From NCBI GenBank assembly GCA_947428835.1, contig CANENE010000013.1, positions 1 through 54,238 on the forward strand: 54,238 nt of DNA, read 5' to 3'. Each line of letters starts with the position of its first letter. Positions within the stretch are counted from its first letter, which is position 1. Shown piece by piece: positions 1-54,238 of this stretch. A program made the position numbers and the translations under genes. The notes under the pieces are model-generated. The model was not told the DNA's origin and made no database searches. It was given only the letters and a program-made list of their open reading frames with translations. This DNA comes from an uncultured bacterium (GTDB taxonomy: Bacteria > Cyanobacteriota > Vampirovibrionia > Gastranaerophilales > Gastranaerophilaceae).

Positions 1-2117
1 TAAATCAGGAAATCAGGCAAATTGCAAAAGATAAAACCAAACATCATATAGTATTATTAGAATCTTTTGATGACATTATGTATAATTCAAACATAGGAAT
101 TAGGGAAGATGGCGCACCAATGTTAAGCGAATTGGAAGTTCAGGCATTGTTTAAAAATAAACCCGAAAATATCCATCTCATATTTCTGGATAACAGAGAC
201 CAGTACTTTACAGTTATTTCTGACGGTGCTTTTGAAAAAGAGTTAAAAGATTTCCAAAGCACTCAAATTCCAATAATGGATTCTGCAGCAGCAAAAGAAC
301 AACTACTTGAAACAAAAGCTTCAATTGAAAAAGAAATTGAAATGAATTTAGATGAAAGCGCGATTGATTTTGCATGTGATGTTTGCGCAGCCCAGAAAGG
401 TTCAAAATATGATAATGCCTTAAGATTGCTTAAAAACGCAGCTTTATACTACAACAACGATGAAATTATGCTTACAAAAGAAATACTTTCAACTTACTGG
501 CAAAATATCAAAAAGGAAGATTTGGCCTCAAAAGACGGTTCCTATGAATTCATTTTTGACACAAAAATGACAACAGATGACATTATAGGTTCAAAAATGG
601 TCAAAGATCAGGCAAAAAATGTCGTTTATGAAATTCAAAATTACCCCAAAACCAAAGGCTATGTTCTTTATAATTCAGAAGGCTTCGGAGGAGGCAGATT
701 TAATTGTGCAAAAGCAATTGCAGGAGAAGCAAAAATTCCAATGGTTACAATAAATGCTGCAGATTTTGCAATTCGCGATTTAGATACAATAAATTCAGAT
801 CCGATGGAAGCTATTGACATTAAAATTTCAAAATTAATTAATATGGTAAAAAGCCAGGCGCAGGCAAACCCAAATAAAACTGCAATGCTTTTTATTTCTA
901 ATTTCGACAGATTCGCCTCCGACCCCTTGTATGGCATTTCATCTCTTTATGAGCAGCAGGCATTTAAAAAACTTGTTGTCGAAATGAAAAAAGCACAAGC
1001 TGATAAATCATATAATATTGTTGTGATGGGCTCTTCGGATTTACCTCAGGCAATAAATGAAAACATTCAGCGCCCCGGATTATTTATGGATGAAATCATA
1101 ATTTATCCTCCCCAAACCAAGCAAAATGTAGCAGAAGTTGCAATCCATCATGCAAATAAAAACGGATATATTTTTGATGGCGGAAATAATAAAAATCAAA
1201 CCACAAAACACCTTGCAACAATTTTAAAAGGCAGCACATTTATTGAGATAACAAATATTATAGATAAAGCAAATATTATCTCGAATAAACAAGGAAAAGA
1301 ATCTATCACAATAGAAGACATTAATGAAGCCTTTTTAAATACTCTGTTTGGTCCGACAAATGAAATTGTTGCAAATGATAAACAAAAAGAAGTTATCATC
1401 CGCCACGAAGGCGGCCACGCACTTAATATGCAATTTATGTATAATCTTTTTAAAGAACAAGGTGATTCCATAAGAATACCCGATTCCGTTAACAATATCG
1501 CGCTAGACCCGAGGGGAGATTTCCTTGGCTGCATTTTCCACGATAGTTCGGACGAGAATATGACAGAAACAAATCTTGAAACCATATTTTCCGATATCGT
1601 CTGTTCTTTTGGAGGCAACTCTGTCGAAGAACATTTCTATAATATGGCAGGTTCTTTTGGAATTTCGCAAGACAGAAGAAACGCAAATTATTATGCAAAG
1701 CTTGCAATTTTGCATATGGGACTTGGCAAAAACACGGGTCATTATATCCCCGATATTGACCCGGTAAGCGGCTCACCTGTATTTATGGATGAAATGGATG
1801 CAAGCGAATACGCCCATGATATCAAAATTATGCTAAAAAATGCAAAATGCCTGTCAGATAAAATTGTTAAATGCTACGAAGATTTTTTAACAGAATTTTC
1901 AAAAAAGAATATCAAAAACTTTGCAACAGGAAAATGCATTATAACAGGGCCCGAATTTGCACGTCAATTGAAAGAATGGGAACGAAGGCAGCCTGCTGAA
2001 AAGAAAAAAGAAATCTATGCTCTTAAAAAAGAGGCTTTAAAAATTGTTGAATTTACAAGAGAAAGCGAAAGGTATAAGGGCCTTAAAAAATACAATCCAA
2101 AGTATAGAACACATTAA
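1..2117 (+). CDS. Clp/FtsH-like AAA protein with M41 zinc-protease domain (5' truncated by window edge)
   Basis: The reading frame is open to the window edge (first full codon at 3), so the gene starts upstream; the ATG at 78 has no Shine-Dalgarno (SD) sequence and lies inside a conserved segment. The first ~150 residues resemble a ClpA/B D1 core (Walker-B-like LLESFDDIM, then FEKELKDF). A second AAA module follows FtsH order, but its P-loop reads EGFGGGRFN (counted from 78, residues ~200-208; no GKT), Walker B reads LFISNFD (no DE) and the arginine-finger region reads QRPGLF. The C-terminal third matches peptidase M41: zinc motif HEGGH at 443-447, GGNSVEE, and a third-ligand candidate Asp532 in SQDRRNA. 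No membrane segment is visible. Zinc proteolysis therefore looks possible and ATP hydrolysis by this AAA unlikely (inference). The family is clear; the substrate and the missing N-terminus are unknown. Confidence 0.75.
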   Translation, partial: NQEIRQIAKDKTKHHIVLLESFDDIMYNSNIGIREDGAPMLSELEVQALFKNKPENIHLIFLDNRDQYFTVISDGAFEKELKDFQSTQIPIMDSAAAKEQLLETKASIEKEIEMNLDESAIDFACDVCAAQKGSKYDNALRLLKNAALYYNNDEIMLTKEILSTYWQNIKKEDLASKDGSYEFIFDTKMTTDDIIGSKMVKDQAKNVVYEIQNYPKTKGYVLYNSEGFGGGRFNCAKAIAGEAKIPMVTINAADFAIRDLDTINSDPMEAIDIKISKLINMVKSQAQANPNKTAMLFISNFDRFASDPLYGISSLYEQQAFKKLVVEMKKAQADKSYNIVVMGSSDLPQAINENIQRPGLFMDEIIIYPPQTKQNVAEVAIHHANKNGYIFDGGNNKNQTTKHLATILKGSTFIEITNIIDKANIISNKQGKESITIEDINEAFLNTLFGPTNEIVANDKQKEVIIRHEGGHALNMQFMYNLFKEQGDSIRIPDSVNNIALDPRGDFLGCIFHDSSDENMTETNLETIFSDIVCSFGGNSVEEHFYNMAGSFGISQDRRNANYYAKLAILHMGLGKNTGHYIPDIDPVSGSPVFMDEMDASEYAHDIKIMLKNAKCLSDKIVKCYEDFLTEFSKKNIKNFATGKCIITGPEFARQLKEWERRQPAEKKKEIYALKKEALKIVEFTRESERYKGLKKYNPKYRTH

Positions 2118-2147
2118 TTTTCTTTAATTTCTTTATTTTTCTTTGAT

Positions 2148-2163
2148 TTTATAATACAATTTA
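2148..2163 (+). promoter_or_regulatory. Putative -10 region (TATAAT) upstream of the CooC-like gene
   Basis: TATAAT at 2150-2155 follows a T-rich tract. The 16-nt string TTTATAATACAATTTA is identical to the one at 11551-11566 before glyS. No convincing -35 is seen. It probably serves the 2196-5343 gene group. Confidence 0.5.
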
Positions 2164-2195
2164 AGCTGTAATTTTTAGGCAAATAAAGGGAGAAA

Positions 2196-2933
2196 ATGAC
2201 TTCAACACTGGCATTTATAGGCAAAAGCGGAAACGGCAAAACAACACTTTGCAAATGTTTCTATAAATTCATCAAAAAGCATTTTCCTTCTTCAAGCATT
2301 CTTTTGGTTGATAACGACTTATCGTTGGAACTGACTGATAGCTTTGGTATCAAAACAAGAAACACAATCTATGGTATAAAATCAGGAAAACACGAATATA
2401 AAACGGGAATACCACAGGGTATGAGCAAACAAGAATTTATAGATTGGGCACTTGAAGATATTTTAATTGAAGTTGATGAAAATGTTGACGTTATTGCTTC
2501 TTGGTTTGTGACACCCAAGGATTGCAAATGCCCTTCTGCAAAGCTTATGCGGGATGAATTTGCTAAATTAATCGACAGATACGATTTTGTTATTTTTGAT
2601 TGCGAATACGATTTAAAATACCTTAATTGCCTTGTAGATTATCCGATTAATGAAGCAATTATTGTAAGTTCGCAGTCAAAAGAAAGCATCGCTTTAAGCT
2701 ATAAAGTTTCAGAATCTTCTAAAAAATATATGCAAGGACAATTAGGTGTCATTTTAAATAGAATTAATCAAAGCACTATCCACAATTCAATTGAAATTCT
2801 AAACGCTTTTGAGCTTGATTTAATAGGCACAATAGAAGAAAATGAAGACATCAAAAACAATAACTTTGAAAACATAGAAGATATTATTGAAGCCCTGTAT
2901 TCAAGAATGAATCTTCCAAAAATTGAAAATTAA
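2196..2933 (+). CDS. CooC/MinD-like P-loop ATPase
   Basis: A 245-residue SIMIBI-class P-loop protein. The N-terminus carries a Walker A of the form GKSGNGKTT (residues 9-17), followed by ILLVDND, as in CooC/MinD/ParA proteins, whose next strand holds a conserved Asp. A later strand, FVIFDCEYDL, corresponds to the Walker B region, and the VILNRIN segment fits the base-binding part of the fold. CooC-type members use ATP to help load nickel or other metals into enzymes; others position complexes. No partner enzyme is visible here, so the role is open. The start is supported by AGGGAG 5' of the ATG. folD follows after 9 nt, so the two are probably co-transcribed. The fold assignment is solid; function is not assigned. 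Confidence 0.7.
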   Translation: MTSTLAFIGKSGNGKTTLCKCFYKFIKKHFPSSSILLVDNDLSLELTDSFGIKTRNTIYGIKSGKHEYKTGIPQGMSKQEFIDWALEDILIEVDENVDVIASWFVTPKDCKCPSAKLMRDEFAKLIDRYDFVIFDCEYDLKYLNCLVDYPINEAIIVSSQSKESIALSYKVSESSKKYMQGQLGVILNRINQSTIHNSIEILNAFELDLIGTIEENEDIKNNNFENIEDIIEALYSRMNLPKIEN

Positions 2934-2942
2934 AGGATAAAA

Positions 2943-3791
2943 ATGACTGTTTTAGATGGTAAAAAACTTGCAAATAAAATCATAGACGGGCTTAAACAAA
3001 AAATTCAAAAGCTCGATATAAAGCCATCCATTGCAGTTATTCTTGCAAACGATAATCCTGCAAGCAAAATATATGTTAAAAATAAAGAAAAAAAAGCGCT
3101 TGAATTGGGCTGTAATTCTTATATTTATAGTTTTGATGAAAATGTAAAAGAAGATGAAATTATATCTTTGATTGAAAAACTAAATAAAGATAAAAATATC
3201 AATGCAATTTTAGCTCAATTGCCTTTATTTAAACACTTAGATGAGCAAAAGATTTTAAATACAATTGAGCCTGTTAAAGATGTTGATGGTTTTACAATTT
3301 ATAATACCGGATGCCTTGCCCAAAATGCCAAACCCTATAGCATTCCCTGTACTCCAAAAGGAATTATAAAACTTTTAAAAGAATATAACATCAAATTAGA
3401 TGGCAAAAACATAGTCGTTATAGGCCGCTCAAATATAGTAGGAAAGCCTTTGAGCTTGTTATTATTGAATGAAAATGCAACAGTTACAATGGCACATAGC
3501 AAAACCAAAAATTTAAAAGAAGTCTGTTTAAAAGCCGATATTATAATTTCTGCCACAGGGCAAAAAAATCTTATAAAGGCTGATATGATAAAAAAAGATG
3601 CTATTGTTGTTGATGTCGGTATCTCAAGGAATTCTGATAACAAAATTACAGGTGATGTTGATTTTGAAAATGTTAAAAATAAAGCTTCATATATAACACC
3701 GGTCCCGGGCGGCATCGGTCCTATGACAATTGCCTGTTTGATAGAAAATACTTATGAACTTTTTTTGAAGCAAAATTGTTTGGAAAAATAA
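2943..3791 (+). CDS. folD: Bifunctional methylenetetrahydrofolate dehydrogenase / methenyltetrahydrofolate cyclohydrolase
   Basis: FolD interconverts 5,10-methylene-, 5,10-methenyl- and 10-formyl-tetrahydrofolate with NADP in the cytosol, feeding purine and formyl-Met synthesis. The 282-residue length is normal. Visible signatures are the YVKNK motif (Tyr44, catalytic Lys48), QLPLFKH, PVKDVDGF, the dinucleotide-binding GRSNIVGKP, DVGISR and the C-terminal PVPGGIGPMT. SD AAAGGA precedes the ATG. It lies between a CooC-like ATPase and alr, 3 nt from the latter, in a group that ends with gcvH; folD and gcvH both touch one-carbon metabolism. Nothing unusual is seen in the protein. Confidence 0.97.
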   Translation: MTVLDGKKLANKIIDGLKQKIQKLDIKPSIAVILANDNPASKIYVKNKEKKALELGCNSYIYSFDENVKEDEIISLIEKLNKDKNINAILAQLPLFKHLDEQKILNTIEPVKDVDGFTIYNTGCLAQNAKPYSIPCTPKGIIKLLKEYNIKLDGKNIVVIGRSNIVGKPLSLLLLNENATVTMAHSKTKNLKEVCLKADIIISATGQKNLIKADMIKKDAIVVDVGISRNSDNKITGDVDFENVKNKASYITPVPGGIGPMTIACLIENTYELFLKQNCLEK

Positions 3792-3794
3792 AAT

Positions 3795-4952
3795 ATGCAA
3801 AATTACAGAGGAACATTTGTAAATAAAAATAGAGATGCCTGGGTTGAAATAAACCTTGGAAATCTTGAAAATAATGTCTTAAAAATAAAAGATTTTTTAA
3901 ATAAAAATTCAAATAACCCTGATATCCTGGCTGTTATCAAAGCAGACGGCTACGGCCATGGAAGCTTAATGTGTGCTCCGACTTTAATTGCCTGTGGTAT
4001 TAAAGAATTTGGAGTTGCAAGTATAGATGAAGGAATTGAACTTCGCGAAAATAAAATCAATTGCCCCATTTTAGTACTTGGCGCATCTCCCATTTGGGCT
4101 TTTGAAAATGCCATAAAATACGATATCACGCTTTCCATCTTCAACGAAGAACATATTGAAACAGCTTATCAGCTCTATAAAAGGCTAAATAAAAAATTAA
4201 AAGCTGCAATCAAAATCGATACAGGAATGAATAGAATTGGAATAGATAAAAACAGTGCAAAAGAATTTATTCAAAAAGTTATAAATTGCGATTTTATAGA
4301 ATTAAAAAGTGTTTTTACTCATTTTGCAGATGTTGAAAATAAAGCTCTCTTTTCAAGGCAAATAGAAGAATTTAATGATGCAACTTCATCTTTTGAAAAA
4401 GAATTTAAACTTAAAGGTACAAAAAAACACTGTCTGAATTCGCCCGGAATGTTCATTTATCCTGATTTTGGCTTTGATATGGTTCGAATGGGGATAATTA
4501 TGTGGGGGCTTACTCCTTTTTCAGATAATTTTAAAGTTCCCGAAATCATATCAGAAATGCTTCCTGTGATGGGTTTAAAAGCAAGAATTACAAATATCCA
4601 CACTCTCAAAAAAGGAGATGGTATAAGCTACGGACACACATATATTGCCCAAAAAGATACAAAAATTGCAACAATTCCAATAGGCTACGCAGATGGCCTG
4701 GATAGAAGATTGTCGGGAAACATTACAGCTGTTTTAAATGACAGGCCAATCAAACAAATCGGAAGAATTACCATGGATCAGGTTATGTTTGATGTAACAG
4801 GGGTAGATTGTAATGTTGGAGATATTATCATACTTCTTGGAGGGGAAAATAAGTACGATAGTATTGACATATGGGCAAAAAAACTTAATACTATAAACTA
4901 TGAACTAACATGCAGATTAAAAATGCGGCTTCCAAGAATTTATGTAAGATAG
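3795..4952 (+). CDS. alr: Alanine racemase
   Basis: A PLP enzyme that converts L- to D-alanine for peptidoglycan; the product feeds the D-Ala-D-Ala ligase encoded at 35453-36412. The 385-residue length is standard. The PLP lysine lies in AVIKADGYGHG (Lys49), the GMNRIG loop and the N-terminal barrel are present, and the second catalytic base is the Tyr in GISYGHTY (about residue 279). The ATG is only 3 nt after the folD stop and has no SD of its own, which fits translational coupling. The 16-nt gap to gcvH suggests the same transcript. Confidence 0.96.
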   Translation: MQNYRGTFVNKNRDAWVEINLGNLENNVLKIKDFLNKNSNNPDILAVIKADGYGHGSLMCAPTLIACGIKEFGVASIDEGIELRENKINCPILVLGASPIWAFENAIKYDITLSIFNEEHIETAYQLYKRLNKKLKAAIKIDTGMNRIGIDKNSAKEFIQKVINCDFIELKSVFTHFADVENKALFSRQIEEFNDATSSFEKEFKLKGTKKHCLNSPGMFIYPDFGFDMVRMGIIMWGLTPFSDNFKVPEIISEMLPVMGLKARITNIHTLKKGDGISYGHTYIAQKDTKIATIPIGYADGLDRRLSGNITAVLNDRPIKQIGRITMDQVMFDVTGVDCNVGDIIILLGGENKYDSIDIWAKKLNTINYELTCRLKMRLPRIYVR

Positions 4953-4968
4953 CTGATAGGAGATAACA

Positions 4969-5343
4969 ATGATAGAGGAAGATATTTTATGCTCCCAAAA
5001 CCATTGCTGGATAGTTGAAGACAAACAAACATATCTAATCGGGCTTACTGATTGGATTATAAATAAACTTGGAGATATCGTTTTTATAGAATTACCTGAA
5101 ATTGGAGCATCTTTTCAAAAAGATGATGTTTTTGGAACAATTGAATCGGTAAAAATTGCAAATGAAATGTATATGCCTGTTTCAGGAGAAATTATTAATG
5201 TTAATGAAAAACTCATAAACTCTGTCGAACTTATAAATGAAAACCCTCTTGAAGCGTGGTTGATTGAAATCAAGCCAACTAACCTTAAAGAGGATTTTCA
5301 AAATCTAATGGATTATTCAGACTACATTGAAGAAGTTGAATAA
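4969..5343 (+). CDS. gcvH: Glycine cleavage system H protein (lipoyl carrier)
   Basis: A 124-residue lipoyl-domain protein that shuttles the aminomethyl group in glycine cleavage, or acts as a lipoate carrier where the rest of the system is missing. The lipoylation site is the Lys of ESVKIANEMYMPVSG (Lys62), preceded by LGDIVFIELPEIG and followed by EIINVNE, all family hallmarks. SD AGGAG lies 5' of the ATG. No gcvT, gcvP or lipoate ligase gene is in this window. It ends 28 nt before the convergent gene at 5372. Confidence 0.93.
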   Translation: MIEEDILCSQNHCWIVEDKQTYLIGLTDWIINKLGDIVFIELPEIGASFQKDDVFGTIESVKIANEMYMPVSGEIINVNEKLINSVELINENPLEAWLIEIKPTNLKEDFQNLMDYSDYIEEVE

Positions 5344-5371
5344 ATTTTTATTTAATTTTTTGCTTTAACTA

Positions 5372-7516
5372 TCAACTTTCAGAAGGTGCTTCCGAATTAG
5401 ATAAGTCTTTATTTTCTGAAGAGCTAATAGAGGGAAGCTTATCGGCAGGCTTTTCAACGGGTTTATCGCCACCTGACATATCACCGCCATTACCATCACC
5501 AGGATTATCTATTGAGGGCAGGTCATCTCCATCGCCGCCATCATCACCTGTGCCTATATTTTCATCATCAGCATTACCTGGAATTTCTTCGGTTACAGGT
5601 GGTTTTACGGGTTTTATAGGAGTCGGGGTAGGTTGTGGTCTTGCAGGAGTCGGGGTCGGTTGTGGTCTTGCAGGAGTCGGGGTCGGTTGTGGTCTTGCAG
5701 GAGTAGGAGTTGGCTCCGGTTCATGTGCAGTAGTCGCAGAAGTAGCCGTAGTTGCAGATGTTGCTGAAGTTGCTTTCTGCTCTTGCTGTATTATTTCCTT
5801 TTCTTCTTCTTTATCTTCTTCTATTTTTTGCTCCTTATCTTCTTTAGCAGTGGTTGTTTTAGTTTTACTCTGCGGTATACTGTATTTACCTTCAGGTTTT
5901 GCAATTGCAATCGGCTGCAGATTAATCAAGCAATTGCCGTCTTCATCTAATGTCATAACCAAACCTAAGTCGCTGATTCTAACAGCAGCTAAATCCAATG
6001 TTTCGCCTTCAGCTAAAGCTGCTTCTCTCATTTCAAGGATTTTTGCTCTTAGAACTTCATAGTTATGGTTGTCTACAGTTTGAGATAATGCAGCAAGAAC
6101 ATATTCTTCATATAAATCAGGGTTTTCTTCATATGCCTCTAATAGCGTTGTTTCACCATCATCCATTAGAAGATTATCCATAATTAAACCAAGAGTCCTT
6201 TGTTCATCAGGAAGTTCCGTCATATCCAAAACCGGAGCAATCGGCGACATAAATCCAAGCTTAATTGAAGCATCAGGATTTTTTCTCCAAACATTTAATA
6301 CTCTCATTGGATCAAGGGTTTTTGTTCCTTTTGGAACAATAGCATCAACAGCAATTGTTGGAAGCTTTAATGTCACAGAACCGTTATCTCTGATATATTG
6401 AGCCAATCTTGCTTTTATACCGTCAACAGGCTTATCAAATTTATTTTCATTGGGTTCATATAAAGAAAGTCCCTGCCATAAAGCGTAACCTGCATAAGAA
6501 CTTACCGATGGAATATCTTTATATTTTTCCTGTAGAGCTTTATTAACTACTTGAAGAATTTGATAGTCGGTTTTTGCACCTTTGAAATCTTCGCTGGTTA
6601 ATTCTAAAGTACCTACACCGTTTTCATCGGCGTCAACAGGAGCAAATTCAACTTTTTGAATATATCTTGCGGCATCTTCTTTTTCAGTTTCTTTGATAAG
6701 ACGTACATCTGGAATATAAATACCTTTCATACCGTCTAAATCAATATTACCCAAGAATTCATAAGGGATATTTGTAATATCGCCTTTTTGATAATCAAGT
6801 CCTTTATAATCAATCAAATTTGCAAATCCGGGGTTGGCTCTATATATTTCATGGTATGCATTTTCAACTTCGTTTTGATTATCCATATCAACGTGTAAGT
6901 TGTTTTCTAAAACATCATTTAAATCTCTAAATATACCTTTTCCATCTTCGCCGTAAGCGAGACTATCAATAGCAACATATCTGTATTCAGGTTCTAAAAC
7001 AGAGTATTCGGTATTTTGAGTAAAGTCAAAAGTGAATGAAACTTTATCTTCGGTTTGAGCATTTTGGAAATTATAGTATGTTTCTATTTTGTCTTCTGCT
7101 TGTACTTCAGAAGCTTCATTTATCATATTTCCGCTTACGCTTCCAATTTCGTCTAAAATGTCATCTTCGATTCCGACTGCTTCGGTTTCATCAAATTTAG
7201 AAGCTTCTATTGCCTGCTGTGGCTGTTGGGGAACATTTGTACCGCAGCCTGTTGTATTAAACAAAAGCATCAATGAATTAAGCATTGTTGCAAGCTTAAC
7301 TACTGCTTTGTTTCTTTTAAGGTTATTAAAATCAAAACCTTTGTATTCACCTGATCTTAAATATTCTTCGTGATCATATTCGTCATTGCCTGTAAAGCTA
7401 ACACTGTCAAAAGATTGAGCGCCTGATAAACTGTTAGAAAATCTTAAAGAAGTATTGTTTAATTTGTTGTTCTTAATGTTTCTGACTTCAAAATTTGAAA
7501 TTTGATTGATGTTCAT
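5372..7516 (-). CDS. Large unrecognised protein with N-terminal SFTG leader, internal hydrophobic segment and Pro-Thr repeats
   Basis: 714 residues; I do not recognise a catalytic domain. From the N-terminus: an Asn/Ser-rich leader ending in SVSFTG (38-43); a hydrophobic stretch at about 72-88 followed by a Cys in TTGCG (Cys91), which is not a proper lipobox; a long acidic folded-looking region (~100-560); a Lys/Glu-rich then Ala/Thr/Ser-rich linker; tandem PTPARPQPT nonapeptides; then a Gly/Asp-rich tail. The Pro-Thr section looks like an envelope or surface spacer. SD AAGGA is about 10 nt before the ATG at 7516. Similar leaders occur in the products at 45990-47069 and 48293-49171. A secreted or envelope protein is my inference. 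Confidence 0.65.
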   Translation of the reverse strand: MNINQISNFEVRNIKNNKLNNTSLRFSNSLSGAQSFDSVSFTGNDEYDHEEYLRSGEYKGFDFNNLKRNKAVVKLATMLNSLMLLFNTTGCGTNVPQQPQQAIEASKFDETEAVGIEDDILDEIGSVSGNMINEASEVQAEDKIETYYNFQNAQTEDKVSFTFDFTQNTEYSVLEPEYRYVAIDSLAYGEDGKGIFRDLNDVLENNLHVDMDNQNEVENAYHEIYRANPGFANLIDYKGLDYQKGDITNIPYEFLGNIDLDGMKGIYIPDVRLIKETEKEDAARYIQKVEFAPVDADENGVGTLELTSEDFKGAKTDYQILQVVNKALQEKYKDIPSVSSYAGYALWQGLSLYEPNENKFDKPVDGIKARLAQYIRDNGSVTLKLPTIAVDAIVPKGTKTLDPMRVLNVWRKNPDASIKLGFMSPIAPVLDMTELPDEQRTLGLIMDNLLMDDGETTLLEAYEENPDLYEEYVLAALSQTVDNHNYEVLRAKILEMREAALAEGETLDLAAVRISDLGLVMTLDEDGNCLINLQPIAIAKPEGKYSIPQSKTKTTTAKEDKEQKIEEDKEEEKEIIQQEQKATSATSATTATSATTAHEPEPTPTPARPQPTPTPARPQPTPTPARPQPTPTPIKPVKPPVTEEIPGNADDENIGTGDDGGDGDDLPSIDNPGDGNGGDMSGGDKPVEKPADKLPSISSSENKDLSNSEAPSES
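5619..5716. repeat. 27-bp tandem repeat (three copies plus a partial)
   Basis: Direct repeats at 5619-5645, 5646-5672 and 5673-5699, with a degenerate partial copy at 5700-5716. Copies 2 and 3 are identical; copy 1 differs at one base. They encode the PTPARPQPT units of the minus-strand gene, so copy number changes would keep frame. Confidence 0.95.
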
Positions 7517-7564
7517 ATTTCATTCCTTATATATTATTAAACAAGTGATGCACATTGTACTATA

Positions 7565-7573
7565 TTATCCACA
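7565..7573 (+). promoter_or_regulatory. Isolated consensus DnaA box (TTATCCACA)
   Basis: A perfect 9-mer match in the gap between the gene at 5372-7516 and tRNA-Gly. There is no cluster of further boxes, so this is not evidence for an origin; it could be chance or a titration/regulatory site. Confidence 0.3.
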
Positions 7574-7587
7574 CCATAAATGGTAAA

Positions 7588-7663
7588 TGGAGCGGAAGAC
7601 GAGGCTCGAACTCGCAACAGCCTGCTTGGAAGGCAGGTACTCTACCAATTGAGTTACTTCCGC
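7588..7663 (-). tRNA. tRNA-Gly (anticodon TCC)
   Basis: A minus-strand cloverleaf: acceptor GCGGAAG pairs with CTTCCGC, the D-arm is in AACTCAATTGGTAGAGT, the anticodon stem CCTGC/GCAGG encloses loop CTTCCAA (anticodon TCC), and the T-loop is GTTCGAG. The 3' CCA is encoded (7588-7590), unlike the other two tRNAs in the window. Confidence 0.96.
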
Positions 7664-7752
7664 ATAAGCACATTATATTAAAACATATAAAGGAAAAAAA
7701 TATCAAAAATTTCCTATTTTTTATACATAATGAAACAAAAGTTTACAAAACA

Positions 7753-8940
7753 TTACATATTTCTTAACATGCCATTAAATCTCTTCATTGCTTCAACCGT
7801 TTTTTCATACGTTCCAAAGGCAGTCAGCCTGAAAAATCCTTCACCGTTACTTCCAAAACCAATGCCTGGCGTTCCGACTACCGCAATACTATTTAGCATA
7901 TAGTCAAAAAATTCCCAGCTTTGCATTCCATTTGGACATTTAAACCAAATATAAGGAGAATGAATTCCTCCTGTGTGCCAAATATTATTATCCGCCATGG
8001 TATCAGCTATAACTTTGGCATTTATTTTGTAGTAATTTATGTTTTCTAAAATTTCCCGTTGCCCCTGAGGAGTAAATACCGCTTCAGCTCCTTTTTGGAT
8101 AATATATGGAACACCATTAAATTTTGTTGTTTGGCGCCTTAGCCACATTTTATTTAAAGACATGTTGTCAAAGCTAAGAGCAGTCGGAACCACGGTATAT
8201 CCTAAACGCGTTCCTGTAAAACCTGCCATTTTAGATAAAGAACAAAACTCTATTGCACATTTTTTAGCGCCTTCTATTTCAAAAATTGATTTTGGAAGGT
8301 TTTTATCCGATATGAAGCATTCATACGCTGCATCGAATAATATGACAGCTTCGTTTTTTATAGCCCAATTAACCCATTTTTCAAGGTCATCTCTTGAATA
8401 AGCAGCACCTGTAGGATTATTTGGAGAACACAAATATACAATATCAGCTTTCAGATTTTCATCAGGCAAAGGAAGGAAATTATTTTGCTGATTTGCATCT
8501 AAAAACATGATTCTTCTTCCTGCCATAATATTTGTATCTACATAAACAGGATAAACAGGATTTGGAATTAAAACCAAATTATCCGTTGAAAAAATATCAA
8601 GGATATTTCCAAGATCGGATTTTGCACCATCAGAAACAAATATTTCATCAATTCTAAGATTTGCACCGTTTTTCAGATAATATTCTTTTATTTTTTCCCT
8701 CAAGAAAGAATATCCCTGCTCGGGACCATACCCATGGAAATCTTCCTGTGTGCCCATAGCACAAGAAGCACTTGCCAAAGCCTCAACCGTGCTTTTAGTC
8801 AAAGGTCTTGTAACATCGCCGATTCCAAGACGTATAAGTTCTCTATCGGGGTTATTTGCCAAAAATTCCATTACTTTACTGCTTATTGTCGAAAACAAAT
8901 AGCTTTCATTCAAGTTTTTATAATTTTCGTTTATTTTCAT
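7753..8940 (-). CDS. dapL: LL-diaminopimelate aminotransferase
   Basis: A class I/II PLP aminotransferase that converts tetrahydrodipicolinate directly to LL-2,6-diaminopimelate, short-cutting the succinylase/acetylase branches. The pathway supplies lysine and meso-DAP for peptidoglycan. The 395-residue length is near the family norm. Signatures are the N-terminal IRLGIGDVTRPL, FVSDGAKSDLGN, the CSPNNPTGAA loop (171-180), and the Schiff-base Lys237 in SLSKMAGFTGTR. SD AAAGGA precedes the ATG. DapL is typical of Cyanobacteria, Chlamydiae, plants and some anaerobes, which fits the suggested affiliation. The upstream minus-strand gene at 8968 is 27 nt away and may share its transcript. Confidence 0.95.
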   Translation of the reverse strand: MKINENYKNLNESYLFSTISSKVMEFLANNPDRELIRLGIGDVTRPLTKSTVEALASASCAMGTQEDFHGYGPEQGYSFLREKIKEYYLKNGANLRIDEIFVSDGAKSDLGNILDIFSTDNLVLIPNPVYPVYVDTNIMAGRRIMFLDANQQNNFLPLPDENLKADIVYLCSPNNPTGAAYSRDDLEKWVNWAIKNEAVILFDAAYECFISDKNLPKSIFEIEGAKKCAIEFCSLSKMAGFTGTRLGYTVVPTALSFDNMSLNKMWLRRQTTKFNGVPYIIQKGAEAVFTPQGQREILENINYYKINAKVIADTMADNNIWHTGGIHSPYIWFKCPNGMQSWEFFDYMLNSIAVVGTPGIGFGSNGEGFFRLTAFGTYEKTVEAMKRFNGMLRNM

Positions 8941-8967
8941 TAATATTTCCTTTGTATTATCTAAAAT

Positions 8968-11421
8968 TTATTGCAAATCCACGCTCAATGTAACCGTTGA
9001 ATTTTTAACCGTAAAACCGAGACTTGGAGGCTTAATGTATTTCAGGGTATCTTTAACAACTTTTAAAACGGTTTGATCAATTGTTGTTGAGCCTGAAGTT
9101 TTTATAATATTTATCCCTACTACATCTCCCGTTGGTGCAATTTTAATATCTAATTGCACAGCCTTGCTTATCGGAATATCATTTACAAGCAAAAGCTCAT
9201 TTTGAAGATTTAATTTTATATTTTTACCTATCAGCTGCAAAAAGTTTTTAAATTCAGGCTTTTTGACAAGCGCTTCAGACGCCTCCCAAGAAATCTTTGA
9301 AACAGCAGGAGTATAAGATTTTTCAGGAAGCTTAGGCTGTTTTATCATAAAATCTTCTATTGCATTTTTAGGAGGTGCATCCATCGGCATACCATTATTA
9401 TATGCATCTGCCTGTGCTTGATAACCGTCTTCAAATAATTCGGGCCGGGTGTTTTCAACTTCATTTTTATTTGCAGTTATATGACTTACTCCTTGAAGCG
9501 CAATAACTCCAAAAACTACAAGAGCAAGCAGCATAAATATGGAAACCAAAAGAAGCCTTTTCTTTTGAAAACTTTTTGAAGAAGAAGCCTGTTCTTCTAA
9601 AACCAGCTTTTTAGGGTCTTCAAAGATTTCTTGTATAACTTCATTTTTTGTTATTTCATTACGGCCATAGGTAGGAACAGGAGCGGGAATTTCTCTTATT
9701 TCTCTTATCTGCCTTTTTGGGCCGTTTTGACCTGTTGGCTGCTGCCTTATAGGTTCAATTTGAGGCGCATATTCATAGTATTGGTTTTGGGTTGGTGTAT
9801 CTATATAATTTTCATATCTTTGAGGCTCAAATTTGATAGGCTCAATTGTTCTTGGTTTTCTTGTCGGAGTATTTTTTCTAAGCCTGTCTTTTTTATTTCT
9901 TTGGATATTTTGCCTTGGTTGGACATTTTGTTTTTGAGCATTTTGTTCATTGTTTTGAGTAGTATTTTGAGAATTTTGTTTAGGTTTTACCTGTCCTAAA
10001 TTTTCTTCAATTGTATCTTTAATTGTTTTTTGAACAACATCTTTTATATACTTTTTAACATCTTCCTTGTCTAATTTTTGCCCTTGTCCCTCATTTTGGC
10101 TCATACTTTTTTTAAGTTCCATCTCACTCATTTTGGCAAGCATACTCAAATCATCATCTTCCTGAACAGGCGGAGGAACGTATGTCGGTTTCGGATTTTG
10201 GGCAAGTTTTTTTTGAGATTCTTTGAAAAATTCATATTCATCTTTTAAAGAAGGTATATGGCCCTGTTGTGCCATAGGAACATCGGGCAAATCTTTCAGC
10301 TCTTTATATAAAATTTCATCATCAGATAAAGTATCGCTTGAAGATGTTCTATATTGAATGCTAAAATCATCCTGGTCTTCTTGGGTATTTGAAACATTAT
10401 AATTTTCTTCAACTTGCCTGTCATAGGAAGTAAATTTGCGTTTTTTATTTTTTGATTTTGGAAAAGTTTCTATGGCATAAGCGCCATTTTCATCTTGATG
10501 ATTTTGGTGTTTGTTTTGTTCATTTTGATGATTTTGATAAAAGGAAATATCATCATATACACCATTTTTAGGGACTTCGCTTCTGTCAATTTCATCAAAA
10601 TTTTCTAAACCCTGATTAAAATTAAGGTTTGTGATGCCTTCTTCAAGTTTATTTGAGATATTTTCTTCTTGTTCAATTGCATCCATCGGGATAGGAATAG
10701 TTTTGTTTTTGTATTTTTCGACAAGATCGGGATATTTGCTTATATTGTTTGCAAGCCTTTCAAATTCAATTGTTTCATTAAGTTTTTCTCTGCACATGGG
10801 GCAGTCTATAAGATGCTTGATTAATTCCCTTTTATAAGCCAAGGGAAGTTCGTTGTCCATAAATTTTAAGAATAATTCCATACATTGAGTATGTTTAGGA
10901 GGTATCGGGCGTATGGGAGCTGCTACATTTGTCAGGCGGCGGAATTTTTCGATATCAAAGATGTCATCTAAATTCGGGTATAAAAATTTATTATCACAAG
11001 AAGAAGCAAGAACAGCTTTTTGGCTCAGAAAACCAATCATTTTGGCTTCTTTGATTTTTGAACCTATTTGGACAACAAAATAAAAATCAGGCATAATATC
11101 CATATCAACATGGATTTTTGGGATTTTAACCGTTTTTTCCTGATAAAGCGTTATGACATCTGTTCTATAGCCATTATTGTATATATCGGTGATTTTAAAT
11201 TCTTCAAAAAGAGAAGGGATTTTATAGATGCTTTTTTTGATATCAGCCCTTACGCCTTTGACTTTAAAATATCCATAGGCGCAATTAATCCCCAATATGT
11301 CAATCAGACCCCTTTTTCTAGTTTCAGGGTCAGATAACTGTTGGGCCAAAACCGTAGCATTATCAATTTGCTCGGGATTTATTTCAATAATTTCCGAATT
11401 TAGCATCTGATTTGTCGACAT
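8968..11421 (-). CDS. Membrane protein with HC2-type zinc-finger motif and C-terminal TonB-like domain
   Basis: About 817 residues. N-terminal folded region of unknown type (~1-165); then CMELFLKFMDNELP and HLIDCPMC, which match the HxxxCxxC pattern of anti-sigma-factor zinc fingers; a long Gln/Asn/Lys-rich disordered stretch; one membrane segment (LLLVSIFMLLALVVFGVIAL, about 630-650); and a final ~85 residues like a TonB C-terminal domain (IKIAPTGDVVGINIIKTSG, ending in a short beta-strand). The layout predicts a cytoplasmic N-terminus and periplasmic C-terminus. I prefer the ATG at 11421: GAAGGA (11435-11440) lies 5' of it and a -10-like TATAAT at 11443-11448 overlaps any longer TTG start at 11442. 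Whether it transduces energy or senses stress is unknown. Confidence 0.65.
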   Translation of the reverse strand: MSTNQMLNSEIIEINPEQIDNATVLAQQLSDPETRKRGLIDILGINCAYGYFKVKGVRADIKKSIYKIPSLFEEFKITDIYNNGYRTDVITLYQEKTVKIPKIHVDMDIMPDFYFVVQIGSKIKEAKMIGFLSQKAVLASSCDNKFLYPNLDDIFDIEKFRRLTNVAAPIRPIPPKHTQCMELFLKFMDNELPLAYKRELIKHLIDCPMCREKLNETIEFERLANNISKYPDLVEKYKNKTIPIPMDAIEQEENISNKLEEGITNLNFNQGLENFDEIDRSEVPKNGVYDDISFYQNHQNEQNKHQNHQDENGAYAIETFPKSKNKKRKFTSYDRQVEENYNVSNTQEDQDDFSIQYRTSSSDTLSDDEILYKELKDLPDVPMAQQGHIPSLKDEYEFFKESQKKLAQNPKPTYVPPPVQEDDDLSMLAKMSEMELKKSMSQNEGQGQKLDKEDVKKYIKDVVQKTIKDTIEENLGQVKPKQNSQNTTQNNEQNAQKQNVQPRQNIQRNKKDRLRKNTPTRKPRTIEPIKFEPQRYENYIDTPTQNQYYEYAPQIEPIRQQPTGQNGPKRQIREIREIPAPVPTYGRNEITKNEVIQEIFEDPKKLVLEEQASSSKSFQKKRLLLVSIFMLLALVVFGVIALQGVSHITANKNEVENTRPELFEDGYQAQADAYNNGMPMDAPPKNAIEDFMIKQPKLPEKSYTPAVSKISWEASEALVKKPEFKNFLQLIGKNIKLNLQNELLLVNDIPISKAVQLDIKIAPTGDVVGINIIKTSGSTTIDQTVLKVVKDTLKYIKPPSLGFTVKNSTVTLSVDLQ

Positions 11422-11442
11422 CAACCTAATACTATCCTTCAA

Positions 11443-11448
11443 TTATAA
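11443..11448 (-). promoter_or_regulatory. Putative -10 element for the zinc-finger/TonB-like gene
   Basis: TATAAT on the minus strand, 21 nt before the ATG at 11421, with a GAAGGA SD between. No good -35 was seen. Confidence 0.35.
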
Positions 11449-11550
11449 TGTGACATAAAAACAACTTTTTTTCAAAAAAAATCATTCTTTTAATGTATCG
11501 GGCGCATTTATACATTTAAAAAAGTTAACAAATATATTTTATTTTATTTT

Positions 11551-11566
11551 TTTATAATACAATTTA
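11551..11566 (+). promoter_or_regulatory. Putative -10 region of glyS, giving a very short leader
   Basis: TATAAT at 11553-11558 lies 12 nt before the glyS ATG, so a transcript would start about 5-7 nt before the start codon. The 16-nt context matches 2148-2163 exactly. No SD is present. Confidence 0.55.
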
Positions 11567-11570
11567 GTTT

Positions 11571-13631
11571 ATGAAGAAAGATTTTTTATTAGAAATATTG
11601 GTGCAGGAATTACCCTATAAATTCATTCCAAGCGCAATTAAACAACTGGAAGACGCATTTAAAAAACTGTTCGATGAATTTCATCTTGAATACGATGAAA
11701 TTGAAATCTGCGCAACACCAAGAAGACTTGCTGTTTTAGCATATAATTTAAACGACAGTGAACAAACAATCACAAAAGATATAAAAGGGCCGATTTTATC
11801 AATAGCAAAAGATGAAAATGGTAACTACAGCCCTGCAGCAATTGGTTTTGCAAAGAAAAATAATGTCGATGTTTCAAGCCTTTTTGAAAAAGACAATTAT
11901 ATTTATGCTCACGTCGAAATAAAAGGCAAGAGCATTTTTGATATTTTAAAAGAAAATGTCGAAAGCATTATTCTGAAGCTGCAAGGCCCTCATTTTATGC
12001 GCTGGGGCTACAATAGTGAAAAATTTTCAAGACCGATTGAAAATGTTGTTGCAATGTTTGGAGATAAAATTGTTGATTTAACTGTTCTTGATAAAAAATC
12101 TACAAACAAAACAATCGGACACAGATTTGCCCCAAATAAAGAACTTGTTATAGATGATGCCAAAAATTATATAGATATTCTTAAAACAGGAAAAGTATTT
12201 GTACGCCAGGATACAAGAAAAGCAATGATTGTCACTCAATGCTTGGGATGTGCCCAGAAAGAAGATTTGGAATTTGATTCAAATAAAAATTTAGATGAAC
12301 TTTTAGAAGAAATTACATATATCACAGAATGGCCTGTTGCAGTTATGTGCGAATTTGATAAAAAATATCTTCAAATTCCATCAATTGTCACAACTACGGT
12401 TATGACCTGCCATCAAAGATACATACCTTTATTTGATAGCGAAGGAAAGCTTTCAAATAAATTTATCACAATGGCAAATTATGTAGGCGACGATTTTTCA
12501 AACATAAAAGCAGGCAACCAAAGAGTAATCTGCGCCCGCCTTGAAGATGGTGTATTTTTCTTTGAAGAAGATACAAAAACAAAATTAATCGATAAATTAG
12601 ACCATCTTAAAGGAATGACTTTCCAAAAAGGCTTTGGTTCGTTATTTGATAAGACTCAAAGAATAATAAATTTAGCTGACCATATTGCTCAAAGCCTTAA
12701 TATTCAAGATAAAACAGACCTTCTAAGGGCTGCGAAATTATCTAAATGCGATTTAGCAACAAAACTTGTTTTTGAATTTACCGAGCTTCAAGGCTTTATC
12801 GGTCAAAATTATGCCTCAATTGGTGGCGAAAAAGAAAATGTTGCGCGCGCAATATCAGAGCACTATTTTCCTTTGAATGCATCATCCGAGCTTCCAAGCG
12901 ATATCATAGGCCAAATTATTTCAATAGCGGATAAAATCGATACTATATGCGCTTTGTTTATTTCAACAAAAGACAATAAAAAGAAACGCCCGACAGGTTC
13001 CAACGACCCATTAGGAGCAAGAAGAGCGGCTATCGGAATATTAAGAATAATTCTTGAATATAACTTAAATATTGATTTAAAAGAGCTTATTCAATACAGC
13101 ATAGATTTGATTTCAAAAGAATTTAATATAGAAAAAGATGAATCTGTTTTAAAAGACATTGAAGAATTTTTCATTTCAAGATTAATCTTTATGTTTGATA
13201 AAGAAATTGCAATTGATACCATAAAGGCAATTGCTAAAATCTACAATCCTGTCTTGAATTTGAGTGATTTTGTAAACAAAGCAAAAACAATTGAACAAAT
13301 CAAAAACGAAAGCGATTTCAATAATATTAAAGAATCAGCTGTAAGAATCAAAAGAATTTTAAAAGATTATAATAATACAAATGTTGATTCTAATTTATTT
13401 GTTGTCGAAGAAGAAAAGGAACTGTTTAAGGCACTTTCAAATTTAAAATGTGAAAATGACTATAGAGCACTGATTTCTTCTTTAGATAGCTTAATTGCTC
13501 CTTGTCAGAAGTTTTTTGAAAATGTTCTTGTCATGGATGAAAATGAAAAAATCAAAAATAACAGATTGTCGCTTTTGGCATTGTTGAATGAAAAATTTGA
13601 ACAAGTTTTGGATTTTAGTGAATTACAATAA
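11571..13631 (+). CDS. glyS: Glycine--tRNA ligase beta subunit
   Basis: Beta subunit of the bacterial alpha2beta2 glycyl-tRNA synthetase; it binds tRNA-Gly while the alpha subunit (GlyQ) activates glycine. The 686-residue length is normal. Evidence: the N-terminal LLEILVQELP, CATPRRLAVL, the FMRWG motif, MTCHQRYIPL, TFQKGFGSLFDKT, TGSNDPLGARRAAIGILRI, and a C-terminal DALR-like anticodon-binding region. glyQ is not in this window. The start lacks an SD and sits just after a -10 element. nusB follows after 11 nt, so glyS probably leads a glyS-nusB-ftsY-comEC transcript. Confidence 0.96.
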   Translation: MKKDFLLEILVQELPYKFIPSAIKQLEDAFKKLFDEFHLEYDEIEICATPRRLAVLAYNLNDSEQTITKDIKGPILSIAKDENGNYSPAAIGFAKKNNVDVSSLFEKDNYIYAHVEIKGKSIFDILKENVESIILKLQGPHFMRWGYNSEKFSRPIENVVAMFGDKIVDLTVLDKKSTNKTIGHRFAPNKELVIDDAKNYIDILKTGKVFVRQDTRKAMIVTQCLGCAQKEDLEFDSNKNLDELLEEITYITEWPVAVMCEFDKKYLQIPSIVTTTVMTCHQRYIPLFDSEGKLSNKFITMANYVGDDFSNIKAGNQRVICARLEDGVFFFEEDTKTKLIDKLDHLKGMTFQKGFGSLFDKTQRIINLADHIAQSLNIQDKTDLLRAAKLSKCDLATKLVFEFTELQGFIGQNYASIGGEKENVARAISEHYFPLNASSELPSDIIGQIISIADKIDTICALFISTKDNKKKRPTGSNDPLGARRAAIGILRIILEYNLNIDLKELIQYSIDLISKEFNIEKDESVLKDIEEFFISRLIFMFDKEIAIDTIKAIAKIYNPVLNLSDFVNKAKTIEQIKNESDFNNIKESAVRIKRILKDYNNTNVDSNLFVVEEEKELFKALSNLKCENDYRALISSLDSLIAPCQKFFENVLVMDENEKIKNNRLSLLALLNEKFEQVLDFSELQ

Positions 13632-13642
13632 AGGAATATAAA

Positions 13643-14296
13643 ATGCAAGCAAGAAGAGCAAGTAGAGAACTGGCTTTAATATTATTTTCGCAATTTGATA
13701 AAAATATAGAAAAATATAAAAATGAAGATTTTTGTTCAATCATTTTAAAATCAGTAAGAACATTAATTTCATCTTCAAGCGAAGAAATTGCGCTATGCAC
13801 AAGCCAGCTTCAAGAGATGAAAGATAAAATAATTGAATACGAAAACAACCATGAAGATAACCTTTCAAGACCAATTGAAGCTGAAAACATTCCGGTTCCT
13901 GTGGTTTTAAGTTCTGATATAGAAGCAAACATTGATACAATGATGAGCACACTTGATAAAACTCTAAGCGCTCTTGATATTGCAGAATTGTGCACCTTAT
14001 CAAATAAAGACGAAGTCAAAGACTATACAATTCAAATCTGCGACAGCTTCCATCAAAATAAAGAAAAAATTGATTCTATGATTAAAGAATTCGCTTTTGG
14101 CTGGGATATAGACAGACTCTTTAAAATAGATAAAGATGTTTTAAGAATTGCAATTGTTGAACTTGTATTTATCAAAGATGCTCCTCATAAAGTAATCATT
14201 GATGAAGCACTGGAACTTGCAAAAAAATACTCAACAGATGATTCTCCATCTTTTATAAATGGAATCTTAGCCAGAGTTGTTGAAAAATATGTCTAA
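13643..14296 (+). CDS. nusB: Transcription antitermination factor NusB
   Basis: An all-helical RNA-binding factor that with NusE (S10) binds boxA and prevents premature termination in rRNA operons. The N-terminal ARRASRELALILFSQFD and the C-terminal block (DIDRLFKIDKDVLRIAIVEL, then HKVIIDEALELAKKYS and FINGILARVVEKY) are typical. At 217 residues it is longer than the usual ~140, because an extra, mostly helical and charged stretch sits between about residues 40 and 115. SD AAAGGA precedes the ATG. Its stop is overlapped by the ftsY start. Confidence 0.92.
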   Translation: MQARRASRELALILFSQFDKNIEKYKNEDFCSIILKSVRTLISSSSEEIALCTSQLQEMKDKIIEYENNHEDNLSRPIEAENIPVPVVLSSDIEANIDTMMSTLDKTLSALDIAELCTLSNKDEVKDYTIQICDSFHQNKEKIDSMIKEFAFGWDIDRLFKIDKDVLRIAIVELVFIKDAPHKVIIDEALELAKKYSTDDSPSFINGILARVVEKYV

Positions 14297-15149
14297 GTTT
14301 TTATCTTTTGTAAATAATATAGTTTCTATTGTTTCATCCGATATTCCGACAGATGAAGAAATTGAAGATATTGAAGCAATGCTTATAAAATCTGACCTTG
14401 GGGTAGATTTAGCAATAGAATTAAGCGAAAAGATCAAAAAAGACAAAATTAAAACAAAAGACCTAAAGCCCTTTTTAAAAGATGAATTTGAAAAAATTCT
14501 TGATAATGCAGGGGATTTTAATCTAAAATTCGACAAAAACAAAATAAATGTATTTTTTGTAGTTGGAGTTAATGGCGCAGGCAAAACCACTCTTATTGGA
14601 AAACTTGCAAACAAATTCAAAAAAGAAGGAAACAAAGTTCTTCTTGTTGCAGGTGACACCTTTAGAGCGGCAGCTGAAGAGCAGCTTGAAATTTGGTCTA
14701 AAAGAGCAGATGTTGATATCTTAAGACAAGATAAAGCCCAAAGTGCCGCACTTGCTTTTAAAGGAATGGATTTGGCAAAAGAAAAGGGATACAACGTCGT
14801 CATTATAGATAGCGCAGGAAGGCTTCAAAACAAGTATAATCTTATTGAAGAATTAAAAAAGATAAAAGGCGTTATAGATAAAAAACTTGAAGACAACAAT
14901 CTTGAAACAATCCTTATAATAGATGGCTCGCAGGGACAAAACGCTCTTAATCAGGCGCAGATTTTTAATGAAGCTACAAATGTTTCTTCTATTGCTGTAA
15001 CTAAGCTTGACGGAAGCTATAGAGGGGGTATCATTATTTCTATTGCAAAAGAGCTCAATATCCCAACTAAGCTCGTTTCAGTCGGGGAAGGTATCGAAGA
15101 TATCAAAGAATTTAGGAAAGACGAATTTATAAATGCACTTTTTGAATAG
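14289..15149 (+). CDS. ftsY: Signal recognition particle receptor FtsY
   Basis: SRP-type GTPase that docks ribosome-nascent chain complexes at the inner membrane. NG domain motifs in order (from the ATG at 14289): P-loop GVNGAGKTT (93-101), DTFRAAA (123-129), DSAGRL (174-179; usually DTAGRL) and TKLDGS (238-243). It has no acidic A domain, as in many non-enteric FtsYs. I choose the ATG at 14289, which overlaps the nusB stop by 8 nt; an in-frame TTG at 14277 has no better support. Its 3' end overlaps comEC by 17 nt. Confidence 0.95.
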   Translation: MSKFLSFVNNIVSIVSSDIPTDEEIEDIEAMLIKSDLGVDLAIELSEKIKKDKIKTKDLKPFLKDEFEKILDNAGDFNLKFDKNKINVFFVVGVNGAGKTTLIGKLANKFKKEGNKVLLVAGDTFRAAAEEQLEIWSKRADVDILRQDKAQSAALAFKGMDLAKEKGYNVVIIDSAGRLQNKYNLIEELKKIKGVIDKKLEDNNLETILIIDGSQGQNALNQAQIFNEATNVSSIAVTKLDGSYRGGIIISIAKELNIPTKLVSVGEGIEDIKEFRKDEFINALFE

Positions 15150-17700
15150 CTTAAATACTGATTTAAAAGAGAATTTAAGAACAAAGTATTTTATAATTTT
15201 GATTACAACTTTCTATATCTTTGGACTTTGGGCAGTTTTTGGTGAACATGTGATAGGTTTTAGCATTAGCGCCTTTATAATCTCCGGCATATTTGCGCTT
15301 TTGTTTGATTTTGGCTTTAAAAGAACATTGCTTCTTTTTCTTATTTTCATCCTTGGCATACTAAGAGCCGATAAAACCTATGATTTTGAAGATTATCTAG
15401 AAGATATAAGCGCTAAAAACGTAACTGTCGTTGGCAAAGTTATTTCAAGCAAAAATATTTCAAACACAAACAACAAAATTAAATTTTATTTAGATATAGA
15501 AAAAGCAATAATTTACAACAAAACACTTGAAAATCTCAAATCCAAAATCCTTGTAGTATCCGATATTAAAGATAATGAATTTGATAATTTAACAATCGGA
15601 GACAAAATCGAAATCAAAGGAAACTTGAAACCTCCAAAAGAAAGCACAAACCCCTATCAATTCAACTACAAAAGATATCTTTTATTCAATGATTGCAAAA
15701 ATATATTATATGGAAGGTCAAGCACTTTCAAAATAGTTGAAAACCCTGATATCAAAAGCGATTTGTGGTATTTTATTTTAAACAAATTTGAATTTACAAG
15801 AAACAAAATTTTAAAAGAACATTCTAAAAATATCAAATCGCCCCACCTTGAAATACTTGGCGGTATCGTCTTTGGTAATGAAACAATTAATCCCGATGAA
15901 AAAATTAAAGAAAATTTTAAAAATTCAGGGCTTTTGCATCTTTTGGCTGCAAGCGGTTTAAACGTTGCTTTGATATATGGTATATGGTGGCAGATTGCAA
16001 TGATGGTTAGAATTCCATTTCATATCTCAATTTTCATTGGTGCAATTTTTGTAATTTTATACACATTTATGACAGGTTTTCCTCCTTCAATTTTAAGAGC
16101 ATCCATTATGATTTTGTTTGTTCTTTTTGGAAAACTCATAAATAGAGATGCAAATAGCGTTTCTTTGGTTTTCTTTGTCGGATTTTTGATTTTGCTCTTT
16201 AATCCCAAAATGCTCTATGACGTGGGCTTTCAATTATCTTTTATGGTAACTATCGGTTTAGTTGTCTGTGTTGGAACAATCATAGAAAAATTTGAAAACA
16301 AAGAAAAAGCATTCAAGGAAAAGTATGCAAAATATCCAAAATTTAAAAGATACATTATTTATCTTTTTTCTCCGATAAATCTTACGGGTATCGTACTTGT
16401 TCCTTTGGTTGCACAATTGTGGGTAATTCCTTTACAGATGCATTATTTTAATAACCTTGCACCTTTAAGCGTGCTTGCTAATATCGCAGTTGTACCATTT
16501 ATCGGGATATTGAGTTTCATTGGTTTTGCAAGCTCCATTATAGCTTTAATTCCAATATTAAATACATTTGTAGTTGGTATCTTCGATTTCATTGCAAATC
16601 CGCTATTGGCTCTGCTTATCAAAATCAGCGCGATATTTTCTTCTTTTAAATATTCTCTCATTTCAACTGCATCTATAAATATTTTTCAGATGTTTGGTTT
16701 TTGGGCAATAATTTTAATTCTTACATTAAATATCAAAAACGATTTCAAAAACAAAAAGCACCTTATCACTCTTGTTATACTTATTATTATATTTTCTCTA
16801 AGCTTTATAAAAACAGACTGCTTCAACAAAAATCTTGAAATAGTTATGTTTGATGTTTATAATGCTGATTGTTTTTTGATTAAAACTCCAAAAAACAAAT
16901 ATATTATGATAGATACCGCAAAATCAAATTTCAAGGGTATGTCCAATGCAAAAGCCATAATTATCCCCTATATCAAAAATCATAAAATCAAAAATCTAGA
17001 GCTTCTTATTATTACTCATTTTGATATCGACCACGCAGGAGGCACAATTGATATTTTAAATTCTACAAAAGCAAAAACAATCATTTTACAAAAAGAAAAT
17101 GATCAAAGTGCTGTTTCTACTCAAATTAAAGAATATTTAAACAAAAACAATCTAAAATACAAAATCGCTCAAAATAATGAAACTATCTACAAAGAAGACA
17201 ATTTAACGGTCAAAACTTTTAAAAGCAATATTGATGACGACAACGAAAATTCAATTGTAACTTTAATTACATATAAAAATAAGAATTATCTTTTTATGGC
17301 AGATACGGGTGTTTTAGGATACAACCAAATCAAAAATTATCTGAATGTTGATAAAATTGATATTTTAAAAATCGGCCACCATGGCGCAAGAAATGTCTTA
17401 AACGAAAATATGATAAATAGCTTAAAGCCTGATTATGCCCTAATTTCAGCAGGCGAAAATTCATACAATCATCCGCATTTTGAAACAACAAACCTTTTAG
17501 ATAAATATCTGATTGAAACACTTATAACAAAATACTATGGTTTTGTAAAAATTGTTGTTGATAACGATAGCAATAAAGATTTCTTCCGTTTTGAAAAAGG
17601 AAAATTAAATAAAATTGATTTTTCTAAAACCAATGACAATTCTTTATTTGAAACAAAATGGTTCAATGACTTTCAAAAATCATTGCAAACGAACAGATAA
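15133..17700 (+). CDS. comEC: ComEC/Rec2-type DNA internalisation protein
   Basis: Inner-membrane channel for single-stranded DNA uptake in natural transformation. The 855 residues show an N-terminal membrane/OB-like part, a competence domain with the LLAASGLNVALIYG motif and many hydrophobic segments (~240-560), and a C-terminal metallo-beta-lactamase domain with THFDIDHAGG (HxDxDH at 629-634) and GHHGARN. The zinc-ligand residues look intact, so nuclease function is plausible. The ATG lies inside ftsY (17-nt overlap), implying coupling. The 3' end overlaps the convergent methyltransferase gene by 21 bp. Together with the prepilin-like gene at 21814 it hints at DNA uptake, but no comEA or pilus motor gene is here. 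Confidence 0.93.
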   Translation: MHFLNSLNTDLKENLRTKYFIILITTFYIFGLWAVFGEHVIGFSISAFIISGIFALLFDFGFKRTLLLFLIFILGILRADKTYDFEDYLEDISAKNVTVVGKVISSKNISNTNNKIKFYLDIEKAIIYNKTLENLKSKILVVSDIKDNEFDNLTIGDKIEIKGNLKPPKESTNPYQFNYKRYLLFNDCKNILYGRSSTFKIVENPDIKSDLWYFILNKFEFTRNKILKEHSKNIKSPHLEILGGIVFGNETINPDEKIKENFKNSGLLHLLAASGLNVALIYGIWWQIAMMVRIPFHISIFIGAIFVILYTFMTGFPPSILRASIMILFVLFGKLINRDANSVSLVFFVGFLILLFNPKMLYDVGFQLSFMVTIGLVVCVGTIIEKFENKEKAFKEKYAKYPKFKRYIIYLFSPINLTGIVLVPLVAQLWVIPLQMHYFNNLAPLSVLANIAVVPFIGILSFIGFASSIIALIPILNTFVVGIFDFIANPLLALLIKISAIFSSFKYSLISTASINIFQMFGFWAIILILTLNIKNDFKNKKHLITLVILIIIFSLSFIKTDCFNKNLEIVMFDVYNADCFLIKTPKNKYIMIDTAKSNFKGMSNAKAIIIPYIKNHKIKNLELLIITHFDIDHAGGTIDILNSTKAKTIILQKENDQSAVSTQIKEYLNKNNLKYKIAQNNETIYKEDNLTVKTFKSNIDDDNENSIVTLITYKNKNYLFMADTGVLGYNQIKNYLNVDKIDILKIGHHGARNVLNENMINSLKPDYALISAGENSYNHPHFETTNLLDKYLIETLITKYYGFVKIVVDNDSNKDFFRFEKGKLNKIDFSKTNDNSLFETKWFNDFQKSLQTNR

Positions 17701-18288
17701 CATCATGCCTGCTCCTAAATCCAAAATTTGAGAAGTGTAGTCGTCTCTATTAAAAAGATTTTCTACATAAGGAGTGACCTTTTCATAATGCGTTAAGATA
17801 TTATCAGCTAAAATCACTCCGTCTGGTGCAAGAATTTTATCAACAAGTTCAAAATATTTGATATATTCTTTTTTATTTGCATCAATAAAAACAAAATCAA
17901 AAGACTGCTTTTTGCCTTTTTGAATTTCATCATACAAATCTTCAAGCGCAATAATTGCCTGTCCTATTCTGCAATCAGGCTTAGAATCAGGAAAAAGAGA
18001 TGTAAAATAATTTCTTGCCGCGCTTTGTCTTTTTTCCCAAAATTCAATTGTTGTAAAATTTCCTTTTGTAATTTCAAGAGCCTTCAATATCCAAAGTCCG
18101 CTATAGCCATTTGATGTGCCGATTTCAAGAACATTTTTTGCCTGCTTCATTATAATTAGTGAATATAAAAAATTAGCGCAATTTCTATCTAAGTTCCAAA
18201 AGTCTTTTTGGGTTGTTTCAAGCTCTTTTAAGACATCTTCAAGGCCTGTATCGAATTTTGTTGTTGTTTTAATATCTAAAACCTGCAT
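17680..18288 (-). CDS. SAM-dependent O-methyltransferase (caffeoyl-CoA OMT-like family)
   Basis: A 202-residue class I methyltransferase of the O-methyltransferase family 3 type. The SAM-binding motif is VLEIGTSNGYSG (about 53-64), followed by the acidic strand ending FTTIEFWE, then FDFVFIDANKKEY (metal/SAM-site Asp) and GVILADNIL, which matches the family's DN motif. The natural substrate cannot be read from the sequence. It is the last gene of the grpE-dnaJ-propeller group (2-nt gap upstream) and overlaps comEC tail to tail. Confidence 0.88.
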   Translation of the reverse strand: MQVLDIKTTTKFDTGLEDVLKELETTQKDFWNLDRNCANFLYSLIIMKQAKNVLEIGTSNGYSGLWILKALEITKGNFTTIEFWEKRQSAARNYFTSLFPDSKPDCRIGQAIIALEDLYDEIQKGKKQSFDFVFIDANKKEYIKYFELVDKILAPDGVILADNILTHYEKVTPYVENLFNRDDYTSQILDLGAGMMLSVRLQ

Positions 18289-18290
18289 TT

Positions 18291-19745
18291 TTATAGTCTT
18301 TCAGCTGCTTTATTAATAATAAAAATATCATTTACATCAATATAAGATTCTTGTTTTTTTACAAGTTTCATTTTTTCAAGGTTATATAGCAGGTAGTTTT
18401 TAGCATTGATACCTGTAATTAAAATATTATTGTCATTTGGAATAAGGGTCATTTTAGAATAGAAACCATCTTTTGAAAGCTGTTCTTTAGAAACAATTTT
18501 GGCTTCCGTTGTATCATATACATTCATATACCCTTCTTTTGAGCAAAGGATAAATATTTTTTTATTTACCATAATTGCATCAGTCGGCTTTTTATCAAGT
18601 TCTATCGTATTAATCAATTTGCCTTCGTTTTTGTCAAATACGGACATATTGTTTTGCGTTCTTGAAATAGCATATATGTGCTCGCTATCGGATAATATTT
18701 TTGAAATATTGCTTACATTTCCAATGGGTTTAACTGTATAATTACCACCATCTTTTATAATATTATAGACTTTTGAAGAATATTCATCCAAAAATGAAAT
18801 TGTGTTGTCTTGCTGGCAATAGGTTATTTTAGATGGTTTTTGGTCTAATTTTACAACCGTTAAAAGCTGCATTGAATCTAAGCTTACAACATATATTGAA
18901 TTAGCACTTTGGCAGGTAATATATACTATATTTTCTTTTTCATTAAATACGGCATCGGTTGCATTACCGTCCAGCTCTATTTTTGAAATGAGTCTTTCAT
19001 CTTTAAGATCAATAATTTCTGCAACTTTTCCGGACCAATATGTTACAAGTGCCACTTTAGAACTTTGAGCAGTAATTATTTTTAAAGGCATTGCATTAAG
19101 CTTAAGCTCATATAAAGGGTCTTTTGAAGTGTTATCATATACCGATATAAATTTTGAACTTTTTGGATTTACGTATATGTTTTTATTTTTTAATTCAACC
19201 ATGGGAATAAATTCATTTCTTTGAACAACAGGGCTATATGGGTTTTTAACCTGCGGTTTTTCATCTTCTTTAAGAGCCAAAGACCCCTCTTCGCTGCTTG
19301 GAATTAAAAGGTCGCCAAGAGTCAATTTTAAGCTTTCAGGAATTTTTAATCCCGACGGAGTGAGCATATCCTGAGGCATCAGGCCAAGGCGGACTTTAAT
19401 CGGCAGGTCGTCTTTTTTTGTTAAAGAATAGTGTCCTTTTTCATCTTTAAATACTTTTAAAAACGAATAACCGTTATTTAAAAGCACAACTTCAGGAAGG
19501 TCTTTAAAACTTTTGCCGCTTGGATAGGTGTATTCGATTTTTATATCAGAAACGGTTGTATCCATCGGAGGATAAAGTGGAATGTACATAATATCATTAG
19601 GTAAAACGATAACGCTATCAAATCTGATTGTTGCTTTATTAAAATTCTTGTGTACAAAGTCACTGACATCATCAGGAAGCTTCGTTGCCCAAGAGCAATT
19701 TAATAAATTTAAAAATAATACAAAAATTATAGCTGTTTTTTTCAT
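18291..19745 (-). CDS. Secreted YVTN/YncE-like beta-propeller protein
   Basis: A 484-residue exported protein. The N-terminus is a signal peptide (KKTAIIFVLFLNLLNCSWA, cleavage likely after SWA; the Cys is not in a lipobox). Residues ~30-170 form an unassigned domain. From ~195 on there are repeated four-strand blades of the YVTN type, such as NIVYITCQSANSIYVVSLDS and HIYAISRTQNNMSVFDKN. Such propellers usually bind proteins or ligands in the periplasm; no catalytic residues are evident. It follows dnaJ by 13 nt, an unusual neighbour for an exported protein, and precedes the methyltransferase by 2 nt. Confidence 0.8.
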   Translation of the reverse strand: MKKTAIIFVLFLNLLNCSWATKLPDDVSDFVHKNFNKATIRFDSVIVLPNDIMYIPLYPPMDTTVSDIKIEYTYPSGKSFKDLPEVVLLNNGYSFLKVFKDEKGHYSLTKKDDLPIKVRLGLMPQDMLTPSGLKIPESLKLTLGDLLIPSSEEGSLALKEDEKPQVKNPYSPVVQRNEFIPMVELKNKNIYVNPKSSKFISVYDNTSKDPLYELKLNAMPLKIITAQSSKVALVTYWSGKVAEIIDLKDERLISKIELDGNATDAVFNEKENIVYITCQSANSIYVVSLDSMQLLTVVKLDQKPSKITYCQQDNTISFLDEYSSKVYNIIKDGGNYTVKPIGNVSNISKILSDSEHIYAISRTQNNMSVFDKNEGKLINTIELDKKPTDAIMVNKKIFILCSKEGYMNVYDTTEAKIVSKEQLSKDGFYSKMTLIPNDNNILITGINAKNYLLYNLEKMKLVKKQESYIDVNDIFIINKAAERL

Positions 19746-19758
19746 AAGTTTTACCTTT

Positions 19759-20871
19759 TTATTTTGAAGTTGTGGTTTTTATTCTTTCAAAAATACCGTT
19801 ATCTCTTTTATGTGTCAAGTTAAATAATTGTCTATAGAGTCTTTCTTCTTCTGCTGTAAGTTTTTTTGGAACTTCAACTTTCAAAGTTACATAGTGGTTG
19901 CCTTTGTGGTTGTCACTTCCAAAATACGGAATACCTTCGCCTTTAAGGGTTATTACATCTCCATTTTGGCTTCCCATCGGAATTCTTACAGTCGCTTTAC
20001 CATGGATTGTTTTAATTTCAATGTTGTCCCCGATTACTGCTTGAGGAGTGGTTATAGTAAGTTCAGTGTAAATATCAAAAGCTTTTCTTATAAATTCTTT
20101 TGATTTTTTAACATGGACTACCACATAAAGATCTCCCGGGCGTCCGCCGTTTCTTCCCGCATTTCCTTCGTGAGCTACGCGCATTTTAGAACCGTGGTCA
20201 ATTCCGTGGGGAATTTTAATTGTAATTTTCTTTTCTTTTTCAATAGCGCCCACACCCTTGCAGGCTTTGCAATAGGCTTTTGGGTTTTTGCCGGTGCCTC
20301 TACAGGTAGGGCAAGTTGTAACGGATGTGAAAGAACCAAGCATTGTTCTTGTGCTTTTTTGAACGCGACCCACACCACCACAGGTCGGACACACTGTATC
20401 TTTTGCATCTTTATCGACGCCTGTAGAATTGCAAGTTTCGCAAGGCTCCAGGTGTCTTATTTTAATTTCTTTTTCTGTACCAAAACAAGCTTGAAGAAAA
20501 TCTATTTCTATATCGAGGCGAAGGTCTTCGCCACGCTGCGGAGCATTGGGGTTTGCTTCATAACCGCTTGAAAATCCGAAACCTCCTCCAAAAAATGAAG
20601 AAAATATTTCAGAAAGATCGATATCTCCCATATCAAAAGAACTTGTATATCCTGCATTTTGAAGCCCTTGTTCGCCGTATCTGTCGTAGACTTCTCTTTT
20701 GCTATCATCAGATAGAGTTTCATAGGCTTTTCCAATTTCTTTGAATTTGTCTGCAGCATCGGGCGCTTTATTGACATCAGGATGGTACTTTCTTGCCATT
20801 TGCCTGAAAGCTTTTTTAATTTCATCTTTTGAAGCGTTTTTATCTACGCCTAATATTTCATAGTAATCCAT
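19759..20871 (-). CDS. dnaJ: Chaperone DnaJ
   Basis: Type I (DnaJA) co-chaperone that stimulates DnaK ATPase and delivers unfolded substrates. J-domain at 1-70 with HPD at residues 30-32; Gly/Phe-rich linker ([14 protein letters not shown]); four CxxCxGxG zinc-finger repeats ([32 protein letters not shown]); then the C-terminal substrate-binding beta domains. The 370-residue length is standard. It lies 6 nt downstream of grpE and should share its promoter. dnaK and hrcA are not in this window. Confidence 0.98.
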
Positions 20872-20877
20872 TATTTC

Positions 20878-21495
20878 TTATTCCTTTGCCCTTGCAACGC
20901 CAACCATAGCAGGTCTTAAGACTCTATCTGCCATTTTATAGCCCTTTTGCATAACAGCAGCAACGGTATCGGGCTCATATTCATCAGTTAGAATTTGTGT
21001 TACAGCTTCGTGGTCATTTGGGTTGAATTCTTTACCCAGTGCATCAATTTCAGTAAGTCCAGCTTTAGAAAGCAGATCTAATAGTTGTTTATATGCAACT
21101 TCATAGCTTTCTTTGACAGTTTTACAGTCTTCAATATCGTTTAATTGCTCTCTTGCTCTATCAAACGTATCAAGAGCGCTTATGATTTTCTTTAAAATTT
21201 CGCCTTGAGCGTATTTAGTGAGCTCTTCTTTTTCACTTTGGGTTCTTTTCCTGAAATTATCAAAATCAGCAGCAAGGCGGATGTATTTGTTATTCAGTTC
21301 ATTGTATTTTTCTTCAAAATCATTTTTATCTTCTTGAATGTCTTCATTATTTTCAATTTCTTCATTTGCTTCAGATTCGGTATTTGCATTATCCGTATTT
21401 TCACTATCTTTCATAGTTTCCATATTTTGCTCATTTTGAGAATTTTCATTGTTTTCGTTGTTTTCACAATTTTCGCCGAATGGATTTTCACTCAT
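20878..21495 (-). CDS. grpE: Nucleotide exchange factor GrpE
   Basis: Nucleotide exchange factor for DnaK. The first ~60 residues are an Asn/Glu-rich acidic tail; next comes a long coiled coil (KYNELNNKYIRLAADFDNFRKRTQ) and the C-terminal beta-wing with FNPNDHEAVTQI, VAAVMQKGYKMADRVLRPAMV. The length of 205 is normal. A strong SD (AAGGAGG) precedes the ATG at 21495 and a well-formed promoter lies at 21525-21552. No CIRCE operator is visible, so HrcA control is not supported here. Confidence 0.96.
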   Translation of the reverse strand: MSENPFGENCENNENNENSQNEQNMETMKDSENTDNANTESEANEEIENNEDIQEDKNDFEEKYNELNNKYIRLAADFDNFRKRTQSEKEELTKYAQGEILKKIISALDTFDRAREQLNDIEDCKTVKESYEVAYKQLLDLLSKAGLTEIDALGKEFNPNDHEAVTQILTDEYEPDTVAAVMQKGYKMADRVLRPAMVGVARAKE

Positions 21496-21524
21496 TAAAA
21501 GTTCCTCCTTGATATCTTATTAAT

Positions 21525-21552
21525 ATTATAGAATATGAATAACTATTGTCGA
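21525..21552 (-). promoter_or_regulatory. Sigma-70-type promoter of grpE-dnaJ
   Basis: On the minus strand, -35 TCGACA (21547-21552), a 16-bp spacer and -10 TATAAT (21525-21530), 29 nt from the grpE start. It is one of the best promoter matches in the window. Confidence 0.7.
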
Positions 21553-21630
21553 GTATCCAGGCTGATAAATATAAAAGTAGTTTGTTTTATTTGTCATTGC
21601 AGTGACAAGCGTAAACACAAATGTCTACAT

Positions 21631-21734
21631 ACGCCAAAGTGAACTTGTTTCAGCATCTGAGGCGTTGGGGTGAAATGATAGATTTTTGCAATTTTTCAAA
21701 CCTGGTCAGACCCTGAAACGAGTTCAGGGTGACG
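21631..21734. repeat. Composite dispersed repeat, copy A
   Basis: Two modules in order: TGAACTTGTTTCAGCATCTGA at 21640-21660 (module a, cited here by its first and last bases: TGAACTT to TCTGA) and a near-palindrome ACCCTGAA-ACGAG-TTCAGGGT at 21710-21730 (module b). The same order recurs at 23886-24004, with a rearranged version at 53972-54112. The stem-loop nature is direct; its role is unknown. Confidence 0.75.
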
Positions 21735-21751
21735 TATTAATAAAAAGCCTT

Positions 21752-21783
21752 CAAAAAAAGAGGCTTCAACGTATCAAAGCCTC
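21752..21783 (-). terminator. Rho-independent terminator of the prepilin-like gene
   Basis: On the minus strand, GAGGCTT (21777-21783) pairs with AAGCCTC (21760-21766) across a 10-nt loop, followed directly by seven T (21753-21759). A second, competing stem could form with a further copy at 21745-21750. Confidence 0.85.
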
Positions 21784-21813
21784 AAAATCTAACACAAAAA
21801 TAAACTTTACAAT

Positions 21814-23472
21814 CTAATCAAAGTCCATAACTTCATCTGTCACACAGCGAACAGAAAAAGCATAATTCAGCATGTCATCCGAGTATACATAAGTTCCAAA
21901 AACTCCTCCGTTTTGCTCTGCCAAATAACCGACCGCACCATTTTTTCCCCAAATATGATCGGGCGCGCAGCCATCTCCATATGCTCCAAGACATTTTCCA
22001 TCTGCAGGATAACATTGATCGCTTCCTTTTGTATTTGTGTGCCGTTCGCACAATTGCAGACCACCTGCACCCATCCAGCGGTTCAATTTCGGATTTTCTT
22101 TTGTTTCTAAATTAATTATATCCTTCCAACCATTTAATTCAGCTAAAGTTGGCAGCCTCCAACTTCCTGGTTTTGTACCGAAAGGAGCCCAAAAATTGCA
22201 TATATTTTCTGCAGCTTTAAATGTACAAACAGGTCTGTATCTTACATGATAAGTTGATGCCCCGTATTTATCATTGGTATTATTGTTTAATATTGTAGAA
22301 ATTGATGTAGTGCCCTTCCAACAACAATAATTGCCGCTGCAGGAAGTTCCGACATCTGCTAAACCGTTCAAAAAAACTTTAGCTTCAGAAACATAAGGAC
22401 CGTTAGTATCAAAAGCATTATATTTAGTAACACACAAATTTTTCCCACCAACACCATTATATTCTTTAGGCACAAACATAGCATTAAATGGTGCGCAATC
22501 ACGATAGCTTCTAGGCTCTCTCCAGCGTATTTCATTATTAGGTTCAGCAGGTTCAGGGTCTTTCGCCTCTTCTTTTGTATCTATAATATAATCAAGAACA
22601 CAGCGAGCACTAAAGGGCCATATCTCCCATTGAGGCACAATACTTGCACCTGAAATATTCCAGGCATAGCGTACTGTGTAGTTGGTTGTGTTAGTTATAG
22701 TATTTGTAATTAAATAATTTGGATAACATAAAGTTGCACCATTAACTTTATTTCCATTTGCATCAACAGGTCCCGGAGGACATGAACCTTCTGCGCCAAA
22801 ATTGCAGCTAAGTGATGCTCCGCTGCCGCATAGCTGCAATCCTTTATCTTTTTTTTCAATATCTAAATAATTTAAGTTATTTTTCCATCCTGTTGCTTCT
22901 TCATATGTCGGCAGTCTCCAAAAACCTGCAGCAGTTCCATCGGGACTATATGCCGAGCAGCTTTCGCTTGCTGCCCTCCATTGACATACTGTTCGAGTGC
23001 ATCCTGAATATGTACTTCCGTTTCCGCTTGAAGTACAAGTAGCGGATGTGCTTCCTTGCCAGCAGCAATTACCAAAATCAATGCACTTTTCGGCCACTTT
23101 GTGTTTTTCTACATTATTTGCAATCGGTACACCGCCATTTTCAATGTTGTCTCCGATATTCCATCTTGTAACACAAATATTTTTTGCACCATCGTTCATT
23201 TCTTTTGATATAAACAGCGCATTAAATTTGTCACAATCTTGCTGAGATTCAGGCATTTTTAAAATAGGTTTTGTATTCGTTTTGTCATTATTTGAAAAGC
23301 TTCCGACTGTCACATCGGAGGCTTTGAGTTTCTTTGTAATAACAGGAGCGAATGCTCCAATTAAAAGTGAGATAATAATCAAACTTACCAAAAGCTCGAT
23401 TAGAGAAAAGGCAAAAAAGCTTAAATGACGCATTTTGCGCAATTTGCGCAAGTATTTTTTGTGTTTTTCCAT
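21814..23472 (-). CDS. Prepilin-like (type IV/pseudopilin N-terminus) protein with two Cys-rich repeated domains
   Basis: 552 residues. A basic leader is followed by A21|FSLIELLV, the prepilin peptidase site with Glu at +5 (Ala instead of the usual Gly at -1), and a hydrophobic helix. Beyond it, two homologous ~230-residue Cys-rich domains are arranged in tandem. Each carries NALF/NAMF, ICVT/LCVT, CCWQGST/CCWKGTT, WRLPT and GLQLC elements; WRLPT recalls FISUMP and Lcl/DUF1566-type domains. It is likely secreted and assembled or tip-located on a pilus or type II-like system (inference). Start ATG at 23472 has SD AAGGA 8 nt upstream; the TTG at 23487 is less likely. A divergent XRE regulator and a palindrome lie just upstream. 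Confidence 0.75.
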   Translation of the reverse strand: MEKHKKYLRKLRKMRHLSFFAFSLIELLVSLIIISLLIGAFAPVITKKLKASDVTVGSFSNNDKTNTKPILKMPESQQDCDKFNALFISKEMNDGAKNICVTRWNIGDNIENGGVPIANNVEKHKVAEKCIDFGNCCWQGSTSATCTSSGNGSTYSGCTRTVCQWRAASESCSAYSPDGTAAGFWRLPTYEEATGWKNNLNYLDIEKKDKGLQLCGSGASLSCNFGAEGSCPPGPVDANGNKVNGATLCYPNYLITNTITNTTNYTVRYAWNISGASIVPQWEIWPFSARCVLDYIIDTKEEAKDPEPAEPNNEIRWREPRSYRDCAPFNAMFVPKEYNGVGGKNLCVTKYNAFDTNGPYVSEAKVFLNGLADVGTSCSGNYCCWKGTTSISTILNNNTNDKYGASTYHVRYRPVCTFKAAENICNFWAPFGTKPGSWRLPTLAELNGWKDIINLETKENPKLNRWMGAGGLQLCERHTNTKGSDQCYPADGKCLGAYGDGCAPDHIWGKNGAVGYLAEQNGGVFGTYVYSDDMLNYAFSVRCVTDEVMDFD

Positions 23473-23518
23473 GTTATTTTCCTTCAAAAATTATGTTAGT
23501 TAGATTACATTATTTACC

Positions 23519-23538
23519 TAGGTGCGCATGCGCACCTA
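23519..23538. promoter_or_regulatory. Perfect 20-bp palindrome, candidate operator
   Basis: TAGGTGCGCATGCGCACCTA reads identically on both strands and is strikingly GC-rich for this AT-rich region. It lies in the 97-bp gap between the divergent prepilin-like and XRE genes. A candidate -10 for the XRE gene (TATATT, 23546-23551) would put the -35 inside the palindrome. Confidence 0.65.
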
Positions 23539-23569
23539 ATAATACTATATTAACTCTAAAATTAATATT

Positions 23570-23836
23570 ATGCAAATAAAAAATAAAGAATTTATGAAAA
23601 CCCTTGGAAATATTATTAAAAACCACAGACAATTAAGTGGCAAATCAATTTATAAAATTTCAGCAGAATCATTCATCACAAAATCAACCTGGCTTAGAAT
23701 TGAAAACGGAAACTATAAAGATATTAATTTAACTTCTCTTTGGAAAATAGCAGAAGGTTTGGAAATTTCACCCGACATTATACTTAAGCAACTAAAAGAA
23801 GAACTGGGGAAAAATTTTAGTTTGATAGACGAGTAG
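23570..23836 (+). CDS. Small XRE/Cro-C1-family HTH regulator
   Basis: 88 residues, almost all one helix-turn-helix domain: TLGNIIKNHRQLSGKSIYKI, then ITKSTWLRIENGN as recognition region, and LTSLWKIAEGLEISPDIIL, a typical HTH_3 ending. There is no sensor or oligomerisation domain beyond it. Two in-frame ATGs (23570 and 23594) are possible; the second begins right at the domain and is equally plausible. The palindrome 31 nt upstream suggests it controls itself and the divergent prepilin-like gene (inference). Confidence 0.85.
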   Translation: MQIKNKEFMKTLGNIIKNHRQLSGKSIYKISAESFITKSTWLRIENGNYKDINLTSLWKIAEGLEISPDIILKQLKEELGKNFSLIDE

Positions 23837-23885
23837 GACTATTTTTCATTCTTATAGTGGCGTATACATAAATTAATGCTTACAC

Positions 23886-24004
23886 ACGTCACCTTTGAAC
23901 TCGCTTCAGCGTCTGATACGCTTGTATGCAATGATAGATTTATGAATAAAGTTTTTTGTATTACCACAAACTTGGTTAGACCCTGAAACAAGTTCAGGGT
24001 AACG
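23886..24004. repeat. Composite dispersed repeat, copy B
   Basis: Module a (23896-23916, TGAACTCGCTTCAGCGTCTGA-like, cited by its ends) followed by AATGATAGATTTAT and module b (ACCCTGAA-ACAAG-TTCAGGGT, 23980-24000). The module order and the AATGATAGATTT string between them match copy A. Confidence 0.75.
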
Positions 24005-24032
24005 GTTGTATGAATTGATGTAAAGTTTTGTC

Positions 24033-24072
24033 ATTGTGAGGACGAGCATAGTAAGGACATAGCAATCCATAG
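24033..24072. repeat. Second-family dispersed repeat fragment
   Basis: TCATTGTGAGGACGAGCATA ... AGCAATCCAT; its reverse complement (ATGGATTGCT...CAATGA) resembles 49182-49212 and 49298-49310. Such elements are common junk-like intergenic repeats in AT-rich genomes; function unknown. Confidence 0.5.
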
Positions 24073-24096
24073 AATATAAATTAGAAAAATCCAATC

Positions 24097-24540
24097 CTAC
24101 TTTCCTTTAAACACCCAAAACTTAAAAATCAAAAACGAAACTATCGCAATCGGAAGTATCAATACAAATTGAGCAAGATAATCATTTAAGATGTTAGTAA
24201 GTATTTTCAACAAAATACTATTTATAGCAAAAGTAAAAACATAGCTTATTATAAATTTAAAAATTAATTTGTTATTATTATTTTTAAATACCAAAACACC
24301 TGTCGTTTTAAAATTCCATAAAACCCCGATTATGTATTGAAAAAATAATGCTGAATTTGGCTTTAAACCGACAAAAACAAATAGTGAATATATTGAATAA
24401 GCAAAAAGGGTATTAACTGCACCCACAATTAAAAATTTTAGAAATTTTATATCAATTTTAAAAGTTTTAGCTATTAATAAAAGCGCAGCTTCAATATTTA
24501 AAACTGCGCTTTTGATTATATTTTTAAAAACGTTAGCCAA
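24097..24540 (-). CDS. GtrA-like small membrane protein
   Basis: 147 residues with four hydrophobic segments after a short N-terminal region, in the GtrA family pattern: [20 protein letters not shown] at the first membrane segment, the WNF motif in [13 protein letters not shown], and a C-terminal FKFWVFK. GtrA-type proteins are thought to help move polyprenyl-linked sugars across the membrane for glycosylation of surface polymers. Its start overlaps the rplA stop by 8 nt, so it is the last gene of the rpmG-secE-nusG-rplK-rplA unit. The place is odd, since rplJ would be expected here. Confidence 0.83.
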
Positions 24541-25258
24541 TGTTTTCTTTCACTTCAGCTGCAACATTTTTGTTATCTAATTTGATACCGGGGCCCATTG
24601 TAGTGGATAGGTAAACAGATTTAAGATATGTACCTTTAGCACTTGATGGTTTAGCTTTTAAAACAGCATCTGCTAAAGTTACATAGTTTTTCATTAAATC
24701 TTCTGCAGTGAATTTCATTTTTCCAAGAGGTACGTGAATCATACCTTGTTTGTCTGCACGAAATTCAACTTTACCTGCTTTAGCATCTTTAACAGCTTTT
24801 GCTACATCGGTTGTAACAGTACCTGTCTTTGGGTTTGGCATTAAACCTTTAGGGCCAAGTACTCTACCTAATTTACCAAGTTTTGGCATCATATCAGGAG
24901 TTGCAATTAATGTATCAAATTCAAACCAACCGTCTGAAATTTTATCAATTAATTCTTCGCTTCCTGCTTCATTAGCGCCTGCTTCTTTTGCTGCAGCAAC
25001 CAAATCAGCTTTTGCTATAACGCATACGCGAACGTCTTTTCCAAGACCGGCTGGTAGAACAGTTGTTGATCTGATTTGCTGATCAGCATGTTTAACATCA
25101 ATACCAAGACGCATATGGCATTCAAGAGTTTCATCAAATTTAGATGTTGCACTAGCCACTTCCTGAAGTTTCTTGATTGCTTCTATTGCAGTTGTAGGTT
25201 GAACAAAACCTTCCAACATTTCGTTTATTTTCTTTTGTTTTTTGGTTAATTTAGCCAT
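24533..25258 (-). CDS. rplA: Ribosomal protein L1
   Basis: A 241-residue L1 protein of the L1 stalk near the ribosomal E site; it often represses its own operon. Evidence: [64 protein letters not shown], and [18 protein letters not shown]. The ATG at 25258 has SD AAGGAG; a longer in-frame start at 25309 gives an untypical N-terminus and is rejected. It follows rplK by 55 nt, and gtrA-like overlaps its end. Confidence 0.97.
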
Positions 25259-25313
25259 TTTTTTCTCCTTATTGTGGTAATTAGCGATAACTATAATGTT
25301 ATCTCCCATCTAA

Positions 25314-25751
25314 CTATTGCTTAACTGTAACGCCCATTGAACGAGCAGTACCTTTAATCATTTCTTTTGCAGCTTCAATTGAAGTGGCGTTTAAGTCATT
25401 CATTTTGATTTTTGCAATTTTTTCAAGCTGTTCTTCCGTGATTTCCGCTACTTTTGTTTTATTTGGAACAGAAGAGCCTTTTGGAAGATTTAATTCTTTT
25501 TTAATTAAAACTGCAGCAGGTGGTGATTTAATAACGAAATCAAAGCTTCTATCTTCATAAACATCAATTACAACAGGAATGATGTAGCCTGCCTGAGAAG
25601 CAGTCTTTTCATTGAACTGTTTGCAAAAATCCATGATATTAACACCTTTTTGACCCAATGCAGGACCAACGGGTGGTGAAGGATTAGCTTTACCGGCTTC
25701 AATTTGCAATTTGATTTTGCCTGTAACTTTTTTGTTTGATTTTGGTGCCAT
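25314..25751 (-). CDS. rplK: Ribosomal protein L11
   Basis: 145 residues; L11 forms the GTPase-associated centre with 23S rRNA helices 43-44. Typical strings are [37 protein letters not shown], and the C-terminal [19 protein letters not shown] precedes the ATG. It is in the usual nusG-rplK-rplA order. Confidence 0.98.
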
Positions 25752-25827
25752 TTTATTTTCTCCTTTCGTGGTAATCGCGGAAAATTAATTCCTTCCACAT
25801 TGTATTTTTACTTTTGGCTAATGCCTT

Positions 25828-26496
25828 TTATACTTTTTGAATTTGTTTATATTCTAATTCAACAGGGGTTTCACGTCCAAAGATTGAAACCATTGCTCTA
25901 AGTTTTGATTTATCAGGATAAACTTCCGTGATATCGCCGATAAATTCTGCAAAAGGTCCTGAAACAATTCTAACCTTATCGCCGACTTTAACATCAAGTT
26001 CGATTTTAGTTGTAGTCTGCTGACCTCTGTGGATAATCTTTTTAATTTCCGTATCTTTAGCCGGAATTGGTTTTTTAGCAGTTCCGACAAACTTTGTAAC
26101 ACCTGCTGTATGGCGAACAACATACCAGCTGTCGTCATCCATAATCATTTCAACAAGAACGTAACCCGGGAAGATTTTTTCTTCTTTTTTAGTCTTTTTA
26201 CCTTGGCGAACCTGTGTTACTGTTTTTTGGGGAACTTCAATTCTAAAGATTTTTTCGCCCATATTCATATATTCAACACGTTTTTCAAGATTAACTTTAA
26301 CTTTATTTTCATAACCTGAATATGTGTGAACTACATACCATCTTTTTTTAGGAGCTTTTTCAATTTTATGATCAGCTTCTTTGCTTATATAAATGTTTTC
26401 TTGTACTTCTTCTGTTTCAATAGCATTTTCGTTGTTTTCTTGATTATCAACAACATTTTCTTCAGCTATATCTTGCGCTTTTTCTTTTTTAGCCAT
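25828..26496 (-). CDS. nusG: Transcription termination/antitermination factor NusG
   Basis: Elongation factor that binds the RNA polymerase clamp and links it to Rho or the ribosome. The N-terminal ~50 residues are an acidic Asn/Glu-rich extension not found in E. coli NusG. Then the NGN domain (RWYVVHTYSGYENKVKVNLE, FPGYVLVEM, VRHTAGVTKFVG) and a C-terminal KOW domain (VGDKVRIVSGPFAEFIGDI, about 170-200). 222 residues. It is 10 nt downstream of secE. Confidence 0.97.
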   Translation of the reverse strand: MAKKEKAQDIAEENVVDNQENNENAIETEEVQENIYISKEADHKIEKAPKKRWYVVHTYSGYENKVKVNLEKRVEYMNMGEKIFRIEVPQKTVTQVRQGKKTKKEEKIFPGYVLVEMIMDDDSWYVVRHTAGVTKFVGTAKKPIPAKDTEIKKIIHRGQQTTTKIELDVKVGDKVRIVSGPFAEFIGDITEVYPDKSKLRAMVSIFGRETPVELEYKQIQKV

Positions 26497-26506
26497 CTTA
26501 CAACCC

Positions 26507-26728
26507 TTACTTAATTAAGCCCAAAAGAGCTTTAAATATAATATCCATAAAATAAACAACCAAAGTAAAAAATATAACAACAGCAAGCACTATACCGCAT
26601 TCTACAATAACCTGTTTTTTAGTAGGCCAGCTTACTTTAGACCATTCGGCTTTAACACCTCTAAAATATGTGGTCATCGCCTGTTTGAAATTTTGATTTT
26701 GTTGTATTTTTTCTTTTTCGACTGACAT
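26507..26728 (-). CDS. secE: Preprotein translocase subunit SecE
   Basis: 73 residues: the amphipathic helix with FRGVKAEWSKVSWPTKKQV followed by one membrane segment (CGIVLAVVIFFTLVVYFM), the minimal single-span SecE of most bacteria. It clamps SecY in the SecYEG channel. Gene order rpmG-tRNA-Trp-secE-nusG is widely conserved. Confidence 0.95.
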   Translation of the reverse strand: MSVEKEKIQQNQNFKQAMTTYFRGVKAEWSKVSWPTKKQVIVECGIVLAVVIFFTLVVYFMDIIFKALLGLIK

Positions 26729-26754
26729 TTTTTTTACTTTCTTTGTTTATAATT

Positions 26755-26827
26755 CGCGCCCTGAAGGACTCGAACCCTCGACATCCGGTTTTGGAGACCG
26801 ACGTTCTACCAACTGAACTAAGGACGC
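26755..26827 (-). tRNA. tRNA-Trp (anticodon CCA)
   Basis: Minus strand: acceptor GCGTCCT/AGGGCGC (one G-U), D-arm GTTC..GAAC, anticodon loop CTCCAAA (anticodon CCA), T-loop GTTCGAG, discriminator G. The 3' CCA is not encoded. Its place between rpmG and secE is a common bacterial arrangement. Confidence 0.96.
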
Positions 26828-26835
26828 AAACTTAA

Positions 26836-27003
26836 CTATTTTGTTTCTTTATGAACAGTGTGTGCTTTACATCTTGGACAGTACTTTTTAAGTTCCATTC
26901 TGTCTTTGAGTGTTTTTTTATTTTTGGTAGTTGTGTAGTTTCTTTCTTTGCAATCTTCACATGCAAGAACTACCATTTTGTCATTTTTACCTTTAATTCC
27001 CAT
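26836..27003 (-). CDS. rpmG: Ribosomal protein L33
   Basis: A 55-residue protein encoded at the head of the secE-nusG-L11-L1 operon. It has the four-Cys (zinc-binding, C+) form: Cys15 and Cys18 in [11 protein letters not shown], and Cys42 and Cys45 in [27 protein letters not shown] is the family core. SD AAAGGT is 5' of the ATG. It is too short to stand out by length but the match is clear. Confidence 0.96.
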
Positions 27004-27091
27004 TTTCTTTACCTTTCTTGGGTTTGAAAAACAAATTTGTTTCTTATTAAGAAAATGCCCCTAAGGACATTTTTTAACAATCATATACTTA

Positions 27092-27119
27092 ATTCTACCA
27101 AGAACATGAAATATTACAA
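27092..27119 (-). promoter_or_regulatory. Candidate promoter of the rpmG-secE-nusG-rplKA operon
   Basis: Minus strand: TTGTAA (27114-27119), 16-bp spacer, TAGAAT (27092-27097), about 90 nt before rpmG. It is the best match I find in the 193-bp gap. Confidence 0.4.
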
Positions 27120-27196
27120 CATGTTTTTAATCGCTGCTTTTATTTTCTTAATATTTGTTAAAAAGAACTGTAATATATAATCAATACAAACAACCA

Positions 27197-28534
27197 TTAT
27201 CCCATATGCTTTGATGCTTTTTTAATATCATAAATCACCCTGCTGGTTGTAACTATTGCAGCAAAAGCTAAAGCCACAGACAAACCGAACCAATAACCCT
27301 CGAGTACAAGGTTATGCTTAAAAGCTAAATAGCTTCCGATTGGAATTGCAATCACAAGATATGCAAAAAGCATTGTAAACATAATGATTTTAGTATCTTT
27401 TAAGCCTTTTAAAATACCGACACATGTTCCTTGAATGCCATCGAAGAATAAGAAAATCATCGCAAATTTAAGTATCTTTTTGCACAAAACAAGAACATTT
27501 GGGTCTTTTGAAAAAATTCCCACAATAAAATCAGATTCAAAGCCGATTAAGGTAAATGTTATTAAACATACAATAAGAGTCATATATATGCCTGTGAGTG
27601 CGTATCTTTTTATACTTAAAACATCTTTTCTTCCGCTAAAATAGCCGATTTTGATACTTGCAGCATTTGCTATTGCAAGCACTATCATAAATGTAAAATT
27701 TGCAATACAAAGAACAATATTATGGACTCCTGCATACAACGCACTGAATTTTCCAATTAAAACCGCTGTCATATTAAATCCTAAAAATTCAAAGAAAATA
27801 GCAGCTGATATCGGTGTTCCGACTTTAAATAAATCTTTTATATAATCTGTTGATTGAACAAGCTTTCCTTTAAACAAAGGAATACAGTATAAAAGCATAA
27901 TTATACAAGCAACAGTTTTAGATAAAAGCGTTGCAATAGAAAGACCAAGCACCCCCAGGCCCATAAAATGAACACTTCCTATATCAAACCCGAAAGTCAA
28001 AATAATATTTAAAACAAGGTTTAAAAATACCATAAAAAACATTAAAGAATTTGCAAAAACGACTTTTTCATAAGCTTGCAAAAATTCTTTTAAAGCAACA
28101 AAAATGGAGGTTGGAAAAATAGTTACAGCACAAACGGAAATATATGTTTTAACTCCTTCAATAAGGCTTGGGTCAAGTCCGATAAAATCAATATTATAAA
28201 GAAGTATTTTTGTAATAATATAAAATGGAATTGATATAGTAATAGCAAAAATTATAGTAGATTTAAAATATTTTTTAGCAGGCTGCTTTTTGCCTCTAAG
28301 ATTTGCTATAACAGGACTTACGCTTAAAATAAGCCCAATTGCTCCAATTGTTACAGTCATTATAATGGCACTTGCAACACTAATTGCGCCAAGTGCGGTT
28401 GTTGAGTATCTTCCTGCTGTAATTGTATCTACAAAACCTATTAAAATTTGAGATATATTACCTGCAAGTATCGGAAGCGAAAGCTTAAAAAGGTCTATAA
28501 AGTATTGTCTGTAGTGTTTTATCTTTTCTATCAT
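27197..28534 (-). CDS. MATE-family efflux transporter
   Basis: A 445-residue polytopic membrane protein with about 12 hydrophobic segments in two halves, each starting with the MATE pattern: LSLPILAGNISQILIGFVDT near the N-terminus (fits the conserved N-terminal Asp region) and FKVGTPISAAIFFEFLGFN at the centre. Family members export drugs or metabolites using Na+ or H+ gradients; the substrate cannot be told. Its ATG overlaps the stop of the GlcD-like gene by 4 nt, so the two are translationally coupled. Confidence 0.93.
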   Translation of the reverse strand: MIEKIKHYRQYFIDLFKLSLPILAGNISQILIGFVDTITAGRYSTTALGAISVASAIIMTVTIGAIGLILSVSPVIANLRGKKQPAKKYFKSTIIFAITISIPFYIITKILLYNIDFIGLDPSLIEGVKTYISVCAVTIFPTSIFVALKEFLQAYEKVVFANSLMFFMVFLNLVLNIILTFGFDIGSVHFMGLGVLGLSIATLLSKTVACIIMLLYCIPLFKGKLVQSTDYIKDLFKVGTPISAAIFFEFLGFNMTAVLIGKFSALYAGVHNIVLCIANFTFMIVLAIANAASIKIGYFSGRKDVLSIKRYALTGIYMTLIVCLITFTLIGFESDFIVGIFSKDPNVLVLCKKILKFAMIFLFFDGIQGTCVGILKGLKDTKIIMFTMLFAYLVIAIPIGSYLAFKHNLVLEGYWFGLSVALAFAAIVTTSRVIYDIKKASKHMG

Positions 28535-29901
28535 AGAGATTTTCCACTGTTAAAGATATCATTTGGATCCAATAAATTTTTAATTTTTTTCATAAGTTCA
28601 TAGGAATTTTTGTTTAGAGCATCTTTCAGGTATTTCTTCTTTTGGACTCCTATACCATGTTCACCTGATAAAGTTCCTCCGATTTTAAGTGCATAATAAA
28701 AAAGCTCGTCTTTTAGTTTTTCAAAATTTTCTTTTTGATTTTTATCTTCTAAATTAAGCGCAAAATTAGGATGAATGTTTCCATCTGCAATATGCCCCAT
28801 AATAGCCGCTATTATATTATATTTCTTTGACAAAAATTCAACGTGTTCTATAAAATCAACGATTTTGTCTCTATTTACAACTATATCTTCCGTTATAACA
28901 TCGGGCATAACCTGGCTTAGGGCGCTAAAAGCGCTTCTTCTTGCCTTCCAAATATTTTCATTTTGTTTTTCATCTTGGGTTTGAACAATATTTTTTGCAT
29001 TCATTTTGATAAGTATTTCTTTTAAAAGCTTTATTTCACTTAAAACGCTTTCTTTAAAACCATCAAGCTCTATTAAAAGAGCTGCTTTTTTATCAGTCAA
29101 AAGCCCCGTAGGGTTAAAGCTTTCAATTGTTTTTAGAGTAAAATTATCAATTAAATCAATGGTAGATGGGATAAAACCGCTATTTATGATCTCATTTGAA
29201 CAATTAGCAGCATCTGTTAAACTATCAAAATATGCAAGAGTCAAAAGTCTTGTTTGTGGTTTTGGAATTAATTTTAATGTGATTTTTGTAATAATTCCAA
29301 GCGTTCCTTCAGAACCTGTAAAAAGATTTGTAAGGTTATATCCCGTTACATTTTTTGCAATGTTGCAGGCTGTTTCAACTATGGTGCCGTCTGCTAGTAC
29401 CACTTCAAGATTAATTACATAGTCTTTAGTGTTTCCGTATTTAAAAGTTCTTGGGCCTCCGGAATTCAGACAAACGGCTCCAACTACAGTTGAAACAGCA
29501 AGGTTGGATGGGTCCGGAGGAAAAAACAAATTTAATTTATCAAGCTCAAAATTCAAATCTCCTATTGCAACATTAGGCTCAACCACCGCAATTAAATTTT
29601 CTTTGTTTATTTCAATGATTTTATCCATCAGAGAAAAATGAAGAATAATACAATTTTTAATAGGGCGAGTGGAGCCTATATGGTTTGTGCCTTTGGCTCT
29701 TGGAACAATTGAAATATTATTTTTTTGAGCAAGCTTTACAATTTTTGATACTTCAACAGCGCTTTTTGGAAAAACAACAGCAGCAGGCATAATAATTTCA
29801 TCAGGATTTTTAGATGTGTCAAAAGCATAAGTATACACATCTTCTTTTTTATATAAAACCCTGTTTGGGCAAATTTTTTTAAGTTCATTTGCAAAAGTCA
29901 T
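28531..29901 (-). CDS. FAD-linked oxidase, GlcD/D-lactate dehydrogenase type
   Basis: 456 residues. N-terminal FAD_binding_4 (PCMH) domain: VFPKSAVEVSKIVKLAQKNN, IVPRAKGTNHIGSTRPI (a variant of the usual RGxGTxxxG loop), FPPDPSN, GAVCLNSGGPRTFKYGNTKD, NLFTGSEGTLGIIT. C-terminal FAD-oxidase domain: MGHIADGNIHPNF and SGEHGIGVQKKKYL. Such enzymes oxidise D-2-hydroxyacids (glycolate, D-lactate) with an electron-transfer partner; no GlcE/GlcF or Etf gene is here. The start has no SD but a TATAAT at 29913-29918 just upstream, suggesting a very short leader. It overlaps the MATE gene by 4 nt. Confidence 0.9.
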   Translation of the reverse strand: MTFANELKKICPNRVLYKKEDVYTYAFDTSKNPDEIIMPAAVVFPKSAVEVSKIVKLAQKNNISIVPRAKGTNHIGSTRPIKNCIILHFSLMDKIIEINKENLIAVVEPNVAIGDLNFELDKLNLFFPPDPSNLAVSTVVGAVCLNSGGPRTFKYGNTKDYVINLEVVLADGTIVETACNIAKNVTGYNLTNLFTGSEGTLGIITKITLKLIPKPQTRLLTLAYFDSLTDAANCSNEIINSGFIPSTIDLIDNFTLKTIESFNPTGLLTDKKAALLIELDGFKESVLSEIKLLKEILIKMNAKNIVQTQDEKQNENIWKARRSAFSALSQVMPDVITEDIVVNRDKIVDFIEHVEFLSKKYNIIAAIMGHIADGNIHPNFALNLEDKNQKENFEKLKDELFYYALKIGGTLSGEHGIGVQKKKYLKDALNKNSYELMKKIKNLLDPNDIFNSGKSL

Positions 29902-29941
29902 AAAAATATTTTATTATAAAAAAATATTAAAAGGGGTTGAA

Positions 29942-30280
29942 ATGAAAAAGTATTTATTAGTTTTATGTTTTTTAACGATGTCTTTATTTATTCCTGTTTT
30001 AGCCGAAGAAGAAATCTACGAGCAGGCAATAACGCTTGATGAAAAGCCGACAGACGCTGAAATTAAAGCAACAATCGATAAGTTTAATTTCAATGATAAA
30101 CAAAAAGAACATCTGATTAAAGAAACAAAAAAGCGCATAGATGATATATATGAAAGGCAAAAACAGCAAGAAGCGCAAAATGGCTCCGATTGCGACCCAT
30201 TACCTGTTATTGAACCCAATAAAGAAGGTATATCCAATATAGAAGGCCTTAATATAAATAATAAACCTACAGAAAAATAA
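29942..30280 (+). CDS. Small secreted protein, unrecognised
   Basis: 112 residues. N-terminal signal peptide (KKYLLVLCFLTMSLFIPVLA, cleavage after VLA), then a charged helical stretch (DEKPTDAEIKATIDKFNFND, KEHLIKETKKRIDDIYERQK) and a polar tail with one Cys. SD AAGGGG lies 5' of the ATG. It is divergent from the GlcD-like gene and 115 nt upstream of dnaA. I see no known domain. Confidence 0.7.
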   Translation: MKKYLLVLCFLTMSLFIPVLAEEEIYEQAITLDEKPTDAEIKATIDKFNFNDKQKEHLIKETKKRIDDIYERQKQQEAQNGSDCDPLPVIEPNKEGISNIEGLNINNKPTEK

Positions 30281-30395
30281 TTAATTTTACTCAAGACTTT
30301 GTTTGTAATAAAATAACAATAATAAACGATATAAAAAGCATTGCAGTGGATGTTTTTAGCATGCTTGACTATTAATTTTTTAAAAGGAATGAATT

Positions 30396-31814
30396 TTGTT
30401 AGTACATCAAGAGAAAAATGGCAATCAGAGTGATGAAAAAAAGGCATGGGAAGAATTTATAAGTATTTTAGAACATAAGCTTCCCGGGTTTGTTAAGCCT
30501 TGGATAACCACGTTGGAGCCTGCTTTGCCTTTATTCGAAAAGAGCGAAAACGAAATTTTTCTGGTTAAAAGTTCTCAAAGCTTTGGTATACAGGTTTTAA
30601 CCCAAAAATATCTAAAAGAAGTTGAAGATGCTCTTTTTGAAATAACCGGTCTTAGAAGAGCGGCAAGATTTGTGCTTGATGAAACAATTAAAAAGAAAAA
30701 AGCACCAAAATTAACAAAAGAAGAAAAAGAAAACATTGAAACCATTAAAAAGATGGAAAACCTCGCTCAAATGCATTCTTTTTGTAATTTGAATTTAAAA
30801 TATACATTTGAAAATTTTGTTGTGGGCGAAAATTCAAAATTTGCTTATAAAATAGCTGAAATGATAGCAGCTGAACCCGGGCAAAAATATAATCCTCTTT
30901 TTATATCAGGTTCCGTCGGACTAGGTAAAACCCATCTTATGCAAGCTATCGGACATAGGATTTTAAAGAATTTTCCAAATTTAAAAGTCAGATATACAAA
31001 AGCGGAAGAATTTGGAAATAAGCTGGTTGAATCTTTAATCGGCTGCAAAAATTCAGGCGACTTGAATGAAAAAATGAAAAAATTCAGAGACAAACACAGA
31101 AACGTTGATGTTTTGCTTATAGATGATATTCAGTGGATTGAAGGCAAAAAAAGAACAGAAGAAGAAATTTTTTATACTTTTGATGCGCTATATCATGCAG
31201 GAAAACAAATAGTTTTCGCTTCCGACAGACCCCTATCTGCTTTTGAAATGCTGCCTGACAGACTTAAAAGCCGCTTTGAATGGGGAATAGAAGTCAAGAT
31301 AACAGTCCCTGATGTTGAAACAAGAACAAAAATTGTAAAAAAACACAGTATAGATTCAAACTTTGAAATAACAGATGAAGTAGCACAATTTTTGGCTCAA
31401 ACGTATTGTACAAATATAAGAGAATTGGAAGGTGCCTACAATAAAGCAAGCGCCATAGCATCCATTGAAGGGGTGGAATTAACGGTCGAAAATACAAAGC
31501 AATTTTTAGAGCTTGAAAAACAAGCACAAAAAATTTCATTATCCAAAATTATAGAAGTCTGCGCCAAATATTTTTCGATTGACAAAAAAGACATCATATC
31601 CTCTCAGCGCTCCAAAGAAATTGCAAATGCCAGAAAATACGCGATTTATTTTTCAAGAGAACTTTTAAATGTGAGCTATCCTAATCTTGCAAAAGAATTT
31701 AAAAAAACCCATACAACAATTTTATATCAGTACGAAAACCTAAAAAAAACCATCAAAACAAATAAAGCTGCTCAAATTATAGCAGATGAAATAAATGAGC
31801 TTATTAAAAAATAG
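30396..31814 (+). CDS. dnaA: Chromosomal replication initiator DnaA
   Basis: 472 residues, start TTG with SD AAAAGGA 7 nt before it; the nearby ATG at 30389 is in another, quickly closed frame. Domain I (~1-90: WEEFISILEHKLPGFVKPWI), linker, AAA+ domain with Walker A GSVGLGKTH (about 170), Walker B LLIDDIQWIEGKK and sensor RPLSAFEMLPDRLKSRF, then the domain IV helix-turn-helix. In domain IV the usual GGRDHTTV signature reads KKTHTTI, with one residue missing and no Arg/Asp, while the Arg of NARKYAIYFSREL is kept. It is not next to dnaN. No cluster of DnaA boxes flanks it, so oriC is probably elsewhere. Confidence 0.93.
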   Translation: MLVHQEKNGNQSDEKKAWEEFISILEHKLPGFVKPWITTLEPALPLFEKSENEIFLVKSSQSFGIQVLTQKYLKEVEDALFEITGLRRAARFVLDETIKKKKAPKLTKEEKENIETIKKMENLAQMHSFCNLNLKYTFENFVVGENSKFAYKIAEMIAAEPGQKYNPLFISGSVGLGKTHLMQAIGHRILKNFPNLKVRYTKAEEFGNKLVESLIGCKNSGDLNEKMKKFRDKHRNVDVLLIDDIQWIEGKKRTEEEIFYTFDALYHAGKQIVFASDRPLSAFEMLPDRLKSRFEWGIEVKITVPDVETRTKIVKKHSIDSNFEITDEVAQFLAQTYCTNIRELEGAYNKASAIASIEGVELTVENTKQFLELEKQAQKISLSKIIEVCAKYFSIDKKDIISSQRSKEIANARKYAIYFSRELLNVSYPNLAKEFKKTHTTILYQYENLKKTIKTNKAAQIIADEINELIKK

Positions 31815-31881
31815 TAATATTTTTTCATAATCATTTTTTTGTGCTAGAATTATTTGGTATTACAACTATAAACGGATTGGT

Positions 31882-33198
31882 ATGAAAGAAAGAATAGCAT
31901 TAGTTATAATTATTGCATCATTAATTGCTTTTTTGGTGGTGTTTCAAAATTATTTTAATACTATGTGGGCAATTATTTTTCTTATCGCTTTTATGTTTGC
32001 ATATTCCTTGTATATGTGGTTAGTTACAAAATACAGAAAAAGAAAACTGAAGAAAAACCCTCCCAAAATCAATTATGACTTCAATCCTTTTATAAGCATA
32101 TTTATCCCCTGTCATAACGAACAGGAAGTTATCGAAAAAACCGTCCAAAACGTTTTAAAGCTTGATTATTCCCCTTATGAAATAATTTTAATTGACGACA
32201 GAAGCAAAGACGATACCCCGAATATAATTAAAAGACTTTGCGAAAATAATGAAAAAGTTTCCTATTTAATTAGAAAAGACGGTGCGACACCCGGTAAATC
32301 AGCGGTTTTAAATGATGCTATGAAAATAGCTAAAGGCGAAGCCATTCTTATTTTAGATGCAGATGCTAAAATTGAACCCGACTTCTTAAAGATTATGGTG
32401 CCTTTACTTGAAGGGTCTGATATAGGTGCAGTTCAAGCACAAAAAGTTATTATCAATGCAAATCAAAACTTTTTAACAAAATGCCAATACAATGAATATA
32501 TCTTAGATACCCAGCTTCAAATCGGAAGAGATGCACTAAGAGGAGCGGTGGAACTTAGAGGAAACGGCGAACTTATTAAAAAAGAGGCAATTGAAAGTAT
32601 AGGCGGCTGGAACGAAGACACTATTGTAGATGACCTTGATATGTCTACAAGGCTGCATGTGAAAGGATGGGATATTCGTTTTTGCACCGATACAAAAGTA
32701 TACGAAGAAGGTGTAATTGATTTTTATTCTCTCATACGCCAAAGAAGAAGATGGGTCGAAGGTTCTATAAGAAGATATCTTGAAAACATTAAAGATGTAT
32801 TCACTTCGCGCGATATGTCACTTAGAGTCGGATTTGACCTTATAGCATATATAACAGAATTCATACTTCCGTTTTGGCTTGTATCTGAAATTATTATTCA
32901 GGCATTTCATTTTGTAAAAGGTTATGAAAACTGTATTTTATCTTCCGTTGCTCTTGTTGTTATAACAGGTATATTTTTTATAATAATGTTTGTCTATAGC
33001 CTTAGAAAACACGCACACCACAAATTTTTTACAGCCCTAAAAGAAGCAATTGTAACATCAATATATTTTATAACAATTTGGTTTCCAATTGCTCTTTTTA
33101 TAATATTTAAAATTATATTTACCAAAAAAACAATGGATTGGGGCAAAACCCGCCACGGAGTTGCACTTTGCAGTATAAAAGGAATGGATAATGTCTAG
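31882..33198 (+). CDS. Membrane glycosyltransferase, family 2 (processive type)
   Basis: 438 residues. Two N-terminal membrane segments, then a GT-A catalytic domain: IFIPCHNEQEVIEKTVQNVL, DDRSKDD (105-), the metal-binding DADAK (159-161 DAD), GNGELI, the catalytic-base region DDLD (250-253) and QRRRW (287-291), then about three C-terminal membrane segments. This matches beta-glycan synthases such as PgaC/NodC-like and cellulose-synthase-like enzymes; the polymer is unknown. An extended -10 (TGCTAGAAT, 31842-31850) lies upstream. The murC ATG overlaps its stop by 8 nt, so it probably leads the mur cluster transcript. Confidence 0.9.
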   Translation: MKERIALVIIIASLIAFLVVFQNYFNTMWAIIFLIAFMFAYSLYMWLVTKYRKRKLKKNPPKINYDFNPFISIFIPCHNEQEVIEKTVQNVLKLDYSPYEIILIDDRSKDDTPNIIKRLCENNEKVSYLIRKDGATPGKSAVLNDAMKIAKGEAILILDADAKIEPDFLKIMVPLLEGSDIGAVQAQKVIINANQNFLTKCQYNEYILDTQLQIGRDALRGAVELRGNGELIKKEAIESIGGWNEDTIVDDLDMSTRLHVKGWDIRFCTDTKVYEEGVIDFYSLIRQRRRWVEGSIRRYLENIKDVFTSRDMSLRVGFDLIAYITEFILPFWLVSEIIIQAFHFVKGYENCILSSVALVVITGIFFIIMFVYSLRKHAHHKFFTALKEAIVTSIYFITIWFPIALFIIFKIIFTKKTMDWGKTRHGVALCSIKGMDNV

Positions 33199-34564
33199 CG
33201 GTTCCAAAAAATTTCACTTTATCGCAATAGGAGGTGTCGGCCAAAGTGCTTTGGCTGAAATTCTTTTGAAATTCGGGTTTGACGTTACAGGTTCTGACCT
33301 TAAAGAAAATAAATATACTAAGCTTGCTCAAAAACTTGGTGCAAAAGTTTTTATAGGACAAAATGAAAAAAATATTGAAAATGGAAGAACGATTGTCATA
33401 TCTTCCGCTATCAAAGAAGATAATCCCGAACTTAAACGCGCAAGAGAATTAAATCTTGAAATTATGCACAGATCTGATTGCCTCAAATTTATATCAGAAT
33501 TTTTTGATAATTTTATAGGAACATCAGGCACCCACGGAAAAACCACAACATCAGGGTTGTTGAGTTATGTTTTTGAAAAAATGAACATAAATCCAAGCTA
33601 TGCTATAGGAGGCATTATCCCTGAATTAAATACAAACGCCAGAGCAGATAAAAATTCCAAATACTTCATAGCAGAGCTTGACGAATCAGATGGAACAATT
33701 GTCAAATATAATCCTCATTTTCTTCTTGTAAATAATCTTGAAGCGGATCATTTGGATTTTTATAAAAACGGGCTGATTGATGTCTTAAAAACTTTTAAAA
33801 TCGTTTTAGATAATACCTTAAAAAAAGCATTTTTAAATATTGATAATACAGGCATTCAAGAATTTATAAAAGAATATAATATAGATAATTTTATTTCATT
33901 TGGGATAGAAAATGAAGCGGACTATAGCACCAAAAACATAATTTTTGATGAAGAAAAATCATATTTTGATGTTTATAAAAAAGATGAATTACTTGGAAAA
34001 ATAGAGCTTATAATACCAGGTATTCATAATATCTATAATGCCCTTGGAGTAATCAGTATTCTTGATTATTTAGGTTTTGATTTTGATAGCTGTAAGGAAC
34101 ATTTTAAAACCTTTAAAGGAATGGGCAGAAGATTTCAGCTTGTAAAAGAAATCAACAATATCAAAATAATTGATGATTATGCCCATCACCCAAGCGAAAT
34201 AAAATCAACTCTTGATGCTGTTAAAAACTTTAAAAGAAGAAAAATCGCCATTTTCCAACCCCATAGATATACAAGGCTAAAAGCTCTTTGGGATGAATTT
34301 CTAAATAGTTTTAAATATGCGGATAGTTTGTATGTTTTAGATGTTTTTTCAGCGGGAGATAAATTCGATGAACAATATAATTCCAAAAATTTTGTTCAAG
34401 AATTATCAAAAATGCAAAATAATGTAAAATATATTGATGGCGATATTATTGAAGCTTCTAAAAAAATTGCACCCAATCTTGTAAAGGGAGATTTGGTCTT
34501 GACACTCGGCGCAGGAGATATTACAAAAATCGGAGAATTAATTGGTGATTTGCTCTCAAAATGA
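33191..34564 (+). CDS. murC: UDP-N-acetylmuramate--L-alanine ligase
   Basis: Cytoplasmic ATP-dependent ligase that adds L-Ala to UDP-MurNAc. 457 residues with N-terminal Rossmann GGVGQSALAEIL and GSDLKEN, ATP loop GTHGKTT (113-119), AELDESDGT, NNLEADHLDFY, IPGIHNIYNALG, DDYAHHPSEI and FQPHRYTR, the last two being MurC-specific. The ATG lies within the end of the glycosyltransferase gene; its own end overlaps murB by 23 nt. The unbroken overlaps from 31882 to 36412 suggest one transcript. Confidence 0.97.
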   Translation: MSSGSKKFHFIAIGGVGQSALAEILLKFGFDVTGSDLKENKYTKLAQKLGAKVFIGQNEKNIENGRTIVISSAIKEDNPELKRARELNLEIMHRSDCLKFISEFFDNFIGTSGTHGKTTTSGLLSYVFEKMNINPSYAIGGIIPELNTNARADKNSKYFIAELDESDGTIVKYNPHFLLVNNLEADHLDFYKNGLIDVLKTFKIVLDNTLKKAFLNIDNTGIQEFIKEYNIDNFISFGIENEADYSTKNIIFDEEKSYFDVYKKDELLGKIELIIPGIHNIYNALGVISILDYLGFDFDSCKEHFKTFKGMGRRFQLVKEINNIKIIDDYAHHPSEIKSTLDAVKNFKRRKIAIFQPHRYTRLKALWDEFLNSFKYADSLYVLDVFSAGDKFDEQYNSKNFVQELSKMQNNVKYIDGDIIEASKKIAPNLVKGDLVLTLGAGDITKIGELIGDLLSK

Positions 34565-35477
34565 AATAAAATACTATAAAGACTTCCAGCTGACTAATTT
34601 TAATACACTTAAAATTAATTCAACAGCAAAGCTTTTCTATATGCCTGATAATTCAGGTGAATTGATTTCAATTTATAGAAAGCATAAAGATAACACCCCG
34701 ATTGTTATAGGCCGCGGATCCAATGTACTTTTTTCTTCAAGCGGAATAGAAAACCCTGTTATTCATACAGGACTCATTGCTTCAAAATTTTTAATAGGAA
34801 ATACTCTTGAATGCGATATAGGAGTAAAAACTCAAATGCTATCAAAATTTGCACTTGATAAAAAATTATCAGGTTTTGAATTTTTGATAGGAATTCCTGC
34901 AAGCCTGGGCGGCGCAATCTATATGAATGCTTCAGCACACGGGCAGGCTATAAGTGATTATCTGATAAGTGCGAAAGTCTATGATATTGAAAACAATAAA
35001 ATCTTAAATTTAGATAAAAAAGAACTTAATTTTTCCTACAGGCATTCGATTTTAAAAGAAAAACCATATATTCTTCTAAGTGCAAAATTTGAACTTGTAA
35101 AAAAGGATAAAGAATTAATCAGAGCTAAAATGGATGAAAATTTGATATTTAGAAAAAACAGACAGCCCAATCTTTCTCTTCCAAACGCGGGATCTGTTTT
35201 TAAAAATCCTTCCGATTGTGAATTTTCAGCAGGTGCCCTGATTGATAAAGCAGGCTTTAGAGGATACAAATATAAGAATCTTGAAGTTTATCAAAATCAT
35301 TGTAACTTTATAATAAATAAAGGAGATGCAACTTCATCCGATTACAGCGAATTAATCTATGAAATTTATAAAAAAGTCAAAAAAGATTATAATGTTGAAC
35401 TGCATCCTGAAATAATTTATATTGGCAAAATGACAAAAGGTGAAAAAGACATATGGAAAACTTGGAAAAAAATATAA
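34542..35477 (+). CDS. murB: UDP-N-acetylenolpyruvoylglucosamine reductase
   Basis: FAD enzyme that reduces UDP-GlcNAc-enolpyruvate to UDP-MurNAc with NADPH. 311 residues: GRGSNVLFSS (57-), GFEFLIGIPASLGGAIYMNA, SYRHSIL, catalytic Ser in NAGSVFKNP (~219), AGALIDKAGFRG and the catalytic Glu in LHPEI (~290). The start is TTG at 34542 or GTG at 34545, both inside murC, with GGAG 7-10 nt upstream. The lack of the extra residues between YRHS elements suggests the shorter (type II) form; I am less sure of that. Confidence 0.95.
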   Translation: MVICSQNEIKYYKDFQLTNFNTLKINSTAKLFYMPDNSGELISIYRKHKDNTPIVIGRGSNVLFSSSGIENPVIHTGLIASKFLIGNTLECDIGVKTQMLSKFALDKKLSGFEFLIGIPASLGGAIYMNASAHGQAISDYLISAKVYDIENNKILNLDKKELNFSYRHSILKEKPYILLSAKFELVKKDKELIRAKMDENLIFRKNRQPNLSLPNAGSVFKNPSDCEFSAGALIDKAGFRGYKYKNLEVYQNHCNFIINKGDATSSDYSELIYEIYKKVKKDYNVELHPEIIYIGKMTKGEKDIWKTWKKI

Positions 35478-36412
35478 AAGAAATAAATAAAAATTCAAAA
35501 ATAGCGGTATTATGCGGCGGTCTTTCAAATGAAAAAGAGGTTTCTTTGCGCTCAGGAAAAAATGTTTTTAAAGCATTAATCGAACTTGGCTATAAAGATG
35601 TAAGTTTTATCAATGTAGAAAGAGACATAGCTTCTATCCTGAAAGAAAATAAGATTGAATATGCTTTTAATGTTCTTCATGGAAGATACGGAGAAGATGG
35701 CTGTATTCAGGGAGTTTTAGAATTTTTGAATATCCCTTACACAGGATGCAAAGTTAAATCCAGCGCTGTTTGTATGGATAAAATTACAACAAAAAAAGTT
35801 TTAAATGGCGAAAACATCCCTTTGATTAAATCAATTAATGTTACAAAAGATAACTACAAAGAAAAAATCAGCGAATTGGATTTTCCTGTAATTATAAAAC
35901 CATCCAATGAAGGTTCTTCTATCGGAATGACAAAAGTAAATTCAATTGATAAATTAGATGATGCTATGTCAGAAGCTCTTAAATGTGACAATGAAATTTT
36001 AATTGAAGAATATCTTGAAGGCATGTCTGCAACAGTTGGCGTACTTGAAAGAAAAAAAGACGGAAAAACTGAAACATTTGCAACACCTATTCTTGCTTTC
36101 AAAACAAAAACAGAATGGTATGACTATGAAGCAAAATATACAAAAGGTCTAACAGAATTTCTGCTTCCTGCTCCTTTTGATGAAAAATTAACCAAAGAAA
36201 TCAAAGAAATTGCAATTAAATCTTTTAAGGCATGCTCATGTTCAGGGCTTGCAAGAGTCGATTTTTTGGTACAAAACAATATCCCATACGTTCTTGAAAT
36301 TAATACAAACCCAGGTATGACAGACACATCAGACCTTCCGGCACAGGCAGAAAATATGGGTATAAGTTATAATGAACTTGTTGAAATAATTTTACAGACA
36401 GCTGCTTTATAA
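35453..36412 (+). CDS. ddl: D-alanine--D-alanine ligase
   Basis: ATP-grasp ligase making D-Ala-D-Ala for the peptidoglycan stem; its substrate comes from Alr (3795-4952). 319 residues: LCGGLSNEKEVSLRSGKN, NVLHGRYGEDGCIQGVLEFL, FPVIIKPSNEGSSIGM, IEEYLEG, ARVDFLV and EINTNPGMTDTSDLP. The omega-loop Tyr region (EWYDYEAKYTKGLTEF) fits a D-Ala-D-Ala (not D-Lac) ligase, by family knowledge. ATG at 35453 overlaps murB by 25 nt. Confidence 0.96.
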   Translation: MENLEKNIKEINKNSKIAVLCGGLSNEKEVSLRSGKNVFKALIELGYKDVSFINVERDIASILKENKIEYAFNVLHGRYGEDGCIQGVLEFLNIPYTGCKVKSSAVCMDKITTKKVLNGENIPLIKSINVTKDNYKEKISELDFPVIIKPSNEGSSIGMTKVNSIDKLDDAMSEALKCDNEILIEEYLEGMSATVGVLERKKDGKTETFATPILAFKTKTEWYDYEAKYTKGLTEFLLPAPFDEKLTKEIKEIAIKSFKACSCSGLARVDFLVQNNIPYVLEINTNPGMTDTSDLPAQAENMGISYNELVEIILQTAAL

Positions 36413-36434
36413 TTAAACAAAGGATAATTTAAAA

Positions 36435-37385
36435 GTGGGGCTACTTTATCAAAAAAGAAGACTGAAAGTAAACAAAGTAAAAAGACTCCTTAATTCCAGA
36501 CGCGTCTTTTTGCTTAGATTTCGCATACTTCTTTCACTTGTTATGGTAGTTGGAATTTGTTATTGCGGCATAAAAGTTTTAAGACTTCCGATGTGGTATA
36601 TTGACCAGGAAAAAATAAACCAAGCCGACCCTTATATTTTAAAAATAAGCGGAAATAAAATAACACCAAAATCTAAAATAATTGAAATGGTACATCAGGT
36701 AACTCTTCCGGATACTCAAATATTCAGACTAAAAACAGATGAATTGGAAAATAAAATTTCAACTCTGCAACCGATTAAAAAAGTGTACGTAAGAAGATTT
36801 TGGTTTCCTGCAAGACTTAATATACTAATTGACGAAAGAACACCTGTATTTTTGCTTTCACCAAACCTTGAAACAGAGCCAAATTGCGTCATCACAGCTG
36901 ATGGTGCCAAAATTAATAACGAATTTCTGCCTTTTATAGATAGAAGCAAAACCAAGCGGATACTAACTTATGGTGTAACGGATGGCAAAGATGAAGTCTG
37001 GAACAAGAAAAAGGTCGAAGAGATGATTTCTTTGGTCAAAGCAATAGAAAGCTATTCTAATCAAAAAGTTCAATATGTTGACATCAGAAAACAAAAAGAC
37101 ATCTATATTATGCTTCAAAAATATCTTATCCGCTTCGGACAAATCGACGATAGTGCTCTATCAAGAGCAAAATGGACAGCTTCAATCCTTCCCGAAGCTG
37201 AAAAATACTCAGATAAAGTAAAATATATCGATTTAAGATGGGAAAATTCCCACTACCTTCGCTTAAAAGGTTCTAAAGATGCGGTAAATAAAGCAATCAA
37301 CCTCAAAGAAGACGTACAGGTGGAAGCAGCTAATCAACAGCCAAATCAACAAACGCAAGAACAAAATCAGGAAAACGTAGAATAA
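36435..37385 (+). CDS. ftsQ: Cell division protein FtsQ
   Basis: 316 residues. A basic N-terminal tail, one membrane segment (about 29-47, ILLSLVMVVGICYCGIKVL), then a POTRA domain (ILKISGNKITPKSKIIEMVH, LQPIKKVYVRRFWFPARLNI) and the FtsQ domain (ERTPVFLL... FLPFIDR...). FtsQ scaffolds the FtsBL complex at the divisome. The C-terminus is Gln/Asn-rich and probably disordered. Start is GTG with AAAGGA upstream. It follows ddl by 22 nt, the usual dcw order, but ftsA and ftsZ do not follow. Confidence 0.88.
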   Translation: MGLLYQKRRLKVNKVKRLLNSRRVFLLRFRILLSLVMVVGICYCGIKVLRLPMWYIDQEKINQADPYILKISGNKITPKSKIIEMVHQVTLPDTQIFRLKTDELENKISTLQPIKKVYVRRFWFPARLNILIDERTPVFLLSPNLETEPNCVITADGAKINNEFLPFIDRSKTKRILTYGVTDGKDEVWNKKKVEEMISLVKAIESYSNQKVQYVDIRKQKDIYIMLQKYLIRFGQIDDSALSRAKWTASILPEAEKYSDKVKYIDLRWENSHYLRLKGSKDAVNKAINLKEDVQVEAANQQPNQQTQEQNQENVE

Positions 37386-37431
37386 AAAAAATCTTTATGT
37401 TATATTAAGCATAATTTAAGGAGACAAAAAA

Positions 37432-37905
37432 ATGGCAAATTACATTGAAGGCGGATTAATTGCAGATAGTCAGGATAAATACTGTATCGTAATTTCAAGA
37501 TTTAATGATTTTATTGGTTCAAAACTATTAGATGGCGCTATTGATACCTTTTTAAGATCAGGTGTACAAGAACAAAATATTGATGTAATTAAAGTTCCGG
37601 GCGCTTTTGAAATACCGCTGACCGCTTCAATGGCAGCCAAAACTCATAAATATAAAGCAATTATTGCATTAGGTGCCGTAATTAAAGGTTCTACAGACCA
37701 TTATGATTATGTTTGTGCTGAACTTTCAAAAGGAATTGCTTCTGTTTCTATGAAAACCGACATTCCTGTTTTATTTGGAGTTTTAACAACCGATAATCTC
37801 GAACAAGCTATTGAAAGAGCAGGCTCTAAAGCCGGTAATAAAGGCTCGGAATGCGCAAAAGCAGCAATTGAAACAGTAAATGTTTTAAAGAAAATCAATC
37901 TTTAG
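37432..37905 (+). CDS. ribH: 6,7-dimethyl-8-ribityllumazine synthase
   Basis: Penultimate enzyme of riboflavin synthesis; assembles into icosahedral or pentameric particles. 157 residues: [45 protein letters not shown] with the catalytic His90, and [28 protein letters not shown] is 5' of the ATG. No other rib gene and no FMN riboswitch is present; the gap to ftsQ is only 46 nt. Confidence 0.97.
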
Positions 37906-37997
37906 ATTTAGATTAAAAATAATCTTTCGGTGAATGCCAAAATATCATAACCCTAATATTATTTTATTAGGATGATTCAATAGGGGAGATGTGGCTT

Positions 37998-38711
37998 TTG
38001 ACCATGAAAAGGATTTTTCTGAATATATTGATTATGGCTTTTGTAATGTTTGCCTCTGCTTCTTTTGCAGCAAATGTTATATCTTCTGTCGCAATTACAA
38101 AAAATAATGAAACTTCATATAATTTAAAAGTTAATTCAAGCGAAACCATTAAATATAAAAAGGTTTTAGAAGATAATAATACAGTTTATTTTGATTTAAA
38201 AAATTCGGTTTTATCAGATAAAATAGATACCTTTTATGATAATTCTTTAAAAATTGAAAGTATTGTTATAAAACAAATTGCAAAGAACAAGGTAAGAATA
38301 TACATAGAAGGCCTGGATTCCAATGGCACTGTTATAAATTTTCAAAACGGAAAAGATATAACCAAAAAAGAATTGGATTCAATTGATGGCTTTAGAGAGC
38401 TTGAAAGCGGTATTATTCTTTTTGTTATGATGATTTTTGGAATAATTCTTGCCCAAGTTAAAGATAAGCTTCCAAAAAGACAAAAAAGCTATCAAAGCTA
38501 TATTCATAACAGCTACAAAAATGACATTATAAAAATGCCCGATAAGCTTCCTGTTTCTAATCCAATAAAAAGAAATATTACAATTAACGACTATCAAAGA
38601 CAACAAAATTTATCAAGACAGAAAAATCCATATATGGCAAAAATCCAAACTAATCCACAATATAATAAAACTTATACACCAAAACCATATAAAAGTGTAA
38701 AATCTGTTTAA
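37998..38711 (+). CDS. Secreted/membrane protein with AMIN-like domain, unrecognised
   Basis: About 237 residues. A signal-peptide or anchor (LNILIMAFVMFASASFA), then a beta-rich domain of ~110 residues (NLKVNSSETIKYKKVLEDNN, YFDLKNSVL, VRIYIEG) that recalls AMIN domains of envelope proteins, then a membrane segment (GIILFVMMIFGIILAQV, about 135-152) and a basic Tyr/Asn/Gln-rich tail. Start: GGGGAG at 37983-37988 fits a TTG at 37998; an ATG at 37989 touches the SD and one at 38004 is farther. The AMIN call is a weak pattern match. Confidence 0.6.
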   Translation: MTMKRIFLNILIMAFVMFASASFAANVISSVAITKNNETSYNLKVNSSETIKYKKVLEDNNTVYFDLKNSVLSDKIDTFYDNSLKIESIVIKQIAKNKVRIYIEGLDSNGTVINFQNGKDITKKELDSIDGFRELESGIILFVMMIFGIILAQVKDKLPKRQKSYQSYIHNSYKNDIIKMPDKLPVSNPIKRNITINDYQRQQNLSRQKNPYMAKIQTNPQYNKTYTPKPYKSVKSV

Positions 38712-38719
38712 TTCATATA

Positions 38720-38748
38720 TAGACTATTATAGCTTTTTTGCGTATAAT
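38720..38748 (+). promoter_or_regulatory. Candidate promoter upstream of the 38778 gene
   Basis: TAGACT (38720-38725), 17-bp spacer, TATAAT (38743-38748), followed by GAGGAG. It may drive the 38778 gene and rseP. Confidence 0.5.
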
Positions 38749-38777
38749 ATTTATGAGGAGTTTACAATACTATAAAT

Positions 38778-39677
38778 ATGCAAGATAAAGCCGTATTCAC
38801 AAAAGAAGATATTTTGGATTGTTTATCTAAAAAGGGCTATTATATAGATAGTTTTACTTTAGATACCTTTTTAAACAAATTAAATATAAATTCTATTTAT
38901 GAACAAGACGGCATAGAATATTATGAAACCGATACAGTTGAAGTGATTATAGAAAAGATTTTTAATAAAACAGAAGCAATACAAGGGGCAGATATGGAAA
39001 ATGATAAAGTTTTAACACAGACTAATTCAGATGATATGATGCCATCATTAGATGACGATCAAAATGATGTGTTAAACATCTTAAAAGAGGTTTCTTTATC
39101 CGATGGCTCAAATCTTATGGACAGAGTTCAAAATATGTCTATAGTTGATGTTGAAGAAAACAGAGAAGAAATCGAAAAAGAAATTAAAGAAAAAGAAGAA
39201 AAAGAAACGCAAAAGAAATTCAATGAGCCAAAGCGTCCCGGTATTTTAGAAGGAGCAATGCAATCCATTGAATCAGATACTCCTGATTCACAAAAGCAAA
39301 ACAAATTAAGCCAAGATGAATTTGAAGATCTAACTACCCTTTCAAATACATTTAAAGAACTTGGCGTAAAAGATTTTGAAGCTCAAAGCATTAGGGACAA
39401 TAACGGTCAACTGACCAAACAAATGAATGATATTGCAAAAATCATGGCAAAAAAAATTGCAAAATATGTAAGCACTATTTGCATGCAGGAAGCTAAATCT
39501 GCCATAAGACTAGGTGAAGCCCAGGAAGAAATTTTAAAATTAAATCATAAAATAAGGACACTTGAAGAACAAATCAAAAAAGTCCGTCTTCTTTTAGCAG
39601 AATCAAACAGAAACTTAAATTCATACAAACCTTCTGTTTTTGGTCTTTATAAAAAAGAAAAAACAAAAAAGCGTTAA
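38778..39677 (+). CDS. Unrecognised acidic, coiled-coil protein
   Basis: 299 residues, no signal peptide or membrane segment. N-terminal ~70 residues look like a small folded domain (FTKEDILDCLSKKGYYIDSF). The middle is very acidic and Glu/Lys-rich (EEIEKEIKEKEEKETQKK). The C-terminal third is helical with heptad-like spacing (LKLNHKIRTLEEQIKKVRLL) and ends in a basic tail. GAGGAG is 17 nt before the ATG, unusually far. It lies 30 nt before rseP. I cannot assign a function; a cytoplasmic structural or adaptor role would fit. Confidence 0.6.
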   Translation: MQDKAVFTKEDILDCLSKKGYYIDSFTLDTFLNKLNINSIYEQDGIEYYETDTVEVIIEKIFNKTEAIQGADMENDKVLTQTNSDDMMPSLDDDQNDVLNILKEVSLSDGSNLMDRVQNMSIVDVEENREEIEKEIKEKEEKETQKKFNEPKRPGILEGAMQSIESDTPDSQKQNKLSQDEFEDLTTLSNTFKELGVKDFEAQSIRDNNGQLTKQMNDIAKIMAKKIAKYVSTICMQEAKSAIRLGEAQEEILKLNHKIRTLEEQIKKVRLLLAESNRNLNSYKPSVFGLYKKEKTKKR

Positions 39678-39707
39678 CAACATAAATAGAATAAGGAAAC
39701 CGGCAAA

Positions 39708-41129
39708 ATGAACCAAATTATAATGATACTACTTATAAGCATACTTGTACTTGTACACGAACTTGGTCATTATTTTGCAGCAAGAATGTGTGGTGTCAGA
39801 GTAACCAGATTTGGCATAGGGATGCCTTTCGGGCCAAGCATAAAACTTTTTAAAATAGGATATACAAAGTTTTATCTGCACGCTTTTTTGTTTGGCGGCT
39901 ATGTAATGTTCGCTGATGACGTTATGCTTGAAAATAAAGAAGGTAAATCTTCTCAAATAGATGAAGATGAGATTCTACCAAAAGACTCCCCTGAATTATT
40001 TGAAAACAAGCCAAAAAAGCAAAAATTCTTTATTTTAAGCGCAGGTGTTTTTATGAACCTGATTTTTGGGATTTTTCTTGTAATGTTTGCAGCTTCTATT
40101 TATCATAAATTGCCTGCACAAAGCCAAAGCGTATATGTAGATGGTTTTAGCGCAGAAACAACATCAAATATAAAGAAATATAAAATCAACAAAGGTGACA
40201 AGTTCTTAAAAGCGAATGGAAACGACATAAACACCTTGTATAGTCTTTTATTTTACACTAAAAATTCAAAAATGTTTGATGATTATGCAAGTAAAGATTT
40301 GATTGAAAAAAACACGCAGGCCTTGATAAAACTTAATCCTAAATACGCTGATGCCATCAAAAATAATGAAAAAATAAAACCAAACGCGATAATTTATCTT
40401 CCAAAGATGATGAGCGAAAAACCTCTTGATATTAATAAAGATGTCTTAGAAGGACTTCAAAAATATAAAAAAGAAGGAATTAAACTAAATCAAAATCAAA
40501 TTGCCCTAAGAGACGAAATTATTTCAAGAATGCCAATAAGGGCAGATAAAGAAATTGCTTTTAAAGATTTAATTTATGCTCTTTCTGATACATATAAACC
40601 TTTGAGCATAACTTTTTTAGATAAGGAAAATAAAAGTTACACTATTAATAACATCAAAATAGGCAACCTCGGAATTCTTGGAATTACTCTTGATGTTAAA
40701 GAAAATTTTGTTGAAACAAAAACCCTGAAAAGTACTGTTATAAATTCTTTCAGATATTGTTATATAACAACTGTTGCAATGCTAAAAGGCTTGATGGGGT
40801 TGATTTTAGGCAGAGTAAATGCCTCTGATATGCACGGAATCATAGCAGTTGTCAAAGTCGGAGGCGACATTATTGCCTCAAAAGGCATGTTAAATGGGCT
40901 TTTATTAACCGCTATGATAAGCATAAACCTTGCAATAATAAATTTTCTTCCAATTCCTGCCCTAGATGGCGGACATGTTATGTTTCTTATAATTGAAAAA
41001 GTTACAGGCAGAAAACCGACAGCTGAAATGGCAGAAAAGATAAATAATTTCTTTTTTATTCTATTGATAATTCTGATGATTGCAATTTCTTATAATGATA
41101 TTTTTGGTCTTATTACTAAGAAATTTTAA
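39708..41129 (+). CDS. rseP: Site-2 protease family protein (RseP/M50)
   Basis: Intramembrane zinc metalloprotease that cuts anti-sigma factors or leftover signal peptides within the membrane. 473 residues: HELGH at 17-21 in the first membrane segment, followed by RVTRFGIGMPFGP; a PDZ-like central region; and the third zinc-ligand motif LPIPALDGGHV (Asp about 421) near the C-terminus with two more membrane segments. The part between ~60 and ~340 is longer than usual and includes a Lys-rich insertion (LNPKYADAIKNNEK). It might act on the zinc-finger membrane protein at 8968, but this is speculation. Confidence 0.92.
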   Translation: MNQIIMILLISILVLVHELGHYFAARMCGVRVTRFGIGMPFGPSIKLFKIGYTKFYLHAFLFGGYVMFADDVMLENKEGKSSQIDEDEILPKDSPELFENKPKKQKFFILSAGVFMNLIFGIFLVMFAASIYHKLPAQSQSVYVDGFSAETTSNIKKYKINKGDKFLKANGNDINTLYSLLFYTKNSKMFDDYASKDLIEKNTQALIKLNPKYADAIKNNEKIKPNAIIYLPKMMSEKPLDINKDVLEGLQKYKKEGIKLNQNQIALRDEIISRMPIRADKEIAFKDLIYALSDTYKPLSITFLDKENKSYTINNIKIGNLGILGITLDVKENFVETKTLKSTVINSFRYCYITTVAMLKGLMGLILGRVNASDMHGIIAVVKVGGDIIASKGMLNGLLLTAMISINLAIINFLPIPALDGGHVMFLIIEKVTGRKPTAEMAEKINNFFFILLIILMIAISYNDIFGLITKKF

Positions 41130-41134
41130 TCGGA

Positions 41135-42811
41135 TTGGTAAAAACATTGAAAAATTTCAAAAAAAGCACACTTTGTTTAATAATATTTGCATTAATATCG
41201 ATAATGCCTATATTTGCAATTGAAGAAAATTCAAATCCCAATACAAACTCAAATAATCTGACCGAAATTACAAAAACCAAAATTTCATTAAAAGAAAAAA
41301 TCAAACAGAAATTTCAAAAAAATAAAACAAAACCCCAAAAACAAGCAAAAAAACATAAACAGTCAAAAACACAAAAAAGTCAAAAACTTACAAAAAACAA
41401 AGCAGGTATTCAAGAGATTGTTTTACCTAGGGTTATAACAAGAAAAGAAATTTTTAAAAATGAGCCTCATAAATTATCTGTTATGACAATTGATGAATGC
41501 GTTAATTATGCACTTTTAAATAACCCGAATCTCAAAATTTCTTTAGAAAGAATAGCAGCATCAAAAGCTGCAGTATCTCAAAACAGGGCGAACTACGCTC
41601 CAAGATTAACTGCCAGAGTAAGCTATAATCATAATGATAACAATGGCACAAGAATAGTTAATTCGCACGAAAATTCCCTGGGATTTAATGTTGGAATTTC
41701 AGAGATGATTTGGGATTTTGGAAAAACAACAGCAAGAATCAATATGGCAAAATTTGATGTAGAATCTGCCATATATGACTATCAATGGGAAGAATTAAAT
41801 ATCATATATAACGTTAGAATAAATTATTATAAGGTTTTATCAGCTTTAGCCAATCTTGATATTTATGAGCAAAATGTAAGAATAAACAGCCTCAATTATG
41901 ATAGAACAAAAGCCATGTTTGATGAAGGCTTAAAATCAAAGATTGATGTAGTAAATGCCCAAGTTAATTTAACCGATGCCAAAATTCAGCTTGTTGAAGG
42001 AAAAAATGCACTGGAACAGGCTGTTCTTGCTTTGAAAAATTCTATGTATTATGTAGATGATAGCCATTTTATCGTTAAAAATACGGAAAATTTTAATTTC
42101 TTAAAAGCAGATTATGGCAAAAAAATCGAAAGTCTCACAAATATCAAAGAAGGTGCAACCGTAAAAAAAACAAGCGACGGACTTGTGATGTTGTCATCGG
42201 GAATTGAACATAAAGATATTATTCAAAATTTTGAATTCAAGCCTTTTGTGATGACAAGAAAAGAAGCTGTCGAAGAAGCGCTTGATTTAAGGCCGGATTT
42301 AAAATCCAACAGAATGCTTGTAAAAGTCCAGGATGAATCATTAACTGCAATTAAAAAACAATATGCTCCTGAAATAACAGGAGATATCACCTGGGGTTAT
42401 ACAAAAAACGAAAAAACATATTCAAGCCCTCTGCAGATGGGCGCAAGTATAGGATTAGGCTCCATTAATCCATATAAAATAAAATATGAAATTGATGAAG
42501 GTGAAAATTATCTTGATATCGCAATAAATAATTTGAATATCGCAAAAACAGACATTTTTTGGGAAGTGCAGCAAAATTTTGTTAATATGCGCCAATTAGA
42601 AAAGAAAATTCCTTTAATGAATACAAAAGTCAAAGCAACTTTAGAAAATTTTGAGCTGGCTGATGGCAGATATTCTGTTGGCTTAAATAATTATGTTGAA
42701 CTTCAAGATGCACTTGCAAACTATAATAATTCGCAGCTGAATTTTGTTGAAGCCGTATTTAATTATAATGTTGCAAGAGAAACTTTGCTAAAATCGATGG
42801 GGGTAAAATAA
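41135..42811 (+). CDS. TolC-family outer membrane efflux protein
   Basis: 558 residues. Signal peptide (STLCLIIFALISIMPIFA), then a Lys/Gln/Thr-rich linker of ~80 residues before the OEP domain, which is unusual. The two halves have the family repeat: MTIDECVNYALLNNPNLKIS and MTRKEAVEEALDLRPDLKSN, each with long periplasmic helices. It forms the exit duct for the MacA/MacB pump encoded next. Start is TTG at 41135, 5 nt after rseP; a TTG at 41147 is an alternative. No clear SD is seen. Confidence 0.9.
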   Translation: MVKTLKNFKKSTLCLIIFALISIMPIFAIEENSNPNTNSNNLTEITKTKISLKEKIKQKFQKNKTKPQKQAKKHKQSKTQKSQKLTKNKAGIQEIVLPRVITRKEIFKNEPHKLSVMTIDECVNYALLNNPNLKISLERIAASKAAVSQNRANYAPRLTARVSYNHNDNNGTRIVNSHENSLGFNVGISEMIWDFGKTTARINMAKFDVESAIYDYQWEELNIIYNVRINYYKVLSALANLDIYEQNVRINSLNYDRTKAMFDEGLKSKIDVVNAQVNLTDAKIQLVEGKNALEQAVLALKNSMYYVDDSHFIVKNTENFNFLKADYGKKIESLTNIKEGATVKKTSDGLVMLSSGIEHKDIIQNFEFKPFVMTRKEAVEEALDLRPDLKSNRMLVKVQDESLTAIKKQYAPEITGDITWGYTKNEKTYSSPLQMGASIGLGSINPYKIKYEIDEGENYLDIAINNLNIAKTDIFWEVQQNFVNMRQLEKKIPLMNTKVKATLENFELADGRYSVGLNNYVELQDALANYNNSQLNFVEAVFNYNVARETLLKSMGVK

Positions 42812-42817
42812 CGGACT

Positions 42818-43999
42818 ATGATAGATTTAAGGCAGATTAAAATTAAAAAAAGATATTTATTAATAGCATTAGCTGCGCTATTAATCATATTTGTTATGGC
42901 AGTATCTTTTAAAAATAATAAAATCCAATATGTTACCCAAGATATTGAAAAAGGAACAATCACACAATATGTTGAAGCTTCAGGTACAATTAAACCCATA
43001 AATACCATTGAAGTCGGCACCCAGGTTTCAGGTACTGTTTCAAAGATTTATGTTGATTATAATTCTGTCGTAAAAAAAGGACAACTGCTCGCTGAACTCG
43101 ACCCAAGCCTTTTTCAGGCAAATGTTGATCAGTCAAGAGCGAGATTATTAAATGCTAAAGCTTCTTTATCCAAAGCTAATTCTACTTTAGCTTATAAGAA
43201 AAATAACTACCAAAGATACAAAAATCTATATGCTAAAAATTATGTTTCAAAAGATGATGTTGAACTCGCCCTTTCAAATTACCTGCAGGCAAAAGCCGAG
43301 GTTGAAGCGGCACGCGCTGAAGTGAGCGCTCAAACAGCCACTTTAAATAACAATTTAACAAATCTTGGATATTCAAAAATAACTTCACCTGTAGATGGAA
43401 CGGTAATCTCCAGAGCGGTAGACGTTGGACAGACAGTAGCAGCCAGCTTCAACACCCCAACATTGTTTGAAGTTGCTAAAGATTTAACCCAAATGCAAAT
43501 TGAAACAAGCGTTTCAGAAGCAGATATCGGCAAAATCAAAGTAGGACAGGAAGCAGACTACACCCTGGATGGCTATCAGGATAGAATTTTTAAAGGTAAG
43601 GTAAATCAGGTAAGACTTGCTTCAACAACAACTAATAACGTTGTGACTTATACGGTTATAATTTCTGTTGATAACTCCGAAGGGCTTGCAATCCCGGGTA
43701 TGAGCGCAAATGTTTCAATTATAACGGGAAACGTTAAAGATGTTTTATGTGTTTCAAATAGAGCCTTGAAATTTACCCCTGAAGATAATAATCAAAAATA
43801 CGAAAACCAGGGAATTTGGATTCTTCAAAACGGAAAACCCCAAAGATTTGATGTAACTTTGGGCTTGTCTGACGATAATAAAACCCAAATTATTTCAAAA
43901 GATATTAAAGAAAAAGACAAGGTTATAATATCGCAGACAGGAAAAAACCAAAAAGGTGCAAAATCTTCAACAAAATCAATGAAAAGACCTCCACTATAG
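42818..43999 (+). CDS. macA: MacA-like periplasmic adaptor (membrane fusion protein)
   Basis: 393 residues. One N-terminal membrane anchor (YLLIALAALLIIFVMAVSF), then the biotinyl-lipoyl-like half-motifs (VEASGTIKPINTIEVGTQVSG and LGYSKITSPVDGTVISRAVDVG), an alpha-hairpin between them, and beta-barrel and membrane-proximal domains. It bridges MacB in the inner membrane to the TolC-like duct. It follows the TolC gene by 6 nt and the ATPase gene comes next. Confidence 0.92.
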   Translation: MIDLRQIKIKKRYLLIALAALLIIFVMAVSFKNNKIQYVTQDIEKGTITQYVEASGTIKPINTIEVGTQVSGTVSKIYVDYNSVVKKGQLLAELDPSLFQANVDQSRARLLNAKASLSKANSTLAYKKNNYQRYKNLYAKNYVSKDDVELALSNYLQAKAEVEAARAEVSAQTATLNNNLTNLGYSKITSPVDGTVISRAVDVGQTVAASFNTPTLFEVAKDLTQMQIETSVSEADIGKIKVGQEADYTLDGYQDRIFKGKVNQVRLASTTTNNVVTYTVIISVDNSEGLAIPGMSANVSIITGNVKDVLCVSNRALKFTPEDNNQKYENQGIWILQNGKPQRFDVTLGLSDDNKTQIISKDIKEKDKVIISQTGKNQKGAKSSTKSMKRPPL

Positions 44000-44023
44000 A
44001 AAAGAATATAGAAAAGAAACAAA

Positions 44024-44743
44024 ATGACGGCATTAATAGAAATTCAAAACGCAATAAAAACATATACTATGGGAGATGAGATTTTCCATGCTTTAAATGA
44101 TGTTTCTTTTTCAATAAATGAAGGTGAATTTGTTGCAATTATGGGAACATCAGGCTCAGGAAAATCCACCTGTATGAATATGCTTGGAACCTTGGATAAA
44201 CCTACAAGCGGCAGGTACCATCTGGATGGCGTTGACGTTTTTTCACTTAAAGCAGACGAATTATCCGATATCAGAAATAATAAAATCGGTTTTGTTTTTC
44301 AGGGTTTTAATCTGATTTCAAGAACATCTGCCATTGATAATGTAGCTCTTCCTATGATTTATAAGGGAATTGGGGAAAAAGAAAGATTAGATAGGGCAAG
44401 GGAAGCCTTAAAAATTGTCGGCCTTGAAAAAAAGGAAGGCAATATGCCATCTCAAATGTCGGGCGGTCAACAGCAAAGAGTGGCAATAGCAAGAGCCATT
44501 GTCAACGATGCGCCATTGATTTTAGCAGATGAACCCACAGGGAACCTAGATACCAAAACAAGCATTGATGTTATGGAATTTTTTGTTAAATTAAACGAGC
44601 AAATGAAAAAAACAATCGTGCTTGTAACCCATGAGCCTGATATTGCACAATACACAAAAAGAATTATAAAATTCAAAGACGGAAAAATCGTTTCAGACCT
44701 TGATAAACAAAGCTGGATAAAAACAAGAACAAAGGAAACATAG
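44024..44743 (+). CDS. MacB-type ABC transporter ATP-binding subunit
   Basis: 239 residues: Walker A GTSGSGKST (41-49), Q-loop VFQGFNLI, signature QMSGGQQQR (about 144-152), Walker B LILADEP, D-loop GNLD and switch His in VTHEPD. This is the LolD/MacB/FtsE class. Here ATPase and permease are on separate genes, unlike fused E. coli MacB. SD AAAGAA-like; 8 nt to the permease. Confidence 0.95.
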   Translation: MTALIEIQNAIKTYTMGDEIFHALNDVSFSINEGEFVAIMGTSGSGKSTCMNMLGTLDKPTSGRYHLDGVDVFSLKADELSDIRNNKIGFVFQGFNLISRTSAIDNVALPMIYKGIGEKERLDRAREALKIVGLEKKEGNMPSQMSGGQQQRVAIARAIVNDAPLILADEPTGNLDTKTSIDVMEFFVKLNEQMKKTIVLVTHEPDIAQYTKRIIKFKDGKIVSDLDKQSWIKTRTKET

Positions 44744-44751
44744 GTTTTTAG

Positions 44752-45978
44752 ATGATTGATTTTAAATCCACAATTAAATTAGCTCTTAAATCGCTCAAAG
44801 TAAATAAGATGCGCTCGGCTTTAACAAGCCTTGGGATAATAATCGGAGTTGCCGCCGTAATTATAATGCTTGCCATCGGCTCAGGCGCAAATAAGCAAGT
44901 GCAGGAGAATATGGAATCAATGGGTTCAAATTTATTAACTGTGCGCTCTGCTGCAGCTAAAACCGGGGGCATCTCAATGGGAATGGGAACAAAACCGACA
45001 TTGAGCCTTAAAGATGCAATAGCAATACAAAAGCAGACAAGAGGAATTGAAGCTGTCGCTCCTTTGATGAATTCTTCTAAGCAGGTTATGTTTGGTAATC
45101 AAAACTGGCAAACCACAATATATGGTATAACCACAGACTATTTATATGTAAAAAATTATGAAATTAATCTTGGACACCCTTTTTCAAAAGATGATGTGAG
45201 AAACGCAGCTAAAGTCTGCCTGATTGGAACAACGATTGAAAAAGAATTATTTGGTGACCTTGATCCTATTGGAAGAACTATAAGAGTCGGAAATATCCCA
45301 TTTAAAGTAATCGGCACCTTAAAATCCAAAGGACAGATGGGGCCGATGGACCAGGATGACATCATTTTTATTCCTATTACAACTGCTCAAAGAAAGGTTT
45401 TTGGAACAGATTTCCCGGGCTCTGTTAGCCAAATTATTGTAAAAGCTTCTTCTCTTGAAGATAGCACTATAGCACAAAAAGACATAGAAGAAGTTTTAAG
45501 AAGAAGGCATAACCTCGGAAAAAATCAGGAAAATGATTTTGAAATCAGAAATTCAGCTGAATTTCAAGAAAGAATGAAATCAACGGTTCGAACTTTTGCA
45601 ATTCTTCTTGCATCCATTGCCTCTGTTTCTCTTGTTGTCGGAGGTATCGGCATTATGAATATTATGCTTGTATCAGTTACAGAAAGAACAAAAGAAATCG
45701 GCATTCGTATGGCAATTGGAGCAAGGGCGGCTGATATAAGAGCGCAGTTTTTAATTGAGGCTTTGATTTTATCTTTAATAGGAGGAATTATAGGGATACT
45801 GGCAGGTATTGCTATAACACTTATTATAGGTGCTGTTTTTGGAACGAATGTTTTGATAACATTGCCTCCTATATTGCTTTCTTTTGGATTTTCAGGATTT
45901 GTCGGTATCGCTTTTGGCTATTACCCTGCTTATAAAGCATCTCTTTTAAATCCTATCGATGCTCTTCGATATGAATAA
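44752..45978 (+). CDS. MacB/FtsX-type ABC transporter permease
   Basis: 408 residues: N-terminal membrane segment with MRSALTSLGIIIGVAAVIIM, the large MacB periplasmic core domain (~50-280, SMGSNLLTVRSAA, LIGTTIEKELFGDLDPIG), and a C-terminal FtsX domain with three membrane segments (GGIGIMNIMLVSVTERTKEIG and RMAIGARAADIRAQFLIEAL). Such pumps work by mechanotransmission, exporting peptides, toxins or lipids from the periplasm. It ends the TolC-MacA-MacB group and is convergent with the kinase-like gene 11 nt away. Confidence 0.95.
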   Translation: MIDFKSTIKLALKSLKVNKMRSALTSLGIIIGVAAVIIMLAIGSGANKQVQENMESMGSNLLTVRSAAAKTGGISMGMGTKPTLSLKDAIAIQKQTRGIEAVAPLMNSSKQVMFGNQNWQTTIYGITTDYLYVKNYEINLGHPFSKDDVRNAAKVCLIGTTIEKELFGDLDPIGRTIRVGNIPFKVIGTLKSKGQMGPMDQDDIIFIPITTAQRKVFGTDFPGSVSQIIVKASSLEDSTIAQKDIEEVLRRRHNLGKNQENDFEIRNSAEFQERMKSTVRTFAILLASIASVSLVVGGIGIMNIMLVSVTERTKEIGIRMAIGARAADIRAQFLIEALILSLIGGIIGILAGIAITLIIGAVFGTNVLITLPPILLSFGFSGFVGIAFGYYPAYKASLLNPIDALRYE

Positions 45979-45989
45979 TAAATAAGCTA

Positions 45990-47069
45990 TTAATCAAGAA
46001 AGGAAAGTACTTCGGGTATATCATGCCCGTTTGCTAAACATCTAAATACAGTTTCAATTGCAGCGTGCAAATTACATGTATCTTCAAATCTTCCTATACC
46101 ACCCAAGTCAATAAGATAGTTTCCTACATAATTTTCGGATTTATCATCTTCATTAAATAACATATAATTTTGAAGCCATCTTTCAAGATTAATATCAGAA
46201 TTTTTTGGTTTAGTATCTTCTTCTATAAATTCTCTTATCATCCAGCCACCTTTAATTAATCTGTTTTTAGTTTCTGATTGCAGAAAATCACACACCGGGT
46301 TTGCCATATAAAATTTTGGAACATCATTTACATTATCCAATGATGCTTTTCTTGCTATGGGGATTTCGCAGTGCATTCCCTGAATATCCATCAGCGAATT
46401 CGGGCTTATGTATCTTTTGATTGCAGCGCAATTACCCTCAATATCTTCTATTTTATATACTATGCCAAAATCTCCTTCACCAACTTGTTTAGCTCTAAAT
46501 CTTTTTCCATCTATCTTAAATTCTTTGATTCCTTCTTCTATCTGCATTTCAAGCATTAAATTGTCCATTGCATCTTTAATTTTTTCTTTTTCAATGCCTT
46601 CAAAAATTTTTGGAATTTCATCATAAATTAAGGCAGTACCTTCCTTTTGATTTGTATTATAGACCATAAAAGCGAAACGGTCTGAAATATCGAATGTTTT
46701 GTATTGAATTCCGTCAAATAATGATTCAAAATCATCTAAAGTGGTATTTTGATTTTCTTCAATAAAATCATAAAGCTTGGGAAATCTTCTTCTGTTACTA
46801 AATATAGACATCCTGTATTCATTAACAGGCAGTTTTGCTTTTTGCATTTTTATGTTGCTTTTGGGTTTTGAAACATCAACAAACCGTGCATCTTGTCTGA
46901 AAAGTTCGCTCGAATTACTTTTATCACTGCCATTTGAAGCAAAAGGTATATTAAAATAAACAGGCAAAGTTACCGGGCTCGTTATAAAAACTGTGTTTTG
47001 GTCTGCTTTTGTTTGATGCTTATAAGTGTTTTTTGTTGGTGTTGTTTGGTTTATTGATAAAATTTTCAT
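45990..47069 (-). CDS. Divergent minimal protein-kinase-like protein with N-terminal leader
   Basis: 359 residues from the ATG at 47069 (an ORF to 47183 is open but starts like non-coding sequence). An Asn/Thr/Lys-rich leader ends in FNIPFASNG (39-47). Residues ~196-325 follow protein-kinase order: glycine loop VGEGDFGIVYK (196-206), AAIK lysine (Lys218), candidate helix-C Glu235 in MHCEIP, hinge-like WMIREFIEED, catalytic-loop-like NEDDKSEN (D308, K310, N313, matching the D-x-K-x-x-N spacing) and IDLGG in the DFG position (D321). Only 36 residues follow, so activation loop and most of the C-lobe are missing, as in minimal effector kinases such as OspG/NleH. Function is inference; the N to DLG spacing is short. 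It is monocistronic and convergent with the macB permease. Confidence 0.6.
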   Translation of the reverse strand: MKILSINQTTPTKNTYKHQTKADQNTVFITSPVTLPVYFNIPFASNGSDKSNSSELFRQDARFVDVSKPKSNIKMQKAKLPVNEYRMSIFSNRRRFPKLYDFIEENQNTTLDDFESLFDGIQYKTFDISDRFAFMVYNTNQKEGTALIYDEIPKIFEGIEKEKIKDAMDNLMLEMQIEEGIKEFKIDGKRFRAKQVGEGDFGIVYKIEDIEGNCAAIKRYISPNSLMDIQGMHCEIPIARKASLDNVNDVPKFYMANPVCDFLQSETKNRLIKGGWMIREFIEEDTKPKNSDINLERWLQNYMLFNEDDKSENYVGNYLIDLGGIGRFEDTCNLHAAIETVFRCLANGHDIPEVLSFLD

Positions 47070-47192
47070 TGAAATTCTTTGAAAAATATAACTGTAAAGA
47101 TAAAACTTAAAAACAAATAAATTTGCCTGCCTGCAAAAATCTAAATACAAGACCTGTCCTTTTAAAGGGGTCTTTACCTGCAATAAAAAATT

Positions 47193-47265
47193 TGCGTCTG
47201 GCGCGATTCGAACGCGCGACCTATCCCTTAAAAGGGGAGTGCTCTACCTGCTGAGCTACAGACGC
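47193..47265 (-). tRNA. tRNA-Lys (anticodon TTT)
   Basis: Minus strand: acceptor GCGTCTG/CAGACGC, D-arm GCTC..GAGC, anticodon loop CTTTTAA (anticodon TTT), T-arm GCGCG-TTCGAAT-CGCGC, discriminator A; 3' CCA not encoded. The top anticodon-stem pair is C-T mismatched. Its 5' part and upstream flank are duplicated at 47346-47383. Confidence 0.95.
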
Positions 47266-47383
47266 AAATCTATTAAATTTTCATTTACTATCCTCAGCAG
47301 GTAGAGCACAGCGCTAAATTTTTCGTTTCAGCGAGCTTCACCGTGTGCTGAGCTACAGACGCAAATCTATTAAATTTTCATTT
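47249..47383. repeat. Partial tRNA-Lys duplication: 38-bp direct repeat and 17-bp inverted repeat
   Basis: A 38-bp direct repeat (47249-47286 and 47346-47383) contains the tRNA 5' end and its upstream flank. Between them, 47293-47309 is the reverse complement of tRNA bases 47239-47255. A third degenerate trace (ACAAACGCAAATC) is at 47400-47412. The second tRNA copy is not functional: only its 5' part is present. Confidence 0.85.
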
Positions 47384-47575
47384 GGCTGAAAGCCATAGTA
47401 CAAACGCAAATCATTGTTTGCCATATTAATATACCAAGAACAAATTTTTTCGTCAAATGTTTTTTATTACAAATTTAATTATCCACCCGGGCTTAGCTAA
47501 AAAGGTATTTAATCCAAATAAACTCTTTGTTATTTTAAAATAAAAAATACGTACAATTTTGAAAGGTTTAAATCT
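47266..47575. other. Gene-free stretch between tRNA-Lys and the Cys-rich protein
   Basis: Holds the tRNA fragment repeats up to ~47412, then AT-rich sequence with a TTATCCACC (one mismatch to a DnaA box) near 47479 and a weak candidate promoter (TTGTTA 47527-47532, TACAAT 47552-47557, 19-bp spacer) before the gene at 47576. No ORF of note. Confidence 0.6.
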
Positions 47576-48184
47576 ATGAAAAAATTTTTGTTCTCTTTTT
47601 TAACTTTGGCTTTCTTTTCAAGTCTTTCTTCAATCTCATATGCAGCATGCCCTGTCGATGAAAGTTGTTCAAAAGCTCCCGATTGTTCTTGCGAAAAGAA
47701 ATTAGATAAATGCGAAAAAGTAGAAAGATGCCAAAGAGCTCTTCCAAACGATGTTTTAGAAGATGATGAATATTTAACATATAACCAATGTTATTTAGAT
47801 AAAAGATTTAAAAAAATGAAAGCGGCTCTTTGTCTTTCAAAAACCCAACAATGCCAAATAGATGCCATATACAAACAGCACAAAGCAGATATGGAAAACT
47901 TATATTCCAGATACACTGTTCAAAAAAATAAACTTCTTGAAATGATAGCTTGCGGAAACGATTGCTACAAAGAACAAGCGAAAGTCTTAAAAGATTTCAA
48001 AAAATCAGCAAAAGAAAAATGCAAAGACTTTAGAGATGAAGTGAAAGAACAATTATGCAAGGACCAATACAGTGCATTTAGAAAATTCCAACGCCAGGAA
48101 AAAAGAACAATGAAAAAACTGATTAAATACGGTGCATTGTATAAATTCCCCTGTGTAGATTGTGCATCTGATTGCAATAATTAA
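47576..48184 (+). CDS. Secreted Cys-rich helical protein (possibly Spy/CpxP-like)
   Basis: 202 residues. Signal peptide (KKFLFSFLTLAFFSSLSSIS, cleavage before ACPVDE). The mature part has 16 cysteines, an even number, clustered at both ends (SCSKAPDCSC; CVDCASDC). The middle is helical and charged (CLSKTQQCQIDAIYKQHKAD, then LYSRYTVQKNKLLEMI), with a LS-x-x-Q element reminiscent of the LTxxQ motif of Spy/CpxP periplasmic chaperones; the link is weak. SD GAAAGG lies 5' of the ATG and a terminator follows, so it is monocistronic. The cysteines suggest disulfides or metal binding. Confidence 0.75.
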   Translation: MKKFLFSFLTLAFFSSLSSISYAACPVDESCSKAPDCSCEKKLDKCEKVERCQRALPNDVLEDDEYLTYNQCYLDKRFKKMKAALCLSKTQQCQIDAIYKQHKADMENLYSRYTVQKNKLLEMIACGNDCYKEQAKVLKDFKKSAKEKCKDFRDEVKEQLCKDQYSAFRKFQRQEKRTMKKLIKYGALYKFPCVDCASDCNN

Positions 48185-48190
48185 TTTTTA

Positions 48191-48225
48191 AGCCCCCTTT
48201 AAAACAGGGGGCTTTGATTTATTTT
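48191..48225 (+). terminator. Rho-independent terminator after the Cys-rich gene
   Basis: AGCCCCC (48191-48197) pairs with GGGGGCT (48207-48213) across a 9-nt loop, followed by the T-rich TTGATTTATTTT. Confidence 0.85.
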
Positions 48226-48292
48226 GTAATTCATATTAAAATGCAAGAAATTAAATTGATGCATTTTGTATCAAAAGAAAGAGAGCAGTAAT

Positions 48293-49171
48293 ATGATTAT
48301 AAAATTAAATATTTTACCACTTAATAATGTCAAAAATTCGTCTTCCAATTTTCAAGCGGCCAAGTATAATCAAACAAATTCATTTGATACAAAACCTTCT
48401 TTTAGCTTATTAAACAACATAAATAACACAAGCTATGCAATTCCTTTATCTTTTTTAGGAAAAATTGCAAATGATGCTAAATGCGAAGAAGCCAAACAAG
48501 TTGAAGCAAAAGCAAACAAAATGATAACTGACCTTGAAGCTGCAATACAAGAAGCTTCAAAGCAAAAAGCCGAAGTTGAAGAACTCTTCAAACGCGGCGA
48601 ACAATTTGAAAATGGCGTTGCAACAAGAATAATTGAAGATGATGAAATAACCTTAATGTTTGAAAACAATAGAAAAATTATGAAAGAGTATAAATCTGAT
48701 GGTAAGACTTTAAAAAGACAAAGCACATTTCGCGATAATAAGCTTATAAGTGTAATTGTCTATAATAAAAACGGAAAAGAAGATATATATAAATTTGATG
48801 GCAGTAGTCTTGAATCTATCCAAACAGGTGTATCTGATAAAGGAATAGCAGTTGATCAGGAAATACATTTTTCAACATATTTTGAATCTGATGTTAAATG
48901 TAAAGTTGAAAATATACAGGGCAAAAAATATAAATATATGAAAGCAACAGAAACAAAAGAAAGAATATTCATTCCATTGCCTGAGCCTGCTTATATTGCA
49001 CAAGGTATCACACAAACATATTTTAACAGCAGAACTATTGATAAAAAATTACAATTCATGCCTGAAAAACAACCCTATAGTTATAAAGAAAATATTGAAA
49101 CGGAAGGAAAGATTGTCCAACAGGAAAATTTTTTCTACTATAAAGACGGAAAATGGCAAAAAATTCATTAA
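48293..49171 (+). CDS. Unrecognised protein with N-terminal SFLG leader
   Basis: 292 residues from the ATG at 48293 (a TTG at 48266 gives a longer, less likely form). An Asn/Ser-rich leader ends in PLSFLGK (51-57), as in the products at 5372-7516 and 45990-47069. Then a coiled coil (ANKMITDLEAAIQEASKQKA), and a beta-rich region of repeated short strands (DNKLISVIVYNKNGKEDIY) that resembles YwqK/MORN-like repeats. No enzyme motif. GAGAG 5' of the ATG may act as SD. Function unknown. Confidence 0.6.
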   Translation: MIIKLNILPLNNVKNSSSNFQAAKYNQTNSFDTKPSFSLLNNINNTSYAIPLSFLGKIANDAKCEEAKQVEAKANKMITDLEAAIQEASKQKAEVEELFKRGEQFENGVATRIIEDDEITLMFENNRKIMKEYKSDGKTLKRQSTFRDNKLISVIVYNKNGKEDIYKFDGSSLESIQTGVSDKGIAVDQEIHFSTYFESDVKCKVENIQGKKYKYMKATETKERIFIPLPEPAYIAQGITQTYFNSRTIDKKLQFMPEKQPYSYKENIETEGKIVQQENFFYYKDGKWQKIH

Positions 49172-49181
49172 ACCTTTGGGG

Positions 49182-49323
49182 ATGGATTACTTCACAACAT
49201 TTGCAATGACAAGGATTTGCAAATTTTTTATAACTCATATTGCAAAAAAAACAGACCCTGCACGGCAATCCGATACAATAATGCAATTTTGAAATCGGAT
49301 TGCTTCACAATGCTCGAGCATTG
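49182..49323. repeat. Intergenic inverted repeats and second-family repeat fragments
   Basis: GCAATCCGAT (49265-49274) and ATCGGATTGC (49294-49303) form a perfect 10-bp stem with a 19-nt loop; CAATGCTCGAGCATTG (49308-49323) is a perfect 16-bp palindrome. GGATTACTTCACAAC (49185-) and GGATTGCTTCACAATG (49298-) are related to the fragment at 24033-24072. Confidence 0.75.
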
Positions 49324-49355
49324 ATAATGAGGGTATAATTATTTATTGTTTAAGC

Positions 49356-49514
49356 TTATTCCTTTTCGAACATGTCTTTACCGACTGAGCACAATGGGCA
49401 TGTCCAGTCATCGGGAAGATCTTCAAATTTAGTGCCTGCTTCTATGTTATTTGAATTATCGCCAACTTCTTCATCATACACATAACCGCATACTGTGCAT
49501 ACATATTTTGCCAT
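49356..49514 (-). CDS. Rubredoxin
   Basis: A 52-residue iron protein, one-electron carrier. Two CxxC knuckles hold the Fe(Cys)4 site: [16 protein letters not shown] (Cys6, Cys9) and [14 protein letters not shown] (Cys39, Cys42). SD AAAGGAG precedes the ATG. A promoter (TTGCAA-18-TAAAAT, 49545-49574) is upstream. Common in anaerobes, where it feeds superoxide reductase or rubrerythrin; neither is in this window. Confidence 0.97.
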
Positions 49515-49544
49515 AATAATTTCTCCTTTATTTTTTACGGTATC

Positions 49545-49574
49545 ATTTTACCAAAAATTCTGCTATAATTGCAA
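49545..49574. promoter_or_regulatory. Overlapping divergent promoters of rubredoxin (-) and the 49654 gene (+)
   Basis: Minus strand: TTGCAA (49569-49574), 18-bp spacer, TAAAAT (49545-49550). Plus strand: an extended -10 TGCTATAAT (49561-49569). Both fit sigma-70-type use; the + start would leave a leader of about 80 nt, so TATAAT at 49622-49627 is an alternative. Confidence 0.45.
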
Positions 49575-49653
49575 TAAGGAAAGCTGTCTATAAAAAGTAC
49601 AATTTTTTTCTTTAGGTGTTTTATAATTTTATATATTTGTTGGGAGAAAAAAA

Positions 49654-50586
49654 ATGGATGCATTTGCCGGTTTAAGACTTGATAATCAAGCTTTTGATAC
49701 TACTTTTGTCAACTACGAAAATTTAGGAAAATATCCCGCTCTTCAAAGAAGAATAGACAACATCAAAAATACACAAAACTACCTTGAAACCCGACAAGAA
49801 GCAATAAAAAGATTAAAAGCATGGGGAATAAATGACACCTACCTTACAAAACCCGAACGAGATGAATACATTAAAACCTTAATTAGTGAACAAAATGTGC
49901 AAGAAACAATAAAACAAGGTGATTTATCCTGCCGTCAATGGTATGATTTAGGCGAAAAAATCAAAAATCAAAATACCCAATTAAGACAAGATGCCGATAT
50001 AGCAAATAGCATTGTTGCAAGAAAAGTAAAACAAATTGCAGCTGAAAGAACCGCACAAGAATTAAAAGAACAAAGAGCAATTGAATTGCAAGATGCTATT
50101 ATAGAGTCAAAGAGCATACCAAGCCCGTTTTTTGCTAAAGAAAATTTTGATAACTTTGAAGAGCTCTTAAATGAAAGGGATAGAATAGAAAAGATACAGT
50201 TTGCAGAAGGCTTTAAATACGGAAGCGAAGAATTTGTACGACCTGAAATTATCGAACATAATAAAACCGAAGTATCAAAAGGTTATGAGGCATTAAATAG
50301 AGCAATCGGCAAAAAAGCAAACTATTCCGATATGGATATTGAGGAAGTTAAAGAATTGTTTGAAAAACTACCAATAAATACCGATAAACTTGCAAAAGAA
50401 ATGGAATCCAATATAAATAACGGGCAAGAAAAAGGCTTTTTTGAAAATCTGTTTAATACCATCAAAGAAAATAAAGCAGTAAGCGCAATTATTGCTCTTG
50501 CAATAATTACCGCAGGCTCAATAGGCATTAAAAACCTAATCGATATCTGTAAAAGCAAAAAATCACAGGAGCAAAATAAGCAATAA
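49654..50586 (+). CDS. Unrecognised helical protein with C-terminal membrane anchor
   Basis: 310 residues. The N-terminus has no signal peptide; most of it is charged and helical (YPALQRRIDNIKNTQNYLE, QKIKNQNTQLRQDADI-like). A single hydrophobic segment near the C-terminus (AVSAIIALAIITAGSIGI, about 273-290) is followed by a short basic tail, a tail-anchor layout. GGGAG lies 5' of the ATG. The tig promoter follows ~50 nt after the stop, so it is likely separate from tig-clpP-clpX. No known domain. Confidence 0.65.
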   Translation: MDAFAGLRLDNQAFDTTFVNYENLGKYPALQRRIDNIKNTQNYLETRQEAIKRLKAWGINDTYLTKPERDEYIKTLISEQNVQETIKQGDLSCRQWYDLGEKIKNQNTQLRQDADIANSIVARKVKQIAAERTAQELKEQRAIELQDAIIESKSIPSPFFAKENFDNFEELLNERDRIEKIQFAEGFKYGSEEFVRPEIIEHNKTEVSKGYEALNRAIGKKANYSDMDIEEVKELFEKLPINTDKLAKEMESNINNGQEKGFFENLFNTIKENKAVSAIIALAIITAGSIGIKNLIDICKSKKSQEQNKQ

Positions 50587-50637
50587 TAAAAGAAATAGCC
50601 GATTGGGATAAGTGTGTTTTTAATAAAATACACTATA

Positions 50638-50668
50638 TTGACCATGATTTTTATTTTTATTTTATAAT
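50638..50668 (+). promoter_or_regulatory. Candidate promoter of tig-clpP-clpX
   Basis: TTGACC (50638-50643), 19-bp spacer, TATAAT (50663-50668), 34 nt before the tig ATG. Spacer is long, -10 perfect. Confidence 0.45.
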
Positions 50669-50702
50669 ATTATTATAGCAAACATTATAATTGAGAGGTG
50701 CC

Positions 50703-51989
50703 ATGACAAATACAGTTACAGTTGACGATAAAAATGTCGCAATAATAGATATGACAATTGATTCAAAAGTTGCCAAAGAAACATACGATAGAACCCTTAA
50801 GGCAATCGGCAGCAACGTTAATATTGCAGGCTTCAGAAAAGGAAAAGCCCCGAATCATATTATAGAAAAATATGTAGGTGTCGATAGAATCAAAGCAGAA
50901 GTAGTAGATAGATTGTTCCCAACTGAATTTCAAAAAGCAGTTGATGAAAACAAACTAAATATAGCATTTAATCCTATTATTGAAAATGTGGATTTTGAAA
51001 TAGGTTCAGACTTAAAAATCAAAGCAAATGTTGAATTAAAACCGCAAGTCAAAATCGGCAAATATAAAGATTTGAAAGTTGAATATAAAGAATTCAAAAA
51101 CGAAGAAAATGCCCTTGAAAAAGAATTAGAACAAACAAGAAAAAGATTTTCCAAAATGGAAAAAGTAGATAGAGCTTCTACAAAAGATGATGTTGTTGTT
51201 TTCGATTTTGAAGGCTTTGTAGGTGATGAAAAAATTGAACACGGAGATGCTAAAAACTATTCTCTTGACCTTGCTAATTCCAATTTTATCCCAGGTTTTG
51301 CAGAACAATTAATCGGACACAAAGCAGGGGAAGAATTTTCAATCACTGTTAAATTCCCCGATGAATACCACGAAGAAAAATTAAAAGGCAAAGATGCAAC
51401 ATTTAAAATCGTTCTTCACGAAGTAAAAGAAAGACAATTGCCTGAATTAAACGATGAATTAGCCAAAAAAGCAGGCAAAGATACCCTTGATCTTTTAAAA
51501 GAAGATATTCAAAAATACCTTGATAATATGGCAAAAAGCCAAAACGATAAAGTTAAATCTGATGCTGTTTTTGAAAAAATCTTTGATACAACAGAAATCA
51601 AAATTCAACAAACCATGCTCGATAGAGAATATCAGGCAATAATGACAGAAACAAGAGAAAACATCAGACGCCAAGGCGGCAATTTTGACGAAATGGTTGA
51701 AAAAGAAGGCAAAGATAAAGTTGAAGAAAACTTCAAAAAAGAAGCCGAAACCAGAATTAAAAATTCTTTAATTGTAGAGCAAATTGCACGTGATGCTGAA
51801 ATCAAAATTGACCAAAAAGACCTGATGGAACACATCAACCAAATGGCAATGATGTATGGAATGGCTCCAAGCCAGCTATTTGAAGAACTGAGAAAAAACC
51901 CTGCTTCATATGCTGCAATCAGCCAACAAATTACTGCCAATAAAGTTAATGAATTTTTATTAAATAATAACAACTTTGTTGCAAAATAA
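50703..51989 (+). CDS. tig: Trigger factor
   Basis: Ribosome-bound chaperone and prolyl isomerase for nascent chains. 428 residues from the ATG at 50703 (SD GAGAGG; TTG at 50691 rejected). N-terminal ribosome-binding domain with the signature-like NVNIAGFRKGKAPNHII, central FKBP domain (VVVFDFEGFVGDE, FIPGFAEQLIGHKAGEEF, KGKDATFKIVLHEVKERQLP) and the helical C-terminal arms. Heads the common tig-clpP-clpX operon. Confidence 0.97.
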   Translation: MTNTVTVDDKNVAIIDMTIDSKVAKETYDRTLKAIGSNVNIAGFRKGKAPNHIIEKYVGVDRIKAEVVDRLFPTEFQKAVDENKLNIAFNPIIENVDFEIGSDLKIKANVELKPQVKIGKYKDLKVEYKEFKNEENALEKELEQTRKRFSKMEKVDRASTKDDVVVFDFEGFVGDEKIEHGDAKNYSLDLANSNFIPGFAEQLIGHKAGEEFSITVKFPDEYHEEKLKGKDATFKIVLHEVKERQLPELNDELAKKAGKDTLDLLKEDIQKYLDNMAKSQNDKVKSDAVFEKIFDTTEIKIQQTMLDREYQAIMTETRENIRRQGGNFDEMVEKEGKDKVEENFKKEAETRIKNSLIVEQIARDAEIKIDQKDLMEHINQMAMMYGMAPSQLFEELRKNPASYAAISQQITANKVNEFLLNNNNFVAK

Positions 51990-52022
51990 GATTATAATAT
52001 TAGTGAAAGGATATAAATAGAT

Positions 52023-52616
52023 ATGAGTTTCGTACCTGTAGTTATAGAACAATCATCCCGCGGAGAAAGATCCTTTGATATTTTTTCAAGATTATTGAGA
52101 GAAAGAATCATCTTTCTTGGAACTCCGATTGATGATATGGTTGCAAATTTAATAGTAGCTCAAATGCTTCTTTTAGATAGCGAGAACCCCGAAAAAGATA
52201 TTATGTTATATATCAATTCTCCGGGCGGCTCGGTTACTGCAGGCTTTGCGATATATGATACAATGCAGCACATTAGAGCAGATGTCTCAACTATCTGCTT
52301 GGGTCAGGCAGCTTCTATGGGCGCATTTTTACTATCATCAGGCGCTAAAGGAAAACGTCTTGCCCTTCCTCACTCCCGCGTTCTTATTCACCAACCTTTA
52401 GGGGGAGCTCAAGGTCAGGCAACCGATATTGAAATTCAGGCAAATGAAATATTGAGAATTAAAAAATCTCTAAATTCAATTTTAGCTTCAAACACAGGTC
52501 AACCATTGAAGAAAATTGAAAAAGATACAGACAGAGACTATATCATGACAGCAGATGAAGCTGTTGAATATGGTATGATAGATAAAGTCATATCATTGGA
52601 AGATACCAACAAATAA
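52023..52616 (+). CDS. clpP: ATP-dependent Clp protease proteolytic subunit
   Basis: Serine protease forming the barrel that ClpX feeds. 197 residues: catalytic Ser98 in [11 protein letters not shown], His123 in LIHQPLGG and Asp172 in DTDRDYIM complete the triad. SD AAAGGAT is upstream. It starts 33 nt after tig and ends 19 nt before clpX. The N-terminal [20 protein letters not shown] is typical. Confidence 0.98.
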
Positions 52617-52635
52617 TTAACTAAAAGGATTTTTT

Positions 52636-53943
52636 ATGGCAAAGATAGACGATTCAAATTTAAAATGTTCATTTTGCGGCAAAGCGCAAGATCAGGTAAA
52701 AAAGCTTATCGCTGGGCCCGATGTTTGCATTTGTGATGAATGTATTGAATTGTGTAATGAAATATTAGATGAAGAACTTTTTAACTTCAAACAAGATGAA
52801 AAAGAAAAAGAACAGGAAACAAGCATTGATTCTATTCCAAAACCCCATGAAATCAAAGCTTATCTTGATGAACATATCGTAGGTCAGGATGATGCTAAAA
52901 AAGTGCTTGCTGTTGCCGTTTATAATCATTATAAAAGAATTGCACATAATATTGAATCAAAAGAATCTGATGTCGAAATCCAAAAAAGCAATATTTTGTT
53001 AGTTGGTCCGACCGGCTCAGGCAAAACACTACTTGCACAGACTTTAGCAAAAATGCTTAATGTTCCTTTTGCAGTAGCTGATGCTACAACTTTAACTGAA
53101 GCGGGCTACGTCGGAGATGACGTTGAAAATATACTTTTAAGGTTATACCAAAGTGCCGAATATGACGCCAAAAAGGCAGAAAGAGGCATAATTTATATTG
53201 ATGAAATCGACAAAATTGCCCGTAAATCCGAAAACCCTTCAATCACAAGAGATGTTTCAGGCGAAGGTGTTCAGCAGGCACTTTTAAAGATGATAGAAGG
53301 AACTGTTGCAAATGTTCCTCCACAAGGCGGAAGAAAGCACCCTCATCAGGAATTCATTCAAATAGATACAAATAATATCTTGTTTATTGTAGGCGGAGCA
53401 TTTGTCGGCTTAGAAAAAATCGTTGAAAGAAGATCAGGATCTACAAGCAGCGTTGGTTTCGGCTCAGCTTCACTTTCCGTAGAAGAAAAAGAACGTCAAG
53501 CAGCCAAGGTTCTAAAGAAATTGCAGCCTGATGACCTTCTTAAATTCGGCTTAATTCCTGAATTTATCGGAAGAATACCTATTTATACGGTTTTAGATCC
53601 GCTGGATGAAAAAACTTTAAAAATGATATTAACCAAACCAAAAAATGCCATTGTTAAGCAATATGCCTGCTTAATGGGTATGGATGGGGTTGAATTAAAA
53701 TTTGAAGATGAAGCAATTGAGCTTATCGCAAAAGAAGCGCTAAAGAGAAAAACAGGCGCCCGTGCACTAAGGTCTATTGTAGAAGAAATCATGCTTGATA
53801 TTATGTATGATATTCCATCTAAAGAAGATATCAAAGAATTTACAGTTACAAAAGAGATGGTTGAAAACCATCAACAAGACGATACTAAGCAGGCAGAAGT
53901 TGTAAAACTTCCGACAAAAAAAAATAGGGAAGAAATAGCATAG
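52636..53943 (+). CDS. clpX: ATP-dependent Clp protease ATP-binding subunit ClpX
   Basis: AAA+ unfoldase partner of ClpP. 435 residues: N-terminal zinc-binding domain with Cys11, Cys14 (CSFCGK), Cys33 and Cys36 (ICDEC); Walker A GPTGSGKT (124-131), GYVGDDVEN pore loop region, Walker [14 protein letters not shown], the ClpP-contact IGF-like loop replaced by the VGFGSASL region near 275, EFIGRIP, and the C-terminal [25 protein letters not shown] is upstream. I see no terminator directly after it. Confidence 0.98.
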
Positions 53944-53971
53944 TTGATTGCTGAAAATATCAATGATTGGA

Positions 53972-54112
53972 TACACCAAAGTGAACTTGTTTTTAACCCG
54001 TCACCCTGAACTCGTTTCAGGGTCTGAGCAAGTTTGTAATACTGCATAAAGTTTATTTTATGAGTCTATTGATTTCATATAAACACCTCAGATGCTGAAA
54101 CAAGTTCAGCAT
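53972..54112. repeat. Composite dispersed repeat, copy C (rearranged)
   Basis: A truncated module a (ACACCAAAGTGAACTTGTTT, from 53973), then module b inverted (ACCCTGAA-CTCGT-TTCAGGGT, 54003-54023) and an inverted module-a-like palindrome ATGCTGAA-ACAAG-TTCAGCAT (54092-54112). Confidence 0.7.
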
Positions 54113-54130
54113 GACAAATTAGAAAAACAC

Positions 54131-54214
54131 GCACACTTAATGAGCTTATCTCACGTAGTGATTGTCTGAGGCCTTAGCCGAGTTGAGCGAAGTGAGTAAG
54201 CGAATTTAGTGTGC
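54131..54214. repeat. Imperfect long inverted repeat
   Basis: Arm GCACACTTAATGAGCTTATC plus TCAC (54131-54154) pairs with GTGAGTAAGCGAATTTAGTGTGC cited by ends (GTGAGTAAG to GTGTGC, 54192-54214) with a few mismatches across a 37-nt centre. It could fold as a long hairpin. Confidence 0.6.
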
Positions 54215-54238
54215 CTCTAGTAACTCACGAAATAACCA

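Follow-up and report, generated by a model that had tools for sequence, protein, structure and literature searches.

FtsH-type proteases are defined by the ATP-driven feeding of a zinc protease; FtsH needs ATP for proteins, and its ATPase module carries two arginines in the second region of homology (SRH; RPGR). The degenerate relatives of FtsH known to us have lost the protease and kept the AAA module. The plant FtsHi proteins, which are membrane proteins without HExxH, have in this way lost one of the two activities of FtsH, and in plastids such pseudo-subunits are found in mixed complexes, FtsHi being assembled with FtsH12 (PMC9020784, PMC8197885). A degenerate ATPase module is paired with an intact protease domain in LonC of Meiothermus (MtaLonC), a Lon-like hexamer without ATPase activity that still binds six nucleotides per hexamer and breaks down unfolded proteins independently of ATP (PMC3391209).

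Here we describe a protein family of Gastranaerophilales that is the opposite of FtsHi, in that it retains HExxH and has lost the ATPase motifs. It shares with FtsH (TIGR01241) the AAA-M41 order, the zinc site formed by HExxH and an Asp, and the GG..AE motif; it differs in lacking transmembrane helices, intact Walker A and B motifs, sensor 1, the pore loop and the second arginine finger, and in adding Clp_N-like and D1-like modules. The likeness to LonC is one of analogy only, since LonC has a Ser-Lys Lon protease domain and no Clp-like N terminus, whereas the family described here has an M41 domain. In the open-licence literature, we found no account of M41 proteins whose AAA module is degenerate, or of this family in Gastranaerophilales/Melainabacteria.

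RESULTS

A gene split over two contigs. The window (the whole stretch of DNA analyzed, 54,238 nucleotides) is the entire contig C13 of a 1.8-Mb metagenome-assembled genome (MAG) and opens inside a gene. With the first third of a homologue (L003; 1019 amino acids, 58% identical) as the query, we traced the missing 5′ part to the end of contig C5 of the same genome (locus L060, 9662/9706..10685), which overlaps the start of the window exactly over 55 bp. The joined frame has 1013 codons and is open to the left; we estimate the whole gene at about 1,010 to 1,030 codons and the protein at as many residues. The likely start (MIVNAIKENSLKSSSIKR...) sits 5′ of a run of seven G residues, out of frame with the remaining gene, so that in this MAG the frame is broken after 20 codons (L060:9662-9800), while in homologues from the genus the same 5′ region is in frame. 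The run is either an error in the consensus or a slippage tract, possibly a phase-variable one. The features of the window part are collected in Table 1.

TABLE 1 Features of the protease gene in the window; residues are numbered from the first codon of the open frame
Feature	Coordinates	Strand	Remarks
Open reading frame	3..2117	+	704 aa; 5′ end open at contig edge; 3′ part of a longer gene
C-terminal part of degenerate Clp D1-like AAA module	3..572	+	Without Walker A or B; from profile comparison
D1-lid-like motif	within 3..572	+	Corresponds to Clp LPDKAIDLIDEA; from profile comparison
Degenerate FtsH-type AAA module with lid	573..1322	+	Pfam AAA core 693..1097
Pseudo P-loop GGGR, residues 229-232	687..698	+	Replaces GTGK(T)
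Ser-Asn in place of Walker B Asp-Glu, residues 299-300	897..902	+	Glu-Asn in most homologues
SRH RPGL in place of RPGR, residues 357-360	1071..1082	+	First Arg (R357) kept, second replaced by Leu
Peptidase_M41 domain	1371..1826	+	Pfam residues 457-608, 33.5 bits (cut-off 29.9)
HEGGH zinc/catalytic motif, residues 468-472	1404..1418	+	HEAGH in canonical FtsH; H-E-x-G-H invariant
Glu542, FtsH GGRxAEE motif	1626..1628	+	Invariant
Asp557, third zinc ligand	1671..1673	+	Invariant; D532 when numbered from the first ATG
Helical C-terminal extension	1827..2114	+	Family-specific, conserved; SD.I...Y.DF...F ... GTG.CII...F.. L..W

Loss of ATPase motifs and retention of the zinc site. In the reassembled protein, a short leader and a Clp_N-like domain are followed by two degenerate AAA modules, the first Clp D1-like and the second of the FtsH type, and then by M41. 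The FtsH-type part is recognizable (Pfam AAA, residues 231-365, 34 bits against a cut-off of 21.2), and over residues 517-963 a profile of the family matches the FtsH structures 6gcn/4ww0 (about 1e-40); the 704-residue part nonetheless falls short of the FtsH family cut-off, scoring 84.7 bits with TIGR01241 against 600. When the canonical FtsH of the same genome (contig C3, 632 amino acids) is taken as the reference, GAPGTGKT has become GFGGGRF in the P-loop, FIDEID has become FISNFD in Walker B, ATNRPD has become GSSDLPQ at sensor 1, and RPGRF has become RPGLF in the SRH. Other family members have G[GSA]GR, FIENFD and, in the SRH, KPYKF. No aligned homologue retains the Walker A Lys-Thr, the Walker B Asp-Glu, sensor 1 or the second arginine finger, and the FVG of the pore loop is gone from all of them as well. 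The original prediction, made from the window alone, had called the P-loop, Walker B and arginine finger all lost. This is borne out for the first two across the 28 aligned homologues; of the two SRH arginines, the second is indeed Leu but R357 is retained in the window protein. Most homologues have lost both, and the first is kept only in the window's subclade. An active P-loop further upstream in the same protein, which might have explained ATP use, is absent from the recovered part of the gene and from about 30 full-length homologues.

The zinc site tells the reverse story, as had been predicted. H468, E469, G471, H472, E542 and D557 are invariant in the 28-row alignment at 30 to 58% identity, which argues that the peptidase is selected for. 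HExxH is present in every homologue inspected, and all 26 homologues searched match Pfam M41; with the Pfam cut-off passed and HExxH, the third-ligand Asp and the conserved Glu in place, the window protein is assigned to M41 by sequence. The predicted lack of a membrane segment also stands, the best 19-residue hydropathy mean being 0.99 in the whole protein and 0.77 to 1.42 in homologues, compared to 3.0 for the transmembrane helix of canonical FtsH. A structure model built from a two-row alignment (mean pLDDT, 42.5) was discarded as uninformative.

The dead ATPase module is not the part that varies. Its core is the best-conserved segment of the protein, with a mean majority fraction of 0.67 versus 0.60 for M41, and its dN/dS is 0.035 to 0.044 in the four pairs with measurable dS; dN/dS is low in the other domains too. 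The pseudo P-loop G-x-G-R is invariant in the 28 homologues and the adjoining helix (IAGE..IP) nearly so. The high conservation and the dN/dS of about 0.04 indicate that the pseudo-AAA module is a working part and not debris.

Clp-like N-terminal half. The resemblance to ClpA/B D1 noted in the original prediction is weak in single sequences and is borne out by profile comparisons. In single homologues, matches to Clp_N or AAA_lid_9 are weak: Clp_N is matched in 1 of 26 members and AAA_lid_9 in 4 of 26 (best, 0.016), too little to establish a Clp D1 identity from Pfam alone. A profile of the N-terminal half matches 30 ClpB/ClpC sequences colinearly over Clp_N and D1 at 77%, and the Clp_N part matches at 86 to 89%, at the expected place. 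The D1-like region of active-looking relatives matches Clp D1 colinearly at 93% and that of the ATPase-dead family at 99.4%, and we accept the D1 homology through these relatives. The similarity to ClpA/B/C (HSP100) is a weak, colinear profile match that covers Clp_N and, within D1, runs from the Walker B strand to the lid inclusive, with its PDKA..L motif; the family differs from them in a D1 without Walker A or B, in an FtsH-type AAA in place of D2, and in having its own protease. Neither the ATPase-dead family nor its relative L137 has a P-loop in the D1-like region. For the predicted Clp D1/FtsH chimera, a more accurate description is a Clp_N-like module, two degenerate AAA modules (one D1-like, one of the FtsH type) and M41 in one chain. 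Elsewhere, a 456-residue protein of the window genome (contig C7, L045:2717-4087, + strand) has four Clp_N matches and no visible ATPase domain, and proteins of about 490 residues at L138 (G193:C10), G202:C55 and G197:C40 resemble just ClpB N and D1 at 25 to 27% identity.

Most family members, and the active-looking soluble paralogues described below, begin with a leader, M-x-[IV]-x-x-[IV] ... [STNP]-F-x-G (in some, LKANYLSFxG), seen at the N termini of L005, L010, L016, L111 to L118, L122, L124 and L137. Among unrelated proteins, a few per cent carry the same leader, which may serve for targeting; at the highest score, 5 N-terminal occurrences compare with 0.55 expected, a modest excess. The leader also stands at 7516..5372 (− strand) of the window, at L055:4340-5059 (− strand) and on open reading frames in L093, L095, L100, L107 and L108; unrelated carriers in the order include an adenylate kinase with an extended N terminus and a protein resembling phosphoesterases. 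The window's own carrier (714 amino acids) continues with a hydrophobic stretch containing Cys and a C-terminal PTP repeat region. A 957-residue carrier (L051:12547-15420, − strand) lies a few genes from an ATPase-intact soluble FtsH paralogue.

Distribution and relatives. Of 382 genomes of the class searched with the profile of the N-terminal half, 96 contain the family. All of these belong to one order, with none outside it; 93 are in the window's bacterial family and 3 in two other families, one of these being the ATPase-intact L137. Roughly one-third of the sampled genomes of the window's family carry the ATPase-dead protein. The distribution is patchy even inside the genus, and most genomes with FtsH are without it. 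No operon is conserved beyond the genus: only a divergent glgC recurs, in the window's subclade (in the window genome and, with intact frames, in two other genomes of the genus), and we saw no conserved neighborhood that would indicate a pathway. A second, active-looking FtsH gene, which the original prediction had proposed to look for, is present in the window genome as the canonical FtsH on C3. This membrane FtsH is the genome's single other M41 protein and is 26% identical to the window protein; ClpB and ClpC are encoded as well.

When the AAA-M41 part was placed in a tree with IQ-TREE, the ATPase-dead family and canonical FtsH each formed a clade (100/100 for both), with soluble leader-bearing ATPase-intact proteins apart from both. 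The program warns of possible long-branch attraction between L111/L113/L116 and the dead family. The soluble proteins (L137, L112, L115, L051 and others) have the same leader, no transmembrane segment, and FtsH AAA and M41 domains; unlike the window family, they have intact Walker A/B, sensor and arginine fingers. Those at L051:7537-9801 (− strand), L052:7305-9542 (− strand) and L117 to L121 are 740 to 780 residues long, with ATPase and zinc motifs intact, and we found no description of this group. L137 (833 amino acids; G208) joins the leader and a D1-like region to a canonical FtsH AAA (GTGKT, FIDEID, ATN, RPGRFD) and M41. Because relatives in the order share the leader and D1-like region and keep an active-looking FtsH AAA, we conclude that the FtsH-type ATPase of the family was lost secondarily and that the protein did not originate by fusion of an already dead FtsH. 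L111, L113 and L116 keep the P-loop with a degenerate Walker B and degenerate arginine fingers (L113 has HELAH), implying that degeneration was graded or occurred more than once.

DISCUSSION

We think it somewhat probable, by analogy with LonC, that the family is a cytosolic, ATP-independent M41 zinc endoprotease in which the pseudo-AAA rings serve as gate or scaffold. This is the most economical reading, given a zinc site under selection, no motor or membrane anchor, and separate FtsH, ClpB and ClpC. We imagine that the M41 domain would form its usual hexamer, and that the two nonhydrolyzing AAA modules would sit above the protease chamber as a fixed scaffold that gates it and docks substrates. 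The Clp_N-like domain might act as an adaptor or bind substrates. Access to the zinc sites would then be limited to polypeptides that are unfolded, short or loosely structured. That the protein forms a hexamer, is proteolytically active, does without ATP and takes this class of substrate is what we infer. An FtsH-type chamber without a motor might be closed, and the invariant G-x-G-R could bind nucleotide, making the enzyme ATP regulated rather than ATP independent.

That last point leads to a rival that we rate as unlikely, a nucleotide-gated protease that is switched on or off when a ligand (ATP, ADP or some other) binds to G-x-G-R and is not hydrolyzed. The invariance of the motif, the near-invariant helix beside it and the strongest constraint in the protein all speak for it, as does nucleotide binding by the ATPase-less LonC (PMC3391209). 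However, the Lys and Thr/Ser of the P-loop and the acidic Walker B residues, which hold phosphate and Mg2+, are gone in all members, and a glycine-rich turn may be conserved for structural reasons alone. It is quite unlikely that the protein acts as a partner subunit, in mixed rings with an active AAA protease motor such as canonical FtsH, ClpC or a soluble leader-bearing FtsH paralogue. The plastid FtsHi-FtsH12 complexes offer a precedent (PMC9020784, PMC8197885), and some genomes of one genus (g6) hold both the ATPase-dead protein and an active-looking soluble paralogue. Yet the only other M41 protein of the window genome has a different topology and little identity, most FtsH-bearing genomes do without the dead protein, and the SRH residues for intersubunit contact are lost.

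The leader could also be taken to direct the enzyme for export or to a compartment free of ATP, where the ATPase was lost. Its presence in most members, in active-looking soluble paralogues and in some unrelated proteins would fit, but the leader-bearing close relatives L137, L112 and L115 keep an intact ATPase, which makes an ATP-free destination doubtful; no hydrophobic signal segment is seen, and the excess of the leader over background is small. We regard this reading as very improbable. That the gene is a decaying pseudogene or an assembly artefact is hardly credible, despite the split over two contigs and the frame break at the G7 run: homologues in nearly 100 genomes are nearly all full-length and open, dN/dS is low throughout, and two further genomes of the genus have the same gene, with its frame intact, beside divergent glgC. 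For the family, purifying selection and the open homologues refute it.

Returning to the ATP-independent protease and its ligand-gated variant, we see an even chance that the family represents a class of AAA protease that is new: an M41 enzyme with two pseudo-AAA tiers, one HSP100-like and one FtsH-like, both of which lost ATP hydrolysis under selection. Gut Vampirovibrionia would then have a zinc protease machine that is energy free or ligand gated, and the order in which hydrolysis was lost would be visible in living intermediates. The family reverses the known loss, and its active-looking and half-degenerate relatives are extant, which allows the role of an AAA ring in assembly, gating and substrate choice to be asked about apart from ATP hydrolysis. 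If the proposal is true, the family would be the M41 counterpart of LonC.
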